Below are positions 1-64,000 of a stretch of DNA of 64,000 nucleotides, piece after piece. The position numbers and the translations under genes were made by a program. The DNA is taken from contig CALKPY010000146.1 of NCBI GenBank assembly GCA_937991435.1, positions 1-64,000 of the forward strand. Direction: 5' to 3'. Position 1 is the first letter of the stretch, and every line of letters starts with the position of its first letter. Below the pieces are notes generated by a model. The model saw only the letters and a program-made list of their open reading frames with translations. It ran no database searches and was not told the origin of the DNA. This stretch comes from an uncultured Acidimicrobiales bacterium. GTDB taxonomy: Bacteria > Actinomycetota > Acidimicrobiia > Acidimicrobiales > UBA10347.

Positions 1-76
1 CGGCATTTCGTCCCAACGCGAAAGTGCGCACAGCAGGGCGTTGGCCAGCGGTCCACGCGCTATCGTGGCCGGTCTT

Positions 77-149
77 GCGGATGTAGCTCAGCTGGTAGAG
101 CATCACCTTGCCAAGGTGAGGGTCGCGGGTTCAAATCTCGTCATCCGCT
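77..149 (+). tRNA. tRNA-Gly (anticodon GCC)
   Basis: Cloverleaf read by eye: acceptor gcggatg/catccgc, D-stem gctc/gagc, anticodon stem tcacc/ggtga with loop ttgccaa, T-arm gcgggttcaaatctcgt, discriminator T; no encoded CCA. Confidence 0.95.
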
Positions 150-154
150 CAGCA

Positions 155-188
155 GCAAACGCCCCGGGAAATTTCCCGGGGCGTTTGC
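155..188. terminator. Perfect 34-bp palindrome downstream of tRNA-Gly, probable bidirectional intrinsic terminator
   Basis: gcaaacgccccgggaaa/tttcccggggcgtttgc, 17+17 perfect inverted repeat 6 bp after the tRNA. Confidence 0.7.
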
Positions 189-247
189 GCGTACGGCCCA
201 AAGGCGGTTCCGCTCGGCGCACTCAAATACGCATAAGCTCAGCGACC

Positions 248-439
248 ATGGATCGACTTTCCAAGTTCGAACATCATCGTTACGTGGGCGACAAGCGCAC
301 CCAGATCGTGTACGACATCGACGAAGTGACCGATGAGTCAGCGATTGACGAACTCGTTGCCTCTGAGCAGTACACCTCGTTCTCGCCTGACACGTTGGCC
401 GAAGCACGCAATCGCGGCTACCGACCCGCAAAGGGCTGA
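248..439 (+). CDS. Small conserved-looking hypothetical protein (63 aa)
   Basis: ATG at 248 preceded by TAAGCT box at 234-239; MDRLSKFEHHRYVGDKRTQIVYDIDEV; the ORF-track start at 41 overlaps the tRNA. Confidence 0.6.
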   Translation: MDRLSKFEHHRYVGDKRTQIVYDIDEVTDESAIDELVASEQYTSFSPDTLAEARNRGYRPAKG

Positions 440-445
440 CGTTCG

Positions 446-1204
446 TTGCAGATCGAATGTGATGGGTTGACCCTCGTCAACCACGTCGCCCGTCCGGAGC
501 GGGTCCCCGCCGCTGGTGTTCCAGGACTTGTCATTTGCCACGGTTTCCCGACAGCCGCTATTGGAGCAGAACGATCTGGGCAGTCGTACCACACGCTCGC
601 GGATCGAATCGCCAGGAACAAGGGCTGTGTAGTGGTCGCCATGCACTATCGGGGCTGTGGCGGCAGCCAAGGCAACTTCTCGCTCAAGGGATGGCTAAAC
701 GACGTTTGCGCAACGGTGGAGGCGCTTGCGGCCGACCCGTCGGTTGCGTCGGTGTCGGTCATCGGCTTCGGAACTGGTGGCGCACTCGGTATTTGTGCTG
801 CGGCTCGCAGCGACCTGGTGCGGTCGGTGGCCGCCGTTGCGCCACCGGCCGATTTCGGCGACTGGTCTGGGGATCCTGCGCTGCTGCTTGAACATGCCCG
901 CAACGTGGGGGCGGTAACCGATGCGAGCTTCCCTGAAGATTTCAACTCTTGGGCAGAGGAACTGACGCGAATCAAGGCGTCTGATGCGGCTGCCAAAATG
1001 AGTGATCGACCGCTATTTATACTTCACGGGGCCGATGACGATTTGGTCCCCGTCTTCGACAGTCGCATCATCGCAGATGCACATGGATCAGCTGAGCTGC
1101 GCGTCATGCAAGGTGCAGGCCACCTGCTGCGATATGACCCGAGAGCCGTGGCGATCTTGTTGGGTTGGGTCGATCGGCAACGATATGTCGGGTCGCAATG
1201 CTGA
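446..1204 (+). CDS. Alpha/beta hydrolase family protein
   Basis: LVICHGFPTA, HYRGCGGSQG, VSVIGFGTGG nucleophile region, LFILHGADDDLVPV, GAGHLL. Confidence 0.85.
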   Translation: MQIECDGLTLVNHVARPERVPAAGVPGLVICHGFPTAAIGAERSGQSYHTLADRIARNKGCVVVAMHYRGCGGSQGNFSLKGWLNDVCATVEALAADPSVASVSVIGFGTGGALGICAAARSDLVRSVAAVAPPADFGDWSGDPALLLEHARNVGAVTDASFPEDFNSWAEELTRIKASDAAAKMSDRPLFILHGADDDLVPVFDSRIIADAHGSAELRVMQGAGHLLRYDPRAVAILLGWVDRQRYVGSQC

Positions 1205-1214
1205 CGCGCACGCG

Positions 1215-1796
1215 TCACTGTTGTTTTGATTTGCCAAGTGCTCGTTGTTGCTTTTTCCATGCCTTGACACGATCCATAGACTCGGGCCCGTCGACATCAG
1301 CTACCGATCGCGGCTGATCATCGGCAAAGGGTCCTGCGTGCGTCTGCCAGCCACGCGGCGCAACGCCCATTCGTTTGGCGAGTAGCGCAACGAAGATCAT
1401 CGTCTTTTCATCCCCGAAGCCCGGAAGGCTCCTAATAGACGTTGCGAGATCTTCTGCTGTGTCTGGCTGGGTCCAAACGGCTGCTGCGTCGCCGCCGTGG
1501 GTATCGACCACGTGTTGAGCGAGTGCCTGAGCTCGTCGAGCCATCGCTGCGGGGAATCGATGCAATGCCGGCTTCTCGCGAAAGGCGGCAACCAGGTCAT
1601 CTTCAGGCAATGACGCGACACAAACTGCAGAAACCTGCGAAATGCGTTCGGCGAGACGAGCCGGGCCTCGAAACGCCATTTCGATACTGATCTGCTGATC
1701 GAGCTGCATCGCAAGCAAGAGCGCAAACGCGTTGGTGCGAACGAGGTCGTCGGCGGTTGAGTCGCCGGTGACGGCCAACGTGGAGTTTTCCATCAC
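1215..1796 (-). CDS. HhH-GPD-type base-excision repair-like protein
   Basis: HhH-like LATSIRSLPGFGDEKTMIFVALLAKRMG, N-terminal FALLLAMQLDQQISIEMAF; 4-bp overlap with aceE. Confidence 0.75.
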   Translation of the reverse strand: MMENSTLAVTGDSTADDLVRTNAFALLLAMQLDQQISIEMAFRGPARLAERISQVSAVCVASLPEDDLVAAFREKPALHRFPAAMARRAQALAQHVVDTHGGDAAAVWTQPDTAEDLATSIRSLPGFGDEKTMIFVALLAKRMGVAPRGWQTHAGPFADDQPRSVADVDGPESMDRVKAWKKQQRALGKSKQQ

Positions 1797-4522
1797 CGGT
1801 TGGCGTGCAGAACCGGGCCAGTTTCGAAGTGGAATGGGTTAGCGCGCTCGGTGTCGAGTTGATAGTCGGCAATGGCCTGGCTGACCACGTCTGTCTCGAT
1901 TAGTCCGTCGGTCGCCAGCGACGACAATACAGCCACCACGATGTGCGGACCGCTGATCTCGAAGTACTCACGCAGTACCTCTCGGGTATCAGAACGACCG
2001 AAACCATCGGTACCGAGAGGTGTGAATCGGCGTGGGGCCCAGCGCGAAATCTGGTCGGGAACGATCGTCATGTAGTCAGAGACGGCGACGATGGGGCCTT
2101 GAGTGGCTGCGAGCTTGTCGGCCACCTCGACAGTGCGGGGCTCGTTTGGGTGCAACCTGGACCATCGTTCAGCATCAAGCGCCTGTTCCCGAAGGCGCTT
2201 GTATGAGGTGGCCGACCAGAGTTCGGCACCGACTCCGAATCGTGCAGCTAATTCGTCCCGCGCCCACGTCGCTGCCAAGTGCGACGGCCCGGAGAACAAA
2301 ATGGTTGCCGAAAGCTCGGTTCCGGGTGGACGCGTGTCGTACCGGTACAACCCGCTCATGATGTCTTCATCGCTGACGTTGTCGGCCTGGGCCGGTTGTT
2401 CATAGTTTTCGTTGTAGATCGTGATGTAGTAGTAGACGTCGTCGCCATCTTGGCTACCGGTCGCGGGGTACATGCGCTCTAGGCCGCACTTGAGAATGGT
2501 TGCAAGTTCGTAGGCGAAGGCGGGATCGTAGGCTTCGCAAGTCGGCACGGTCGAAGCAAGGAGCAGGCTGTGGCCGTCTTGGTGTTGCAAGCCTTCGCCT
2601 TCGAGCGTGGTGCGGCCTGCGGTTGCTCCCAGTAAGAACCCACGTGCTCGGCTGTCGGCCGCGCTCCACAACAGATCGCCGACGCGCTGGAATCCGAACA
2701 TGGAATAGAACGTGTACATCGGGACCATTGGTACCCCGAGGTTCGCGTAGCTGGTGGCTGCGGCGATCCACTCAGCGACCGAGCCAGCTTCGGTTATGCC
2801 CTCTTCGAGTATCTGGCCGTCTGTCCCTTCGGCGTAGCTCAAAAGCAGGTCATGGTCGACCGGCTCGTAGAGCTGGCCCTCGTGCGCGTAGATTTTGAAC
2901 TCGCGAAACAGCGAGTCCATACCGAAGGTGCGGGCTTCGTCGGCGACGATGGGAACGATTCGGTCGCCGATGGCTTCGTCTCGTAGCAACGACCGCAACA
3001 TCGCGGTGAATGCCATCGTTGTCGAGACTTCTCGCCCGTTTGACCCGTCATCGAACTGGGCGAAGAGTTTGGGGTCAGGAAGCTTGAGTTCGCGGCGGTC
3101 ACGTACGAGTCGCGACGGGACAGGACCATTCATTGCCCGCACTCGCTGATCCATGTACTGACGTTCGGGCGAGTCGGGATCAGGCCGGAAGTACGGCGGC
3201 AGACCGTCATCGAGTTCGTCAAGCGGGATTTCATCGACAAGGTCGAGACGCTCGCGCAGGTCCTGCATCTGCTCCACGCTCATCTTCTTGATCTGATGGG
3301 TCGCGTTGCGCCCCTCGAACCCTTCGCCGAGGGTCCAGCCCTTGACGGTCTGCGCCAAGATGACTGTCGGCTGGCCGCGATGTTCAACGGCTGCCTTGAA
3401 CGCCGCGTAGACCTTTTGGTAGTCATGCCCTCCTCGTGGGAGCGAGCGCAACTCTTCGTCGCTCAGATGATCGACGAGCTGACGCAGCCGAGGATCAGGC
3501 CCAAAAAAGTGCTCGCGGATATAAGCGCCTGATTCGGTAACAAGACGCTGATACTGGCCGTCAACGGTCGTGTTGAACTTGTCGACCAGCACGTTGTCGA
3601 CATCGTTGGCGAGTAATTCGTCCCAGCGCGAGCCCCACAGAACCTTGATGACGTTCCAGCCAGCTCCCCGGAACACACCTTCGAGTTCTTCTACGATTCG
3701 GCCGTTGCCCCGCACAGGACCGTCGAGGCGTTGCAGGTTGCAGTTAAGGACCCATGTGAGGTTGTCGAGCCCGGCACGTCCGGCGAGTGAAATAGCGCCG
3801 AGCGTCTCGGGTTCGTCGCTTTCGCCATCGCCGACAAATGCCCACACCCGTGAGTTCGATGTGTCGTCGAGGCGGCGGTGCTCGAGATACCGGTTGAATC
3901 GCGCGTGGTAGATCGAGTTAATGGGGCCCAGACCCATCGACACGGTGGGGTACTCCCAAAAGTCTGGCATGAGTCGTGGATGCGGGTAGCTCGACAAGCC
4001 ATTGCCGCCGACTTCTTGCCGAAAATTGTCGAGTTGCGCCTCGTTGAGTCGCCCTTCGATAAACGCTCGGCTGTAAACGCCGGGAGCGGCGTGCCCTTGG
4101 AAGTAGATGTGATCGCCGGGTTGCCCGTCGCTTTTGCCATGGAAGAAGTGATTGAATCCAACTTCATAGAGAGCCGCAGAACTTGCGTATGTTGACAGGT
4201 GGCCGCCGACGCCTGTGTCTTTGTTTGCCCGGACCACCATGGCAGCGGCATTCCACCGGATGAACGCACGGATACGCCGTTCGATGTGTTCGTCGCCGGG
4301 GAAGAACGGTTGTGCCTCGGGCGGGATTGTGTTGATGTGTGGCGTCTTTGTGAGCGGCGGCAAACCGAGGTCCATCTCGGCGGCGCGCTCCATGAGACGA
4401 GCGATCACGTAGCGGGCTCGTGCATTTCCCTGAACTGCCGCGAGGGCGTCGAGGGAGTCGAGCCATTCGCGAGTTTCCGACGGGTCGATATCTGGAAGGG
4501 CACGGGTGTAATGATCCGACAT
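1793..4522 (-). CDS. aceE: Pyruvate dehydrogenase E1 component, homodimeric type
   Basis: GDGESDEPETLGAISLAGR ThDP motif, HPRLMPDFWEYPTVSMGLGPINSIYHARF, DGIN-type homodimeric E1 architecture; start placed at MSDHYT after a GGAGG-like RBS. Confidence 0.96.
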   Translation of the reverse strand: MSDHYTRALPDIDPSETREWLDSLDALAAVQGNARARYVIARLMERAAEMDLGLPPLTKTPHINTIPPEAQPFFPGDEHIERRIRAFIRWNAAAMVVRANKDTGVGGHLSTYASSAALYEVGFNHFFHGKSDGQPGDHIYFQGHAAPGVYSRAFIEGRLNEAQLDNFRQEVGGNGLSSYPHPRLMPDFWEYPTVSMGLGPINSIYHARFNRYLEHRRLDDTSNSRVWAFVGDGESDEPETLGAISLAGRAGLDNLTWVLNCNLQRLDGPVRGNGRIVEELEGVFRGAGWNVIKVLWGSRWDELLANDVDNVLVDKFNTTVDGQYQRLVTESGAYIREHFFGPDPRLRQLVDHLSDEELRSLPRGGHDYQKVYAAFKAAVEHRGQPTVILAQTVKGWTLGEGFEGRNATHQIKKMSVEQMQDLRERLDLVDEIPLDELDDGLPPYFRPDPDSPERQYMDQRVRAMNGPVPSRLVRDRRELKLPDPKLFAQFDDGSNGREVSTTMAFTAMLRSLLRDEAIGDRIVPIVADEARTFGMDSLFREFKIYAHEGQLYEPVDHDLLLSYAEGTDGQILEEGITEAGSVAEWIAAATSYANLGVPMVPMYTFYSMFGFQRVGDLLWSAADSRARGFLLGATAGRTTLEGEGLQHQDGHSLLLASTVPTCEAYDPAFAYELATILKCGLERMYPATGSQDGDDVYYYITIYNENYEQPAQADNVSDEDIMSGLYRYDTRPPGTELSATILFSGPSHLAATWARDELAARFGVGAELWSATSYKRLREQALDAERWSRLHPNEPRTVEVADKLAATQGPIVAVSDYMTIVPDQISRWAPRRFTPLGTDGFGRSDTREVLREYFEISGPHIVVAVLSSLATDGLIETDVVSQAIADYQLDTERANPFHFETGPVLHANR

Positions 4523-4691
4523 GCCTCCCATCATCGCAGCGAGATGCAAGCTTTGAACGCCAACGCGAACGAAAGTGGTGGTAGGTCATGGGCTTGTCTC
4601 TTAGGCCGATCCGCGCTGGTGCCTCAGACACCTGCGACGATCAAGGCGTGCAACCACAACTCGTGTTCTTGTTAGACATCGGTTTCCGCCG

Positions 4692-5750
4692 GTGACCGAA
4701 TCGAATCGAACTGTCGTTTACACCGATGGAGCCTGCAGTGGCAACCCTGGCCCGGGGGGCTGGGGGTGGGTCATACCCGATGGCGAATCGGGTTTCGGCG
4801 GCGCCCCCCACTCGACGAATCAACGAATGGAGCTGACAGCTGCGCTCGAGGCTGTGCGCGCGATCCCTGGTCCGTTGCTCATCGTCAGCGATTCGACCTA
4901 TGTCGTGAACTGCTTTCGTGACAGTTGGTGGCGCGGCTGGATCAAACGAGGATGGAAGAACTCGAAGAAGGAGCCGGTCGCGAATCGCGATCTGTGGGAA
5001 CCGCTGGTTGAGCTCTATCAAGAGCGCGATCTCGAGTTCGAGTGGGTCAAAGGCCACAGCGGTGACCGCTGGAACGATCGGGCGGATGAGCTTGCCGTGC
5101 GGGGGGTCACTGCGCAGCAGAACGTCACTGCACAGCAGAACGACACGGCGCAGCAGAACGAGCCAGCCATGTCGAGTCCACCGGCGGTTGGAGCGCCCGG
5201 TGATATGGCTGAGTCGCCGGTGACTGTTGATTCTGACGGATCGGTTCGGGTAGCGGTCATTGGCCATCGTCCGCCAGAGTTGGGCGGCTACGACGACAAT
5301 CCCATAGCAACCCGTGTGCGGGGTCAGCTCACCGAGATCTTCGCGGCGAAGGCACAGCTTCATGGTGCAATCACCGTGCTCACTGGTCTTCAGCTGGGGG
5401 CTGAACAGTTGGCCGCAGAAGCCGCGCTCGCTGCCGGGGTGCCATTCATCGCGGTGCTGGCGTTTCCAGATCCAGCGGCACGGTGGCCAAAGGCATCTCA
5501 GAATCGTTTCGATGCGTTGTTGGAATCAGCATCTGACGTCGTGGTGCTCGCCTCGAAGGTTCCGGAGTCGACCCAAGCGGCGGCCAAAGCCTTTGGACGA
5601 CGAGATCGCTGGTTGCAATCTGAAGCGCAGGAGGCTGTCATTGTTTGGGATGGCAAGGACCGTTGGTTGGGTCGTTCAGTAAAGGACTTCGAGCGGGCAA
5701 TTGGTGACGATGTGTGGCTGGTGAGCCCTGCTGGGGCTTCTGAGATGTGA
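4692..5750 (+). CDS. Ribonuclease HI fused to a C-terminal SLOG/YpsA-like nucleotide-binding domain
   Basis: N-term VVYTDGACSGNPGPGGWG, QRMELTAALEA, SDSTYV, WVKGHSGDRWNDRADELA (RNase HI catalytic set); C-term VIGHRPPELGGY...VLTGLQLGAEQLAAEAALAAGVPFIAVLAFP (SLOG-like). Confidence 0.85.
   Translation: MTESNRTVVYTDGACSGNPGPGGWGWVIPDGESGFGGAPHSTNQRMELTAALEAVRAIPGPLLIVSDSTYVVNCFRDSWWRGWIKRGWKNSKKEPVANRDLWEPLVELYQERDLEFEWVKGHSGDRWNDRADELAVRGVTAQQNVTAQQNDTAQQNEPAMSSPPAVGAPGDMAESPVTVDSDGSVRVAVIGHRPPELGGYDDNPIATRVRGQLTEIFAAKAQLHGAITVLTGLQLGAEQLAAEAALAAGVPFIAVLAFPDPAARWPKASQNRFDALLESASDVVVLASKVPESTQAAAKAFGRRDRWLQSEAQEAVIVWDGKDRWLGRSVKDFERAIGDDVWLVSPAGASEM
5106..5159 (+). repeat. Three tandem 18-bp repeats encoding (V/D)TAQQN in the interdomain linker
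   Basis: gtcactgcgcagcagaac / gtcactgcacagcagaac / gacacggcgcagcagaac. Confidence 0.9.
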
Positions 5751-5844
5751 AACCTGTCTCGCGAGTTGCGCCTGGCCTACTCGTGGGCCAGTATGACCGC
5801 CCGGCAGGATCAAGCTTGCTGGGTGAGCGTTCGGTGGAGAATCT

Positions 5845-6480
5845 GTGTCTGAAGCTTTTGATGCACACGACGAAGTGCTTCATACGGGCTCGATTCTCGA
5901 CGAGCTTCTCCTTGCCTACGGGCCGGAGAGCATTCCTACTCCTGCTGATGAAGCAGCGGTTCATGATCGGCGCTTGGCCCAGCCGCCACGTGCTGCATTG
6001 CGCCGCAAGGCCGTCGCGCGTGCCAAAGAACGTCGAGTTGCGCCAGCTGACCGGCGCCTGATCCAGCGTCGATCACCGATAGCCAACAGCGACGCTCCAG
6101 TTCCGACTGCGGTGGCAGCGGCCAGCGTTCGAGTCGTTCCAGCAGCTGTTGCCCCGCTGCCCGAGCCAGTGCCTGCTCAAGTGCACCGCGAAGCTCAGGT
6201 GCCTGCACCCGTTGGTTGTCAAACTTCGGCGTTCGTCACCGCGATCGGTCGTGGCCAAGGGGCCGATGCTGATGCAGCACCAGCAGAATCCGCAGACCGC
6301 TCCCAGCGTGATCTGCAGGCACTGTTGCCCGCTGAACCATTTGGTGACTATCTCGAAGTCGAGTCCAAGTGGGATGCTTTCGAAGCGGCCACAGGGGAGA
6401 CGCCTGCGACGTTGGATCCCGCGGATGAAGCTCTTCTTGACGGCGGCTTTAGCTTGCGGCGCCGTCCCCGCCGTCGCTGA
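5845..6480 (+). CDS. Hypothetical Ala/Pro/Arg-rich protein
   Basis: 211-aa ORF, GTG start, 3' end overlaps the convergent SRPBCC gene. Confidence 0.5.
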   Translation: MSEAFDAHDEVLHTGSILDELLLAYGPESIPTPADEAAVHDRRLAQPPRAALRRKAVARAKERRVAPADRRLIQRRSPIANSDAPVPTAVAAASVRVVPAAVAPLPEPVPAQVHREAQVPAPVGCQTSAFVTAIGRGQGADADAAPAESADRSQRDLQALLPAEPFGDYLEVESKWDAFEAATGETPATLDPADEALLDGGFSLRRRPRRR

Positions 6481-6904
6481 CAAGACCGTCGAGGCGCCTG
6501 AGTGTCTCGTGCATGGCTGGCAGGTGCCGCTTCGGCCAGCCGACGATCTCGATACATATTGGTGCAACAGCCGTTGACCAATCGAATGTCTCGGTGACGA
6601 GCGTGCCGCCTTGCGCCGGTTCCAGTTCATAGCGCCATCGATGTCCGCCCATATGCGCCCACGCGATCAGACGGTCCTGTTCAAACTCTTTTACCGTGCT
6701 TCGAATGGAATACGGGATCCCGAGTTTCATTCTCATGCCGAACTTGGTGCCCAAGGTCAGCTGGTGCGGGTTAGAACGGGTTGATGAGGTAACCGTTCCG
6801 CTGCCGTCGAAATCTGCGTGCGCCGCCGGGTCCGCGAGAACAGCGAAGATTGTGGCAGCGTCGGTTGCGATCGTTCGTTGGACCGAAACACGTTTGTTCG
6901 TCAT
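6449..6904 (-). CDS. SRPBCC (START/polyketide cyclase-like) family protein
   Basis: VSVQRTIATDAATIFAVLADPAAHADFDGSGTV; WRYELEPAQGGTLVTETFDW. Confidence 0.8.
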   Translation of the reverse strand: MTNKRVSVQRTIATDAATIFAVLADPAAHADFDGSGTVTSSTRSNPHQLTLGTKFGMRMKLGIPYSIRSTVKEFEQDRLIAWAHMGGHRWRYELEPAQGGTLVTETFDWSTAVAPICIEIVGWPKRHLPAMHETLRRLDGLVSDGGDGAAS

Positions 6905-7797
6905 TTGTCGAGCATGGAACGTAGGGCCGGCTCAAGCGACGGGTGCGTGAACTGAAATCCTGACGCGATGAGCGTTTCGGGAATCACCCGTTGGCTGGCG
7001 AGCAACAACTCCTCGACGAGTTCGCGGCCGAACAAGAGCCGCGGGCCGGCGAGGGGAACTGGCAGCAGGGTCGGTCGTTTGAGAATGGCGCCCAGGGTCT
7101 TGGTGAACTCCAGATTGGTCACCGAGGTAGGGGCGGCGAGGTTCACCGGTCCGGCCAGCGAACCGTCGATCAGATGTTGCAAGGCGCGCACCTGGTCGGT
7201 TATTGAGATCCATCCGAGCCATTGGTCGCCGGACCCAAATCGGCCGCCTAGGCCAAGCTTGAACAGCGGAAGCTGCTTCTTGAGCGCTCCACCGCTGGTC
7301 GACATCACGATGCCTGTGCGGGCCAGAGCAGTGCGAATACCTGCGTCGACGGTCGGCTGGGCGGCTTGTTCCCAGGCGACGCACAGATCTGCCAAGAAAC
7401 CTGAACCGGCTGTGCTTGCCTCGGTCAGCTCCTCATCGCCACGAGAGCCATACAAGCCAATCGCCGAGCCCGAGACAAACACGCTCGGAGGTCGTTGTAG
7501 ACCTGCCAACGTTGTGGCGAGCAGTCTGGTGCCCAACGTTCGACTTTCGAGAATTATGGTCTTGCGCTCGTCGGTCCACTTTTTGTCTCCGATTCCTGCG
7601 CCGGCGAGGTGTACTACTGCCCCGATGCCCTCGAGGCTTGCCGCGTCAATCGTGCCGGCTGCCGGGTTCCAGCTGATCTCGTCGTTGGTTCGGGCAGGTC
7701 GTCGCACTAGGGCAACCGGTCGATCGCCTCGCTCGCGTAATGAGGTGACTAAGGCCTGGCCGATCAGACCTGAAGCTCCAGTGATTGCTATGTCCAT
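6901..7797 (-). CDS. TIGR01777-type NAD-dependent epimerase/dehydratase
   Basis: MDIAITGASGLIGQAL, SWNPAAGTIDAASLEGIGAVVHLAGAGI, FVSGSAIGLYGSRGDEELTE. Confidence 0.9.
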   Translation of the reverse strand: MDIAITGASGLIGQALVTSLRERGDRPVALVRRPARTNDEISWNPAAGTIDAASLEGIGAVVHLAGAGIGDKKWTDERKTIILESRTLGTRLLATTLAGLQRPPSVFVSGSAIGLYGSRGDEELTEASTAGSGFLADLCVAWEQAAQPTVDAGIRTALARTGIVMSTSGGALKKQLPLFKLGLGGRFGSGDQWLGWISITDQVRALQHLIDGSLAGPVNLAAPTSVTNLEFTKTLGAILKRPTLLPVPLAGPRLLFGRELVEELLLASQRVIPETLIASGFQFTHPSLEPALRSMLDK

Positions 7798-7874
7798 CTG
7801 ACCATGTTCGCAGCACCGGCGCCTCTTGCGCGAGCCCGACGACTAAATCATGGCTGATAGCCGCGTGTCACCGC

Positions 7875-9197
7875 TCACAGTCCAAGGCGCACCGAGAGGT
7901 CGCTCTGCCATCGCTGGTTCGGGTCGACGGCATGGCGAACTGCCTTCCACTCGGCTAGTCGGGGATAACCAGCTTCGAAGGTCGACCGGGACTGTCGTGC
8001 GTCTTTTGCCAAATACAAGCGACCTTCGGCGGCCACGACAAGCTCATCGAGGCGATCGAGCCCTGAGCGAACCGCGGCCGTAGCGGGAAGGTCGACAGCC
8101 AGGGTCCAACCGCTACGTGGAAACGACAGCGGGGCTGCGTTACCGGCACCAAAGCGCTTGAGTACGGTGAGACACGAAGGTAACTTCGCGAGCTGCGCGC
8201 AGATTTCACGAAAGACACGTTCGTGTTCGTCTGGTATCACGCATTGCCACTGATAGAAGCCGCTCGGTCCGTACAACCGGTTCCAATCGCGAATCGCGTC
8301 GAGTGGATGCCAGAACGCGGTTACTGATTCATGGGTGACCGTCAGCTCCGCGGGTGCCCGGCGCCACCAGAGCTCGTTGAAGACCTTCATAAGCGGCATG
8401 TGCACGAGTCGCGGTGATGGCACGGGAGGCAACCCAATAGCGGGGCTGGGAGGGCGTTGGTGCGCTCCAGCAACAACGTGCCCAAGTTCGTGTACTTCAG
8501 CAAATGAACCTTGCGTGAGCACGCTGCGGCCGTTGCTGATCAGATCGACCCATGCAACGCTGAAGTCGTGTTCGGTGTCGCTGATCAACATTTCGTGCAT
8601 GAGCTCATCGAGCGTGTCGAGTCGTTGGGTCTCGACACGCACCTGGGTGGTCGGAATCGCCGTCATCGCGATGTCTGCATCGATGACAATGCCGGTCAGG
8701 CCCATTCCGCCGACCGTGGCCCAGAAAAGCTCACTGTCGTCGGCTGGTGAGACTTGCACGATGGTGTCGTCGGCAAGTCTCAGCCGCATCGACCGCACGT
8801 GGTTTCCGAAACTGCCGTCAACGTGATGGTTCTTGCCATGTACGTCTGCTGCAATCGCTCCGCCGACCGTCACCTGGCGGGTGCCGGGCGAGACGGGTAC
8901 GAACCACCCGCGTGTGGCATAGCGGTCGATCAGGTCGCCGATCGACGCGCCTGCATCGACGCGCAACAGCCCGGAAGGCTGATCGACCCATTCGGCCATG
9001 TTGCACGCGGGCGTCATCAACACTGCGGCGCCATTTCGCTGCGCGGCGTCGCCGTAGCTACGCCCAAGTCCTCTCGCAATGACCCTCGGGGGCAGCGCTG
9101 CATGGGCCAGGTCGCTCCGAGACTCGGCGGTCAGCGCATCAACGCTGACGAAGGCAGAGCGGCCCCAGCCGGCAATGGATTCGCTGGTTGTTTTCAT
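7875..9197 (-). CDS. dprE1: FAD-binding oxidoreductase, DprE1-like (decaprenylphosphoryl-ribose oxidase)
   Basis: RGLGRSYGDAAQ, PVSPGTRQVTVGGAIAADVHGKNHHVDGSFGNHVRSM, FWATVGGMGLTGI, FWHPLDAIRDWNRLYGPSGFYQWQ, closely matching remembered mycobacterial DprE1. Confidence 0.88.
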   Translation of the reverse strand: MKTTSESIAGWGRSAFVSVDALTAESRSDLAHAALPPRVIARGLGRSYGDAAQRNGAAVLMTPACNMAEWVDQPSGLLRVDAGASIGDLIDRYATRGWFVPVSPGTRQVTVGGAIAADVHGKNHHVDGSFGNHVRSMRLRLADDTIVQVSPADDSELFWATVGGMGLTGIVIDADIAMTAIPTTQVRVETQRLDTLDELMHEMLISDTEHDFSVAWVDLISNGRSVLTQGSFAEVHELGHVVAGAHQRPPSPAIGLPPVPSPRLVHMPLMKVFNELWWRRAPAELTVTHESVTAFWHPLDAIRDWNRLYGPSGFYQWQCVIPDEHERVFREICAQLAKLPSCLTVLKRFGAGNAAPLSFPRSGWTLAVDLPATAAVRSGLDRLDELVVAAEGRLYLAKDARQSRSTFEAGYPRLAEWKAVRHAVDPNQRWQSDLSVRLGL

Positions 9198-9242
9198 TGG
9201 GCGTTCCGACTCCGGGTAGGGGGGATTACAGATGCGCGGGAA

Positions 9243-10118
9243 TTACAGGTACAGACCAGTCGCATAGAGCGTGACCCAGACGAACCCGCTCAGCACAACG
9301 ATTGGGTCTTTGAGCACCAGCATTTCGGGGGTTTCGCCTCGGCCCGTCCATGCCAAAGAAAGAAAGCGCGCGATTGCGATCGTGAACGGAACCGCTGTCA
9401 GCTGTAACAACGTTGAACCAATGCCGTCAGCCGCCTGGTTGGTAGCTTCGGTCGCTGCCCAAGCGGCGTAGCTTCCCGCTGATGCCAAGGCAGCAGCGGA
9501 TGCTAACCACCGCAGCGACCGCGGCGGATAGCTCGCTAGTACTTTGCGGCTACCAGCGTCGGCGCCGATGGTGAGGAGCTCGCCGAGACGTTTGCCCGTT
9601 ATCAAAAGCAGCGCCCCGGCGGTGACGACGGAGACAAACCACACGCTGATGTCGGTGTCAGCCGCGATGCCACCAGCGAGAGCTCTCAACATGAAACCGG
9701 CGGCAACGGCCACCAGTTCAAGCCACGGAATTCGCTTGAGTGTGCGGCTATAGAACAGACTCAGGCCTGCATAGGCCCCGAGTACGCAAGCAAAGGGCCA
9801 TCCGAGCATCGGTGCTGTAGCGATCGCGATGATCGCAAGAAACACCATGATTCGACGCGCCTCAGCTGGGCTCACCTTGCCACTTGCAAGGGGGCGGTTC
9901 TGCTTCTTCGGATGGCGGCGATCGGCTTCGATATCGGTCAAGTCGTTGGCGATATAGCCCAGAGACGAAACAACACAGAACAGGGCAAATGCCGCCACCG
10001 TTAGTGCGAATGTGTCGGCTTCGTCAAGCCGGCCAGCAGCCCCGGGTGCCGAGAACACGAGAAGGTTCTTTGTGTACTGGTGAGGGCGAAGCAGCCGAAA
10101 TGCGGCTCGCAGATTCAT
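9243..10118 (-). CDS. ubiA: UbiA-family decaprenyl-phosphate phosphoribosyltransferase
   Basis: LLRPHQYTKNLLVFSAP, NDLTDIEADRRHPKKQNRPLASG, YSRTLKRIPWLEL. Confidence 0.88.
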   Translation of the reverse strand: MNLRAAFRLLRPHQYTKNLLVFSAPGAAGRLDEADTFALTVAAFALFCVVSSLGYIANDLTDIEADRRHPKKQNRPLASGKVSPAEARRIMVFLAIIAIATAPMLGWPFACVLGAYAGLSLFYSRTLKRIPWLELVAVAAGFMLRALAGGIAADTDISVWFVSVVTAGALLLITGKRLGELLTIGADAGSRKVLASYPPRSLRWLASAAALASAGSYAAWAATEATNQAADGIGSTLLQLTAVPFTIAIARFLSLAWTGRGETPEMLVLKDPIVVLSGFVWVTLYATGLYL

Positions 10119-10146
10119 TCGGTCACCTCGACCAGTTCTTCGAACG

Positions 10147-10905
10147 TCACCTCGCCGAAACCCGTCGCCAAACGGGTCCGGGAAGATTCTTCAAGGCCAA
10201 TCCGACTGTGCCAAGTATTGACGGCGAATGCACGACAGCACGGCGCTTCTTGATGCCCTCGATGATGTCGCCAGCGACAGCCTCCGCGGTCGTGGCAAAT
10301 GGTGCTTCCTCAAGCCCTTCGGTCATGCGGGTGTGGACAAACCCGGGCCGCACGATGCAGACATCAACTCCGACCTTGCGTGCTGGAGCGGCAATCTCGA
10401 CGCCAAAAGCGTCGAGGCCAGCTTTGGCCGAACCGTAGATCAGGTTGCCGGCACGAGGGCGTACCGCGGCGATCGATGAGATGATGATGAGTCTGGCGCC
10501 GGGCTCGCCCCGCAACTGCGCGATGCTGATCAGGCTGGCGGCCACTGCGCTCGAGTAGTTGAGGTTCGCGAGGTCAACGGCAACGACCGGATCGGCGTCG
10601 ATTGTGAACGGCTCGCCGAGCTGGCCGAAGGCGACAACGATTGTGTCGAACGGGCCATATTCGCTATTTGCCTTTGCGATAGTGGCGCTCTGTTGGGCGA
10701 CATCGGCAGCATCGAATTCAACGGTATGAACGGTCAGACCGGTCGTAGCGCTAAGCGTGCTTGCCGCCGTTGCCGTCGACCCGCCAGAGCGCCCGGCGAG
10801 CGTGAGGGTCCGCAATCCCAGAGGCGCAAGAGACGTGCACAACGCGACGGCGATATCGCTTCCGCCACCAAGTACCAGCATGTTTCGGGGCATTGGGTTG
10901 GTCAC
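10147..10905 (-). CDS. dprE2: SDR, DprE2-like decaprenylphosphoryl-2-keto-ribose reductase
   Basis: NMLVLGGGSDIAVAL, VVAFGQLG, NYSSAVAAS, YGSAKAGLDAFGVEI, IVRPGFVHTRMTEGLEEAPF; adjacent to ubiA and dprE1. Confidence 0.82.
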   Translation of the reverse strand: MTNPMPRNMLVLGGGSDIAVALCTSLAPLGLRTLTLAGRSGGSTATAASTLSATTGLTVHTVEFDAADVAQQSATIAKANSEYGPFDTIVVAFGQLGEPFTIDADPVVAVDLANLNYSSAVAASLISIAQLRGEPGARLIIISSIAAVRPRAGNLIYGSAKAGLDAFGVEIAAPARKVGVDVCIVRPGFVHTRMTEGLEEAPFATTAEAVAGDIIEGIKKRRAVVHSPSILGTVGLALKNLPGPVWRRVSAR

Positions 10906-10947
10906 TGTTGCGGTCCTTGTGGGGATTCGGTGCCTAGGATCATGTGA

Positions 10948-11034
10948 ATGAGCACTCGCATGCTGATCTTTCTTTCGCTGCTTTGCGGGCTGGCCATTCT
11001 TGCGGCATTCGCCCTACAGGTTGCCCTGACTTGA
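10948..11034 (+). CDS. Putative 28-aa single-TM peptide
   Basis: MSTRMLIFLSLLCGLAILAAFALQVALT; short ORF in the gap between divergent genes, not in the ORF track. Confidence 0.35.
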   Translation: MSTRMLIFLSLLCGLAILAAFALQVALT

Positions 11035-11124
11035 GCTGACTTCAGCGTCGGCATTGACCGACCGCTGCAATCGTTGCTGACCGGCCCGGCAGGCGCGGTG
11101 AGCGAATCGGTAGGCTCGTCAGTC

Positions 11125-12522
11125 ATGGGACATCACGATCTTGTCGTCATTGGTGGCGGACCCGCAGGATATGCGGCCGCACTGTACGGAGCGGGGGCAG
11201 GTCTCGATGTAGCCCTGGTCGAGCGCCACAAGCTCGGAGGGACCTGTCTCAACGTGGGGTGTATCCCCGCCAAAGAGCTGCTCGAGACCGCCGCGGTCTT
11301 CCGCACGATTGGACACGCGGAGCAGTTCGGAATCACGACTTCGACACCGGTTGTGGACTTTGGCGTAAGCCAGCGCCGCAAACAAGCCATCATCGATCAG
11401 TTGATTGGCGGCCTCGGAGGGCTTCTCAAGGCTCGAAGCGTGACGGTCTACGACGGCAATGGTTCTATCGCGGGTGGCGGTCAGGTCAAGATTGCTGGCG
11501 GCTCGTCGGGCGACGTGCAGATCTCTGGCGACAACGTTCTTATCGCTACCGGAAGCACGCCTCGCACGCTTCCCGGCTTCGACGTAGACGGCTCGCTGGT
11601 CATGACTAGCGACGAGTTCCTCTCGATCCCCGCCGTGCCCAAAAGTGCAGCGATCATCGGAGGCGGCGCGATCGGGTGCGAGTTTGCGTCATTGCTGAGC
11701 GATCTCGGATGCGAGGTAACGCTGCTCGAGTACATGCCTCGATTGGTCGCTGGCGCTGACCCCGACTGCACCCGAGTACTCGAACGGTCTTTCAAGAAGC
11801 GTGGAATTGCGGTGAAGACCGGTGTTGCTGTCTCGCATCATGAACCGCAGCCGGGCGGCGGCACACGAATTCACTTCGGCGAAGGCGAACATGTCGATAG
11901 TGACATCGTGGTCATGAGTGTTGGGCGTCGCCCTGTTACTGATGGGCTTGGGCTCGATGGCGTAGCGGTTGCGCTTGATGACCGAGGTTTCATCATTGTC
12001 GACGAATCACTGCGAACAAGCGAAGCCAACGTATTTGCCGCCGGCGATGTCATCGACACCGCGCAACTGGCGCACATCGGGTTTGCCGAAGGCATGCAAG
12101 TCATCAAGACAATTCTCGGCGAACCTGCGCCGCCGATCGACTACGACCGAGTTCCCTGGTGCATCTACACACATCCTGAAATTGCGTTTGCTGGCCTGAC
12201 CGAAGAACAAGCAGTCGCTGCCGGCTACGAAATCGTTGTTGACAAACACCGATTCGCAGGCAACGGTCGAGCAATGATCGTCGGTGAAACCGAGGGCCTC
12301 GTCAAGGTTGTTGCGCAACGCAATGCTCAAGGCCACGGCGGCCAAATTCTTGGGGTGCATATGGTCGGACCGTGGGTAACCGAACAGCTTGGCCAGGGCT
12401 ACCTCGCCGTTAACTGGGAAGCAACGGTCGACGAAGTCGCGTCGTTCATTCAACCTCACCCGACGATTGGCGAGACTTTTGGTGAGACTGTGCTGGCCCT
12501 TACCGGCCGGGGTCTGCACTGA
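11125..12522 (+). CDS. lpdA: Dihydrolipoyl dehydrogenase (E3)
   Basis: GGGPAGYAAALYGAGAGLDVALVERHKLGGTCLNVGCIPAK redox-active Cys pair, C-terminal HPTIGETFGET; TAGGCT at 11111 supports ATG 11125. Confidence 0.95.
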   Translation: MGHHDLVVIGGGPAGYAAALYGAGAGLDVALVERHKLGGTCLNVGCIPAKELLETAAVFRTIGHAEQFGITTSTPVVDFGVSQRRKQAIIDQLIGGLGGLLKARSVTVYDGNGSIAGGGQVKIAGGSSGDVQISGDNVLIATGSTPRTLPGFDVDGSLVMTSDEFLSIPAVPKSAAIIGGGAIGCEFASLLSDLGCEVTLLEYMPRLVAGADPDCTRVLERSFKKRGIAVKTGVAVSHHEPQPGGGTRIHFGEGEHVDSDIVVMSVGRRPVTDGLGLDGVAVALDDRGFIIVDESLRTSEANVFAAGDVIDTAQLAHIGFAEGMQVIKTILGEPAPPIDYDRVPWCIYTHPEIAFAGLTEEQAVAAGYEIVVDKHRFAGNGRAMIVGETEGLVKVVAQRNAQGHGGQILGVHMVGPWVTEQLGQGYLAVNWEATVDEVASFIQPHPTIGETFGETVLALTGRGLH

Positions 12523-12600
12523 TGAACGAAACCTGCAACCCTTGTAACGATTCTGAACCTTGTTTCTCCACCATTCACGATTACGGAAAGACCACCACTG

Positions 12601-14265
12601 ATGGCTGATGTCACGATGCCCCAACTGGGCGAAACCGTCACCGAAGGAACGATCACCCGCTGGTTCAAGCAGCCCGGCGAGCACGTTGCACTCGACGAAG
12701 TGCTGTTCGAGGTTTCAACCGACAAGGTGGACAGCGAAGTCCCATCGCCGGTCGAGGGAACGTTGACTGCAATCGTGGTCGCCGAAGGCGAAACCGTCGA
12801 CGTGGGTGTCGTTCTGGCCACCATTGGAGATGCCGCAGCGGCACCCGATGCAGCGACCGAATCAGCGCAGGCCCCCGAAGCAGCGGCGCCACCGGCGCCT
12901 GCCGCCCCGGTTGCCGACGTTTCACCAGCACCTGCCGCCGCGGCGGCACCTGCTCCACCTGCACCCGTTGCGCCTGTTGCCGCTGCAGCCACGCCAACGC
13001 CGCCAGTCGCTGAACCGACTGTGTCTTCTGTCGAGCCCGTTTCTGCTGGCGGTGAATCGACGCCCGAAAGCGGCACCTTCCGCACCGAAGTCGCTGCATC
13101 GAGCGCGGGTATGTTGTTGTCGCCTGTTGTGCGGCGCCTGATCACCCGCAACTCGCTTGATGTTGCATCAATTACCGGGACTGGCGTCGGAGGGCGAATC
13201 ACACGAGCCGATGTCGAAGCCGCAATTTCGCAACAGCGCCAAGGTGCGACTGGCGCTGCCGAAACCACCCACGTAGATGCAGCCGATCCGAACGCAGTTG
13301 CACCTGTAGGTGCGGCCGTTGCCACAGGTGTTGCCGCCGCCGGAGTCGCTTCGGTTGCTGTTGGCACTGGCTCTAATGCTGGCTCGGCTGCTGACACATC
13401 AGCGGGCGCGCCGCCAGCGAGCGCTCCTGCCGTCGATGCGCCGCCGCAGGCGTCTGCGCCGGTTGCCGATCCTGCGCCGGTTCCCGCTGAACGGGTTACG
13501 GGAGCAGCGGAACGTGTTGTTGCGGTCGTCGCCCCGCTTCCTGTGGGCCAACGAGACGAAGTCGTTCCGTTGAACCGCATCAGGCGAATGACGGCTGACT
13601 ACATGGTTCAGTCCAAGCAGGTCTCGCCTCATGTGCTGACGGCAGTCGAAGTCGATTTTGAAAATGTCGAGCGCAGCCGCAAGGCGCACCGAGCCGAGTT
13701 CAAAGAACAAGAAGGCTTCAGTCTGACCTACCTGCCGTTCATCAGCCGGGCGCTCGTCGATGCGCTCCGTGATTTTCCGCACATGAACGCATCGATGGGG
13801 GAGCACGAGCTGATTGTGCACGGCGCCGTGAACCTCGCGATCGCAGTAGATCTCAACTTTGAAGGACTGCTGGCCCCGGTCGTCAAGGGTGCCGACGGCA
13901 AACGGCTTCGGACTATTGCTCGAGACACCGTTGATTTGGCAGCGCGAGCTCGTGCAAAGCAGCTCACCGCTGACGAAATTACCGGCGGAACATTCACGAT
14001 CACCAACGCCGGCCAGTACGGCACGATGATGCAGTTCCCGATCATTAACCAACCTCAGGTCGCAATCTTGTCGACCGACGGAATCCGTCGCAAACCCGTG
14101 GTGATCACCGACAACTTCGGCAACGAAACCGTCGGTATCCACTCGGTGGGCGTCCTGGCTCTTGCCTGGGACCACCGAGCCTTTGACGGTGCCTACGCCG
14201 CAGCGTTTCTTGATCGATTGCGCACCATCATCGAGACCCGCGACTGGGAGGCGGAGCTCGAGTAG
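12601..14265 (+). CDS. sucB: 2-oxoacid dehydrogenase E2 (dihydrolipoamide succinyltransferase type)
   Basis: Lipoyl motif EVSTDKVDSEVPSP, PSBD LSPVVRRLITRNSLDVASITGTGVGGRITRADV, catalytic DHRAFDGAYAAAFL; long Ala/Pro linkers. Confidence 0.93.
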   Translation: MADVTMPQLGETVTEGTITRWFKQPGEHVALDEVLFEVSTDKVDSEVPSPVEGTLTAIVVAEGETVDVGVVLATIGDAAAAPDAATESAQAPEAAAPPAPAAPVADVSPAPAAAAAPAPPAPVAPVAAAATPTPPVAEPTVSSVEPVSAGGESTPESGTFRTEVAASSAGMLLSPVVRRLITRNSLDVASITGTGVGGRITRADVEAAISQQRQGATGAAETTHVDAADPNAVAPVGAAVATGVAAAGVASVAVGTGSNAGSAADTSAGAPPASAPAVDAPPQASAPVADPAPVPAERVTGAAERVVAVVAPLPVGQRDEVVPLNRIRRMTADYMVQSKQVSPHVLTAVEVDFENVERSRKAHRAEFKEQEGFSLTYLPFISRALVDALRDFPHMNASMGEHELIVHGAVNLAIAVDLNFEGLLAPVVKGADGKRLRTIARDTVDLAARARAKQLTADEITGGTFTITNAGQYGTMMQFPIINQPQVAILSTDGIRRKPVVITDNFGNETVGIHSVGVLALAWDHRAFDGAYAAAFLDRLRTIIETRDWEAELE

Positions 14266-16052
14266 TGCCCGTCGCCATTGACCACTCGTTGGCTTCGCTC
14301 GTTCCCGAAAGCACATCGACCGACGTTCATTCGCGCCATCTGCATGTGCGATGGATCGGCAAAGTCGGCTACGACGAAGCCTTGACGCTGCAGCGTGGCC
14401 TGTTACGTGGCGACCACAACCATCTGCTCCTCGTCGAGCATCCACCGGTGTTCACCGTTGGACGCAGCGGCGATCTCGCGAATATTTTGGTCGAACCCGA
14501 TGAATTCGGCGCGATCGTGCGCCACGTCGACCGCGGCGGCGACGTTACCTTGCATGCCCCCGGTCAACTGGTTGGCTACCCGATCGTGACTGTTCCCGGC
14601 CGCGGCGGCTTGGTCGAGACGGCGAGGTTCGTAGCGTCGATCGAAGATCTCCTTATCGATGTCTTGGCCGACCTCGGGTTGCCGGGTGCACAGCGTCTCG
14701 ATGGTTCAACGGGTGTCTGGCTCGATGCTGACAATCACAACGCACGAAAGATTGCCGCAATTGGCGTGCGCATCAAGCGCGGCCGGTCAATGCACGGTTT
14801 CTCATTGAACGTCGACATTGATCCGGCGTGGTTTGGTCGTCTCGTGCCATGCGGCATCGCGGACAAACCAGTCACGACCTTGCGGTCCGAGGGCGTTGAC
14901 GCGACGATGCAAGACGTCGTCGATGCAGTCGCGGTGCGCTCAGAGGGTCGCTGGGGAACGCAGTCGGTTCACAGGGCCGACGTGGCATGGAAGCACCGCG
15001 TCGAAGATCTGAGCGCCTTCTCGCGAGGGGCGGGTGCAGGTGACCCGGTTCGCGCTTCCGCTTCGGTCATCTCCGACGTCGCCGACGAAGAGCTTGCCAA
15101 CGAACAATTCGCCGCCGACTCGGTTCTCAAGCCACAAGGCACCCCGGTGCGATTGCTGGGCCGGCTCGCTCAAGCCGGAGTTAGCGACGGACTCGATACC
15201 TCTGCCCGTAAACCAGATTGGATGCGCGTCAAAACCAAGATGGGGCCCGAGTACCGGCGTCTCAAATCAGTCATGCGCAAACTCGATCTGGTGACCGTGT
15301 GCGAAGAGGCCGGCTGCCCCAACATCTTCGAATGTTGGGCTGACGGCACCGCGACGTTCATGATCAACGGTGAGCGATGCACTCGGGCGTGCGGCTTCTG
15401 TCTCGTCGACACCCGTAAACCGCTGCCCGTGGATCTCGACGAACCACGCCGGGTAGCAGAAGCTGTTGCTCAGATGGGCCTCAGCTACGCCGTCATCACG
15501 ACCGTTGCTCGCGACGATCTGGATGACCACGGGGCTTCAGGTTTCGTGAACACGATCGCGGCGATCCGTGAAACGCTTCCCGATTGTCGAGTTGAGGTGC
15601 TGATCAGCGACTGCAAGGGCGATAGCACGGCGCTCGACGCCATCTTCGAGGCCCGCCCAGATGTGCTGAATCACAACATCGAGACGGTTCCGCGATTACA
15701 GCGAGCGGTGCGACCGTCTGCGGGTTACGCCAGGTCGCTTGCGGTGTTGGCGAGAGCCCGCACGGCCGGGTTGACGACGAAGTCGTCAATCATTGTGGGC
15801 ATGGGCGAGAGCCTCGAAGAGGTCGTTGACACAATGGCTGACCTTGCCGGAATTGGTGTGGGCATCGTCACTATCGGTCAGTATCTACGCCCCACAACGA
15901 ATCATCTTCCGGTGCAGCGTTGGTACACCCCCGATGAGTTCGCTCATCTCAAACAGGTCGGCGAACAGCTGGGGTTGGCTCATGTCGAGTCTTCGCCGCT
16001 TACCCGCAGCAGCTATCACGCGCGAGAGGCCGAAGCGGCGGCCCTTACGTAG
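14265..16052 (+). CDS. Fused lipoyl(octanoyl) transferase LipB and lipoyl synthase LipA
   Basis: LipB: RGGDVTLHAPGQLVGYPI, KIAAIGVRIKRGRSMHGFSLNV, FGRLVPCGI; LipA: VCEEAGCPNIFECW and CTRACGFC cluster motifs, LNHNIETVPRL; uninterrupted 595-aa ORF. Confidence 0.93.
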   Translation: MPVAIDHSLASLVPESTSTDVHSRHLHVRWIGKVGYDEALTLQRGLLRGDHNHLLLVEHPPVFTVGRSGDLANILVEPDEFGAIVRHVDRGGDVTLHAPGQLVGYPIVTVPGRGGLVETARFVASIEDLLIDVLADLGLPGAQRLDGSTGVWLDADNHNARKIAAIGVRIKRGRSMHGFSLNVDIDPAWFGRLVPCGIADKPVTTLRSEGVDATMQDVVDAVAVRSEGRWGTQSVHRADVAWKHRVEDLSAFSRGAGAGDPVRASASVISDVADEELANEQFAADSVLKPQGTPVRLLGRLAQAGVSDGLDTSARKPDWMRVKTKMGPEYRRLKSVMRKLDLVTVCEEAGCPNIFECWADGTATFMINGERCTRACGFCLVDTRKPLPVDLDEPRRVAEAVAQMGLSYAVITTVARDDLDDHGASGFVNTIAAIRETLPDCRVEVLISDCKGDSTALDAIFEARPDVLNHNIETVPRLQRAVRPSAGYARSLAVLARARTAGLTTKSSIIVGMGESLEEVVDTMADLAGIGVGIVTIGQYLRPTTNHLPVQRWYTPDEFAHLKQVGEQLGLAHVESSPLTRSSYHAREAEAAALT

Positions 16053-16527
16053 ACGTCGCCAATGCGGCGACTCGCGCATCGAGGGAGCGAATCAGGTCGT
16101 TGGGGGACAGGCTCAGTTCAAGGCCTCGTTGACCGGCGCTGACCCAAATCTGGTCGCAGGTAGTGGCTGATTCGTCAATAAAGGTGGGCAACTGCTTCGT
16201 CTGACCAAACGGGCTGATGCCGCCAGCGACATAACCCGTTGACCGTTCTGCATCCGAGACCGTGCTCATCGAGGCTCGTTTGGCCCCGGCTTCGTGAGCA
16301 AGCGCCTTGAGATTGAGCTGATCGGTGACGGCAACGATGGCGACTGCCAGCGCGTGTGGTGCTGGCCCAAGCCGTACGACCAACGTTTTGAACACGACTG
16401 CTGGATCGAGTCCAAGCGCTTCAGCCGCGTCGAGGCCGAACGACGCTGCCGTTGGATCCTGCTCGTAGGGGTGCACCTCGTACCCGATCTCTCGTTGGTC
16501 CAACCAGACTGTGGCGCGGGTCTGCAT
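16045..16527 (-). CDS. ybaK: YbaK/EbsC-type aminoacyl-tRNA deacylase
   Basis: VFKTLVVRL, AIVAVTDQLNLKALAHEAGAKRASM, GYVAGGISPFGQTKQLPTFID. Confidence 0.9.
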   Translation of the reverse strand: MQTRATVWLDQREIGYEVHPYEQDPTAASFGLDAAEALGLDPAVVFKTLVVRLGPAPHALAVAIVAVTDQLNLKALAHEAGAKRASMSTVSDAERSTGYVAGGISPFGQTKQLPTFIDESATTCDQIWVSAGQRGLELSLSPNDLIRSLDARVAALATST

Positions 16528-16629
16528 ACCGAAAGTCTGCCTGGACCGAGGCACCGCTGGTCGTAGTTCGCTCGCCACTAGATCGGATCCAGCTGGGGAC
16601 TGTGGGGCGCAGGGCTACCCTCAGCACGC

Positions 16630-17484
16630 GTGATCGAAGTCCACGGAGCCACTGTCTTACTCATGTGGGCGACAGGTGGACTCGCCTTTTTGTGGGTGAC
16701 CACCCGACGCCGCGAGGTCGGCCTCGGTTACGGCTGGACTATGCGCATCACGTGGATTGTGGTTGCTGGCCTTGGCGTCGCCACCGGCTTGGCGTCGGGC
16801 CCGTATTGGCCGCGGGAAGCAGCGGCAATCGCATCGATCGCAGCGGCAAGCGCGGCGCTGGCCTCGTCGATCGTGCGGCGACGAGCCGGTGTGACTGGCC
16901 AACGTCGGGTGATCGAACGACGAACCGAACGCGTGGCGGCAATGACGGGCATCGATCGCGACGAGCAGCGGTTTGATGCAGACGCCGCCGAGTTCGATCC
17001 GTCGCTGGATCTTGTTGCTCCACTTTTTGGACTGATCGCAATCGTCGCCGGTGCAATTCATGCAGATGGACCAGCATGGCTCTCGGTTGTGCGAGTCATC
17101 GCCGGAGCCGCCTTTCTCGGAGCCGTCAGCGATGCGATGCTGCTCGGACATTGGTATCTCGTCCAACCTGGGCTGGCTCGTTCCCCGATTCTCGAACTTG
17201 TCCGATGGACAGGGGCCACGTGGCTGCCGCACGTGGTGGCCTTTTTGTTACCAACTGGCGTGTGGTCGGTCCTCAACGGTTCGATCGAAGATGGTTACGG
17301 AGGCATGCTCGGCTGGTTCTGGGCCGCGTCGACGGTGGCTACGATTGTGCTGGTTGGTGTTACGAGAGCAGCGCTTAAGGAGCGCCAATATGCGGCGGTC
17401 ATGGCAGCTACCGGGCTGCTCTATCTCGCCATCTTGACCGCGTTTGGTCAAGATCTTGTCGCCCGGATTTTGCTCGACAGATGA
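16630..17484 (+). CDS. Polytopic membrane protein of unknown function
   Basis: Multiple hydrophobic segments; GTG start with TACCCT box at 16616. Confidence 0.75.
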   Translation: MIEVHGATVLLMWATGGLAFLWVTTRRREVGLGYGWTMRITWIVVAGLGVATGLASGPYWPREAAAIASIAAASAALASSIVRRRAGVTGQRRVIERRTERVAAMTGIDRDEQRFDADAAEFDPSLDLVAPLFGLIAIVAGAIHADGPAWLSVVRVIAGAAFLGAVSDAMLLGHWYLVQPGLARSPILELVRWTGATWLPHVVAFLLPTGVWSVLNGSIEDGYGGMLGWFWAASTVATIVLVGVTRAALKERQYAAVMAATGLLYLAILTAFGQDLVARILLDR

Positions 17485-17631
17485 CGGGCACTGGTCGGCG
17501 GCCATTGCAGTTTTCCACAGGTCGGTCCATACTGGCTCTGCAGTAGCGGGCGAAGAGGGGCGCTCTGTCGTCCCAAGCGGCTTGCGCCGGTGGGGTGGTG
17601 TTGCCTGCCGTCTACGAATCGGGAGCCCCCT

Positions 17632-18513
17632 ATGCCAAGAGCAATCTGGAGCGGAGCGATCAGCTTTGGTCTCGTAACTGTTCCTGTCCGGTTGTACAGC
17701 GCTGTCTCGCGTAAATCGGTGCGTTTCAATCAGCTCGATTCTCGTACCGGTGCCCGTATCAAGCGACGTTGGGTTTCTGCACTCGACGGCGAAGAAGTCG
17801 ACAACGACCACCTGGTTCGTGGCTATGAAATCACCAGCGGCAACTATGTCACCATTTCTGATGATGAGCTTCGGTCGCTTGACCCCGAAGCGTCGCGCCT
17901 GATTGACATCGTGGAGTTCGTCGATCTCGCCGACATCGATCCGATCATGTACGACAATGCATACTTCCTCGAACCTGACGAGTTGGCGGCCAAGGCCTAC
18001 AAAGTGCTGGTCGAGGCTCTCGGTCGGGCCGACAAGGTCGCGATCTGCCGAGTGGTGATGCGAAACAAGGAGTATCTCGGCGCAGTCCGTTCCCACGACG
18101 GCGTGTTGGTGATGTCGACGATGGTCTACTCCGATGAGCTCAACGAGGTTGCAGATCTCGACGGTCTTGAGAAGCTCGATGCAATCGAAATCTCTGATGC
18201 CGAGATTGCAATGGCCGAACAACTCATTGGAACGCTTAGCGGCGAGTTCGATGCGACGGTCTACACCGATGGGTACCGCGAACGCGTGATGGAGATGATC
18301 CAACGCAAAGCCGATGGTGAAGAAGTATTGGTGAGCGAAGAGGCGCCGAGCTCGTCATCGTCTGACGTCGTCGACCTGATGGCGGCACTCGAAGCCAGCG
18401 TTGCGGCCGCTAAGCAGGCGCGCGGGCGGCACCCCTCGACCTCAAGCGACGAGAAAAAGGGGTCGGGTAATTCGGCTGCGAAGTCGACCGCAAAAAAGAA
18501 GAAGGCGTCGTAG
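17632..18513 (+). CDS. ku: Non-homologous end-joining protein Ku
   Basis: MPRAIWSGAISFGLVTVPVRLYSAV, KRRWVSALDGEEV, lysine-rich C-terminal tail. Confidence 0.95.
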   Translation: MPRAIWSGAISFGLVTVPVRLYSAVSRKSVRFNQLDSRTGARIKRRWVSALDGEEVDNDHLVRGYEITSGNYVTISDDELRSLDPEASRLIDIVEFVDLADIDPIMYDNAYFLEPDELAAKAYKVLVEALGRADKVAICRVVMRNKEYLGAVRSHDGVLVMSTMVYSDELNEVADLDGLEKLDAIEISDAEIAMAEQLIGTLSGEFDATVYTDGYRERVMEMIQRKADGEEVLVSEEAPSSSSSDVVDLMAALEASVAAAKQARGRHPSTSSDEKKGSGNSAAKSTAKKKKAS

Positions 18514-18519
18514 CTCCAG

Positions 18520-19434
18520 TTGGCCACCAATTCAGAGATTGAGGTTGAGGTCGGAAACCGCCGACTACGCCTGACCAATCTTGACAAGGTTCTGTACCCC
18601 GAGACCGGGTTCACCAAAGCGCAAGTCATCGACTATTACGTGCGCATCGCCCCGACAATGTTGCCGCACATTGCTGATCGCGGCATCACAATGCGACGGT
18701 TTCCCGACGGCATCGACGGCGAGTCGTTCTTCAATAAGCGTTGCCCGGCTTGGCGTCCTGACTGGGTCGAAGCCGTTCGAGGGCCGGGGGAAAGTTCCGG
18801 GCCGATCGACTATTGCCGCATCTCTGAAGTAGCTGGCCTGGCGTGGACCGCAAACCTCGCCTCGCTTGAGATCCATGCTCCAATGGCTCGCTTTGTCGAC
18901 ATCGCTGCGCCGACCATGCTCGTCTATGACCTCGATCCGGGCGACGAGACGTCGATCATCGAGTGTTGTGCCCTCGCGATCAAGTTACGCGAATTGTTGG
19001 CCTCGGTCTCGCTCGATGCGTGGGCCAAGACGTCAGGCAACAAGGGCCTGCAGGTGTATGTGCCACTTAATTCACCACACACCCATGAGCATGCGAGCGC
19101 GTTTGCGAGAGCAAGTGGGCAACTGCTCGAACGTGCCGAACCCAACCGTGTGACGACCGTGATGCGGCGCTCTGATCGAACCGGCAAGGTCTTTATTGAC
19201 TGGAGCCAGAACAGCCATCACAAGACGACCATTGCGCCGTACTCGCTACGGGCGCGCTCAGCCCAAACCGTGTCGACCCCGATTACGTGGGACGAAGTCC
19301 GTGCGGGGGCAGATGGAGCCTCGCTGGTATTTGACGCCGAAGCTGTCCTCGACCGGGTCGAAGAGATGGGTGACCTGTTCGAACCGACACTCACCTTGGT
19401 GCAGACGCTTCCGGGCGGCGGCACTGACGGGTAA
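18520..19434 (+). CDS. LigD-type NHEJ polymerase/primase domain protein
   Basis: LTNLDKVLYPETGFTKAQVIDYYVRIAPTMLPHIADRGITMRRFPDGIDGESFFNKRCP, DLDPGDE, SGNKGLQVYVPL. Confidence 0.92.
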   Translation: MATNSEIEVEVGNRRLRLTNLDKVLYPETGFTKAQVIDYYVRIAPTMLPHIADRGITMRRFPDGIDGESFFNKRCPAWRPDWVEAVRGPGESSGPIDYCRISEVAGLAWTANLASLEIHAPMARFVDIAAPTMLVYDLDPGDETSIIECCALAIKLRELLASVSLDAWAKTSGNKGLQVYVPLNSPHTHEHASAFARASGQLLERAEPNRVTTVMRRSDRTGKVFIDWSQNSHHKTTIAPYSLRARSAQTVSTPITWDEVRAGADGASLVFDAEAVLDRVEEMGDLFEPTLTLVQTLPGGGTDG

Positions 19435-19465
19435 CGTCACACGTCTGCGACCTCAAGGAGTTTCT

Positions 19466-20899
19466 GTGTCTACTGCCCCTGTTCTGCGTGTAGCCCGTGC
19501 CGCGCCTGCCACATCTGGTTTGCACGGCGTGCCCGTCACCACCGAACAGATCGGCGAAGGTGCGGGAGCGTTTCCTTTCAAGCAACTCGAGGCTCAAGGC
19601 TTCGACGGCAAGTTGGGCGAAACAGCGCTCGTTACCGTCGACGATTCCGTGCAGTGTTTGATCGGGCTTGGCGAAAGCGAATCAGTATCGGGGGCAAGTT
19701 GGCGTCGCGCAGGTGTCGTATTCGCACGGCTCGCAGGCAAGGTCAAGGCAGCTTCGGTACAAATCGATGGCGACACTGACGTGGCCGCCCTCGCCGAGGG
19801 ATTGCTTCTTGGCTCATACAGTTACGACGAACTGAAGCCGAGCGCGTCGAAATCAGCACTGAAGACAATCACATTGACCGGTTCGGCTAGCAAGAAGACG
19901 ACGGCGGCAGTGCAAGCGGGCGTGGCGGTCGCCCAAGCGGTCTGCTTTGCCCGAGACCTCGTGAACGAGCCTGGTGGCTCTCTTACTCCCCAACGTTTTG
20001 CGAACGAAGCCAAACGAGTGTCGCGTCAGCCGGGCTTGTCGATCAAGATTCTCGGTCTTGCCGAGATTCGCAAGGCTCGCCTTGGTGGTCTGCTCGGCGT
20101 GAACCGAGGTAGCGACCTTCCTCCTCGCCTCGTGGAGATGTCGTGGAAGAGTGGTGTGAAGGGTGCACCCACGATTGCGCTGGTCGGCAAGGGCATCACA
20201 TTTGACGCCGGTGGTCTGTCGATCAAGTCAGCCGCTGGTATGTCGACGATGAAATGCGATATGGGCGGTGCCGCGGCTGTCGTTGCTGCGATGTCTGCGT
20301 TGCCATCGATCAAGCCAAAGGCGAACGTGCGGGCCTGGGTGCCAATGACCGACAACATGCTCGGTGGTGACGCCACCAGAGTCGGCGACGTACTCAAAAT
20401 TCGCAACGGTAAGACGGTTGAAGTACTCAACACCGATGCCGAGGGTCGACTGGTTCTCGCTGACGCGCTTTCGTTGGCATGCGAATCTAAACCAGCGGCG
20501 ATCATTGATCTTGCAACCTTGACCGGTGCCGCAATGGTTTCGCTCGGTCGGGACTACGCCGCGCTGATGGCAAACAACGACGAATGGGCCGCTCAGGTAG
20601 AGCAGGCCGCCGAGTCCGCGGATGAACTCGTTTGGCGCCTTCCGTTGCCCGCCCGCTATCGCAAGCTGCTCGATTCGCCGATTGCTGACATGAAGAATAT
20701 CGGTGGCCCTTATGGTGGATCGATCACTGCAGGATTGTTCCTGCAGGAGTTTGTCGACGCAGACATTGCCTGGGCCCATCTCGATATTGCCGGGCCGGCG
20801 TTTGCAGAGTCAGCGACCGAGCACGGCCCGCGTGGCGGAACTGGCTATGCGGTGCGCACCTTGTTGAACCTCGTCGACTCGTTTACCCGCCTGGGCTGA
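19466..20899 (+). CDS. pepA: Leucyl aminopeptidase (M17)
   Basis: GKGITFDAGGLSIKSAAGMSTMKCDMGGAAAV, NTDAEGRLVLADAL; GTG 19466 with AAGGAG RBS. Confidence 0.95.
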   Translation: MSTAPVLRVARAAPATSGLHGVPVTTEQIGEGAGAFPFKQLEAQGFDGKLGETALVTVDDSVQCLIGLGESESVSGASWRRAGVVFARLAGKVKAASVQIDGDTDVAALAEGLLLGSYSYDELKPSASKSALKTITLTGSASKKTTAAVQAGVAVAQAVCFARDLVNEPGGSLTPQRFANEAKRVSRQPGLSIKILGLAEIRKARLGGLLGVNRGSDLPPRLVEMSWKSGVKGAPTIALVGKGITFDAGGLSIKSAAGMSTMKCDMGGAAAVVAAMSALPSIKPKANVRAWVPMTDNMLGGDATRVGDVLKIRNGKTVEVLNTDAEGRLVLADALSLACESKPAAIIDLATLTGAAMVSLGRDYAALMANNDEWAAQVEQAAESADELVWRLPLPARYRKLLDSPIADMKNIGGPYGGSITAGLFLQEFVDADIAWAHLDIAGPAFAESATEHGPRGGTGYAVRTLLNLVDSFTRLG

Positions 20900-20966
20900 C
20901 GCCGCGAAACGACCTGCGCCGATGAGCCGGGGGCTTCCCGATCCCCGGTTCACCGGCACAGGTAGA

Positions 20967-21716
20967 TCAGTGATAGCCGCCGATGTCGTCGGCTTCGTCG
21001 GCTTGCGCCCACTGCACCGCGTGCCACGCAATGCTTGGGTGAAACTGCCATCGATGCAACTGGCGCTCGATTGCTTCTGGTGTTTCGCCGAGTACGTGCA
21101 ACGTGCGGGCGAGATGCGTTGCGCGCACCAGTTGAACTCGATGCGTTGCATCGTCATCTGCGGCGTCGATGGTCCAGCTGCGGTGTAGTGCCTGCAGCCG
21201 TTCGGAGAGGCGTGCGATTTGGCGAGGCGAAACATCGGGCAGCTGACGGCAGACAAACAGCACATCACCACGAAGGTCTGCCAGGTGGAACTTTGTCAAC
21301 CGGTCAACGGTGCGCACGAACGGAGAGCGTGAATGCAGCCTGGCCCCCAGCCCGATCTCGCGACTGAGGTCGACGCAGTTGATTTCGAAACCGTCAGGTT
21401 CGCTATCGAACTCATCGGCCAAACGGCGTAACAACAAGGTAGCGCTCGGCCCAATTACCGGCAGCCAAAATGTCTCGACATACGCTGAGCGAGAGTCATG
21501 AAGGGTGATTCCCGGCCGCACCCAGGCATCAGACCAGGCCAGCACACCTAATCGCTCTGAAAAGGTACGTCGCGATGGCGTGGCGCTCGAAGCATCGTCT
21601 TGGTCCTGAGCGGGGATTGCAATGGCGGGTCGAGAGCGATCGAGCACTGGCGTGGCAGGTGCCACGGGTGCGGTGGCGACTGCCTTAGCGATTGTCTTGG
21701 CGATTGGGGTGGACAC
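20967..21716 (-). CDS. Conserved-looking hypothetical protein
   Basis: 249-aa ORF with regular amphipathic composition and winged-helix-like flavour (FEINCVDLSREIGLGARLHSRSPFVRTVDRLTKF). Confidence 0.7.
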   Translation of the reverse strand: MSTPIAKTIAKAVATAPVAPATPVLDRSRPAIAIPAQDQDDASSATPSRRTFSERLGVLAWSDAWVRPGITLHDSRSAYVETFWLPVIGPSATLLLRRLADEFDSEPDGFEINCVDLSREIGLGARLHSRSPFVRTVDRLTKFHLADLRGDVLFVCRQLPDVSPRQIARLSERLQALHRSWTIDAADDDATHRVQLVRATHLARTLHVLGETPEAIERQLHRWQFHPSIAWHAVQWAQADEADDIGGYH

Positions 21717-21826
21717 GTAGGGCCTCCTGGGCCTTTCTTGTACTCGTGGAAGCTTTCACACCTTCTCATGCTATTTCAGTGTTTGTCAAGCTCAGACTCA
21801 ACTGAGTGTTCGATTAGGCTGGGCGA

Positions 21827-22627
21827 ATGGTTGAACCCGCCGACAGCGTTTCGAAACTCGTCGCTTCCCCGACGCTCGTCGCGGCTCAGGCGCTCGTCGG
21901 TGCGGCCACCTCGGTCGCCGTGTTGACAGGAGCCGGCATCTCCACTGACTCGGGCATTCCAGATTTTCGTGGACCCGAAGGCGTGTGGACCAAAGATCCA
22001 CAAGCCGAGAAGAAATCGCACATCGACTATTGGATCAACGACGCGGAACATCGAAAGAGTCGATGGAAGCGCATGGCCGACGGGCAGATCTGGGCGCAAG
22101 TCGAACCCAATGCAGGTCACCGTGCGCTGGTTGCGCTTGAGCGACGTGGGGTGTTGCACACGCTCGTTACCCAAAATGTCGATGGGCTTCACCAAGATGC
22201 CGGAAGCGACCCACACCACGTTGTCGAGGTGCACGGCACCACGCGCCGAGTTGCATGTCTTGACTGTGGTTACGGAGCACCGATGCAGGTTGCCCTCGAC
22301 CGGGTTCGAGCCGGCGACGACGATCCAACCTGTCGAAGTTGCGGTGGCCTATTGAAATCAGCAACCATTTCGTTCGGTCAGGCCCTTGACGACGATGCGC
22401 TTGAGCGCGCCCAGACGGCTGCGCAGCAGTGCGATCTTTTGCTGGCGATCGGCACCAGTCTTGGCGTGTTTCCCATCGCCAACATGGTCCCCATCGCCAA
22501 GGCCAACGGGGCCGAGATCGTGATTGTCAACGGCGAGCCGACCGGGTTTGATCACATCGCATCAGTCGTGATCGACGGGTCCATAAGCGAGGTGCTCCCG
22601 CTGATCGTTGGCGGTCCCGGGGGCTGA
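21827..22627 (+). CDS. Sir2-family NAD-dependent protein deacylase
   Basis: LTGAGISTDSGIPDFRGPEGVW, TQNVDGLH, zinc Cys pairs CLDCG and CRSCGG, GTSLGVFP. Confidence 0.95.
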   Translation: MVEPADSVSKLVASPTLVAAQALVGAATSVAVLTGAGISTDSGIPDFRGPEGVWTKDPQAEKKSHIDYWINDAEHRKSRWKRMADGQIWAQVEPNAGHRALVALERRGVLHTLVTQNVDGLHQDAGSDPHHVVEVHGTTRRVACLDCGYGAPMQVALDRVRAGDDDPTCRSCGGLLKSATISFGQALDDDALERAQTAAQQCDLLLAIGTSLGVFPIANMVPIAKANGAEIVIVNGEPTGFDHIASVVIDGSISEVLPLIVGGPGG

Positions 22628-22687
22628 TTGTGGCCGCCTGAGTCTTCTGCCCAGATGGCCGCGGTGTCGCGTCGATAGCCTTTTGCT

Positions 22688-23857
22688 ATGACCACGTTTC
22701 GCGAGCTTCTCAAGGCCGTCAAGGCCGACATTGTCGAAGTTGACACCGAACAGGGCCAGATCCGCCTCGCTGCGGGAGCGACGCTGCTTGACGTGCGCGA
22801 GCCTGACGAACACAGCCAGGGTGCAATTCCAGGATCGGTTCATATTGCCCGGGGGCTCCTTGAGTCAAACGTTGAGTCATATCTGCCGTCGAAGGACAGC
22901 GAAGTAGTCGTGATGTGTGCTGGCGGCGCTCGGTCGGCCTTTGCCGCGAAGACGCTGATCGAGCTCGGTTACTCAAACGTGGTTTCGATGGATGGCGGCT
23001 TCAACCAATGGAAAGATGAGGGCCGTGAGTGGGTTGTTCCCGCGACGCTCAGCTCGGACCAGCGAAACCGATACCAGCGTCATCTGCTGCTTCCCGAGGT
23101 CGGCGAAACAGGTCAGCTGAAATTGCTGGAAGCAAAGGTGCTCTGTCTAGGAGCCGGTGGTCTTGGGTCGCCGGCCGCCCTGTACCTGGCTGCGGCGGGA
23201 ATAGGAACGTTGGGCATTGTCGATATGGACGTCGTCGACGCTTCGAATCTGCAGCGTCAGATCCTGCACAACATCGACAGAATCGGCGAACGTAAGGTCG
23301 AATCAGCTCGGAAAACCCTCACTGCGTTGAATCCCGACGTCACGATTGTCACCCACGATGTGCGCCTCGACGCCTCGAACATCGTCGACATCATCAGTGG
23401 CTATGACGTGATTGTCGACGGTGCTGACAACTTCCCGGTTCGCTACATGCTCAATGACGCTTCGGTAAAGCTGGGAATCCCGGTCGTGCACGGTTCGATA
23501 TTCAGATTCGAGGGCCAGGTCACGGTCTTTGATCCACGCAATGGACCGACCTATCGCGACCTTGTTCCGCAAGCGCCGCCGCCGGAACTTGCTCCGAGTT
23601 GCGCTGAAGCTGGGGTTCTCGGCGTGCTTCCGGGCATTGTGGGTTCGATTCAGGCGCTGGAAGCCATCAAGTTGTTGCTGGGCTACGGCGACCCGCTGAT
23701 CGGGCGCCTGCTCGCGTTCGACGCGACGGAACTGTCGTTTCGCGAGTATCGGCTTCTTCCCGACCCGGCCAACGAAATCACGTGGGCCAATGCAGACCAG
23801 ATCCAGGTGGTGGAGCTAGACGGTCTGTGTGGGCCGATGCCGCTCGAGCCTCGGTGA
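22688..23857 (+). CDS. MoeB/ThiF-type sulfur-carrier adenylyltransferase with N-terminal rhodanese domain
   Basis: N-term LLDVREPDEHSQGAIPGSVHI...VVMCAGGARSAFAAKTL; C-term RYQRHLLLPEVGETGQLKLLEAKVLCLGAGGLGSPAALYLAAAGIGTLGIVDMDVVDASNLQRQ. Confidence 0.93.
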   Translation: MTTFRELLKAVKADIVEVDTEQGQIRLAAGATLLDVREPDEHSQGAIPGSVHIARGLLESNVESYLPSKDSEVVVMCAGGARSAFAAKTLIELGYSNVVSMDGGFNQWKDEGREWVVPATLSSDQRNRYQRHLLLPEVGETGQLKLLEAKVLCLGAGGLGSPAALYLAAAGIGTLGIVDMDVVDASNLQRQILHNIDRIGERKVESARKTLTALNPDVTIVTHDVRLDASNIVDIISGYDVIVDGADNFPVRYMLNDASVKLGIPVVHGSIFRFEGQVTVFDPRNGPTYRDLVPQAPPPELAPSCAEAGVLGVLPGIVGSIQALEAIKLLLGYGDPLIGRLLAFDATELSFREYRLLPDPANEITWANADQIQVVELDGLCGPMPLEPR

Positions 23858-23974
23858 GTTCTGGCTCGCGCTTCGTTTCATTGGGCTGTCTGCGGCTGGG
23901 TGGTAGTTCGTCGGTGACACTGTTACTCTGATCGAACTCTGGTGGGCGGGGTAGGTGCTTTCGCGGAGAAAGCT

Positions 23975-26209
23975 ATGTCATCACGCCCCCAAATGCCCAT
24001 ACCTGAAACGGTTTCTCGCCGTTTCCACGGCTCGAAGTCTGTGCCGGTACATGTGCTTTTTGCGATTGTGACTGCAGTGCTAGCACTGCTGGCTGCAATC
24101 ACGCCCACATCAGCTGCATCTGCGCAGGGGGTGTCTTCGTTTGTTTTCGAAGGCCGAGGTTGGGGCCACGGTGTAGGCATGAGCCAAAACGGCGCCCGAA
24201 ACATGGCGACGCAAGGATTCGACCATGTCGGCATCTTGAACCATTACTACCCGAACACCGTGGTACTGCCCGGGGCCGCATTGGGCGACATCAGGGTTCA
24301 CATCGGCGATGCCACTGACGTGACGATGACATCAGCGGGGCCGATCAGTTTCGGTCGTGGCGGCACCACGATCAATGCCAGCCAGACCGGATCGATTGCG
24401 GTCAGGGCCCACGATGGCGGATTGCAGATCGGCGAAGTGTGGTCGTCTGCATCGGTTTCTGATCCGGTGATTGTGAGCTTCCCCCAGCAGGTCAAGCTCG
24501 AGAACAACGGCCACAGCTATCTGTGGGGCAAGCTCCAGCTGACAAACCGCAATGGCAAGGTTCGTGTAGTCGAGGTGCTTCCGATGGAGAAGTACGTCGC
24601 CGGAATCAGCGAAATGCCCGCAGCATGGCCAATGGAAGCGTTGATGGCACAAGCGATTGCGGCCCGCACCTATGCCCACGAAGTCACTCTGCACCGTCGC
24701 GCCAGCAGCGAGTGGGGTAATGAATACGACATCAGCGCTTCGACTGTTGATCAGAACTACATCGGCTACGACGCACAAGACGGCCAGTTCGACCTGATCT
24801 GGGTTGCTGCAGTCAACGCGACGGCGGGGCATGAGATTGTTGACGACAACGGCCCAGTTCGGGCGTATTACTCGGCATCAAACGGCGGATACACCGAAAC
24901 GGCCGAATATGTGTTCAACAATCCGGTTGGTTACACCGTCGCTGGTCCTGACATCTACGACGAGGGCGGGCACCCGTGGACTGATTGGACACGCACCTAC
25001 TCGGTCGATCAGATGAGCCGATGGCTGAACGCTGACGATGCGACCGCGGTCGGCGTGCTGCAGCAGATCGAAGTGGGCACAGGCACGGGCGCGTCGGCCC
25101 GCCTCGACCGCGCCCAGGTCACCGTGACAGGATCCAATGGATCCAAAGTGATCTCAGGTCGCAAGCTCATGTTGACAATCAACGCCGGTGTTTTTGGTGA
25201 AGGCGGCGGCTTGAGCGAGCACCTACCGGGTACGTTCACGACGATCGGCAACGGTGTTGGCGCCGGATTGCCGCAACCCTCGGGAATCGCTGCGCCCTCT
25301 GCGATCCCCGTCGAGGCCGACACATCATCGGTCGATGGTGACGACGTCGATACTCCGGATCAGGCCAACGAAGCCGAGCCCGGCGACGCTGGCTATACGC
25401 CTCCTGCAGGGTGGACCCCAGAGCCTGGTACCGGTGTCGAGCCTGTCGCTAGTTCACTCGCGGACGACTCAGCCAACGAAGACGGTGCTGACGAAGACGG
25501 TGCTGACGACTCATCTGCGGGTGAGGCAAAGGCTGACGACGAAACTGAGGTCGACACTGATCTCGCAGATGAGGCTGAGCCGCTGACCGAGCCGTCAAGC
25601 CCTCGTTATGTTCCTCCCGCCGGTTGGACGCCTGAGCCCGGCACGGGTGTGGCCCCAATCAACAGCAGTTCCGATGCATCTGCAGAGCTTGATGCGGCTA
25701 TTGAGGCTGATGGAGCCACCGACTCAGATGATGAGGTCTCGGATGACGAGGTCTCAGATGATGAGGTCTCAGATGAAGGTGCATCAGATGAAGGCGCATC
25801 AGACGACGCTGAAGACGTATCAGACGATGTTGAAGACATACGTCTCGACGTGGCGACTGATACCGCGGTCACGCTGGACCCGGCCTTCAACGCTTCCCAC
25901 CCAAGTACGGTCGCAGTCATCGCCGATGGAAGCGTGCGTGTCGGAATTGCTTTGCCGAACTCCATGGCCGTTCGCCCGGGGGACCAGACCGAAGACGTGC
26001 GCGAACGCATTACCAGCGATGGCAACGCGACGATCGTCGATCTCTTCACCAGCTTTGATCTCGACGCCTACCTCGAAATGGTCGCCCCTCGAACCGTGAA
26101 CGGGGTATGTGTTGTTGATGCAGACACGACCGTCTGCCTTCCCCTTGGTGTGTACCGGGCGCTGTTCCCGTCTTCGGAACGTGAGCCGGCTGCCAACGTC
26201 GACAGCTGA
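23975..26209 (+). CDS. SpoIID/LytB-domain secreted protein with acidic repetitive linker and extra C-terminal domain
   Basis: FEGRGWGHGVGMSQNGARNMATQGF, EKYVAGISEMPAAWPMEALMAQAIAARTYA, Asp/Glu/Ser-rich region. Confidence 0.88.
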   Translation: MSSRPQMPIPETVSRRFHGSKSVPVHVLFAIVTAVLALLAAITPTSAASAQGVSSFVFEGRGWGHGVGMSQNGARNMATQGFDHVGILNHYYPNTVVLPGAALGDIRVHIGDATDVTMTSAGPISFGRGGTTINASQTGSIAVRAHDGGLQIGEVWSSASVSDPVIVSFPQQVKLENNGHSYLWGKLQLTNRNGKVRVVEVLPMEKYVAGISEMPAAWPMEALMAQAIAARTYAHEVTLHRRASSEWGNEYDISASTVDQNYIGYDAQDGQFDLIWVAAVNATAGHEIVDDNGPVRAYYSASNGGYTETAEYVFNNPVGYTVAGPDIYDEGGHPWTDWTRTYSVDQMSRWLNADDATAVGVLQQIEVGTGTGASARLDRAQVTVTGSNGSKVISGRKLMLTINAGVFGEGGGLSEHLPGTFTTIGNGVGAGLPQPSGIAAPSAIPVEADTSSVDGDDVDTPDQANEAEPGDAGYTPPAGWTPEPGTGVEPVASSLADDSANEDGADEDGADDSSAGEAKADDETEVDTDLADEAEPLTEPSSPRYVPPAGWTPEPGTGVAPINSSSDASAELDAAIEADGATDSDDEVSDDEVSDDEVSDEGASDEGASDDAEDVSDDVEDIRLDVATDTAVTLDPAFNASHPSTVAVIADGSVRVGIALPNSMAVRPGDQTEDVRERITSDGNATIVDLFTSFDLDAYLEMVAPRTVNGVCVVDADTTVCLPLGVYRALFPSSEREPAANVDS
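25725..25838 (+). repeat. Tandem acidic repeats (SDDEV/SDEGA/SDDxED) inside the SpoIID gene
   Basis: Iterated 15-bp units tcagatgatgaggtc / tcagatgaaggtgca. Confidence 0.85.
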
Positions 26210-26239
26210 CGAAGGTCGTAAAGTCTCGTCCGGGCAGCG

Positions 26240-26980
26240 ATGTGCTGCTCGGACAGGCTTGGCAGGGATATGACGGGGCAACAAGGCGCAGACTCCCGGC
26301 GAAACGAGTTGTTGCGGTTGCTGTACCCAGAAGTCGTCGTCGGAGCGGCGTCAACCTGGGCAGACCAGTCCTATGCGACGACGATGCACAAGTCTGAGTT
26401 AGAAGGTACGGCCAACTTCGCTCCAGGCCGTTTGGCCGAGTTCGCAACCGGACGAGCCTGCGCCCGTGAAGCAATGCGCCAGATCGGTGTCATTGATGCG
26501 GTGCCCCGTCGGTCCGACCGCTCCCCGCAGTGGCCGCCAGCAATCTCCGGTTCGATCACGCATAATCAGCGATTGTGTGCCGCGGTGGTTATGCGCGCAG
26601 AGTCGACGTCTGCACGGCGTTACCTAGGCATAGATATAGAGAAGCCCGAGCGCATGACCGAGGCGGTACGCCGTCGAGTTCTCAGTCAGGCAGAGACGGT
26701 GCGTGTCGGCGATCTTGCGCCTCGGGAGCGGCAGCGCTACGTAGCGACTGTCTTCAGCGCCAAGGAGGCGTTTTACAAGGCCCAGCATCAATTGTCAGGC
26801 GCGTGGCTGGGGTTTGATGCCGTCGAAGTGACAGTAGGGATCGATCACGTAACGATCGTTCTGTCGGAAGCGACCCGATCGCTCCTCGGCGATGCCTCCG
26901 TCTCGGCGAACTGGCTGGAACTTGAAGGCCGCGTAGCGGTTGGTGTGACCCTCACAGCACCACAGGTCGAGCTTCGGTAG
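26240..26980 (+). CDS. 4'-phosphopantetheinyl transferase (EntD/Sfp-like)
   Basis: GSITHNQRLCAAVV, YLGIDIEKPERM, VFSAKEAFYKAQHQLSGAWLGFDAVEV. Confidence 0.9.
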   Translation: MCCSDRLGRDMTGQQGADSRRNELLRLLYPEVVVGAASTWADQSYATTMHKSELEGTANFAPGRLAEFATGRACAREAMRQIGVIDAVPRRSDRSPQWPPAISGSITHNQRLCAAVVMRAESTSARRYLGIDIEKPERMTEAVRRRVLSQAETVRVGDLAPRERQRYVATVFSAKEAFYKAQHQLSGAWLGFDAVEVTVGIDHVTIVLSEATRSLLGDASVSANWLELEGRVAVGVTLTAPQVELR

Positions 26981-26991
26981 CCTCACGTGCT

Positions 26992-28347
26992 GTGACGAAG
27001 CTTGTGATAATCGGCGGCGGCCCCGCCGGCAATAGTTGTGCCACCTACGCGGCGCGTTTCGGCGCCGAGGTGGTTGTGATCGAAGACGAGATTGTCGGCG
27101 GCGCCGCGCATCTGCTCGACTGCGTGCCATCTAAGGCAATGATCGCCACTGGTGGGGCAATGGCGTTCCTGCGTCGAAGCGAGGGAATGGGGCTCGAAGA
27201 CGTTGATCCGCGCATCGACCCCGATGCGCTCGGTCAGCGTCTCGCTGGTATCCGAGGGCGTTTGAGTTCTTCGAACATCAGTCTGCTTGAGTCGCAAGGT
27301 GTGCGGATCGTGCACGGTCGCGGTGCGCTCGTCGATGCCCACACAGTCGAAGCCACCACGGCAGATGGCACAGAGATCTTCGAAGCCGATGTCATTGTCT
27401 TGAGTACCGGAAGCCGACCACGCGTGCCTGACTGGTGCGAAGTCGACGGCGATCGAATTTTGCTGACTCGTGATGCGTATCCGCCTCCTGTTATCCCCGA
27501 ACATTTAGTGGTCGTTGGGTCGGGCGTTACTGGTGTCGAGTTCGTGCACATGTTCGACTCATTCGGCTCCGATGTTTCGTTGATCGTCAGCCGCCAACAA
27601 GTTCTTCCCGGCAAAGACCCCGAGGTGGCGGCAGTTCTCGAAGAAGACTTCCTCGAGCGGGGAGTGCGGTTACTCAAGGGAGCACGCGCCACCTCGATCT
27701 CGCGATCAGGTTCAGGCGTCACCGTGAATTGCGATGATGGCCGCATCGTCGAGGGAAGCCACGCGTTGGTTGCAATTGGCTCGGTCCCAAACAGCGACGG
27801 CCTCGGGCTCGACAAGGCCGGCGTCGAAACCGACGGCGGTTATGTGGTCGTAGACGCCGATTGTCGATCGTCTGTTCCATCGGTATTTGCAGCAGGCGAC
27901 CTCAGCGGCAAGTTGCCGTTGTCGTCGGTCGCATCAATGCAAGGCCGCAAGATAGCGGAGACGATCATGGGCCGTGCCACGCACGGCTTGAATCAGGTCG
28001 ACTATGACAAAGCCGCTTCAGCCATTTTCACTGAGCCCGAGATCGCCGATGTTGGTATGGCCGAAGCCGATGCCTTTGCCGAAGGCCGCAAAATTCGTGT
28101 GACGAAGGTGCCGTTCGCGACGTCGGCCAAAGCGCTTATTAACGATGACCCGCGGGGGTTCATCAAGATCCTGTCTGACCCCGCGACCGGTGTCGTGCTT
28201 GGTGGATCAATTGTTGGCAGGCACGCAGCCGAGCTGATCGCCGTCGTCTCGATTGCTGTCACCGCAGATCTGACGGTGCGGGACCTCTATGACAGCCTGC
28301 TTGTGCATCCGACGCTCGCTGAGCTAATCACCGACGCGGCTGAGTGA
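26992..28347 (+). CDS. NAD(P)H-quinone dehydrogenase/flavoprotein disulfide reductase, M. tuberculosis LpdA (Rv3303c)-like
   Basis: VIIGGGPAGNSCATYAA, DEIVGGAAHLLDCVPSKAMIA (single Cys instead of CxxxxC), VEGSHALVAIGSVPNSDGLGL. Confidence 0.88.
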   Translation: MTKLVIIGGGPAGNSCATYAARFGAEVVVIEDEIVGGAAHLLDCVPSKAMIATGGAMAFLRRSEGMGLEDVDPRIDPDALGQRLAGIRGRLSSSNISLLESQGVRIVHGRGALVDAHTVEATTADGTEIFEADVIVLSTGSRPRVPDWCEVDGDRILLTRDAYPPPVIPEHLVVVGSGVTGVEFVHMFDSFGSDVSLIVSRQQVLPGKDPEVAAVLEEDFLERGVRLLKGARATSISRSGSGVTVNCDDGRIVEGSHALVAIGSVPNSDGLGLDKAGVETDGGYVVVDADCRSSVPSVFAAGDLSGKLPLSSVASMQGRKIAETIMGRATHGLNQVDYDKAASAIFTEPEIADVGMAEADAFAEGRKIRVTKVPFATSAKALINDDPRGFIKILSDPATGVVLGGSIVGRHAAELIAVVSIAVTADLTVRDLYDSLLVHPTLAELITDAAE

Positions 28348-28351
28348 TCCG

Positions 28352-28870
28352 TTGGCTGACGAAGGCCTGAGCGCCGACGACGTCGAGAGCGCGGCCAACG
28401 CTGGACACGAATTGCTGGCCTCGATTGGGCAGCGCATCGGCGCGCGACTCGCCGATTGGTTTTTGTTGCTCGCGGTCTGGCTTCCGGTCGCCGCATTGAC
28501 TGCAGACACATCAACTAGTGACACGCCCGACTATCCGTGGTGGGCGCTCGCTGGCTGGGCAGGACTCGTTGCGGTCTACGAAATCTTGTTCATTGCCATG
28601 CGGGGTCAGACGCCCGGCAAGATGCTGCTCGGTATCGAGATCGTCTCGATGCGCGCCGGAACAAGGGTGACAGTTCTGCAATCGGTGGCGCGAGTCGTGC
28701 CCGTCATCGTCGCCATGGCGGTACTGGTGGTTTTCTTCCCGATCGCGATGGTGTTTATCTACTTCAGCGCTGCATTCATGTCCGACAATCGCGGCGTGTT
28801 GGATCGATTGGCAAACACCGCCGTAGTGCAAAAGTCCGCAGGCGGCGTGATCACCAACGCGCTTGGCTGA
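28352..28870 (+). CDS. RDD-family membrane protein
   Basis: QRIGARLADWFLLLAVWLP; RGQTPGKMLLGIEIVSM. Confidence 0.88.
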   Translation: MADEGLSADDVESAANAGHELLASIGQRIGARLADWFLLLAVWLPVAALTADTSTSDTPDYPWWALAGWAGLVAVYEILFIAMRGQTPGKMLLGIEIVSMRAGTRVTVLQSVARVVPVIVAMAVLVVFFPIAMVFIYFSAAFMSDNRGVLDRLANTAVVQKSAGGVITNALG

Positions 28871-28888
28871 GGGCCGGCCTTGAGCTGG

Positions 28889-30634
28889 CTATGCCTCGAT
28901 GACGATGACGATGTCGCCGCCGCCGACGGAATCGCCGACGGCAACACGAACCTCTGTCACGGTGCCGTCGATGTCTGCGGCGATGTTGTTCTCCATCTTC
29001 ATTGCTTCGAGTACGAGCACGGTGTCGCCTACAGCGACCGTGTCGCCGACCGCAACTGACAGCTTGACGACGGTTCCCTGCATCGGAACACTGATCTTGC
29101 CGTTGCCTGCCCCGCCCGATGATGAAGTCGATGTGCGTCGTCGCGGCGCAGCTGAGGGCCCGGCGGAAGCCGACTCGGGTACCCAGACACTCACGCTGAA
29201 ACGTCGGCCATCAACTTCGACTGGTACATCTCGGCGCACTCGCGTGTTGCCGTCGTCATCGGAAGATTCAGCCGCGTTTGATGAAACGCCGGTCAGGTCG
29301 AGCGTGTCCTCTACCCATTTGGTGGTGTGTGCAATGGCGGCGAAGTCTTCATGTTCGATGATGGCGATATCGGCCGGGATCGTGGTCGCAATACCCTCGA
29401 CGGTCAACTCGTGCAATGCGCGCACGGTGCGTCCAATGGCGGTAGGGCGATCGTGCCCCCAGCAGACGAGCTTGCCAACAAGGTTGTCGTAGAACTGGCT
29501 GATTTCGTCGCCAGATTCGTAGCCGGTGTCGAATCGAGTTCCGAATCCGCCGGGAGCGCTCAATTTCGTGATGGTGCCCGGAGCTGGAAGAAACATGCCC
29601 TCGGCCGGATCCTCGGCGTTGATCCGCACCTCGATGGCGTGACCGGTGATTTCGACATCGTCTTGGGTGAACCACAGGGGTTCTCCGGCGGCGATGCGTA
29701 ACTGAGCTTCGACGAGATCGACGCCGGTCACGAGTTCGGTTACCGGGTGTTCGACCTGCAGTCGGGTATTCATTTCGAGATAGAAGAACTCGCCGTCTTC
29801 GTACAGAAATTCAACGGTGCCAGCGTTGACGTAGTCGCAGCCCTTCGCCACCGTGACAGCGGCGTCACCCATCGCTGCAATGACCGCCGGATCGATTCCG
29901 GGAGCTGGCGCCTCTTCGATGAGTTTCTGATGGCGTCGCTGAGCTGAGCAGTCTCGTGTGCCCAGATGCACACAATTTCCGTGGGTGTCGGCGAGCACCT
30001 GTACTTCGACGTGGCGCGGGCCAGACAGGTACCGCTCGAGGTAGAGCTCCCCGCGGCCGAAGTAGTTTTCGGCTTCGCGCCGAGCGCCGGCAATAGCTGC
30101 GTCGATGTCGTCGTCGGCGGTAACGACTTTCATGCCGCGGCCGCCCCCGCCAAATGCGGCTTTGATCGCGATCGGCCAACCGTGCGCCGATGCAAAGGCG
30201 GTGACCTGGGATGAGTCGGTTACCGGATCGGCATTGCCCGGAACGCCCTGCACATCGACAGCCTCGGCAGCGGCACGGGCGGACAGCTTGTCTCCCATGA
30301 TGTCGATTGCATCGGGGCGAGGACCGACAAACGCAACGCCCATCTCAGTGACGGCACGGGCGAAGTCAGCGTTTTCGCTGAAGAAGCCGTAACCGGGGTG
30401 CAGAGCGTCGGCGCCGCTGCGGGTCAGTATTTCGAGGATGACCTCGGTGTTGAGGTAGCTCTCGGCTGCGGTCTGTCCCCCGAGGGCGTAGGCCTCGTCA
30501 GCCAAGCGAACGTGCAACGAGTCGCGGTCCAGGTCTGAATAGACGGCCACCGTGGCGACGCCGAGATCTCGACACGCCCTGATGACACGAACGGCTATTT
30601 CGCCACGGTTGGCAACGAGAACCTTCGAGAACAT
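28889..30634 (-). CDS. Acetyl/propionyl-CoA carboxylase alpha subunit (biotin carboxylase + BCCP)
   Basis: MFSKVLVANRGEIAVRVIRACRDLG, HPGYGFFSENADFA, AFGGGGRGMKVV, biotinyl motif LEAMKMENNI. Confidence 0.96.
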   Translation of the reverse strand: MFSKVLVANRGEIAVRVIRACRDLGVATVAVYSDLDRDSLHVRLADEAYALGGQTAAESYLNTEVILEILTRSGADALHPGYGFFSENADFARAVTEMGVAFVGPRPDAIDIMGDKLSARAAAEAVDVQGVPGNADPVTDSSQVTAFASAHGWPIAIKAAFGGGGRGMKVVTADDDIDAAIAGARREAENYFGRGELYLERYLSGPRHVEVQVLADTHGNCVHLGTRDCSAQRRHQKLIEEAPAPGIDPAVIAAMGDAAVTVAKGCDYVNAGTVEFLYEDGEFFYLEMNTRLQVEHPVTELVTGVDLVEAQLRIAAGEPLWFTQDDVEITGHAIEVRINAEDPAEGMFLPAPGTITKLSAPGGFGTRFDTGYESGDEISQFYDNLVGKLVCWGHDRPTAIGRTVRALHELTVEGIATTIPADIAIIEHEDFAAIAHTTKWVEDTLDLTGVSSNAAESSDDDGNTRVRRDVPVEVDGRRFSVSVWVPESASAGPSAAPRRRTSTSSSGGAGNGKISVPMQGTVVKLSVAVGDTVAVGDTVLVLEAMKMENNIAADIDGTVTEVRVAVGDSVGGGDIVIVIEA

Positions 30635-30651
30635 GCACCTAGCCTGCCACC

Positions 30652-31491
30652 ATGTCGCGGGGAAGCACACATCGTTTCGAGAGCGAATTGCGACGAGCGC
30701 TAGTTGGTTCGCGTTTCGGCGACGCACGCTGGGTTACAACAACCGGGTCAACCAACGACGATCTCGTCGAGCTGGCTCGGGCCGGAGAGTCTGAACAGGT
30801 ACGTATCGCCGACGAGCAGACATCGGGCCGCGGCCGTCGGGGGCGCACCTGGGTGGCGCCGAGCGGTTCCGCGGTTCTGCTGTCGGTCCTGCTTCGCGAT
30901 GACGTTCCGCCTGACCCTTTTTGGGCAGTCGGAGCGGTCTCGCTGGCGGCTTGTGCGGCCGTCGACGAGGCGATCGGTCGCGGCGCGGCCGCCCTCGAAC
31001 GCCCGTCGGTTGACGAGATAACCACGGGTACCGAGCTACCGCGTTGCGAAATAAAGTGGCCGAACGATCTGCTGATTGGTCGCCGAAAGCTCGCCGGTGT
31101 GCTCGCCCAAGTCGTCGACGGTGGACTGGTCGTGGGCGTTGGTATCAATGTGCACTGGCCGACGGCCATGCCGACCGAAATCGCCGAGCGGGCGACGTCG
31201 CTTGACAGACATATCGCCGGGGACGCTCCTGAAAACGCTCGTCTCGGTCTCGTGGTTGATCTGTTAGCGCACCTAGAGCTGCTTCTCGATCGCCCGTGGC
31301 CGTCGGTGATGGCGCAATGGGTCGACAGGTGTTGCACCGTCGGGCAGCTCGTACGAGTCGAACGAACCACCACCTTCATGACGGGCACAGCAATCGGGGT
31401 CACCGACCGAGGAGCGCTGATTCTTCAGGGTCCTGATGGTGTCACTGAACACGAGGTGGGCGACGTAGTGCACCTGCGGGCTGACACCTAA
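30652..31491 (+). CDS. birA: Biotin--[acetyl-CoA-carboxylase] ligase
   Basis: TTGSTNDDLVELARAG, ADEQTSGRGRRGRTWVAPSGSAVLLSVLL, KWPNDLLIGRRKLAGVLAQ, VGVGINVHWP; no N-terminal HTH. Confidence 0.95.
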   Translation: MSRGSTHRFESELRRALVGSRFGDARWVTTTGSTNDDLVELARAGESEQVRIADEQTSGRGRRGRTWVAPSGSAVLLSVLLRDDVPPDPFWAVGAVSLAACAAVDEAIGRGAAALERPSVDEITTGTELPRCEIKWPNDLLIGRRKLAGVLAQVVDGGLVVGVGINVHWPTAMPTEIAERATSLDRHIAGDAPENARLGLVVDLLAHLELLLDRPWPSVMAQWVDRCCTVGQLVRVERTTTFMTGTAIGVTDRGALILQGPDGVTEHEVGDVVHLRADT

Positions 31492-31537
31492 GTGGGCGCG
31501 GTCTCTACGGCAACCGAACCAGATAGCGTAGTCGGCC

Positions 31538-32509
31538 ATGGCTGATGACAATACGTGGTCTGAGAAGAGCAAGCAGAGCTCTCGTGGCAAGCGACCTCCG
31601 AAAGACTCGGTTGACGCCGATGGCTTCGTCGATGGCGATGCCGTCTCGACCCCTTCCAAGCGTTCCGATACCGGCAGCAGCGTGGTGCGCACCCGATCTG
31701 ATGACGGCGCTAAGAAGGTAGCCAAAGCCGCAGCTACGGCTGGGCAACGCGACGTGAGCTTCCAGAGTCGGCTGGGTTTTCCAGCGCTGGTCGGGCTCAT
31801 CTGTCTTCTCGGTATCGGCGTGGTGTTCTATGCGTGGTCGACACGTGACGGCATCTCTCGGCCAACCCAGGCCGACCATTGGCATGCCGCGTATGGCGTC
31901 TATGACTGCACGTCGCCAGACGAGAACAAGTACCTCGCACCGTTCCAGTCGGCCGCAGATGAGACCGGTATTCACTCACACGGTGATGGGCTTATCCACA
32001 TTCATCCCTTCTTCGAGCTGTCATCGGGTGACCGTGCGCAGATGAACCACTTCTTTAATGAGATGGGTATCGAGGTCACGCCAGAGGCCATCACCCTCGA
32101 CACTGGCGCTGAGCTCGTTGCCGGCACTGAGTGCGCCGACGGCTCCGGTCCGGCTGAAATCACCATTGCCCACTGGGACTTCGACTTCCAGGCAACGGCT
32201 GACGACCCGCCGAAACCCCAGATCTTCACAGACAACTTCCGTGACATCAAGTTTGAAAACGATCGTGAGATTTACATCATCGCGTTTGCCGCTGCTGGCA
32301 CCGAACTTCCGCAACTGCCTCCCGAACGCTTCGTGCAGCTTGACAACACAAGCGCCCAGCGCGAGTGGAGCGGAACCGATGATGAGGGCAATCTGATTCC
32401 CAACGACACCGGCGTAACGGTCGAGGGAGAAACCGAAGATGGTGAACCCATCACAGGTACAGACGCAGTTGACGGTGACGATGCCACCTCGACTGAAGAC
32501 GACGGCTGA
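31538..32509 (+). CDS. Membrane-anchored His-rich protein of unknown function
   Basis: TM FPALVGLICLLGIGVVFYAW; extracytoplasmic HWHAAYGVYDC...GIHSHGDGLIHIHPFFELSSG; acidic tail. Confidence 0.8.
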   Translation: MADDNTWSEKSKQSSRGKRPPKDSVDADGFVDGDAVSTPSKRSDTGSSVVRTRSDDGAKKVAKAAATAGQRDVSFQSRLGFPALVGLICLLGIGVVFYAWSTRDGISRPTQADHWHAAYGVYDCTSPDENKYLAPFQSAADETGIHSHGDGLIHIHPFFELSSGDRAQMNHFFNEMGIEVTPEAITLDTGAELVAGTECADGSGPAEITIAHWDFDFQATADDPPKPQIFTDNFRDIKFENDREIYIIAFAAAGTELPQLPPERFVQLDNTSAQREWSGTDDEGNLIPNDTGVTVEGETEDGEPITGTDAVDGDDATSTEDDG

Positions 32510-32550
32510 TTCGGTATCACTGTTTCGGTATCACTGTTTCGATTGTGACT

Positions 32551-32573
32551 GTCTCGGCGTCGAGCGCTGAGAC
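32551..32573. terminator. Hairpin between convergent genes, candidate terminator
   Basis: gtctcggcg-tcgag-cgctgagac, 9-bp stem with one G-T pair. Confidence 0.4.
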
Positions 32574-32626
32574 AATCATCAATCATTGCCAAGTTTCGCC
32601 CGCCCTGAGATGCGGGCCGTGTGCCG

Positions 32627-33070
32627 TTAGTCGACGCCCATAGCTTCGTTGATACGCGAACTCGAGTCGGCCTTTGCGTTGCCGCCCATGTCGAAGCGCA
32701 TCTCGATTCCGAAGCGTTCACACGCAACGGTCTCGGGGACTACGGCACCTGACACTCGGTCACCACCGTTGCCGAAGATAATTCTTCTATCGCTGAACCG
32801 CTCAGCGATGTCGCTGATGCTGGCGTTTACGCTGCCGTCTTCGTCGATCGAGATCATTGCGTGATCGACAACTTTCAGTGCGTTGACCACCCGCAGCCGA
32901 TCGGCCTCGTCCATGATGACTTTGCCCTTTTTCATGATTTGCTGGGCGTTGTTATTCACGATCACGAAGAGTTCGTCGCCCGCTGCTGCCCCGGCCTCGA
33001 GGTAGTCGAGATGGCCCACATGTAGCGGGCCGAAATAGCCGCTGACGATTACCAGTGTTGATGTGCTCAT
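32627..33070 (-). CDS. Cytidylyltransferase-like nucleotidyltransferase
   Basis: VIVSGYFGPLHVGHLDYLEAGAAAGDELFVIVNNNAQQIMKKG (HxGH motif). Confidence 0.88.
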   Translation of the reverse strand: MSTSTLVIVSGYFGPLHVGHLDYLEAGAAAGDELFVIVNNNAQQIMKKGKVIMDEADRLRVVNALKVVDHAMISIDEDGSVNASISDIAERFSDRRIIFGNGGDRVSGAVVPETVACERFGIEMRFDMGGNAKADSSSRINEAMGVD

Positions 33071-33123
33071 ATGTATTCCTTCGGCAGATTCCGCATTGAT
33101 GTGAGAATCTGGCTAGAGGTTGG

Positions 33124-33831
33124 CTATCGGAACAGGTCGTCGGCAGGACTGCGAACAATGTGTTCGGCGACCGATGACGTGCCGAACCACGACGCTGGAC
33201 CGCCGCGGACGATGCCGACAGGGCAACCTGACGTCTTGCCCATAGCGAGCTCCGCCGCTGCCGCGATTTCGTCGACCAACGCCACTTCGGTTACGTGCAT
33301 CTCGCGACCAAGGGCGTCGGGAGTGCCTCTGAGGTCGAGAATTGCGTTGAGCCCGGCGCAGCCGATAGCGACATCGGTCACGCCGCGGCGCCAAGGTCGG
33401 CCAAATGTGTCGCTGATGATCACGCCGACTTCGATGTCGTGACGTCCGCGGATGGCGTCGCGGATACGTCGAGCAGACCGGTCGCTATCTTCTGGCAGAA
33501 GCGCTGCGGTGCCAGCCTTGACATTTGACAAATCGATGCCAGCGTTTGCGCACACGAAGCCGTGTTTGGTTTCGCTGATGATCAGTTCGCCTCGTCGCCG
33601 CAAAATACGAACCGACTCGCGTTCGACGAAGGGTTTGTGGCTGAGTGGATCCGCCGAGTCAATTTCGACCATCGCCCCTTCGGCCTTAGAAACAATTTTC
33701 TGGGTAACGACAAGCACATCGCGCTCTTGCAGCTCGATGCGTTCGCAGATCATCTCAGCGATGTCGTCGCCTTTGGTGATTTCTGGAATCCCCTCGATGG
33801 GAAAAATTTCAAGACGCACGGCAATCTCCAA
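33124..33831 (-). CDS. cofE: Coenzyme F420-0:L-glutamate ligase
   Basis: LEIFPIEGIPEITKGDDIAEMI, VVTQKIVSKAEGAMVEI, KHGFVCANAGIDLSNV, VIISDTFGRPWRRGVTDVAIGCAG. Confidence 0.94.
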   Translation of the reverse strand: MEIAVRLEIFPIEGIPEITKGDDIAEMICERIELQERDVLVVTQKIVSKAEGAMVEIDSADPLSHKPFVERESVRILRRRGELIISETKHGFVCANAGIDLSNVKAGTAALLPEDSDRSARRIRDAIRGRHDIEVGVIISDTFGRPWRRGVTDVAIGCAGLNAILDLRGTPDALGREMHVTEVALVDEIAAAAELAMGKTSGCPVGIVRGGPASWFGTSSVAEHIVRSPADDLFR

Positions 33832-33897
33832 TAGTGATGAGGGGGTAAGCGAGCAGTTGCGTGCGAAGACGAACAGTGCAAGGTGACATGACGTGGC

Positions 33898-34845
33898 TCA
33901 CGACCCCGAAGCAGCGAGGTCGAGAGCTGCGTTGGTGACCTGTGCCGCGATCTCAGCAGTATCCATCAAGGTGTTCATTGCGTGCGCTGCCAACCCGACC
34001 TGCTGAATGTCGCGAACAAGACCCCGGTCGACCGAATCGATAATCATGTGCCCGGCGACGTCCTGATACAACCGAGCAACGCCGGTGGCGGAGACTTCGT
34101 GACCGAGAGTGCGAAGCAGACTGGCGGCGGGGCCTTTCACCGCGTCGCCGCCAATGATGGGTGAAATGGCCACGACATCTTGGCGACGAGATGCGAGTGC
34201 GGCTCGCAGGCCCGGAATTGCAAGTAGGGGGCCAATCGACACGATTGGGTTACTCGGTGCAATGACGATGCAATCGGCGGCTGCGATGGCGTCGAGAACC
34301 CCTGGTGCAGGAACCGCTTCGGCTGTCCCATGGAACGCAACATGTGAAACCGGGTCGTTGTGGGCTCGTTCGACGAACCAACGCTGGAAATCGAGTACCT
34401 CACCGGCCTGAGTAGTGATCACTGACCGAATCTGATCGTCGGTCACAGGCACAATTCGGAAATCGATTCCCCACGCAGCGGTGATTTCAGCGGTGACCTC
34501 GCTCAGGCTGGCACCTTCGCTGAGCCGTTGGGTGCGATACAGGTGGGTGCCGAGGTCACGGTCACCCAGACCGAACCAGGTTTGGCCCCCGTATCGGTCA
34601 AGTACCGATCGTGCTTGCCAGGTTTCGCCAGCGAGGCCCCAGCCGGTATCGGGGTTGATCTGCTCAGCAACCGTGTATGTACACGTGTCGAGGTCAGGGC
34701 TGATCGACAGACCGTGCAAAATCATGTCGTCTGCGGTGTTGACGACAGCGGTCAACTTATGGGCATCGACCGCAGCGGCTGCTCCCCGAAGCAGGCGTGC
34801 AGCGCCGACGCCGCCGCAAAGCACGACTACTGACGGTTCACTCAC
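33898..34845 (-). CDS. cofD: 2-phospho-L-lactate transferase
   Basis: VVVLCGGVGAARLLRG, VNTADDMILHGLSISPDLDTCTYTVA, IAPSNPIVSIGPLLAIPGLR. Confidence 0.94.
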   Translation of the reverse strand: MSEPSVVVLCGGVGAARLLRGAAAAVDAHKLTAVVNTADDMILHGLSISPDLDTCTYTVAEQINPDTGWGLAGETWQARSVLDRYGGQTWFGLGDRDLGTHLYRTQRLSEGASLSEVTAEITAAWGIDFRIVPVTDDQIRSVITTQAGEVLDFQRWFVERAHNDPVSHVAFHGTAEAVPAPGVLDAIAAADCIVIAPSNPIVSIGPLLAIPGLRAALASRRQDVVAISPIIGGDAVKGPAASLLRTLGHEVSATGVARLYQDVAGHMIIDSVDRGLVRDIQQVGLAAHAMNTLMDTAEIAAQVTNAALDLAASGS

Positions 34846-35170
34846 GGGCGGTCAGCCCACACAAGCGGATCGCTTCGGGTCCCAGCCGGGCAATCAGTTC
34901 GCCGGTCTCGGTGATCGATTCCCCAATGGCACCGGGGGCTGCCTCGCCAACGAGTTGCACGAGTCCTCCGAGTAGCTCAGACGCTGGGCCGACCGACGCG
35001 TCGACCTGATCGAGAGCGAGGTCGATTACCGGTTGAAGTTGCGGGTGTTCTGAAGCCAATCGGCGTCGCACGATGTTCACCTGGCGCAGCCCGAGAATCG
35101 TCGCACCGACGCTGACCTCGACGATCTCGGTGAGGACAGCGTCTGCTGGACGGGCTTGAGAGTTGGGCAC
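34838..35170 (-). CDS. Hypothetical protein, translationally coupled upstream of cofD
   Basis: 110-aa ORF overlapping the cofD start by 8 bp, same strand. Confidence 0.6.
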   Translation of the reverse strand: MPNSQARPADAVLTEIVEVSVGATILGLRQVNIVRRRLASEHPQLQPVIDLALDQVDASVGPASELLGGLVQLVGEAAPGAIGESITETGELIARLGPEAIRLCGLTARE

Positions 35171-35232
35171 AACGCCATTCTATGTTGGGGGTACCCATCC
35201 GGCGGAAGGTGGGTGGGTAGCCTCGGGCTGGA

Positions 35233-38200
35233 ATGGACAAGGTGCCACTGACGCTCGTCGAATCTGACGACAGCGAAGAACTAGGCGAAGGAGCGATGAA
35301 ACGCCCTGAAACCACTGGTGGTGCAGTTCCGCGCGTCACGATTGCGATGGTCGCGCACAACCCAGGAGCTTGGTTTGACGAAGCTCTGACCTCGATTCGC
35401 ACACAGGACTATCCGGCAATCGACGTGGTAGTCATCGATCCGGCGAGTGACATCGCCGTCGCGCCTCGTGTCCACAAGGTGCTTCCCGAAGCCACGATCG
35501 TTCCGCTCGTCACAAACCAAGGTTTCGCGAAAACCGCCAACACAATGCTTGAACATTCGAGCGGTCGGTATTTGCTGATCTGTCACGACGATGTAGCGCT
35601 GGCTCCCGATTGTGTTCGTCGCCTGGTCGAAGAAGCGGTGCGCTCCAATGCTGGGGTTGTCGGCCCGAAACTGCTCGACTGGAACGACCCAAACCGCATT
35701 TTGCATGTCGGATTTACCGCTGACAAGACCGGAGCGGTTTCCGACATCGCCGAGCCAGGAGAGTTCGACCAGGAACAACACGACGCGGTGCGCGATGTGT
35801 TTGCCGTTCCCGGTGCAGTGACGCTGCTGCGATCTGACTTGTTCACCGCACTCGGTGGGTTCGACGAAGCCATGATCGCTCATGGCGAGGATCTCGACCT
35901 GTGCTGGCGGGCGCATGCGCTCGGTGCCCGTGTACTGATCAATCCTGCGGCGACGGCGAGACATCGCGAAGATTTGAGCAGCCGCGTTGTCGGCCACCAG
36001 CGCGATCGGTTCGCTCAACGCCATCGCATTCGGTCGCTGCTCTCGAACTACGGATTGTGGCACACCCTGCGGGTGGTTCCTCAGGCGCTCGCGGTGACCT
36101 TCGTGAGCGCGATCATTGCGTTACTGCAAGGCCGCATCGGCGACATCGCGACCATGTTCGGTGCATGGTTGTGGAACTTGAAGTCGGTAGGTTCGATTTT
36201 CAAGCGCAGACGTCAATTGTCCAAGACCCGTCAGATTGATGATGGCGAGGTGCGGGCGCTGCAACAGCCGGGTTTTGAAGGGGTCAGCGCGTGGCGGCGA
36301 TCCCGCGCCGACCGCAGAGAGAGCATTGCGACAACCGGTTCGGTCGTTGCAGCGGTGTCGGCGGCACGAGAACGCAGACGATGGATCCAGGTCTCGGTGT
36401 TGGTGTGGATTGGCGTCGCCGCGGTGTTGCTATTTGGAAGTCGCGGACTGATCTTCGATTCGTTGCCGATCGTCAATGAATTCGCTGGATTTCCTGATTC
36501 TCCTCGTCCGTTGTTGACCGAGTGGGGTACCACGTGGCGAAGTACAGGACTAGGTAGCGAAGCCCCTTCGTCGCCGCTGCACTTCCTGCTTGGCTTCGCT
36601 GGAATCGCGTTGTTTGGACAGATGGGCCTTCTGCGGTTGCTTGTGACCGTCGGCCTGGTGCTGGTCGGCACAATTGGCATGTACCGGTGCCTGGCCCCAT
36701 TCCGTTCTCCGCAGGCCCAACTCGTCGGGTTGGTGCTCTATGCGGCCGCTCCTGTCCCGTACAACTCGTTCTATGCCGGAAGCTGGTCCGGCCTAGCGGT
36801 CTATGCCGCGATGCCCTGGATCGCTCGACGATTGGCCACAGCTGCGTCACTGGCCCCCTTTGGCGACGAGGAGCAGCGGTTAACTCGACGCTTCGGCGAC
36901 GTAGCGCTGCTGGGTCTCGTGCTGGCCATTACCGCGCTCATCGAACCGCTTGTGGCCGTCGCTCTTGCGATACTCGTCGTGGGCTGGGTGCTTGGGGCTC
37001 TGGCGACATCGTGGCCCAGCGGTTTGGGTCGACTGCTCGCCTCGGCGCTCATGGGTGTTGTGATCGCGGCGCTGTTGTCTCTACCCGGCTCGTTAGCCCT
37101 CGTGCGAGGTGACCTTGCGTGGTCATCGATCGCGGGGGTGAGCGGCGGCGAGGACCCCACCCTGTTCGAGCTCATGCGGCTGGCTACAGGACCACATGGG
37201 CGAGGCGCTTTCGGATGGGCGCTTGCTGTGTTGCCAGCGCTTGCGTTGGTGCTTGCGTTCGGGCACCGTCTTATCTGGGCTGCACGCAGCTGGTTCGCGG
37301 CCGTTCTGGCGGTCGCAGCCGCTTGGGCTGCGACATCGAACGGGTTCGATCTTGCGCTGGGCGACCCTGAGGTGCTCCTGGCTCCCGCAGCCTTTAGCCT
37401 CGCTTTCGCGGGAGCGATGGGAGCCTTGGCGTTCACCAACGACCTTCGGCGACATCGATTCGGTTGGCGCCAGTTCGTCCCGTTTGTTGCGCTTGGGGCG
37501 CTAACGCTCACGACGCTAGGGGGCCTGGCCGGATCCGTGGATGGCCGTTGGCAAATGCCGACCGCTGGCTACGAAAGCGTGTTCGGCTTTTTCGACGACA
37601 AGGCCCCGGCCCATTCCCGCATCCTGTGGCTTGGCGATCGAGATGTGCTTCCGGTAGACGGATGGGACTTTGACGGCTCTTTGTCGTGGTCCATCACCCA
37701 AGCGCGTCGGCCGACCGTGGTCGATCTGCCATTCGGGAATCCCGACCCTGCGGCTCGTGAAGTTCGAGAAACGGTCGCAGACACGCTCGCTGGCGCGTCG
37801 AGCCGGTTGGGCCAGCGACTTGCCCCGGCCGGTATTCGCTATGTCGTCGTGGTCGAAGCGAACGCGCCACGACCATTTGGCACGGTCGAACGCCCGGTTG
37901 ATGATGCGGTTCTTCGGCGGCTGAGCGAACAGCTCGATCTTGTTCGAGTTGAAGTCCGCGGAGGAGCCACCATCCTTGAGAATCGAGCGTACGTTCCAAT
38001 GGTTGCCTCGTTCCCTGCTGACATTCTCCTATCTGAACCGCCTCCGACGCTGCGCCAGCTGCTCGGTGTGCCGTTCACGCTGGCGCTTCCCGAGGTGCGG
38101 TCGCTGCGCGACTACTCCGGTTCGCTTGACCAAGACGGCGTGTGGCTTGCCGTCAACGATCCGTCGAATTGGCAGGTATCGAGCGGCGGCGAAGTGCTGA

Positions 38201-38367
38201 GCCCTTCGCCAGTTCTCGGTCCAGGCGTCGGTTACCGGGCACCGCTCGGTTCGGCCCGCCTGGAACATCGCAACGATTCGCGTCTGATGATCGCGGCGAT
38301 CGTTCAACTCGGTGTCTGGGCCGTTGTCGTGACAGTTCTCGTGCTCGGCCGTCGGAGGAACCCGTGA
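35233..38367 (+). CDS. GT2-family glycosyltransferase fused to a large polytopic membrane domain (1044 aa)
   Basis: RVTIAMVAHNPGAWFDEALTSIRTQDYPAIDVVVIDPAS, LICHDDVALAPDCVRRL, LGGFDEAMIAHGEDLDLCWRAHALGARV; many TM segments. Confidence 0.9.
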   Translation: MDKVPLTLVESDDSEELGEGAMKRPETTGGAVPRVTIAMVAHNPGAWFDEALTSIRTQDYPAIDVVVIDPASDIAVAPRVHKVLPEATIVPLVTNQGFAKTANTMLEHSSGRYLLICHDDVALAPDCVRRLVEEAVRSNAGVVGPKLLDWNDPNRILHVGFTADKTGAVSDIAEPGEFDQEQHDAVRDVFAVPGAVTLLRSDLFTALGGFDEAMIAHGEDLDLCWRAHALGARVLINPAATARHREDLSSRVVGHQRDRFAQRHRIRSLLSNYGLWHTLRVVPQALAVTFVSAIIALLQGRIGDIATMFGAWLWNLKSVGSIFKRRRQLSKTRQIDDGEVRALQQPGFEGVSAWRRSRADRRESIATTGSVVAAVSAARERRRWIQVSVLVWIGVAAVLLFGSRGLIFDSLPIVNEFAGFPDSPRPLLTEWGTTWRSTGLGSEAPSSPLHFLLGFAGIALFGQMGLLRLLVTVGLVLVGTIGMYRCLAPFRSPQAQLVGLVLYAAAPVPYNSFYAGSWSGLAVYAAMPWIARRLATAASLAPFGDEEQRLTRRFGDVALLGLVLAITALIEPLVAVALAILVVGWVLGALATSWPSGLGRLLASALMGVVIAALLSLPGSLALVRGDLAWSSIAGVSGGEDPTLFELMRLATGPHGRGAFGWALAVLPALALVLAFGHRLIWAARSWFAAVLAVAAAWAATSNGFDLALGDPEVLLAPAAFSLAFAGAMGALAFTNDLRRHRFGWRQFVPFVALGALTLTTLGGLAGSVDGRWQMPTAGYESVFGFFDDKAPAHSRILWLGDRDVLPVDGWDFDGSLSWSITQARRPTVVDLPFGNPDPAAREVRETVADTLAGASSRLGQRLAPAGIRYVVVVEANAPRPFGTVERPVDDAVLRRLSEQLDLVRVEVRGGATILENRAYVPMVASFPADILLSEPPPTLRQLLGVPFTLALPEVRSLRDYSGSLDQDGVWLAVNDPSNWQVSSGGEVLSPSPVLGPGVGYRAPLGSARLEHRNDSRLMIAAIVQLGVWAVVVTVLVLGRRRNP

Positions 38368-39920
38368 GCCGGGGCCCAACGATCTTTCTCTTGGTTCTTG
38401 TCGTGGCCGGATTATTGTTCGCTGACCGGGTGCGTAGCGACGCAACGCCGGTTGATGTCGCCAACCCCGATTCCGTGGCGGCGACAAGCCAGTCCAACAA
38501 CGCGACGGGCTCAACCTGGTACTGCCCGGCAGGGCTCACGACACCCGACGCTTCGACTGACCACCTTGTCACGATTACGAACAACACCGATCGGGCTCTC
38601 ACGGGGTCGCTCACCGCCTTTCCGTCGCTTTTCGACACGCTCGGCGAATCGGTCACGTTTGACCGGGCAGTGCAGACGGTCAGCGTCGAACCACAGGCAC
38701 AGGTCACGTTGTCGGCTTCGGCCATAGTGGCATTGCTCGATCCGACGCTGAATGGCGATACGGGAGCATTTGTAGGCGCGCTTGTTGAGTTCGACGCTGA
38801 AGGTATCGAGGTCGCTCACACGCTTGTGTCTCCATTGGGTACCGACACGGGTCCATGCGCCACGACTGCTGACTCGGGGTGGTGGTTTGCGTCGGGAACC
38901 ACAACGGTTGGGGTTCGTCACCTGCTGTTCCTTTTGAACCCGTTTCCCGACGATGCAGTCGTCGACGTAACCTTTGTGACCGACGAGGGCGCCCGTAGCC
39001 CGGGCTCGTTCGCAGGTCGGCTGCTTCCGGCTCGCACCCTTACCGTGCTCGACGTGTCAGCAACTGTTTCGATCTGGGAACAGGTGGCAGCAACCGTTAC
39101 GACTCGGTCCGGGCGAGTTGTCGCTGAACGAGTGCAGTTTTTCGCTGACGATGCTGGCCCATACGGAGTATCGATGGCGCTCGGCGCGAACGATCTTGGC
39201 GAGCAGTGGTTCTTCCCTCTTGGCGGAGCGGTCAGTGGTGCCGGCGAAAGCTATGTGATCTTCAACCCAGGTGACGATCCGGCCGAGGTTGAGTTCCAGG
39301 CAAACCTCGACAGTCTCGATCGTGCTGGTGATGTGGCTCCGGTGTCTCTTGACATCGGTCCTCGTGAGCGCTGGATCGTGAACCTAAGCACGCACGAGAA
39401 TCACCCGGTCGAATCGTTGGCCGCGGTCGACGCGACTGACCTTCTGGCTCCGGGCGATCGTTTCTCGGTGACGGTGCGAAGCTTTAACGATGTGCCGATC
39501 GCGGTTGAACGGCTGACGACGATTTCACCGGTGATCGGGGCAGGGGTGACAACGACGCTGGGTATTCAACAAGGATCCACTGACCAACTAATCGCGTTGC
39601 CTCCTGCCGGGTCGGGGGAGGCCCGATCGGGATCTCTTGGCATTTTGAATCCGTCGGGCGACTCGATTTCGAGGGTGCAGATATTTGTTCCCGGCGAGTC
39701 CGGCGAAACGCTTCGAGAAGAAGTCGAATTGGCTCCGCGTCGTCGCGCCGTATTTCCGCTTGACTCACTGAGTCTCGGTCAAGCGGGCTGGATCCGCATT
39801 ACGTCGACGGTTGGAACGATGGCCGAACTCGTCACGCTCGAAAATGCTGGCTTATCGTCAACGGTCTCGGTGCCGGTTGCCGAAACCCTGTCGGTTCCGG
39901 ATCTGCTCTCGTTCGACTGA
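38364..39920 (+). CDS. DUF5719-like secreted/anchored protein
   Basis: GTG start overlaps the preceding stop; N-terminal TM FLLVLVVAGLLFA; WYCPAG motif and beta-rich repeats. Confidence 0.7.
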   Translation: MSRGPTIFLLVLVVAGLLFADRVRSDATPVDVANPDSVAATSQSNNATGSTWYCPAGLTTPDASTDHLVTITNNTDRALTGSLTAFPSLFDTLGESVTFDRAVQTVSVEPQAQVTLSASAIVALLDPTLNGDTGAFVGALVEFDAEGIEVAHTLVSPLGTDTGPCATTADSGWWFASGTTTVGVRHLLFLLNPFPDDAVVDVTFVTDEGARSPGSFAGRLLPARTLTVLDVSATVSIWEQVAATVTTRSGRVVAERVQFFADDAGPYGVSMALGANDLGEQWFFPLGGAVSGAGESYVIFNPGDDPAEVEFQANLDSLDRAGDVAPVSLDIGPRERWIVNLSTHENHPVESLAAVDATDLLAPGDRFSVTVRSFNDVPIAVERLTTISPVIGAGVTTTLGIQQGSTDQLIALPPAGSGEARSGSLGILNPSGDSISRVQIFVPGESGETLREEVELAPRRRAVFPLDSLSLGQAGWIRITSTVGTMAELVTLENAGLSSTVSVPVAETLSVPDLLSFD

Positions 39921-39976
39921 CCGCGCCTGGCTAGACCGTTTGGCTAGACCGCGCATGGCTAGCCCGTTTGGCTAGA
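39921..39976. repeat. Two tandem imperfect 28-bp repeats at a convergent gene junction
   Basis: ccgcgcctggctagaccgtttggctaga / ccgcgcatggctagcccgtttggctaga. Confidence 0.9.
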
Positions 39977-40772
39977 CCGTGCACAGAATTTCGCCGTGTA
40001 CAACGACGAACCAGGCGTCGGGGTCGTTCGCCCAGTCAATCCACGCCTGAGATATTCGTGCGAGCTCGGGTTGCGTCGCGAGACCATACGTCATTGCCTG
40101 GTCAGCGAATGACGAGGTGAGTACACGTTCTGACCATGACGTTCCCCACCACGTTGTCTGTGCTGGGGAAGCGAACAGCCAGGTGCTCACTGATGGCTCG
40201 ACTGACGAGAAGTCGAGCTGGCGAGCCCATCTGAGCAGATGGCGGCCAGCGTCTGGCTCAGCGTCGTTGCGGCGGGCGACCTGTCGGTAGAGGTCAAGCC
40301 AGAGCTCGAGACCGGGGAAGTTCGGCGACCAGTGCATGGCGGCGTAGTCAGCGTCTCGGGCAGCGACGATGCCACCGGGTTGGACGACGCGGCGCATCTC
40401 CTGCAAGATCGCCACAGGATCGGTGACATGTTGCAGTACCTGGTGCGCATGGGCAATATCGAACGAATTATCGGCGATGTCGAGTTCGTAACTGTTCATC
40501 GTCTCAAACTCAACAAGTGCGCCGTTGAAGCGCTCGCGAGCTTCGGTGATGACCGTTTCAGCCAAGTCGACCCCGAGCACGCGAGCCGGAGCGACCAGAT
40601 CGGCGATCTCCGCGGTGATGGTTCCTGGTCCGCAACCGACGTCGAGTACCGAAGATCCCGGTTTGAGGTAGCTGTTCAGATACGCAGCAGAGTTCGCAAC
40701 AGTTCGCGTGGCGTGCGCGCTGACCACACTGGTCGAGTGGCCATGGGTGTAGACGTCAGCTGAGGGGTTCAC
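39972..40772 (-). CDS. SAM-dependent class I methyltransferase
   Basis: SSVLDVGCGPGTITAEIADLV, RVLGVDLAETVI, FDIAHAHQVLQHVTDPVAILQEMRRVVQPGG. Confidence 0.92.
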   Translation of the reverse strand: MNPSADVYTHGHSTSVVSAHATRTVANSAAYLNSYLKPGSSVLDVGCGPGTITAEIADLVAPARVLGVDLAETVITEARERFNGALVEFETMNSYELDIADNSFDIAHAHQVLQHVTDPVAILQEMRRVVQPGGIVAARDADYAAMHWSPNFPGLELWLDLYRQVARRNDAEPDAGRHLLRWARQLDFSSVEPSVSTWLFASPAQTTWWGTSWSERVLTSSFADQAMTYGLATQPELARISQAWIDWANDPDAWFVVVHGEILCTV

Positions 40773-41184
40773 GGGAAGAAATTCTATGTTCGAGATCGTG
40801 TCGATCGTTGGGGCTGAGGGGCCCTACCCAGTGCGCGATGACCGTACCGTCGGCCTCGACCAACATCGTCGACGGGACAGAATCGATGCGGTACCGGCGA
40901 TGAAGATCTGGGGCCTTGGTCACTTCGACGTCTTGTACAGCAACTCGGGACGACTCGTGTCGTTGCATTTCGCGGAGCACCGATTCGCATGATGCACAGG
41001 TAGCCGACGTAAAGACTGCAAGAAGCAGAGGGCTTGCCGGCGCCCGAAAATCGGAACGGTCAACCGATGTTGCGAGCTCGCCCGCAGCGAGTGTCGGAGA
41101 AGCTGATTGTGCTCGTGCGTGCCACGCAGCAGCGACACCAATGGCGCCCACTGCTGCGACCGCCATGATCAACAACGTGCTCAC
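40756..41184 (-). CDS. Thioredoxin-fold membrane-anchored protein
   Basis: N-terminal TM; LLAVFTSATCASCESVLREM, YRIDSVPSTMLVEADGTVIAHWVG. Confidence 0.85.
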   Translation of the reverse strand: MSTLLIMAVAAVGAIGVAAAWHARAQSASPTLAAGELATSVDRSDFRAPASPLLLAVFTSATCASCESVLREMQRHESSRVAVQDVEVTKAPDLHRRYRIDSVPSTMLVEADGTVIAHWVGPLSPNDRHDLEHRISSREPLS

Positions 41185-41193
41185 GGCCTGGCG

Positions 41194-43173
41194 TTACACC
41201 TCGCCCGGCGTTACATCGGTTGGGTCCGTGAGCTGCGCCGCGTTATTTGGTACGGCTTCGGCGGGGGACTGTGCGAGTGCGAGAAGTCGATTGACTTCAT
41301 CGCCTGCAATCGTTTCGCGCTCAAGTAGGGCTCGTGCGACGAGATCAAGCCCATAGCGATGTTGTGTGAGGACCGATGTGCACCGGTCCTCGGCGTCACG
41401 CAAGATGCGAGCAACTTCTTCATCGATGAGATGGGCGGTTTCGTCGCTGTAGTCCTTGGTCGAAACAAGTTCATCGCCGAGGAACATTTCGCCGTTGGCG
41501 CCCCATGCCATTGGACCGACTCGATCGCTCATGCCCCATTCACGGACCATCTTGCGAGCGAGTTCGGTGTTACGGACGAGGTCGTCGTTGGCACCGGTTG
41601 ATATCTGGCCGAAGACGAGTTGTTCAGCTACTCGGCCGCCCATGCGGACTACAAGCGAATCTTCGATGTAGTCCTGGCGGTAGATGTGGCGCTCCGATTC
41701 GGGAAGCTGCATTGTGACGCCGAGCGCCATTCCGCTCGGAATGATCGTGACCTTGTGTAGCGGGTCAGCTTGAGGCAGAACTGCGGCGCACACGGCGTGG
41801 CCAGCTTCGTGATACGCGATGGCTTCTTTTTCGGTGTCGCTCAGGGCCGTGGATTCGCGCTTTTGGCCCATCAGTACCCGGTCGCGTGCAGACTCGAAGT
41901 GCTGCATGCGGATCATGGTGTCGCTGCTTCGCACGGCGAAAAGAGCCGCTTCGTTTACGAGGTTTGCGAGGTCAGCGCCGCTCATGCCTGGAGTTCCTCT
42001 AGCGACAAGGCTCAGGTCCACGTCAGGGGCAGTGCGTTTGCCCTTGACGTGCACTCGCAGAATCGACAGGCGATCTTCGAGCTCGGGTAGTGGCACGACA
42101 ACCTGGCGGTCGAAGCGGCCAGGCCGAAGTAGTGCCGGGTCGAGAATGTCGGGGCGGTTGGTGGCGGCCATCATGACGATGCCCTCGGTGGTTTCAAAGC
42201 CGTCCATTTCGGCCAACAGTTGGTTGAGGGTTTGCTCGCGCTCGTCGTTCCCGCCGCCAAGACCGGCTCCGCGTTTGCGGCCGATCGAGTCGATCTCATC
42301 GACGAAGATGATGGCGCGCCCCATTTTGCGAGCTGAATCGAACAGGTCGCGCACACGGCTGGCACCGACGCCGACGAACATCTCCATGAAGTCAGAACCA
42401 CTGACCGACAAGAACGGCACTCCGGCTTCGCCAGCGACGGCTCGGGCTATGAGCGTCTTTCCTGTACCGGGAGGCCCAACCAACAGCATTCCCTTGGGAA
42501 TTCGGGCACCGATCTCGCTGTACTTCTCTGGTTGTTTCAGGAACTCAACGACCTCGTTGATCTCTTGTTTCACGCCGGCATAGCCAGCGACGTCTTCGAA
42601 CGTCGTTCCTGGACGCTCGGTGCTGTAGGTCTTGGCCTTTGACCGTCCGATGGACATAATTCCGCCGATTTGCCCTTGGGCTCGACGTTGCATCCACCAG
42701 AAGAACCCGATCAGAAGACCGATGGGTAACAGCAACGGAATCAGGTTCGCCCAGAACGACGATTGAGGGGTCTTGTAGGTCAGGTTGAGCCCGTCGGCGT
42801 CGTCGAGTACCGCTCGGTCGGTTTCGCTGAGCTCAAGCGGTCCCTTGCTGTTGAACGGCTCGCCTTGGACCGCTTCGGAATCATCAGGTGCCGGGCAGGA
42901 GCCGGAATCGGGCAGATACTGGCCCGAAATCTCACCGTTGACGTTGTTGATCTCAGCCTGGCAGACCTCCCCACTGCGCACTTGGTCGATGAATTCGTCG
43001 AACGAGATCTCATCACCGTCGTTGTCTGGTGAGAATGCGGGCAGGAAGAAAACGGTGATGATTGCTGCCATAGCAAGCCACAGAAGTAGCCGTGACCATC
43101 GCTGGTCGGGCTTTGAGAACCGCGAGTCGCCCTTGTCGCTGCGAGGTGGCGGGGGAGGAGGGGGTGTCACCAT
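41194..43173 (-). CDS. ftsH: ATP-dependent zinc metalloprotease FtsH
   Basis: [46 protein letters not shown] zinc motif. Confidence 0.97.
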
Positions 43174-43316
43174 GCGTTCAGGGTACGTCTCTCTGCGTGG
43201 CCAGCACTGTTCGCGCTGGGGTCGTTCGTTCAACGCGTGATCCCACGAGCCCATTCCCAGGTGTTCTGGCCGCATTCTGTGCGGAACGCACGGGGCGCGA
43301 GGCGTAGTGTTGGGGC

Positions 43317-44702
43317 GTGACGACACCAGATGTACGTGAACAACTTGCCGCGATCGTCAAGGCTTACGACATCCGCGGACTGTTCCCAGACCAATTCAAC
43401 GCGGATATCGCGAAACGGCTGGGAGCGGCGTTTGCCGACTTCCTGTCAGATGACGACCCAGAGTCCCGCACAGTTCTCGTTGGAAGAGACATGCGGGCCA
43501 GCGGGGTCGAGCTTGCTCACGCCTTTTCCGAATCGTTGTTGGCTCACGGCTATGACGTTGTTGATCTTGGACTCATCTCGACAGACGAGTTGTATTACGC
43601 GTCGGGAGTTCTCGATGCTCCCGGTGCGGTGTTCACCGCTTCGCATAACCCGGCACAGTACAACGGGATCAAAATGTGTCGACGGGGCGCTGCCCCGATC
43701 AGCGGCGAATCAGGACTGCGGCGAATGCAGGCATTCGCCGCAGGTGAGATGACCGAACCCCAGATCGAACCGGGAACACTCACGAGTCGCGATGTGCTCA
43801 ACGGGTACGTAGCTCATCTGCACAGCTTTGTCGATATCGCCAAGTTGCGACCCCTCAAGGTCGTCACTGACACCGCCAACGGTATGGGCGGACTGGTCGT
43901 CCCCGCCGCGTTTTCGCCGCTTGTTCTCGACGTTGACTATTTGTATCTCGAGCTTGACGGCACCTTCCCAAACCATCCGGCTGATCCGATTCAGCCCGAG
44001 AACCAAGCCGACCTCATGGCACGCGTTCTCGAAACGGGTGCCGATATCGGGTTGGCTTTTGACGGTGATGCCGACCGGGTATTTATCGTCGACGAGTTGG
44101 CGAATCCGTTGTCTGGCTCGATCACCACCGCAATGGTTGCAGCCGCGATCTTGTCCCGGAACCCCGGGGCGACAGTGCTGCACAATTTGATCTGTTCCAA
44201 AGCGGTTGCTGAAGTGATTGAAGAAAATGGTGGAACCGCAGGTCGTACTCGCGTCGGGCATTCGTTCATCAAAGAAGAAATGGCAGCGACGAACGCGGTG
44301 TTCGCCGGAGAGCACTCGGGGCACTACTACTTCCGTGACAACTTCCGGGCTGATTCGGGACTGATCGCCGCCCTCGTTGTTCTGGAGCTGCTGTCTGTCT
44401 CCGATGTTCCTCTGAGCGAGCTACGCAAGCCATTTGACCGCTACGCGGCGTCGGGCGAGATCAACACCACGGTCGCCGACGCTCAGGCCGTGATCGACCA
44501 CGTCGCTCAGCATTTCGACGCGTTGGGGGCAACCACAGATCGCCTCGATGGCTTGACGGTCGATCTTGGTGACTGGTGGTTCAATCTGCGGCCATCGAAC
44601 ACGGAACCATTGTTGCGATTGAACCTCGAAGCGCCAGACGCTGAGCGTTGTGCAGCGCATGTGGCAGATGTGCAGGCGCTCATGCGGCTCGGCGAAGGCT
44701 AG
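43317..44702 (+). CDS. manB: Phosphomannomutase/phosphoglucomutase
   Basis: VKAYDIRGLFPDQ, TASHNPAQYNGIKMC, FDGDADRVFIVDE, GEHSGHYYFRDN, RPSNTEPLLRLNLEA. Confidence 0.96.
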   Translation: MTTPDVREQLAAIVKAYDIRGLFPDQFNADIAKRLGAAFADFLSDDDPESRTVLVGRDMRASGVELAHAFSESLLAHGYDVVDLGLISTDELYYASGVLDAPGAVFTASHNPAQYNGIKMCRRGAAPISGESGLRRMQAFAAGEMTEPQIEPGTLTSRDVLNGYVAHLHSFVDIAKLRPLKVVTDTANGMGGLVVPAAFSPLVLDVDYLYLELDGTFPNHPADPIQPENQADLMARVLETGADIGLAFDGDADRVFIVDELANPLSGSITTAMVAAAILSRNPGATVLHNLICSKAVAEVIEENGGTAGRTRVGHSFIKEEMAATNAVFAGEHSGHYYFRDNFRADSGLIAALVVLELLSVSDVPLSELRKPFDRYAASGEINTTVADAQAVIDHVAQHFDALGATTDRLDGLTVDLGDWWFNLRPSNTEPLLRLNLEAPDAERCAAHVADVQALMRLGEG

Positions 44703-44711
44703 GTTGTCGCT

Positions 44712-44948
44712 ATGGCGCTGTCTGAGGCACACCTTGTCCACTTGGCTTGTCCAGAGGACAAAGGCTCGTTGATTTATCTGGGTGAAGACGAAGGGCTCTA
44801 CAACCCCCGGCTTCAGCGGCTGTACCGCATCGACACGGGTATTCCGATCATGTTGATCGACGAAGCCGATGCCGTCGATGACATCAAACACGCAGCGATC
44901 GTGGCGCGAGCCGAATCGGAAGGGCTGCGTCACACGCTGACGTCGTAG
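44712..44948 (+). CDS. Trm112-family protein
   Basis: HLVHLACPEDKGSLIYL...LYRIDTGIPIMLIDEA. Confidence 0.85.
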   Translation: MALSEAHLVHLACPEDKGSLIYLGEDEGLYNPRLQRLYRIDTGIPIMLIDEADAVDDIKHAAIVARAESEGLRHTLTS

Positions 44949-45032
44949 CCCTCCTGCAACGATTCGTGAGACGTAGGGCATCGGGATCACTCGCCACGGT
45001 TGGCTTTACTTTCGCGTGACGGGCGCCGATAG

Positions 45033-46355
45033 ATGGGCATGACTGTTGCCGATGCACCGCTGGTTCCGCCAGCGCGCCTTGCCGCCTTGCTTGCAGCCCG
45101 CCGTCATGAGATGGGTCTCGGTCACGTCGAACTGGCTCAACGATCGCGTGGCGCGTTCTCACCGTCATACCTCGCGAGCGTCGAGCGCGGAGCGGTTTCG
45201 ATTGGCGAACATGGGCTCAGCCAACTCGTCGATCTTTACGAAATCGAAGCAGGCCCGCTCATTCCCGACCGAAGCAAGCTGATTCTCGACCTCGAGGCCC
45301 AACGCATGTCCGTTGGGCCCACCGCCGTTCCTTTCCAAGGCTCGACGGCCGAGGAGGTCTTCGAGCGTTATGTATCGTTGCTCTATCTTCTGCGCGACGA
45401 GCGACCCGGTCGGTTGCTCACCTTGCGCGACGACGACCTCGATGTGCTGGGGTCCGCCTTTGGGCACTCGCGTGACCGACTGCGTGACGAACTCATCGCG
45501 GTCATGTCCGCGGCCCAAACAGCAACCACATCTTCGGCACTCGCGAGGCGTCTCTCAATAGGCGCAGCGGGACTGCTGGTCGGATGCACCGCCGCTGGCT
45601 CGCTCGTACTCGTGGGATCAGGATCCAGCGGACCGGGCGCGCCGGTCGCAGCAGGCGAGCGACCTGCAGCTGCTCTGATCGGTTTGACCCAGGGCCAGAC
45701 CAACCCTGCAGCCTCTGGTGACGTCATGCAAGGCACGGTCCGCCCCGATTCGCCAGCGCGGTTGCGAATCGACTCGATCTCGCCATCGGCCTCATTGGCC
45801 GGAACTTCATTGCCGGCAGCAGCTGACGGTGGCAGCGTGGCGCTCGTGTCCGCAGTCTCGTCGCTGCAGCCAGCCCTCGACGTCGTGCCAGACGCCCTGA
45901 CCCGCAACACAGACCCAAATCCCTCGGAACTGACGCAGCTGCAGCGAATCGAGGCTCATCTTGGATTCGATATTGCCTCACTTGCCCCGGGCTGGACCGT
46001 CATATTTGACGGGCCGAGCACATCGCACGAAGGCATCACCAGTCGGGTGCAGCGAACGATCACCTTGTTTGTTGATGATGACGCCACGATCGAGCACGTG
46101 AGCGAGGTCTTGATGCACGAGGTTGGACACACCATTGATCTGGATCGCTTAACAGACGAGCAGCGCCACGCGTGGATTGCACTACGTGGCATGCCGTCGG
46201 TCTGGTGGGCCGGAAACGGGCTGACAGACTTCGCAGTTGGCGCTGGAGACTTCGCCGAGGCTGTGTCCGCTTACACCACTGGTTCGGCATCGCACAGTGT
46301 GTATGGCGACTTCACGCCTGAACAGATTGAGTTCGTCGCGGCAATCGTGGGCTGA
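45033..46355 (+). CDS. XRE-type HTH protein with TM segment and C-terminal HExxH metallopeptidase-like domain
   Basis: HTH LAALLAARRHEMGLGHVELAQRSRGAFSPSYLASVERG; TM LSIGAAGLLVGCTAAGSLVLVG; HEVGHTIDLD at 46116-46145 with downstream DFAEAVSAY. Confidence 0.85.
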   Translation: MGMTVADAPLVPPARLAALLAARRHEMGLGHVELAQRSRGAFSPSYLASVERGAVSIGEHGLSQLVDLYEIEAGPLIPDRSKLILDLEAQRMSVGPTAVPFQGSTAEEVFERYVSLLYLLRDERPGRLLTLRDDDLDVLGSAFGHSRDRLRDELIAVMSAAQTATTSSALARRLSIGAAGLLVGCTAAGSLVLVGSGSSGPGAPVAAGERPAAALIGLTQGQTNPAASGDVMQGTVRPDSPARLRIDSISPSASLAGTSLPAAADGGSVALVSAVSSLQPALDVVPDALTRNTDPNPSELTQLQRIEAHLGFDIASLAPGWTVIFDGPSTSHEGITSRVQRTITLFVDDDATIEHVSEVLMHEVGHTIDLDRLTDEQRHAWIALRGMPSVWWAGNGLTDFAVGAGDFAEAVSAYTTGSASHSVYGDFTPEQIEFVAAIVG

Positions 46356-46377
46356 TTCGCCGCTAGCGTTGTTAGCC

Positions 46378-46424
46378 GCTCGGCTGCGCGGATGCCTGAG
46401 GTGTCAGACGACACCAGCCGGAGC
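46378..46424 (+). ncRNA. Putative structured 5' leader of ahcY
   Basis: Outer stem gctcggctg(378-386)/cagccggagc(415-424) with a bulge, enclosing hairpin ggtgtc-agac-gacacc (46400-46415); no family match recognised. Confidence 0.35.
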
Positions 46425-46448
46425 GTCAATCCACTTCTAGGAGCCCCG

Positions 46449-47894
46449 ATGACCGCTGAACAAGATTTCCGCGTCGCAGACCTGTCCCTGGCCGAGTTCG
46501 GCCGCAAAGAGATCCGCTTGGCTGAGCATGAGATGCCCGGTTTGGTCTCGCTGCGTGCCCGATATGGCGACGAACAACCTCTCGCAGGCGCCCGTATCGC
46601 CGGTTCGCTACATATGACCATTCAGACCGCGGTCTTGATCGAGACTCTTGTGGCGCTCGGTGCCGATGTCCGCTGGGTCTCGTGCAACATCTTCTCGACG
46701 CAAGACCATGCTGCAGCGGCTGTTGCTGTTGGTCCTGACGGTACGGTCGACGCCCCTTCAGGTACCCCTGTATTCGCTTGGAAGGGCGAGACGCTTGAGG
46801 ACTACTGGTGGGCGACAGAGCAGCTGTTTCACTGGCCAGACGGGCAAGGCCCGAACTTGATTCTCGACGACGGCGGCGACGCCACAATGATGGTGCACAA
46901 GGGCCTTGAGTTCGAAAAAGCCGGAAGCGTACCTGCCGCCGCAGATGACGACAGCGACGAGTGGAAGGTCATTCTGGAACGGCTCCGCGAGATTCAGGGT
47001 CGCGATCCACAAATGTGGCATCGCGTCGCACCTGCGATCCGAGGGGTCAGCGAAGAAACGACAACTGGCGTGCACCGCCTGTTCCAAATGGCCGAAGAGG
47101 GTTCGTTGTTATTCCCCGCGATCAACGTCAATGACGCGGTCACGAAATCGAAGTTCGACAACCTCTACGGCATTCGCCATTCGCTCGTCGACGGCATTAA
47201 TCGTGGAACCGATGTAATGCTTGGCGGCAAGGTTGCAGTCATCTGCGGCTATGGCGATGTCGGCAAGGGATCCGCCGCGGCGCTTGCAGGTCAGGGATGT
47301 CGCGTCATGGTGACCGAGGTCGATCCGATCTGTGCGCTGCAGGCAGCCATGGAAGGCTTTGAAGTCGTTCGTCTCGAAGACGTCATGGAGACCGCAGACA
47401 TCTTCATCACGACAACAGGTAACAAGGACATCATTTCCGCAGACCACATGGCCCGCATGAAACATCAGGCAATTGTCGGCAATGTCGGACACTTCGACAA
47501 CGAGATCGACATGGCGGGCATCGAAAAGATGAGCGACGTGGTTCGGGTGAACATCAAGCCTCAGGTCGACGAATTCGTATTCCCTGACGGTCACTCGGTT
47601 CTCGTACTCAGCGAAGGACGCCTACTCAATCTCGGCAACGCGACTGGTCACCCGAGCTTCGTGATGTCGTTCAGCTTCACCAATCAGGTGCTCGCCCAGA
47701 TCGAGCTTCACAAAAACGCTGAGTCGTACTCAAACACCGACGTTGTGACGTTGCCGAAACAACTCGATGAAGAGGTGGCCCGCTTGCACCTTGACCATCT
47801 TGGTGTGCGACTGACGACGTTGAGCCAGGAACAAGCTGACTACATCGGGGTGCCTGTAGAAGGGCCTTACAAGCCTGATCATTACCGCTACTGA
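46449..47894 (+). CDS. ahcY: Adenosylhomocysteinase
   Basis: [53 protein letters not shown]-terminal [10 protein letters not shown]. Confidence 0.97.
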
Positions 47895-47917
47895 TCGAGG
47901 CGATCGACCTTAGCGAT

Positions 47918-47960
47918 CAGCAGTTGCTGCCCGGTTCAGGCCGCGCAGCAACTGCTGTTT
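47918..47960 (+). terminator. Intrinsic terminator downstream of ahcY
   Basis: cagcagttgctgc / gcagcaactgctg 13-bp perfect stem, 14-nt loop, followed by TTT. Confidence 0.75.
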
Positions 47961-48012
47961 CTACCTGACGCGTCTGCTTTTCGCTGTCGCAGCTCTGCCA
48001 TAACGTGCAGCC

Positions 48013-48648
48013 ATGTTGTTCGATGCTGGTTGCTGCCGTTGCGAGGGGACTGCAGGCCCCGTATGCGTGGCCTGTTCTAACACCTTTGGTGACGTCGGCG
48101 TGGTTGAGCCGACGCAGTTGTCGTGCGGCGGCGCTTCGCTGGCCGCGTGCCGCGCAAGGTTCGTGTTGGATCAACCCATGCTCGAGCTCATGCGCGCCTA
48201 CAAGTACCGTGGCGAACGCCGACTGGGCGCCTGGTTCGCTTCGCAGATGACGTCGCTGTTCCCGCTCGCAGTCGATCACCTGGCATGGGTCCCGACGACG
48301 CCCGAGCGGCTTCGAGCGCGCGGCTATGACCAATCAGAAGTCTTGGCACGCTCTCTTGGTCACAAGACTGGGGTACCGGTCGCTCGGGTGTTGACCCGCG
48401 ACTCGGGTGACCACCGACAAACCGAGCGCGGTGTGGTCGACCGTGCTGGTGGGCCTCGTCTGAATGTTCGCGATCGGGTCAGAGGCACCGTTGTCATTGT
48501 TGACGACGTAATGACGACTGGTGCGTCGTTGCACGTTGCAGCGGAACAGTGCCGCAGAGCCGGAGCAAGTCGGGTCATTGGCCTGGTTGCGGCTGCGACA
48601 CCGCGGCGGGCGGGCCCTGGCTCGTCTAGAGTCCGTTCATGGAAGTGA
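48013..48648 (+). CDS. ComF-family phosphoribosyltransferase
   Basis: CCRCEG, LDQPMLELMRAYKYRGERRLG, VPTTPERLRARGYDQSEVLAR, VVIVDDVMTTGASL. Confidence 0.9.
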   Translation: MLFDAGCCRCEGTAGPVCVACSNTFGDVGVVEPTQLSCGGASLAACRARFVLDQPMLELMRAYKYRGERRLGAWFASQMTSLFPLAVDHLAWVPTTPERLRARGYDQSEVLARSLGHKTGVPVARVLTRDSGDHRQTERGVVDRAGGPRLNVRDRVRGTVVIVDDVMTTGASLHVAAEQCRRAGASRVIGLVAAATPRRAGPGSSRVRSWK

Positions 48649-49208
48649 GAATCAGCGCACGGCGCACCGAAATCAGCCCTCGTCTTGAGGATTACACGGT
48701 TGAGAAGGTAGAGCGACTAGATCGCTTCGTCTCTGGCCTTGACGAGAGCGATGTTCATTTCGTCGAAGAGACCAATCCCCGCATCACCGACAGCGTTCTT
48801 TGCGAGGTCACGGTGCAAGGCCATGGTCACCATGTGCGCGCATCGCACACCGGCCCCGATGGTTTCGCGGCGATCGACGGTGCCGTCGACAAGCTTGAAC
48901 GACAGCTTCGGAAACTGAAGACTCGACTCATTCGTCGTTGGCACGCGAGTGGCGACGAGGCGAAATTGTCTGCAGCCGGCGTTGGTGCCGAAGAAGCCGT
49001 CGACGCTGGTGAGCAGCCGCCGGAGCCTGCTCGCATCGTCAAGTCAAAGAAGTTCCACATCGCCGCAATGACGCCCGACGATGCGGTACTTGAACTCGAA
49101 CTGGTCAATCACGACTTCTACTTCTTCCACAACAGCGAAACCGAGCGAGCGGCGATCGTGTACCGGCGCCGAAATGGCGACTTCGGTCTCATCGACGAGG
49201 CCGGCTGA
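48639..49208 (+). CDS. hpf: Long-form ribosome hibernation promoting factor
   Basis: MEVRISARRTEISPRLEDYTVEKVERLDRF; C-terminal dimerisation KKFHIAAMTPDDAVLELELVNHDFYFFHNSETERAAIVYRRRNGDFGLI. Confidence 0.95.
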   Translation: MEVRISARRTEISPRLEDYTVEKVERLDRFVSGLDESDVHFVEETNPRITDSVLCEVTVQGHGHHVRASHTGPDGFAAIDGAVDKLERQLRKLKTRLIRRWHASGDEAKLSAAGVGAEEAVDAGEQPPEPARIVKSKKFHIAAMTPDDAVLELELVNHDFYFFHNSETERAAIVYRRRNGDFGLIDEAG

Positions 49209-49419
49209 TCGAAATGTTAGACACCTGAATATCGCCGGACAAGCACTCTTTGACGGTCCTGCCGATCTTGGCGCCGTGTTCTCAATGTGAGGACTCGAAG
49301 CGCGTTTAAGCTTTGCTCGATTTGAGGTCGAGCCGCTAGCTGGTATAAGAATTTCTCCCAAGGTGACCAGCGTCTCGCGCGCCATCGCCCCTGAGTAGCG
49401 CCGGTACCCTGAGAGGTTC

Positions 49420-52146
<2,727 letters not shown>

Positions 52147-52176
52147 TGACTCGCCGGGCCGAGTGATTGTTTACTC

Positions 52177-53286
52177 ATGCAAGATTTTTCGACGGCGATC
52201 GCAGCGCTGACCAAGCGTCTTAACGACGCTGAGACTTACCTCAATATTGAGGCGCTTCGCGAGCGCAAACCAGAGCTCGAAGATGCAGCGGCGCGCCCTG
52301 ACCTCTGGGATCGCCCCGACGAAGCTCGCTCTGTGACCGCCGAATTGTCGGCTGTCATCGACGACCTCGACATGTTCGATCGTCTCGGTGAAAAGATCGA
52401 CGAAGCTGCGACGCTGCAAGAGCTCGGCCAGGAGGCTGGTGACGACTCGGTTGAGTCAGAGGTCAGTGCTCTTGTGAACTCCGCGAGCGCTCAGTTCGAT
52501 GAGCTTGAGCTTCGTTCGCTGCTCGCTGGCGAATATGACGAACGCGATGTCGTCTGCACGTTGCAGAGCGGCGAAGGCGGCACCGATGCCCAGGACTGGG
52601 CTGAGATGTTGTTGCGTATGTATCTCAAATGGGCAGAGCGTCGTGGATTCAAAATCACGGTCGAGTCGGCCCACGAGGGCAGCGAAGCGGGTCTGACGTC
52701 GGCAGAAGTCACGATTTCTGGACGCTACGCATACGGCTGGATGCGCTCAGAAAATGGAGTGCATCGCTTGGTGCGAATTTCGCCGTTTAACAAAGAAGGC
52801 AAACGCCAAACCGCATTTGCTTCGATGTCGGTGGTGCCGCTGTTCGACGAAGTCAACGATGACATCGAAGTCGACGAGACAGAGCTGCGAATTGACACCT
52901 ACCGATCTTCGGGTGCTGGCGGCCAGCATGTCAACGTGACCGACTCGGCCGTTCGCATCACGCACCTGCCGACCGGAACAGTGACCTCGTGTCAGAACGA
53001 GCGAAGTCAGCATCAGAACAAAGACAGAGCGATGCAGATGCTCAAGGCCAAGCTGCTTGATCTTGAACGTAACAAGCGCGATGCAGAGATTGCTCAGATC
53101 GCTGGCGATGTAGCCAACGTCGGATTTGGCAGCCAGATACGAAGCTACGTACTTCAGCCCTACGAGATGGTCAAAGACCTGCGCAGCGAGTATGAAACCG
53201 GCGATGTCGCCGGGGTTCTCGCTGGCGGTGTTCAGCCGTTCATGGAGGCCTATCTGCAACATATGCGGGCGACCGGCACCGAATGA
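52177..53286 (+). CDS. prfB: Peptide chain release factor 2
   Basis: SGAGGQHVNVTDSAVRITHLPTG (GGQ motif), no internal frameshift needed. Confidence 0.97.
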   Translation: MQDFSTAIAALTKRLNDAETYLNIEALRERKPELEDAAARPDLWDRPDEARSVTAELSAVIDDLDMFDRLGEKIDEAATLQELGQEAGDDSVESEVSALVNSASAQFDELELRSLLAGEYDERDVVCTLQSGEGGTDAQDWAEMLLRMYLKWAERRGFKITVESAHEGSEAGLTSAEVTISGRYAYGWMRSENGVHRLVRISPFNKEGKRQTAFASMSVVPLFDEVNDDIEVDETELRIDTYRSSGAGGQHVNVTDSAVRITHLPTGTVTSCQNERSQHQNKDRAMQMLKAKLLDLERNKRDAEIAQIAGDVANVGFGSQIRSYVLQPYEMVKDLRSEYETGDVAGVLAGGVQPFMEAYLQHMRATGTE

Positions 53287-53377
53287 TCGGCGCGCCAGGG
53301 TGCCCACGTTTCGGGCAGCGTGCCGACTATGGTTTGCAGGCTGACCAGGCTCCCCTGTCGCAACAAGGCACCTTCTC

Positions 53378-54055
53378 ATGATCAAGCTTGAAAATGTCTC
53401 AAAGATATACAAAGGCGATGTAGCCGCGCTTCGTAATATCACCTGCGAGATCCAAAAGGGCGAATTCGTGTTCTTGGTCGGACCCTCAGGTTCCGGCAAG
53501 TCGACGTTCATGCGTCTGCTCAATAAGGAAGAAAATCCTGACAGCGGCATTGTGTATGTCGCGGGCAAAGACATCGGGCGCCTCAGCGGCTGGCGGGTAC
53601 CGTTCCTGCGCCGCAATATCGGAGCGATATTTCAAGACTTCAAGTTGCTCGATAACCGCACAGTTTCACAGAACGTGGCGTTCGCCCTCGAGGTGATTGG
53701 CCGTCCGCGCCACGTCATCTCGACACAGGTTCCAGCGATTCTCGAACTCGTAGGACTTAGCAAAAAGGCAGACAATTATCCCGAAGAGCTTTCAGGTGGC
53801 GAACAGCAACGTGTCTCAATCGCGAGGGCGTTCGTAAACCGACCGCTTATCTTGCTGGCCGACGAGCCAACCGGAAACCTGGACCCAGCGACGTCGGTCG
53901 GCATCATGAAGCTGTTGGACCGAATCAACAAGACTGGCACGACCGTGGTGATGGCCACCCACGACCGCGGAATTGTTGACCATATGCGCAAGCGCGTTAT
54001 CGAGCTTGATCACGGACATCTGGCCCGCGATCAGGCCCGCGGCGTTTACGAGTAG
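53378..54055 (+). CDS. ftsE: Cell division ATP-binding protein FtsE
   Basis: [52 protein letters not shown]; followed by ftsX. Confidence 0.97.
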
Positions 54056-54069
54056 ATCCGGTAGACAAA

Positions 54070-54960
54070 ATGAACTTCCGCATCGGCAATCTTGGCCGCG
54101 AACTCAGCTACAGCATCAGGCGAAGTCCCAGCCTTTTCATCGGCACCCTCGTCACCATTCTCATCTCGTTGACGTTCCTCGGCGGTGGACTCGTCGTGCG
54201 CGAGGCGGTGAACCAGGCAACGGAGCGTTGGCAAGATGACGTTGAGTTCATCGTATTCATGAATCCCGAGGCGAGCCCAGCGGAGATCAACGCGATCAGC
54301 AGCAAGCTCGATGCCAACCCTGAAATCGAACGTCACAACTACGTCAATAAAGAGGCAGCGTTCGAGGAGTTCCAGAACATCTTTCGGGACTCGGAACAGA
54401 TCCGCGACATCGTGAGCGCCGAAGAAATGCCGCCGTCATTTCGAATCGTGCCTCAAAATCCCGACTCTGAAGTCGTTGAAGAACTTGCCGATCAGTTTCG
54501 CGCCGACCCGGGCGTATTCGAGGTTGTTGCTGCGGTCGACACCATTCGCCAGATCGAAAACGTGACGAACAGTATCAACTGGGTGTTCACAGTTGTTGGC
54601 TTGCTGTTGCTGGTCTCCGCCCTTTTGCTCGTGTACAACACGATTCGTACGACGATCTTTGCACGCCGGCGTGAGGTCGAAGTGATGCGGCTCGTCGGTG
54701 CGTCAAACTGGTACATACGCGTCCCGTTTATGGCCGAAGGCGTCTTGCAGGGCCTTCTCGGCGGATTGTTGACGCTTCCGTTTCTGTGGCGATGGAACAC
54801 ATTCTTGTCAAGGCTTGGCGGAGACGGCCTGGCCCTGTTTGATAATCTCGAGGCGCCTCGCGCCGACATGATGCTTATTTGGTTGGGAATGACGGCCTTG
54901 GGGGTCTTGATCGGCGCGATCGCGTCGACGGTGGCGCTGTCGCGCTTCCTCGACGTCTGA
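54070..54960 (+). CDS. ftsX: Cell division protein FtsX (permease-like)
   Basis: Four TM topology, extracellular loop, VYNTIRTTIFARRREVEVMRLVGASNWYIRVPFMAEGVLQGLLGG. Confidence 0.96.
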   Translation: MNFRIGNLGRELSYSIRRSPSLFIGTLVTILISLTFLGGGLVVREAVNQATERWQDDVEFIVFMNPEASPAEINAISSKLDANPEIERHNYVNKEAAFEEFQNIFRDSEQIRDIVSAEEMPPSFRIVPQNPDSEVVEELADQFRADPGVFEVVAAVDTIRQIENVTNSINWVFTVVGLLLLVSALLLVYNTIRTTIFARRREVEVMRLVGASNWYIRVPFMAEGVLQGLLGGLLTLPFLWRWNTFLSRLGGDGLALFDNLEAPRADMMLIWLGMTALGVLIGAIASTVALSRFLDV

Positions 54961-54971
54961 GGTCCTCCGCC

Positions 54972-57113
54972 ATGCGATCCAAACCGGCTGCGATCACCGC
55001 GGCTAGCCGCACGCTTTGGGCTGTGTTGCCACTTGCGTTGTTGTTAGCAGGCTTGGCAGCCTCAACGTCTGGGCCAGCTTCGACAGCCAGCGCTCAACAG
55101 TCGTGCTCTCCCGGAACCGTGTTCAGCCCTGATGCTGGCGTTTGTGTGTCGATCGTTCCCGACGCTGAGCCGACGCCAGCCGACGACGAACCAATCGTGC
55201 CATTTCAGGGGTCTGATGGCATCAGATGTCCAGACGGCTTGACCTTCAACGATGACTTCAGCGAGTGCATCGACCCGACGCCAACGCCAGAGCCTGCACC
55301 AACGTGCGACGAGGGCTACTCGCTCGGAGCAGATGACGTCACGTGTGTGGCCGACGTTCCCGATTGCGGTGACGGCAAGATTCTCGGAGATAGCGGCAAT
55401 TGCGAGCGAAGTTTCAACTGTTCCGAAGGCCTGATCTTGACGAGCGACTTGCTGTCGTGCACAAGTAGCGGCTGCCCGTCAGGTGAGATCGTGTCGGTTG
55501 ATGGCAAGCGCTGCCTGGCTCCAGACCTGAGGTGCCCCAATGGTTCACTGCGCCCGGTCGGTGGGGCCTGCCTGGTGGTAGAAGCTGACGATGACGACGC
55601 TGACGGGTCAGATGGCGTGGCAGTTCGATGTGCGACCGGCGATCAGTTCTGTCAGGCACTTGTCAAGCAGTGCGCCGAAGAACGTGCAGCTGGCAACGGC
55701 GACGAGAACTGCGAAGATCCGCGTGGCACATGTCTCGCTGACGACTCTGACTGTGAGCAGGCCAATGACCGGCTCGCGGAGTGCGCGGCCCTGCTCGAGT
55801 CTGACGAAGACGTGGGGGCAGCCTGTCGAGATCTGTGCCCGCGGCTGCATGAACTCGATGCGTCAGGACAATGTGTCGAGTATCTCGACCCAACGCATCC
55901 GTGCGTTTCTTCCGGCAGCGTGCCGTCGTCGGTGACATCGAACGAACAGCTCGACTTCTATTCGTACCTGGCCGGTACTGGACAGTGCGTTACCCGGGTT
56001 GAATTCTTGCGACGGTTGGGCAATTTCGAAGCAGCTGCTGAAGCCGAGGCTGGCGCTTTAGCGGTTCTTCGCGACACCACCTTGAAGTACCTTACGGTGC
56101 AAGAGCAACTCGCTGTGCTCGACGAACAGCTTGAAGAAGCTGTGCGTCAGGTCGAGTCTTTGCGTGACGAGGCTGCAGAAGCCGATGAGCTCCGCGCCGA
56201 GACCGAAGCCAAACTCGAGGAGACCACGGCGCTTCTCGAGATCGAACGTGAGATCATGCGCCTTGAAGTCTTGGGCTTCTTCGTGAGCGGCGGAGACCAG
56301 GCGATTGTGGGTGCGGTGCTTTCGGCATCGAACATTTCTGAGATAGGGCTCGCCGAGAGCTACGGCCGATTGATCCTTCGCAATCAGGCCGAGACGGTAG
56401 ACCGGTTTCAGACGTTGGAGACCGAAGCAGTCGAACTCGGCGATGAACTCGACCAGGCGATTATCGAGGTAGAGGACGCTCTTAACGAAGCACAGGACAC
56501 CCAGCTCGATGTCGAGTCGCTGCTTGCGGACACTGCGAAGATTCGCGAGCAACAGCTTGCTCGTCGCGATCTCGAGGCGGAGCTAGTGTCGGACCTCCGT
56601 GCCGATAAGGCGGCATACGCCCGAGAGTTGGGCGTGTTCGACCAGGCCTCTCGCGAGATTGCAGACATAATCAGCGAGTCAGAGTTTCTCGTCACCGAGT
56701 TCCGTGACTTTGACGGATTGTTTGCGAATCCGGTCATTCCCGCTCGTGCCGGCTCGGGATTTGGCCCGCGCCTTCATCCGATTCTTGGCTATGTGCGCAA
56801 TCATGATGGTGTCGACTTCGACGCCGACTTCGGCGAGTCGATCTATGCCGTTGCTCCAGGAGTCGTGCAGATCGCGAGCACATTCGGTGGCTACGGGCAA
56901 ACAGTCGTGCTCGACCACGGCGGTGGCCTGCTCACTCTGTATGCCCACATGAGCGGTTACAACGTCGAACCAGGCGACGAGGTCGAACGCGGCGACGTGC
57001 TGGGTTTCATTGGTTCAACAGGTCTGTCGACCGGTCCTCACCTGCACTTTGAGGTCTGGGTTGACAACGGAACAGCGGTCGACCCGGCGCCCTACCTCAC
57101 TGCTTCGGAGTAG
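54972..57113 (+). CDS. Secreted M23 peptidase with N-terminal Cys-rich repeats and coiled coil
   Basis: Signal peptide [18 protein letters not shown]; about 8 CxxG-type Cys-pair repeats; Glu-rich coiled coil; [28 protein letters not shown] and [14 protein letters not shown]...HLHFEVW M23 motifs. Confidence 0.93.
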
Positions 57114-57141
57114 TCTTCTCGAACAGAACCAGGAGGGGCAC

Positions 57142-58230
57142 ATGTCACACGAAGTACAGGGCATTGTTGCGAGAGCCGTTGGACAACCGGTCTCGCTGGA
57201 GACGATCATCGTGCCGGATCCCGGTCCCGGCGAAGCACTGATCAAGGTGCAGGCGTGCGGCGTCTGCCACACAGACCTGCACTACCGCGAGGGTGGAATT
57301 AACGACGAGTTTCCATTCCTGCTCGGTCACGAAGCCTCTGGCATCGTCGAGGCGGTGGGTGACGATGTAACCGAGGTAGCCCCGGGCGACTTTGTGGTGT
57401 TGAATTGGCGAGCGGTATGCGGGGACTGTCGAGCTTGTCGCCGCGGCGAGGCTCAATACTGTTTCGCAACCCACAACGCCACACAGAAGATGACTTTGAC
57501 TGATGGCACTGAGCTGAGCCCCGCACTTGGTATCGGAGCGTTTGCCGAGAAGACCCTCGTCGCCGCGGGGCAGTGCACCAAGGTCGACCCTGCGGCGAGT
57601 CCTGCAGCTGCTGGCCTTTTGGGTTGTGGGGTGATGGCTGGCATCGGCGCTGCCATCAACACCGGCGAAGTCGGTCGCGGCGATTCGGTCGCTGTTATTG
57701 GTTGTGGCGGAGTCGGAAGCGCAGCAGTTTGCGGCAGCGATCTCGCAGGCGCTGCGACCATCATTGCCGTAGATATCGATGATCAGAAGCTCGCATGGGC
57801 ACGTGAGTTCGGCGCCACGCACACCATCAACGCCGCGAACGAAGATGTTGTAGAGCGAATTCGCGAGCTGACCAATGGCAACGGCGCCGATGTCGTGATC
57901 GAAGCTGTTGGGTTGCCGGCGACCTACGAGCAAGCCTTTTATGCTCGCGACCTTGCTGGCACCGTAGTTCTTGTCGGCGTGCCAACACCTGACATGAAAA
58001 TCGAGCTTCCACTTATTGATATTTTCGGACGCGGCGGCTCGCTGAAATCGTCGTGGTACGGCGACTGTCTGCCAAGTCGAGACTTTCCGATGCTTATTGA
58101 CCTGTACATGCAGGGCCGGCTGAACCTCGACGGGTTCGTATCTGAAACGATCGGGCTTGACGGCGTCGAAGAGGCATTTCACAAGATGGAACGCGGCGAA
58201 GTCCTACGTTCAGTCGTCGAGATTGGCTGA
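57142..58230 (+). CDS. Zinc-dependent class III-like alcohol dehydrogenase, S-(hydroxymethyl)mycothiol dehydrogenase type
   Basis: [77 protein letters not shown]. Confidence 0.82.
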
Positions 58231-59269
58231 GCTCATCAGCTCGCGCGCATGGCTCCGCGCTGACCTCGAATCCGACGTATCGTGGCAGCTCGAATGGACG
58301 CCTTCGTTGCTCGATGCTCTCAAGACCTGGGCGACAGCCGACATGGTCGCGGCCGTGCAGAACGAACCGACCTCGCTCAACTACTTCGTGGGTTCAGCTC
58401 CGGAAAAGCTGATTGAATTCGCACAGGAAATCCGAACCAATCTGATCGATGGCGCCGGTCTCTGTCTGGTCAAGGGCTACTCGCTGTTGACCTCGGTCAA
58501 CTTCGCTCAGGCTGCCGTCGGGTTTGTTGCTTTTGGTGCCCTTGTCGGCATGCCCCGACGCCAGAATGCAGCTGGGCACCTGTTGGGGCACGTTGTCGAC
58601 GTCGGCCTTCGCGCTGACGACCCGACGGTACGCATCTACCAAACGAATCAGCGCCAGTCGTTCCACACCGATTCGACCGATGCTGTCGCCCTGTTGTGCG
58701 TGCGTCCAGCGCCCCGCGGAGGTCTTTCGCTGGTGGCCAATGCCGAAGCCGCGTACCGGTTGATGGTGCAGCGGGATCCAGCGCTCGCGAAACGCATGTT
58801 CGATCCGGTAGCGACCGATCGCCGGGGCGAGCACGCTCCGGACCAGAACCCATGGTTCGAAATTCCGGTGCTCACCTGGTCCGGTGACCGATTGACCTGT
58901 ATCTATCAGCGGCAATACATCGAGTCAGCAGCGCGTTTTGACGACGCGCCGCGTCTCGACCCCGAACACCGCAGCGCACTCGACTTGTTCGACGAGATCC
59001 TCAACGACCCACTCGTGCATGCGCCAATGCAGTTCGAGTCGGGTGACATGCAGTTTGTGCACAACCACTCGCTCTTGCATGATCGGACTGCGTTCGAAGA
59101 TCACGCCGACCCGGGTCTGCGTCGCCACCTTCTGCGGTTATGGCTTTCGTTGCCCGGAGACCGTGAACTGGCGCCGTCATTCGCGCAACGCTATGGATCA
59201 GTCACTGTCGGGGATCGGGGCGGAATCTCGGTTGGCGATGACCTCGCCACGATTTCGTTGGTTCCCTAG
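58223..59269 (+). CDS. TauD/TfdA-family Fe(II)/2-oxoglutarate dioxygenase
   Basis: [24 protein letters not shown] (HxD), [28 protein letters not shown] start inferred, overlaps the preceding stop. Confidence 0.88.
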
Positions 59270-59290
59270 AGAGGTCGCAAGCGCTGACCG

Positions 59291-60094
59291 TCAGAATCCT
59301 GCGAACGGCAGCGCTGGGGGCCGTTGCAACCAATTCTCGGCGACCCATTCGGCGTGGCCGTCGACGATGTGCAAGGTAAACGCCTGACGCTGTGCTGGCG
59401 AACGGTTGACATCGCTCCAATGCGGTAGAGCTCCATCGAGCACGATGAGAGTGCCAGCGGCGACCTCGAGCGGAACTGCATCGCCGATTGGGTACGGCGT
59501 TGGGTCAAAGACATCGGTGGTCGTGCCCATTCCTTCGCGTCGGAACTGCGACTTGACCGGAATTCGATGTCCACCAGGGATCGCCCACATGCAGCCGTTG
59601 TCGATCGTGGCGTCGTCTACCGCGACCCACAAGCCCACGACCGATCGTGGGTTCGTCCACAGGAATGTGTGATCGGTGTGCCATGTTACTTCTCCGCCGA
59701 TGCCGGGATGTTTGAAGATGTACATCGATTGAACAAGTTTCGGTTCGTCGATGCCTAACCCCTGGGCAACGTCGGCGAAACCGAGCTCGCGACAGAACGC
59801 GCTGAACACCGGGTCGAGGTCGTGCATTGCATGGCCAAGCTTGTTCAATCGCCCGCCGTTTGCCTCGAAGAAGCCACGTACCTTGTCGCCAGATTCGAGG
59901 AACCATGTGTCGTCGCCATGGGCCTGGTCGCCCGTTGAGAAGACCGTGACGTGGTTGGGGTCGGTGATGAACGACGCCTCGAGTTCCGACGCCCGCGCAC
60001 GCAGCTGATCGAGGCGATCTGTTGGCACAAAGTCAGGCACGACGAGAAAGCCCTCGCGCTCAAAGGTCTCAAGCTGTGCAGTCGTTGGTCGCAT
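59291..60094 (-). CDS. Phytanoyl-CoA dioxygenase (PhyH) family protein
   Basis: TFEREGFLVVPDFVP, VTWHTDHTFLWTNPRSVVGLWVAVDDATIDNGCMWAIPGGH; start placed at MRPTTAQ. Confidence 0.92.
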   Translation of the reverse strand: MRPTTAQLETFEREGFLVVPDFVPTDRLDQLRARASELEASFITDPNHVTVFSTGDQAHGDDTWFLESGDKVRGFFEANGGRLNKLGHAMHDLDPVFSAFCRELGFADVAQGLGIDEPKLVQSMYIFKHPGIGGEVTWHTDHTFLWTNPRSVVGLWVAVDDATIDNGCMWAIPGGHRIPVKSQFRREGMGTTTDVFDPTPYPIGDAVPLEVAAGTLIVLDGALPHWSDVNRSPAQRQAFTLHIVDGHAEWVAENWLQRPPALPFAGF

Positions 60095-60146
60095 TATGCC
60101 TCGATCGAACGTTCCGGACTGCCATCGTAGATGCGACAATGGACGC

Positions 60147-61076
60147 ATGGTGAAACTCATTATTGACACCGATACGGGCGCAGACGACGCTATTGGGCTC
60201 TTGATGGCGGCGGCACATCCCGGTGCTGAAATCGTTGCCGTGACGACGGTGGCGGGCAACGTTCCTCTCGATCAGGCGACGACAAACGCCGGGTGGTCGC
60301 TCCATGTCGCCGGAGTGTCTGACGTTCCCATTTTCATTGGTTGCGACGGGCCGCTCGTTCGACCCCTCGAAACAGCCACCGAGGTGCACGGCGCCGACGG
60401 ACTGGGTGATACCAACTTTGGGCCGTCACCCATCGGCCCTCAACACGAGCACGCTGCAACGGCCCTCGTTCGCCTGGCGGTTGAACACGACGGCGAAGCG
60501 GTACTCATCGCGCTCGGTCCGCTCACCAATCTTGCGGTCGCTTTAGCGATTGATCCGTTGCTCCTCACGCGCTTCTCGCACACGGTGATTATGGGCGGTG
60601 CTCCTGACATGGTTGGCAACGTCAGCGATATGGCGGAGTTCAACATCTGGGTGGATCCCGAGGCAGCCGCAAAGGTTTTCGATGCTCCCGGTCGCAAAAC
60701 CATGGTCGGGTGGAATGTCGCGATGTCTGCCGCTCAGGTGAGCCGGCAAGCCCGCGCTCAAATGGCACAGCTTGGCACTGCGGCGGGGCGCTTCGCTCAC
60801 GATGTCACCGCGGTCGTTGAGAAGTTCTGTGCCGCGGAACTTGGTCTGGACTTCTTTGCGCTTCCAGACCCGATAGCGGTCGCCATTGCGCTAGATCCGT
60901 CCATCGTTACCCGTGACCAGGCGATTGGTATCAAGGTTGGCCTTGGTGACGAAGCACGCGGCGCGACCTTTCCTACGTGGCTCACCCCCGACGCGCGAGC
61001 AACCACGATCGTGTGGGAAGCAGATGCAGATGCGTTCAGTGCCCAGATGTTCGCCGCACTTAGACGATTGGACTGA
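60147..61076 (+). CDS. Nucleoside hydrolase (inosine/uridine-preferring type)
   Basis: VKLIIDTDTGADDAIGLLMAA, GADGLGD, LGPLTNLA, NIWVDPEAAAKVF. Confidence 0.94.
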   Translation: MVKLIIDTDTGADDAIGLLMAAAHPGAEIVAVTTVAGNVPLDQATTNAGWSLHVAGVSDVPIFIGCDGPLVRPLETATEVHGADGLGDTNFGPSPIGPQHEHAATALVRLAVEHDGEAVLIALGPLTNLAVALAIDPLLLTRFSHTVIMGGAPDMVGNVSDMAEFNIWVDPEAAAKVFDAPGRKTMVGWNVAMSAAQVSRQARAQMAQLGTAAGRFAHDVTAVVEKFCAAELGLDFFALPDPIAVAIALDPSIVTRDQAIGIKVGLGDEARGATFPTWLTPDARATTIVWEADADAFSAQMFAALRRLD

Positions 61077-61079
61077 GGG

Positions 61080-62375
61080 TTAGCTTCCGCCTTTGCGATA
61101 CGGAAGTCCGAGCGCCTTGGGCATACGCAGGCGTTGCGAGAAGAAGACCAGCACGAGTAGCACCGCGACATAGGGCAAAATGTTGCTCCACCAGTCGGGC
61201 ACTGTCTCGGTAGCGAAGTACCAGATCAGGGCGAGAACGGCGAGCGTGCCAGCAAGGGCGGCATCGATCATGTTGCGCTTGCGAATTGCCCAGACGGCAA
61301 CACCCGTAAGGATGATCGTGTTGACGAGCAGCAGGCCGTGGCTAGCGGTTCCGTCGAGGTCCTTGAGATCCAGACCAAACACGTAACCGAACAGCAGAGC
61401 ACCGCCGAGTACGCCGACCGGTCGCCAGTTACCGAAGATCAGCGCAGCCAGGCCGATAAAGCCGCGCCCGGCGCTGTTGCCGCCTTGAAACAGCCCGGAG
61501 AGCTCAGTTGAGATAAACGCACCACCGAGGCCAGCGAGACCACCGGAAATGATTACTGCGATGTACTTGTAGCGAACAATATTGATGCCCTGCGTTTCAC
61601 CGGCTTGTGGGTACTCGCCGCAAATGCGCAAGCGCAAGCCGAACCGAGTCCGCCAGATCAACCAGGTCGTTAGCGGAACCAGCAAGATCGCGATGATTGC
61701 GACCCACGAAGTTCCGCGGAGCAGACCGCGTGATAGGTCGGCAATGTCGCTCAGGAACCAGGTGGGAGCGGCGCCCTCCGCATCGAGACATGCGCGACCG
61801 CCGAACACGCCAGAGAATCCGCACTTACCGACATACAGCAGCCAGTCAGGCGTGTCAGAACCAAACACTGTGCCGCCAGCAAGGTAGGGGACATCCCAAT
61901 CGCCAACGGCGCTCGTGCGCGGCGAAGTAGTTGGGGAGGCCCACAGTTCTTCTGACAGGTATCTGGTCGCCGCGGGCGCGAGCAGGTTGATCGCCACACC
62001 AGAGATGATGTGGTCGACATTGAATGTCACGGTGGCGATTGCATGGAGCAGCCCGCCGACCGCGCCGCCAGCGATGCCGATTGCAAGGCCCCACCATGCG
62101 CCGTAGGTGATTGAGCCCCAGGCCCCGAACCACATGCCGAGAATGAGCATGCCCTCTAGCCCGATGTTGACAATGCCGGCTCGTTCAGAGAACAACCCCC
62201 CAAGACCGGCAAGGAAGATCGGTACGGCCCAGCGAAGCATTTCGCGTGAAGTCGCAACCTGAGCGAGCCGTTCGGTATCGCTGATGCTCTGCACGATGGT
62301 CAGTAACAAGATGCCGAGAAGGGCATAGATCGCCCACCGCAACCACGCGGGCGAGTTTTGCAGTCGGGCGATCAT
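61080..62375 (-). CDS. Nucleoside/BMP-type ABC transporter permease
   Basis: SERAGIVNIGLEGMLILGMWFG, polytopic; 4-bp overlap with the second permease. Confidence 0.92.
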   Translation of the reverse strand: MIARLQNSPAWLRWAIYALLGILLLTIVQSISDTERLAQVATSREMLRWAVPIFLAGLGGLFSERAGIVNIGLEGMLILGMWFGAWGSITYGAWWGLAIGIAGGAVGGLLHAIATVTFNVDHIISGVAINLLAPAATRYLSEELWASPTTSPRTSAVGDWDVPYLAGGTVFGSDTPDWLLYVGKCGFSGVFGGRACLDAEGAAPTWFLSDIADLSRGLLRGTSWVAIIAILLVPLTTWLIWRTRFGLRLRICGEYPQAGETQGINIVRYKYIAVIISGGLAGLGGAFISTELSGLFQGGNSAGRGFIGLAALIFGNWRPVGVLGGALLFGYVFGLDLKDLDGTASHGLLLVNTIILTGVAVWAIRKRNMIDAALAGTLAVLALIWYFATETVPDWWSNILPYVAVLLVLVFFSQRLRMPKALGLPYRKGGS

Positions 62376-63490
62376 GCGGCCACCAACGTGTCTTCAGCGA
62401 GTAGCGCCTCTGCAGTGGCCCGTGCCTCGTCGCGTTCGCGGACCCGGCTCATGACCCCGTAGGCGACAACCGCAGTGAGTAGCACGATGCCTTGCATGAT
62501 GGTGGCGATCTCACGCGATGCGGCCCCGGTTGAATCGAGCACCCCCGACGACACATCGAGAAACGCGAACAGCACCGCAGAAAAGGCCATGCCCGCAGGG
62601 TGGTTTCGCCCGAGCAACGCTACTGCGATTCCGGCGAACCCGAGGCCCTGAATGGGGTCGGGTGGGAATTTGCCGACGTCGGCGAGCTGCACCATGCCGA
62701 TCAGGCCCGCGACGCCGCCTGATAGCAACATGGCGGCAACGACCATGCGTTTCGGAGGAACGCCACCAGCCCTGGCCGCAAAGGGATTGATGCCGCTGGC
62801 CCGCAGGTCGAAGCCAAAGCGAGTCCGGTTGAGGAGCACGTGGTAGCCAATGCCGACGAGAACGGCGACCAGCAGCATGCCGGTGAGTTCTTTGCCGAGC
62901 CCAATGTCGCGGGTGAAGACCTCGAGAAGGCCGTTGACATTGGGGAGCAGGCCAGAATCGTCGATCGGGTTCGTTCCGAGAGTCGTCGAGGTGAAGTTGT
63001 CACCCTGGTCGGCCTGCCAACGCCGCTGGAGCCAAGCCATGAGTCCTGAGACTGCGATGGAGTTCAACATGATGGTCGATACGACTTCGTTCACGCCGCG
63101 GGTTGTCTTGAGCACGCCCGCGATTCCTGCGTACAAAGCCCCCACCACCATGGCGACAATCATGATCACCAAAATGTGCAGCACCTGCGGAAGACTGATA
63201 AGTCCGCCGATCTGCGCCGCGATCAGGAACGCAAACAAGTACTGGCCTTCGACACCGATATTGAATAGGTTCATGCGGAACCCGATTGCTGCCGCAACTG
63301 CAGACAAGTAGAACGGCGTAGCACGATTCAAGATGTCGACCTGCGTCTCGAGTTTGCTCGCATGGCTCACCATGTCGCCATAGGCCTCGAGCGGGTTCGA
63401 GCCAAAGGCCCACAATGCAATCGTCGATATTACGACCGTCAACGCAAAGGCCGCGACTGGGGCGGCGAGACTGAAGAGCAGACGGCGCAT
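62372..63490 (-). CDS. Nucleoside/BMP-type ABC transporter permease
   Basis: GFRMNLFNIGVEGQYLFA, IPAYAGIAGVLKTTRGVNEVVSTIMLN; polytopic. Confidence 0.92.
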   Translation of the reverse strand: MRRLLFSLAAPVAAFALTVVISTIALWAFGSNPLEAYGDMVSHASKLETQVDILNRATPFYLSAVAAAIGFRMNLFNIGVEGQYLFAFLIAAQIGGLISLPQVLHILVIMIVAMVVGALYAGIAGVLKTTRGVNEVVSTIMLNSIAVSGLMAWLQRRWQADQGDNFTSTTLGTNPIDDSGLLPNVNGLLEVFTRDIGLGKELTGMLLVAVLVGIGYHVLLNRTRFGFDLRASGINPFAARAGGVPPKRMVVAAMLLSGGVAGLIGMVQLADVGKFPPDPIQGLGFAGIAVALLGRNHPAGMAFSAVLFAFLDVSSGVLDSTGAASREIATIMQGIVLLTAVVAYGVMSRVRERDEARATAEALLAEDTLVAA

Positions 63491-64000
63491 CAGAGCGCAG
63501 CTTCGGTGAGTGTCTGGGTTTGAGCGCCGGTCATGTAGCCACCGAGATCCCGAGGGGTCACGGCGCTTGGTGACAGTCGGGCAACGAGCTTGCCTCGGAA
63601 CATGACCACGATTGTGTCTGACAGTCCAATCAGTTCGTCAAGGTCAGCGGAGATGAGCAGGGTGGCCAATCCGTTGGATCGGGCTTGGCGAATTTGGTCC
63701 CATACCGCGGCTTGCGCGCCGACATCGATACCGCGCGTTGGGTGAGCAGCTATTAGTAGTGAAGGATTCGACGTGAGCTCGCGCCCCACGATGAGCTTCT
63801 GCTGATTTCCGCCAGACAATGCATGGGCGGCGACGTCGATGTTCGGAGTGCGCACGTCGAACTGTTCGCGGATCAACTCCGTCTGTTGTCTCGCTCCGTC
63901 GCGATTGATGAACCACTTCGAGCCGTAGGGCGCTGTGTTCTGGTGTCCGAGCGCTGCGTTTTCCCACAGAGGAGATGTCAGCAGCAGACCTTCGTGGTGA
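63490..64000 (-). CDS. Sugar/nucleoside-type ABC transporter ATP-binding protein, 5' end truncated by window edge
   Basis: Frame stays open to 64000: HHEGLLLTSPLWENAALGHQ...LSGGNQQKLIVGRELTSNPSLLIAAHPTRGIDVGAQ (degenerate second ABC cassette typical of Rbs/Nup ATPases). Confidence 0.92.
   Translation of the reverse strand, partial: HHEGLLLTSPLWENAALGHQNTAPYGSKWFINRDGARQQTELIREQFDVRTPNIDVAAHALSGGNQQKLIVGRELTSNPSLLIAAHPTRGIDVGAQAAVWDQIRQARSNGLATLLISADLDELIGLSDTIVVMFRGKLVARLSPSAVTPRDLGGYMTGAQTQTLTEAAL

Follow-up and report, generated by a model that had tools for sequence, protein, structure and literature searches.

The window, the whole 64,000-nucleotide stretch of DNA analyzed, encodes a protein in which a cytoplasmic module derived from BldD is followed by a single membrane pass and a gluzincin-like protease outside the cell, an anatomy that we regard as secure. 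The complete gene (45033..46355, + strand, as are its parts and its two neighbors given below) is an intact ORF of 440 codons with an ATG start, and specifies in order an HTH domain, a BldD-C-like domain, a transmembrane (TM) helix, a linker and a zincin domain. Our computations show that both cytoplasmic domains are homologous to those of BldD, that one TM segment with positive-inside flanks is present, that the zincin is modeled confidently and its catalytic residues do not vary, and that the fusion is conserved. This combination of parts is not a chance event, because at least 36 other full-length homologues from whole-genome and GTDB searches retain every one of them. The most likely mechanism, to which we nevertheless give slightly less than an even chance, is that of a surface protease on a tether, which a dimerizing or partner-binding BldD-type module holds and may also gate.

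The cytoplasmic half is homologous to BldD

A preliminary description had proposed an N-terminal XRE-like HTH, and the fold of this XRE/BldD-type domain (residues 13–72; 45069..45248) is confirmed by several approaches. Pfam HTH_31 matches residues 15–70 (E 4.8e-5, just short of the curated cut-off), the HTH is matched in 15 of 15 family members, and the top Foldseek PDB match for this part of the AF2 model is the BldD DNA-binding domain 2ewt, with an rmsd of 1.4 Å over 60 residues. A second, BldD C-terminal-type domain (residues about 80–159; 45270..45509) had been overlooked. PF21179 (BldD-like_C) matches residues 109–156 with an E-value of 1.8e-4, below its curated cut-off, and NF050110, the NCBIfam BldD model, spans residues 16–157 with an E-value of 7.4e-10 and 38.8 bits, short of the curated 250 bits. 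When a profile of 15 homologues is compared with the PDB, it matches 2ewt, the DNA-binding domain of BldD, at E 1.1e-4 and, collinearly, the C-terminal domain at E about 2e-3, and a profile of the second domain alone finds the BldD C-terminal-domain structures with an E-value of 1.9e-4. Alignment to true BldD orthologues by hhalign gives 99% across both domains and 96.7% for the C-terminal domain alone. Together, the profile searches, hhalign and the AF2/Foldseek comparison make firm a homology that falls below the cut-offs of Pfam and NCBIfam: the entire cytoplasmic half, residues 13–159, is homologous to BldD. The membrane family is nevertheless distinct from true BldD, which lies apart from it in a tree with support of 100/100, and the window's genome also encodes a true BldD (L050) with an intact RQD-x8-RADD signature.

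Membrane topology and the zinc-peptidase domain

The only hydrophobic segment in the 440 residues is a TM helix at residues 176–194 (45558..45614), with a Kyte-Doolittle mean of 2.05. The single segment described earlier therefore stands, with its limits moved from about 170–192. In 37 of 38 homologues, positive charge is greater in the flank that precedes this helix than in the one that follows it, which by the positive-inside rule supports a single-pass, N-in/C-out topology. The HTH would thus be cytoplasmic and the zincin outside, on opposite sides of the membrane as originally suggested and separated by the TM segment, rather than on the same side as in the IrrE/ImmA-type layout. Beyond the helix, the low-complexity stretch that had also been noted is present and disordered (residues 195–300; 45615..45932), with low pLDDT in the AF2 model up to about residue 293. 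Its length ranges from 15 to 156 amino acids in homologues, which argues against rigid relay of a signal through the linker.

The C-terminal peptidase domain (residues 301–440; 45933..46352) is modeled by AF2 with a pLDDT of 94.4 as a small gluzincin-like fold. The HEVGH zinc-binding/catalytic motif (residues 362–366; 46116..46130) and the downstream GDFAE (residues 405–409; 46245..46259), whose E409 is the presumed third zinc ligand, form the pattern H362-E-V-G-H366-xx-D369 plus G405-D-F-A-E409; the catalytic residues, including the H, E, G and H of the first motif and D369, are invariant in 33 aligned fusions, as is GDFAE. In the model, H362 and H366 lie within helix 353–371 and E409 within helix 404–416, which is the gluzincin order. 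Foldseek ranks the minigluzincin abylysin (4jiu) first with a probability of 1.00, but the match is weak (E 0.027, TM-score 0.33–0.43); IrrE and selecase are also among the nearest solved folds, with E-values weak at 0.03 at best. Comparison of the domain with Pfam and PDB families by sequence gives only scattered matches, every one below cut-off. The zinc metallopeptidase suggested earlier from HEVGHTIDLD and the E of DFAEAVSAY is supported, as a predicted protease. The predicted extracytoplasmic placement of the peptidase is well supported, because 49 of 57 stand-alone homologues of the zincin bear an N-terminal signal/anchor segment.

Family members and gene neighborhoods

The titles of the named full-length fusions (L071–L099) are all Acidimicrobiales, Acidimicrobiaceae or Acidimicrobiia, and their genes occur in three kinds of neighborhood. 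The first is that of the window, where a Trm112-like gene of 78 codons (44712..44948) lies 5′ of the fusion gene and ahcY, encoding adenosylhomocysteinase (about 46450–47894; first ORF start 46392), lies 3′. This placement, given in the preliminary description, is borne out insofar as the upstream ORF is Trm112-like, and synteny comparison finds the same gene order in several other families. The Trm112 likeness was recognized by eye, the ORF matching zero Pfam families at 1e-5, and the ORF is possibly a divergent, cysteine-poor version. A promoter/terminator scan and Rfam gave zero matches. Elsewhere in the window, a single 595-codon ORF at 14265–16052 encodes an apparent LipB-LipA fusion, with lipoyl ligase A/B at residues 41–223 and radical-SAM lipoyl synthase at residues 313–526.

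In the second neighborhood, genes for an ABC ATPase and an FtsX/MacB-type permease lie upstream of the fusion gene and two class I (Cys-type) tRNA-synthetase-like genes lie downstream; fusions beside the ATPase and permease are seen in L081, L083, L089, L092, L093, L098, L099 and L036. At these loci, the fusion may be tied in function to an ABC system of the envelope. The third neighborhood consists of fusion genes in tandem pairs.

The membrane module is itself modular. Directly upstream of a full fusion gene, and overlapping it, two loci carry a tail-less HTH-BldDC-TM gene (L084:4992-5585 followed by 5582-6718; L077:84-644 followed by about 632-1837) whose product ends in ...LVLVK. Each tail-less protein and the adjoining fusion are likely paired partners, and these gene pairs suggest a hetero-oligomer. 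Zincin-less membrane modules are found at a different conserved locus, together with a two-component system, an inositol monophosphatase, a DinB-type polymerase, DUF3040 and TgpA. Around such a gene, X, the order is IMPase, RR, HK, X, NUDIX, DinB, DUF3040, TgpA, and the outside tails of the HTH-BldDC-TM proteins (L043–L049 and L056–L062, for example L048:6191-7174) are Pro-rich or contain ‘xxIGDGxxIER’-like repeats. In another order of the class, L156 (G462) encodes a BldDC-TM protein whose long repeat tail is rich in D, S and G, and L175 (G339) encodes a BldDC-TM-tail protein, apparently without an HTH. The zincin is also found as a stand-alone protein, including a signal-anchored one in the window's own genome (L051:3901-4881, G000:C88). 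A single origin of the fusion would fit the zincin tree, in which 37 fusions lie apart from the 57 stand-alone domains (support 99/88), but finds no backing in the membrane part, whose tree fails to resolve fusion from zincin-less members.

The HTH differs from BldD in its DNA-reading surface

The HTH of the fusions is acidic and its recognition helix degenerate. The median net charge of the domain is −2, compared with +5 in true BldD; zincin-less members of the family stand at −3 and tail-less members at −3.5. Among the regions compared, variability is highest at the exposed, often acidic positions of the recognition helix, which have an entropy of 2.39 bits; the whole HTH has 1.89, the C-terminal-domain core 1.42 and the zincin 1.49 bits. 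At position 46, 23 of 33 sequences carry E or D. In the five BldDs compared, the recognition helix hardly varies, and its conserved basic form is missing from the fusions. These features argue against DNA reading of the BldD kind, although an acidic net charge alone is no proof that DNA binding has been lost. No BldD-box-like site is present in the upstream interval 44950–45033, and such sites are no more frequent across the window than in shuffled sequences, but an HTH this divergent need not use that box. With the positive charge and the near-invariant helix of BldD gone and the box absent upstream, the DNA-binding sensor envisaged in the preliminary description is not supported, nor is its alternative of ‘DNA-associated cell-wall proteolysis’.

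A membrane-tethered one-component regulator could still be imagined, with the zincin as sensor or processor of an external cue and the HTH as a cytoplasmic domain that binds DNA, perhaps after proteolytic release, in a manner likened to CadC or ToxR-type regulators. The HTH retains its fold and has as its closest match the DNA-binding domain of BldD, which is itself a DNA-binding regulator (PMC4151990); proteolysis is known to activate membrane-bound one-component regulators (PMC7593790); and differing recognition helices could reflect differing targets among paralogues. We nonetheless consider such a regulator unlikely, at roughly one chance in four, given the lost charge, the lack of any excess of BldD boxes, the existence of tail-less and zincin-less modules, and the poor conservation of exposed recognition-helix positions, which extends to the members beside ahcY.

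The degenerate HTH surface would also fit a simple surface protease whose BldD-type part is only a decayed membrane anchor, and stand-alone signal-anchored zincins do manage without any such part. We judge this improbable. Y113, R121, R132, D135 and L139 of the C-terminal domain stay invariant in the 33 aligned fusions and module-only members are kept, which together imply that the module has some role by itself.

Partial conservation of the c-di-GMP signature

In BldD, c-di-GMP is bound through the signature RXD-X8-RXXD, and mutation of either motif abolishes binding (PMC4151990). At the corresponding position (45393..45437), the window protein has R121-D-E123-x8-R132-x-x-D135, that is, RXE-X8-RXXD. 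Three of the four signature residues, R121, R132 and D135 (R114, R125 and D128 of BldD), are invariant in the 33 fusions and also in zincin-less members. The fourth, D116 of BldD, is replaced by E in the window protein and varies among its homologues, so that the complete signature is absent, and equivalents of the BldD contact residues N118 and R130 have been lost in the family. The ligand itself is very likely present in the host, because its 3.7-Mb genome (G000) has 23 GGDEF and 16 EAL domain matches.

These observations bear on the idea of an inside-out switch in which binding of c-di-GMP would dimerize the BldD-type domain and so turn the outside protease on or off, all within one polypeptide; LapD/LapG offers a functional likeness. 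The three invariant residues, the glutamate at the fourth position and the many GGDEF and EAL domains would be consistent with such a switch. However, the D116 position is unconserved, two contact residues are gone, BldD needs both motifs for binding (PMC4151990) and the three kept residues may serve folding instead, and we accordingly rate a c-di-GMP switch as a long shot. Similarly slim are the prospects for the broader idea of a BldD-derived membrane receptor that would transmit the state of a cyclic dinucleotide or other cytoplasmic ligand across the membrane to the attached surface metalloprotease. Were it true, second-messenger control of surface proteolysis would reside within a single polypeptide.

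Discussion

We propose that the fusion is a type II single-pass membrane protein, in which a small gluzincin-type zinc metallopeptidase would be carried outside the membrane on a flexible stalk while the BldD-derived module inside, HTH plus C-terminal domain, dimerizes or binds a partner and thereby anchors, clusters or gates the protease. In this tethered-protease mechanism, the HTH may now mediate contact between proteins, as it does in RodZ, and no longer recognize particular DNA sequences. The protease could act on envelope proteins or peptides, and control would presumably run from inside to outside.

The fusion is neither BldD, by the tests that define BldD, nor RodZ, but a new combination of known parts. 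Its two cytoplasmic domains and their order are those of the Streptomyces c-di-GMP-dependent developmental repressor BldD (PF21179, NF050110). BldD, however, is soluble, has a mass of about 18 kDa and lacks a TM segment, whereas the fusion is membrane-anchored and bears its protease outside, and it has lost both the RXD aspartate and the basic recognition helix. In RodZ, an XRE-type HTH binds MreB and not DNA (PMC6946637). RodZ and the fusion both place such an HTH inside, followed by a single TM helix and an extracytoplasmic part, which in RodZ is variable, but the RodZ HTH belongs to HTH_25 (PF13413) and that of the fusion to HTH_31, and RodZ has neither the BldD C-terminal domain nor the protease. 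HTH_25 has no match in the window's genome. The idea that the membrane-BldD family might replace RodZ was examined among 148 relatives: 14 genomes have a strong RodZ-type HTH_25 and 27 have the membrane-BldD family with an overlap of 0 (hypergeometric P 0.05, uncorrected for relatedness), but most have neither. MreB is found in 145 of these relatives, including the window's genome, but has no match in the fusion-bearing relative G074 (95% completeness), which speaks against RodZ-like use of MreB there.

Other systems resemble the fusion in one half or in the joining of the two. The minigluzincins (abylysin 4jiu, jannalysin) and selecase have a compact gluzincin-like fold like that of the zincin, which by contrast would be extracytoplasmic and tethered; the similarity is weak and no sequence match is significant. 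IrrE/PprI and other HTH-zincin proteins likewise combine both domains in one polypeptide, but in the fusion a TM helix lies between them. BlaR1/MecR1, CadC and ToxR, as in the fusion, join membrane and sensing with proteolysis or an HTH. CadC and ToxR are not known to contain a protease domain. BlaR1/MecR1 carry their sensor outside and their metalloprotease inside (PMC7593790).

In actinobacterial development, BldD is known to act as a soluble master repressor that depends on c-di-GMP, and the literature that we searched, which covered few subscription papers, contains no description of a membrane-bound relative. If our reading is true, a transcription factor was turned into an envelope protein when BldD domains moved to the membrane, gave up the surface that reads DNA and acquired a protease on the outside. 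The family offers a direct, testable case of whether a membrane-borne BldD C-terminal domain senses c-di-GMP. More broadly, the analysis defines a conserved, uncharacterized family of gluzincin-like surface peptidases in Acidimicrobiia.
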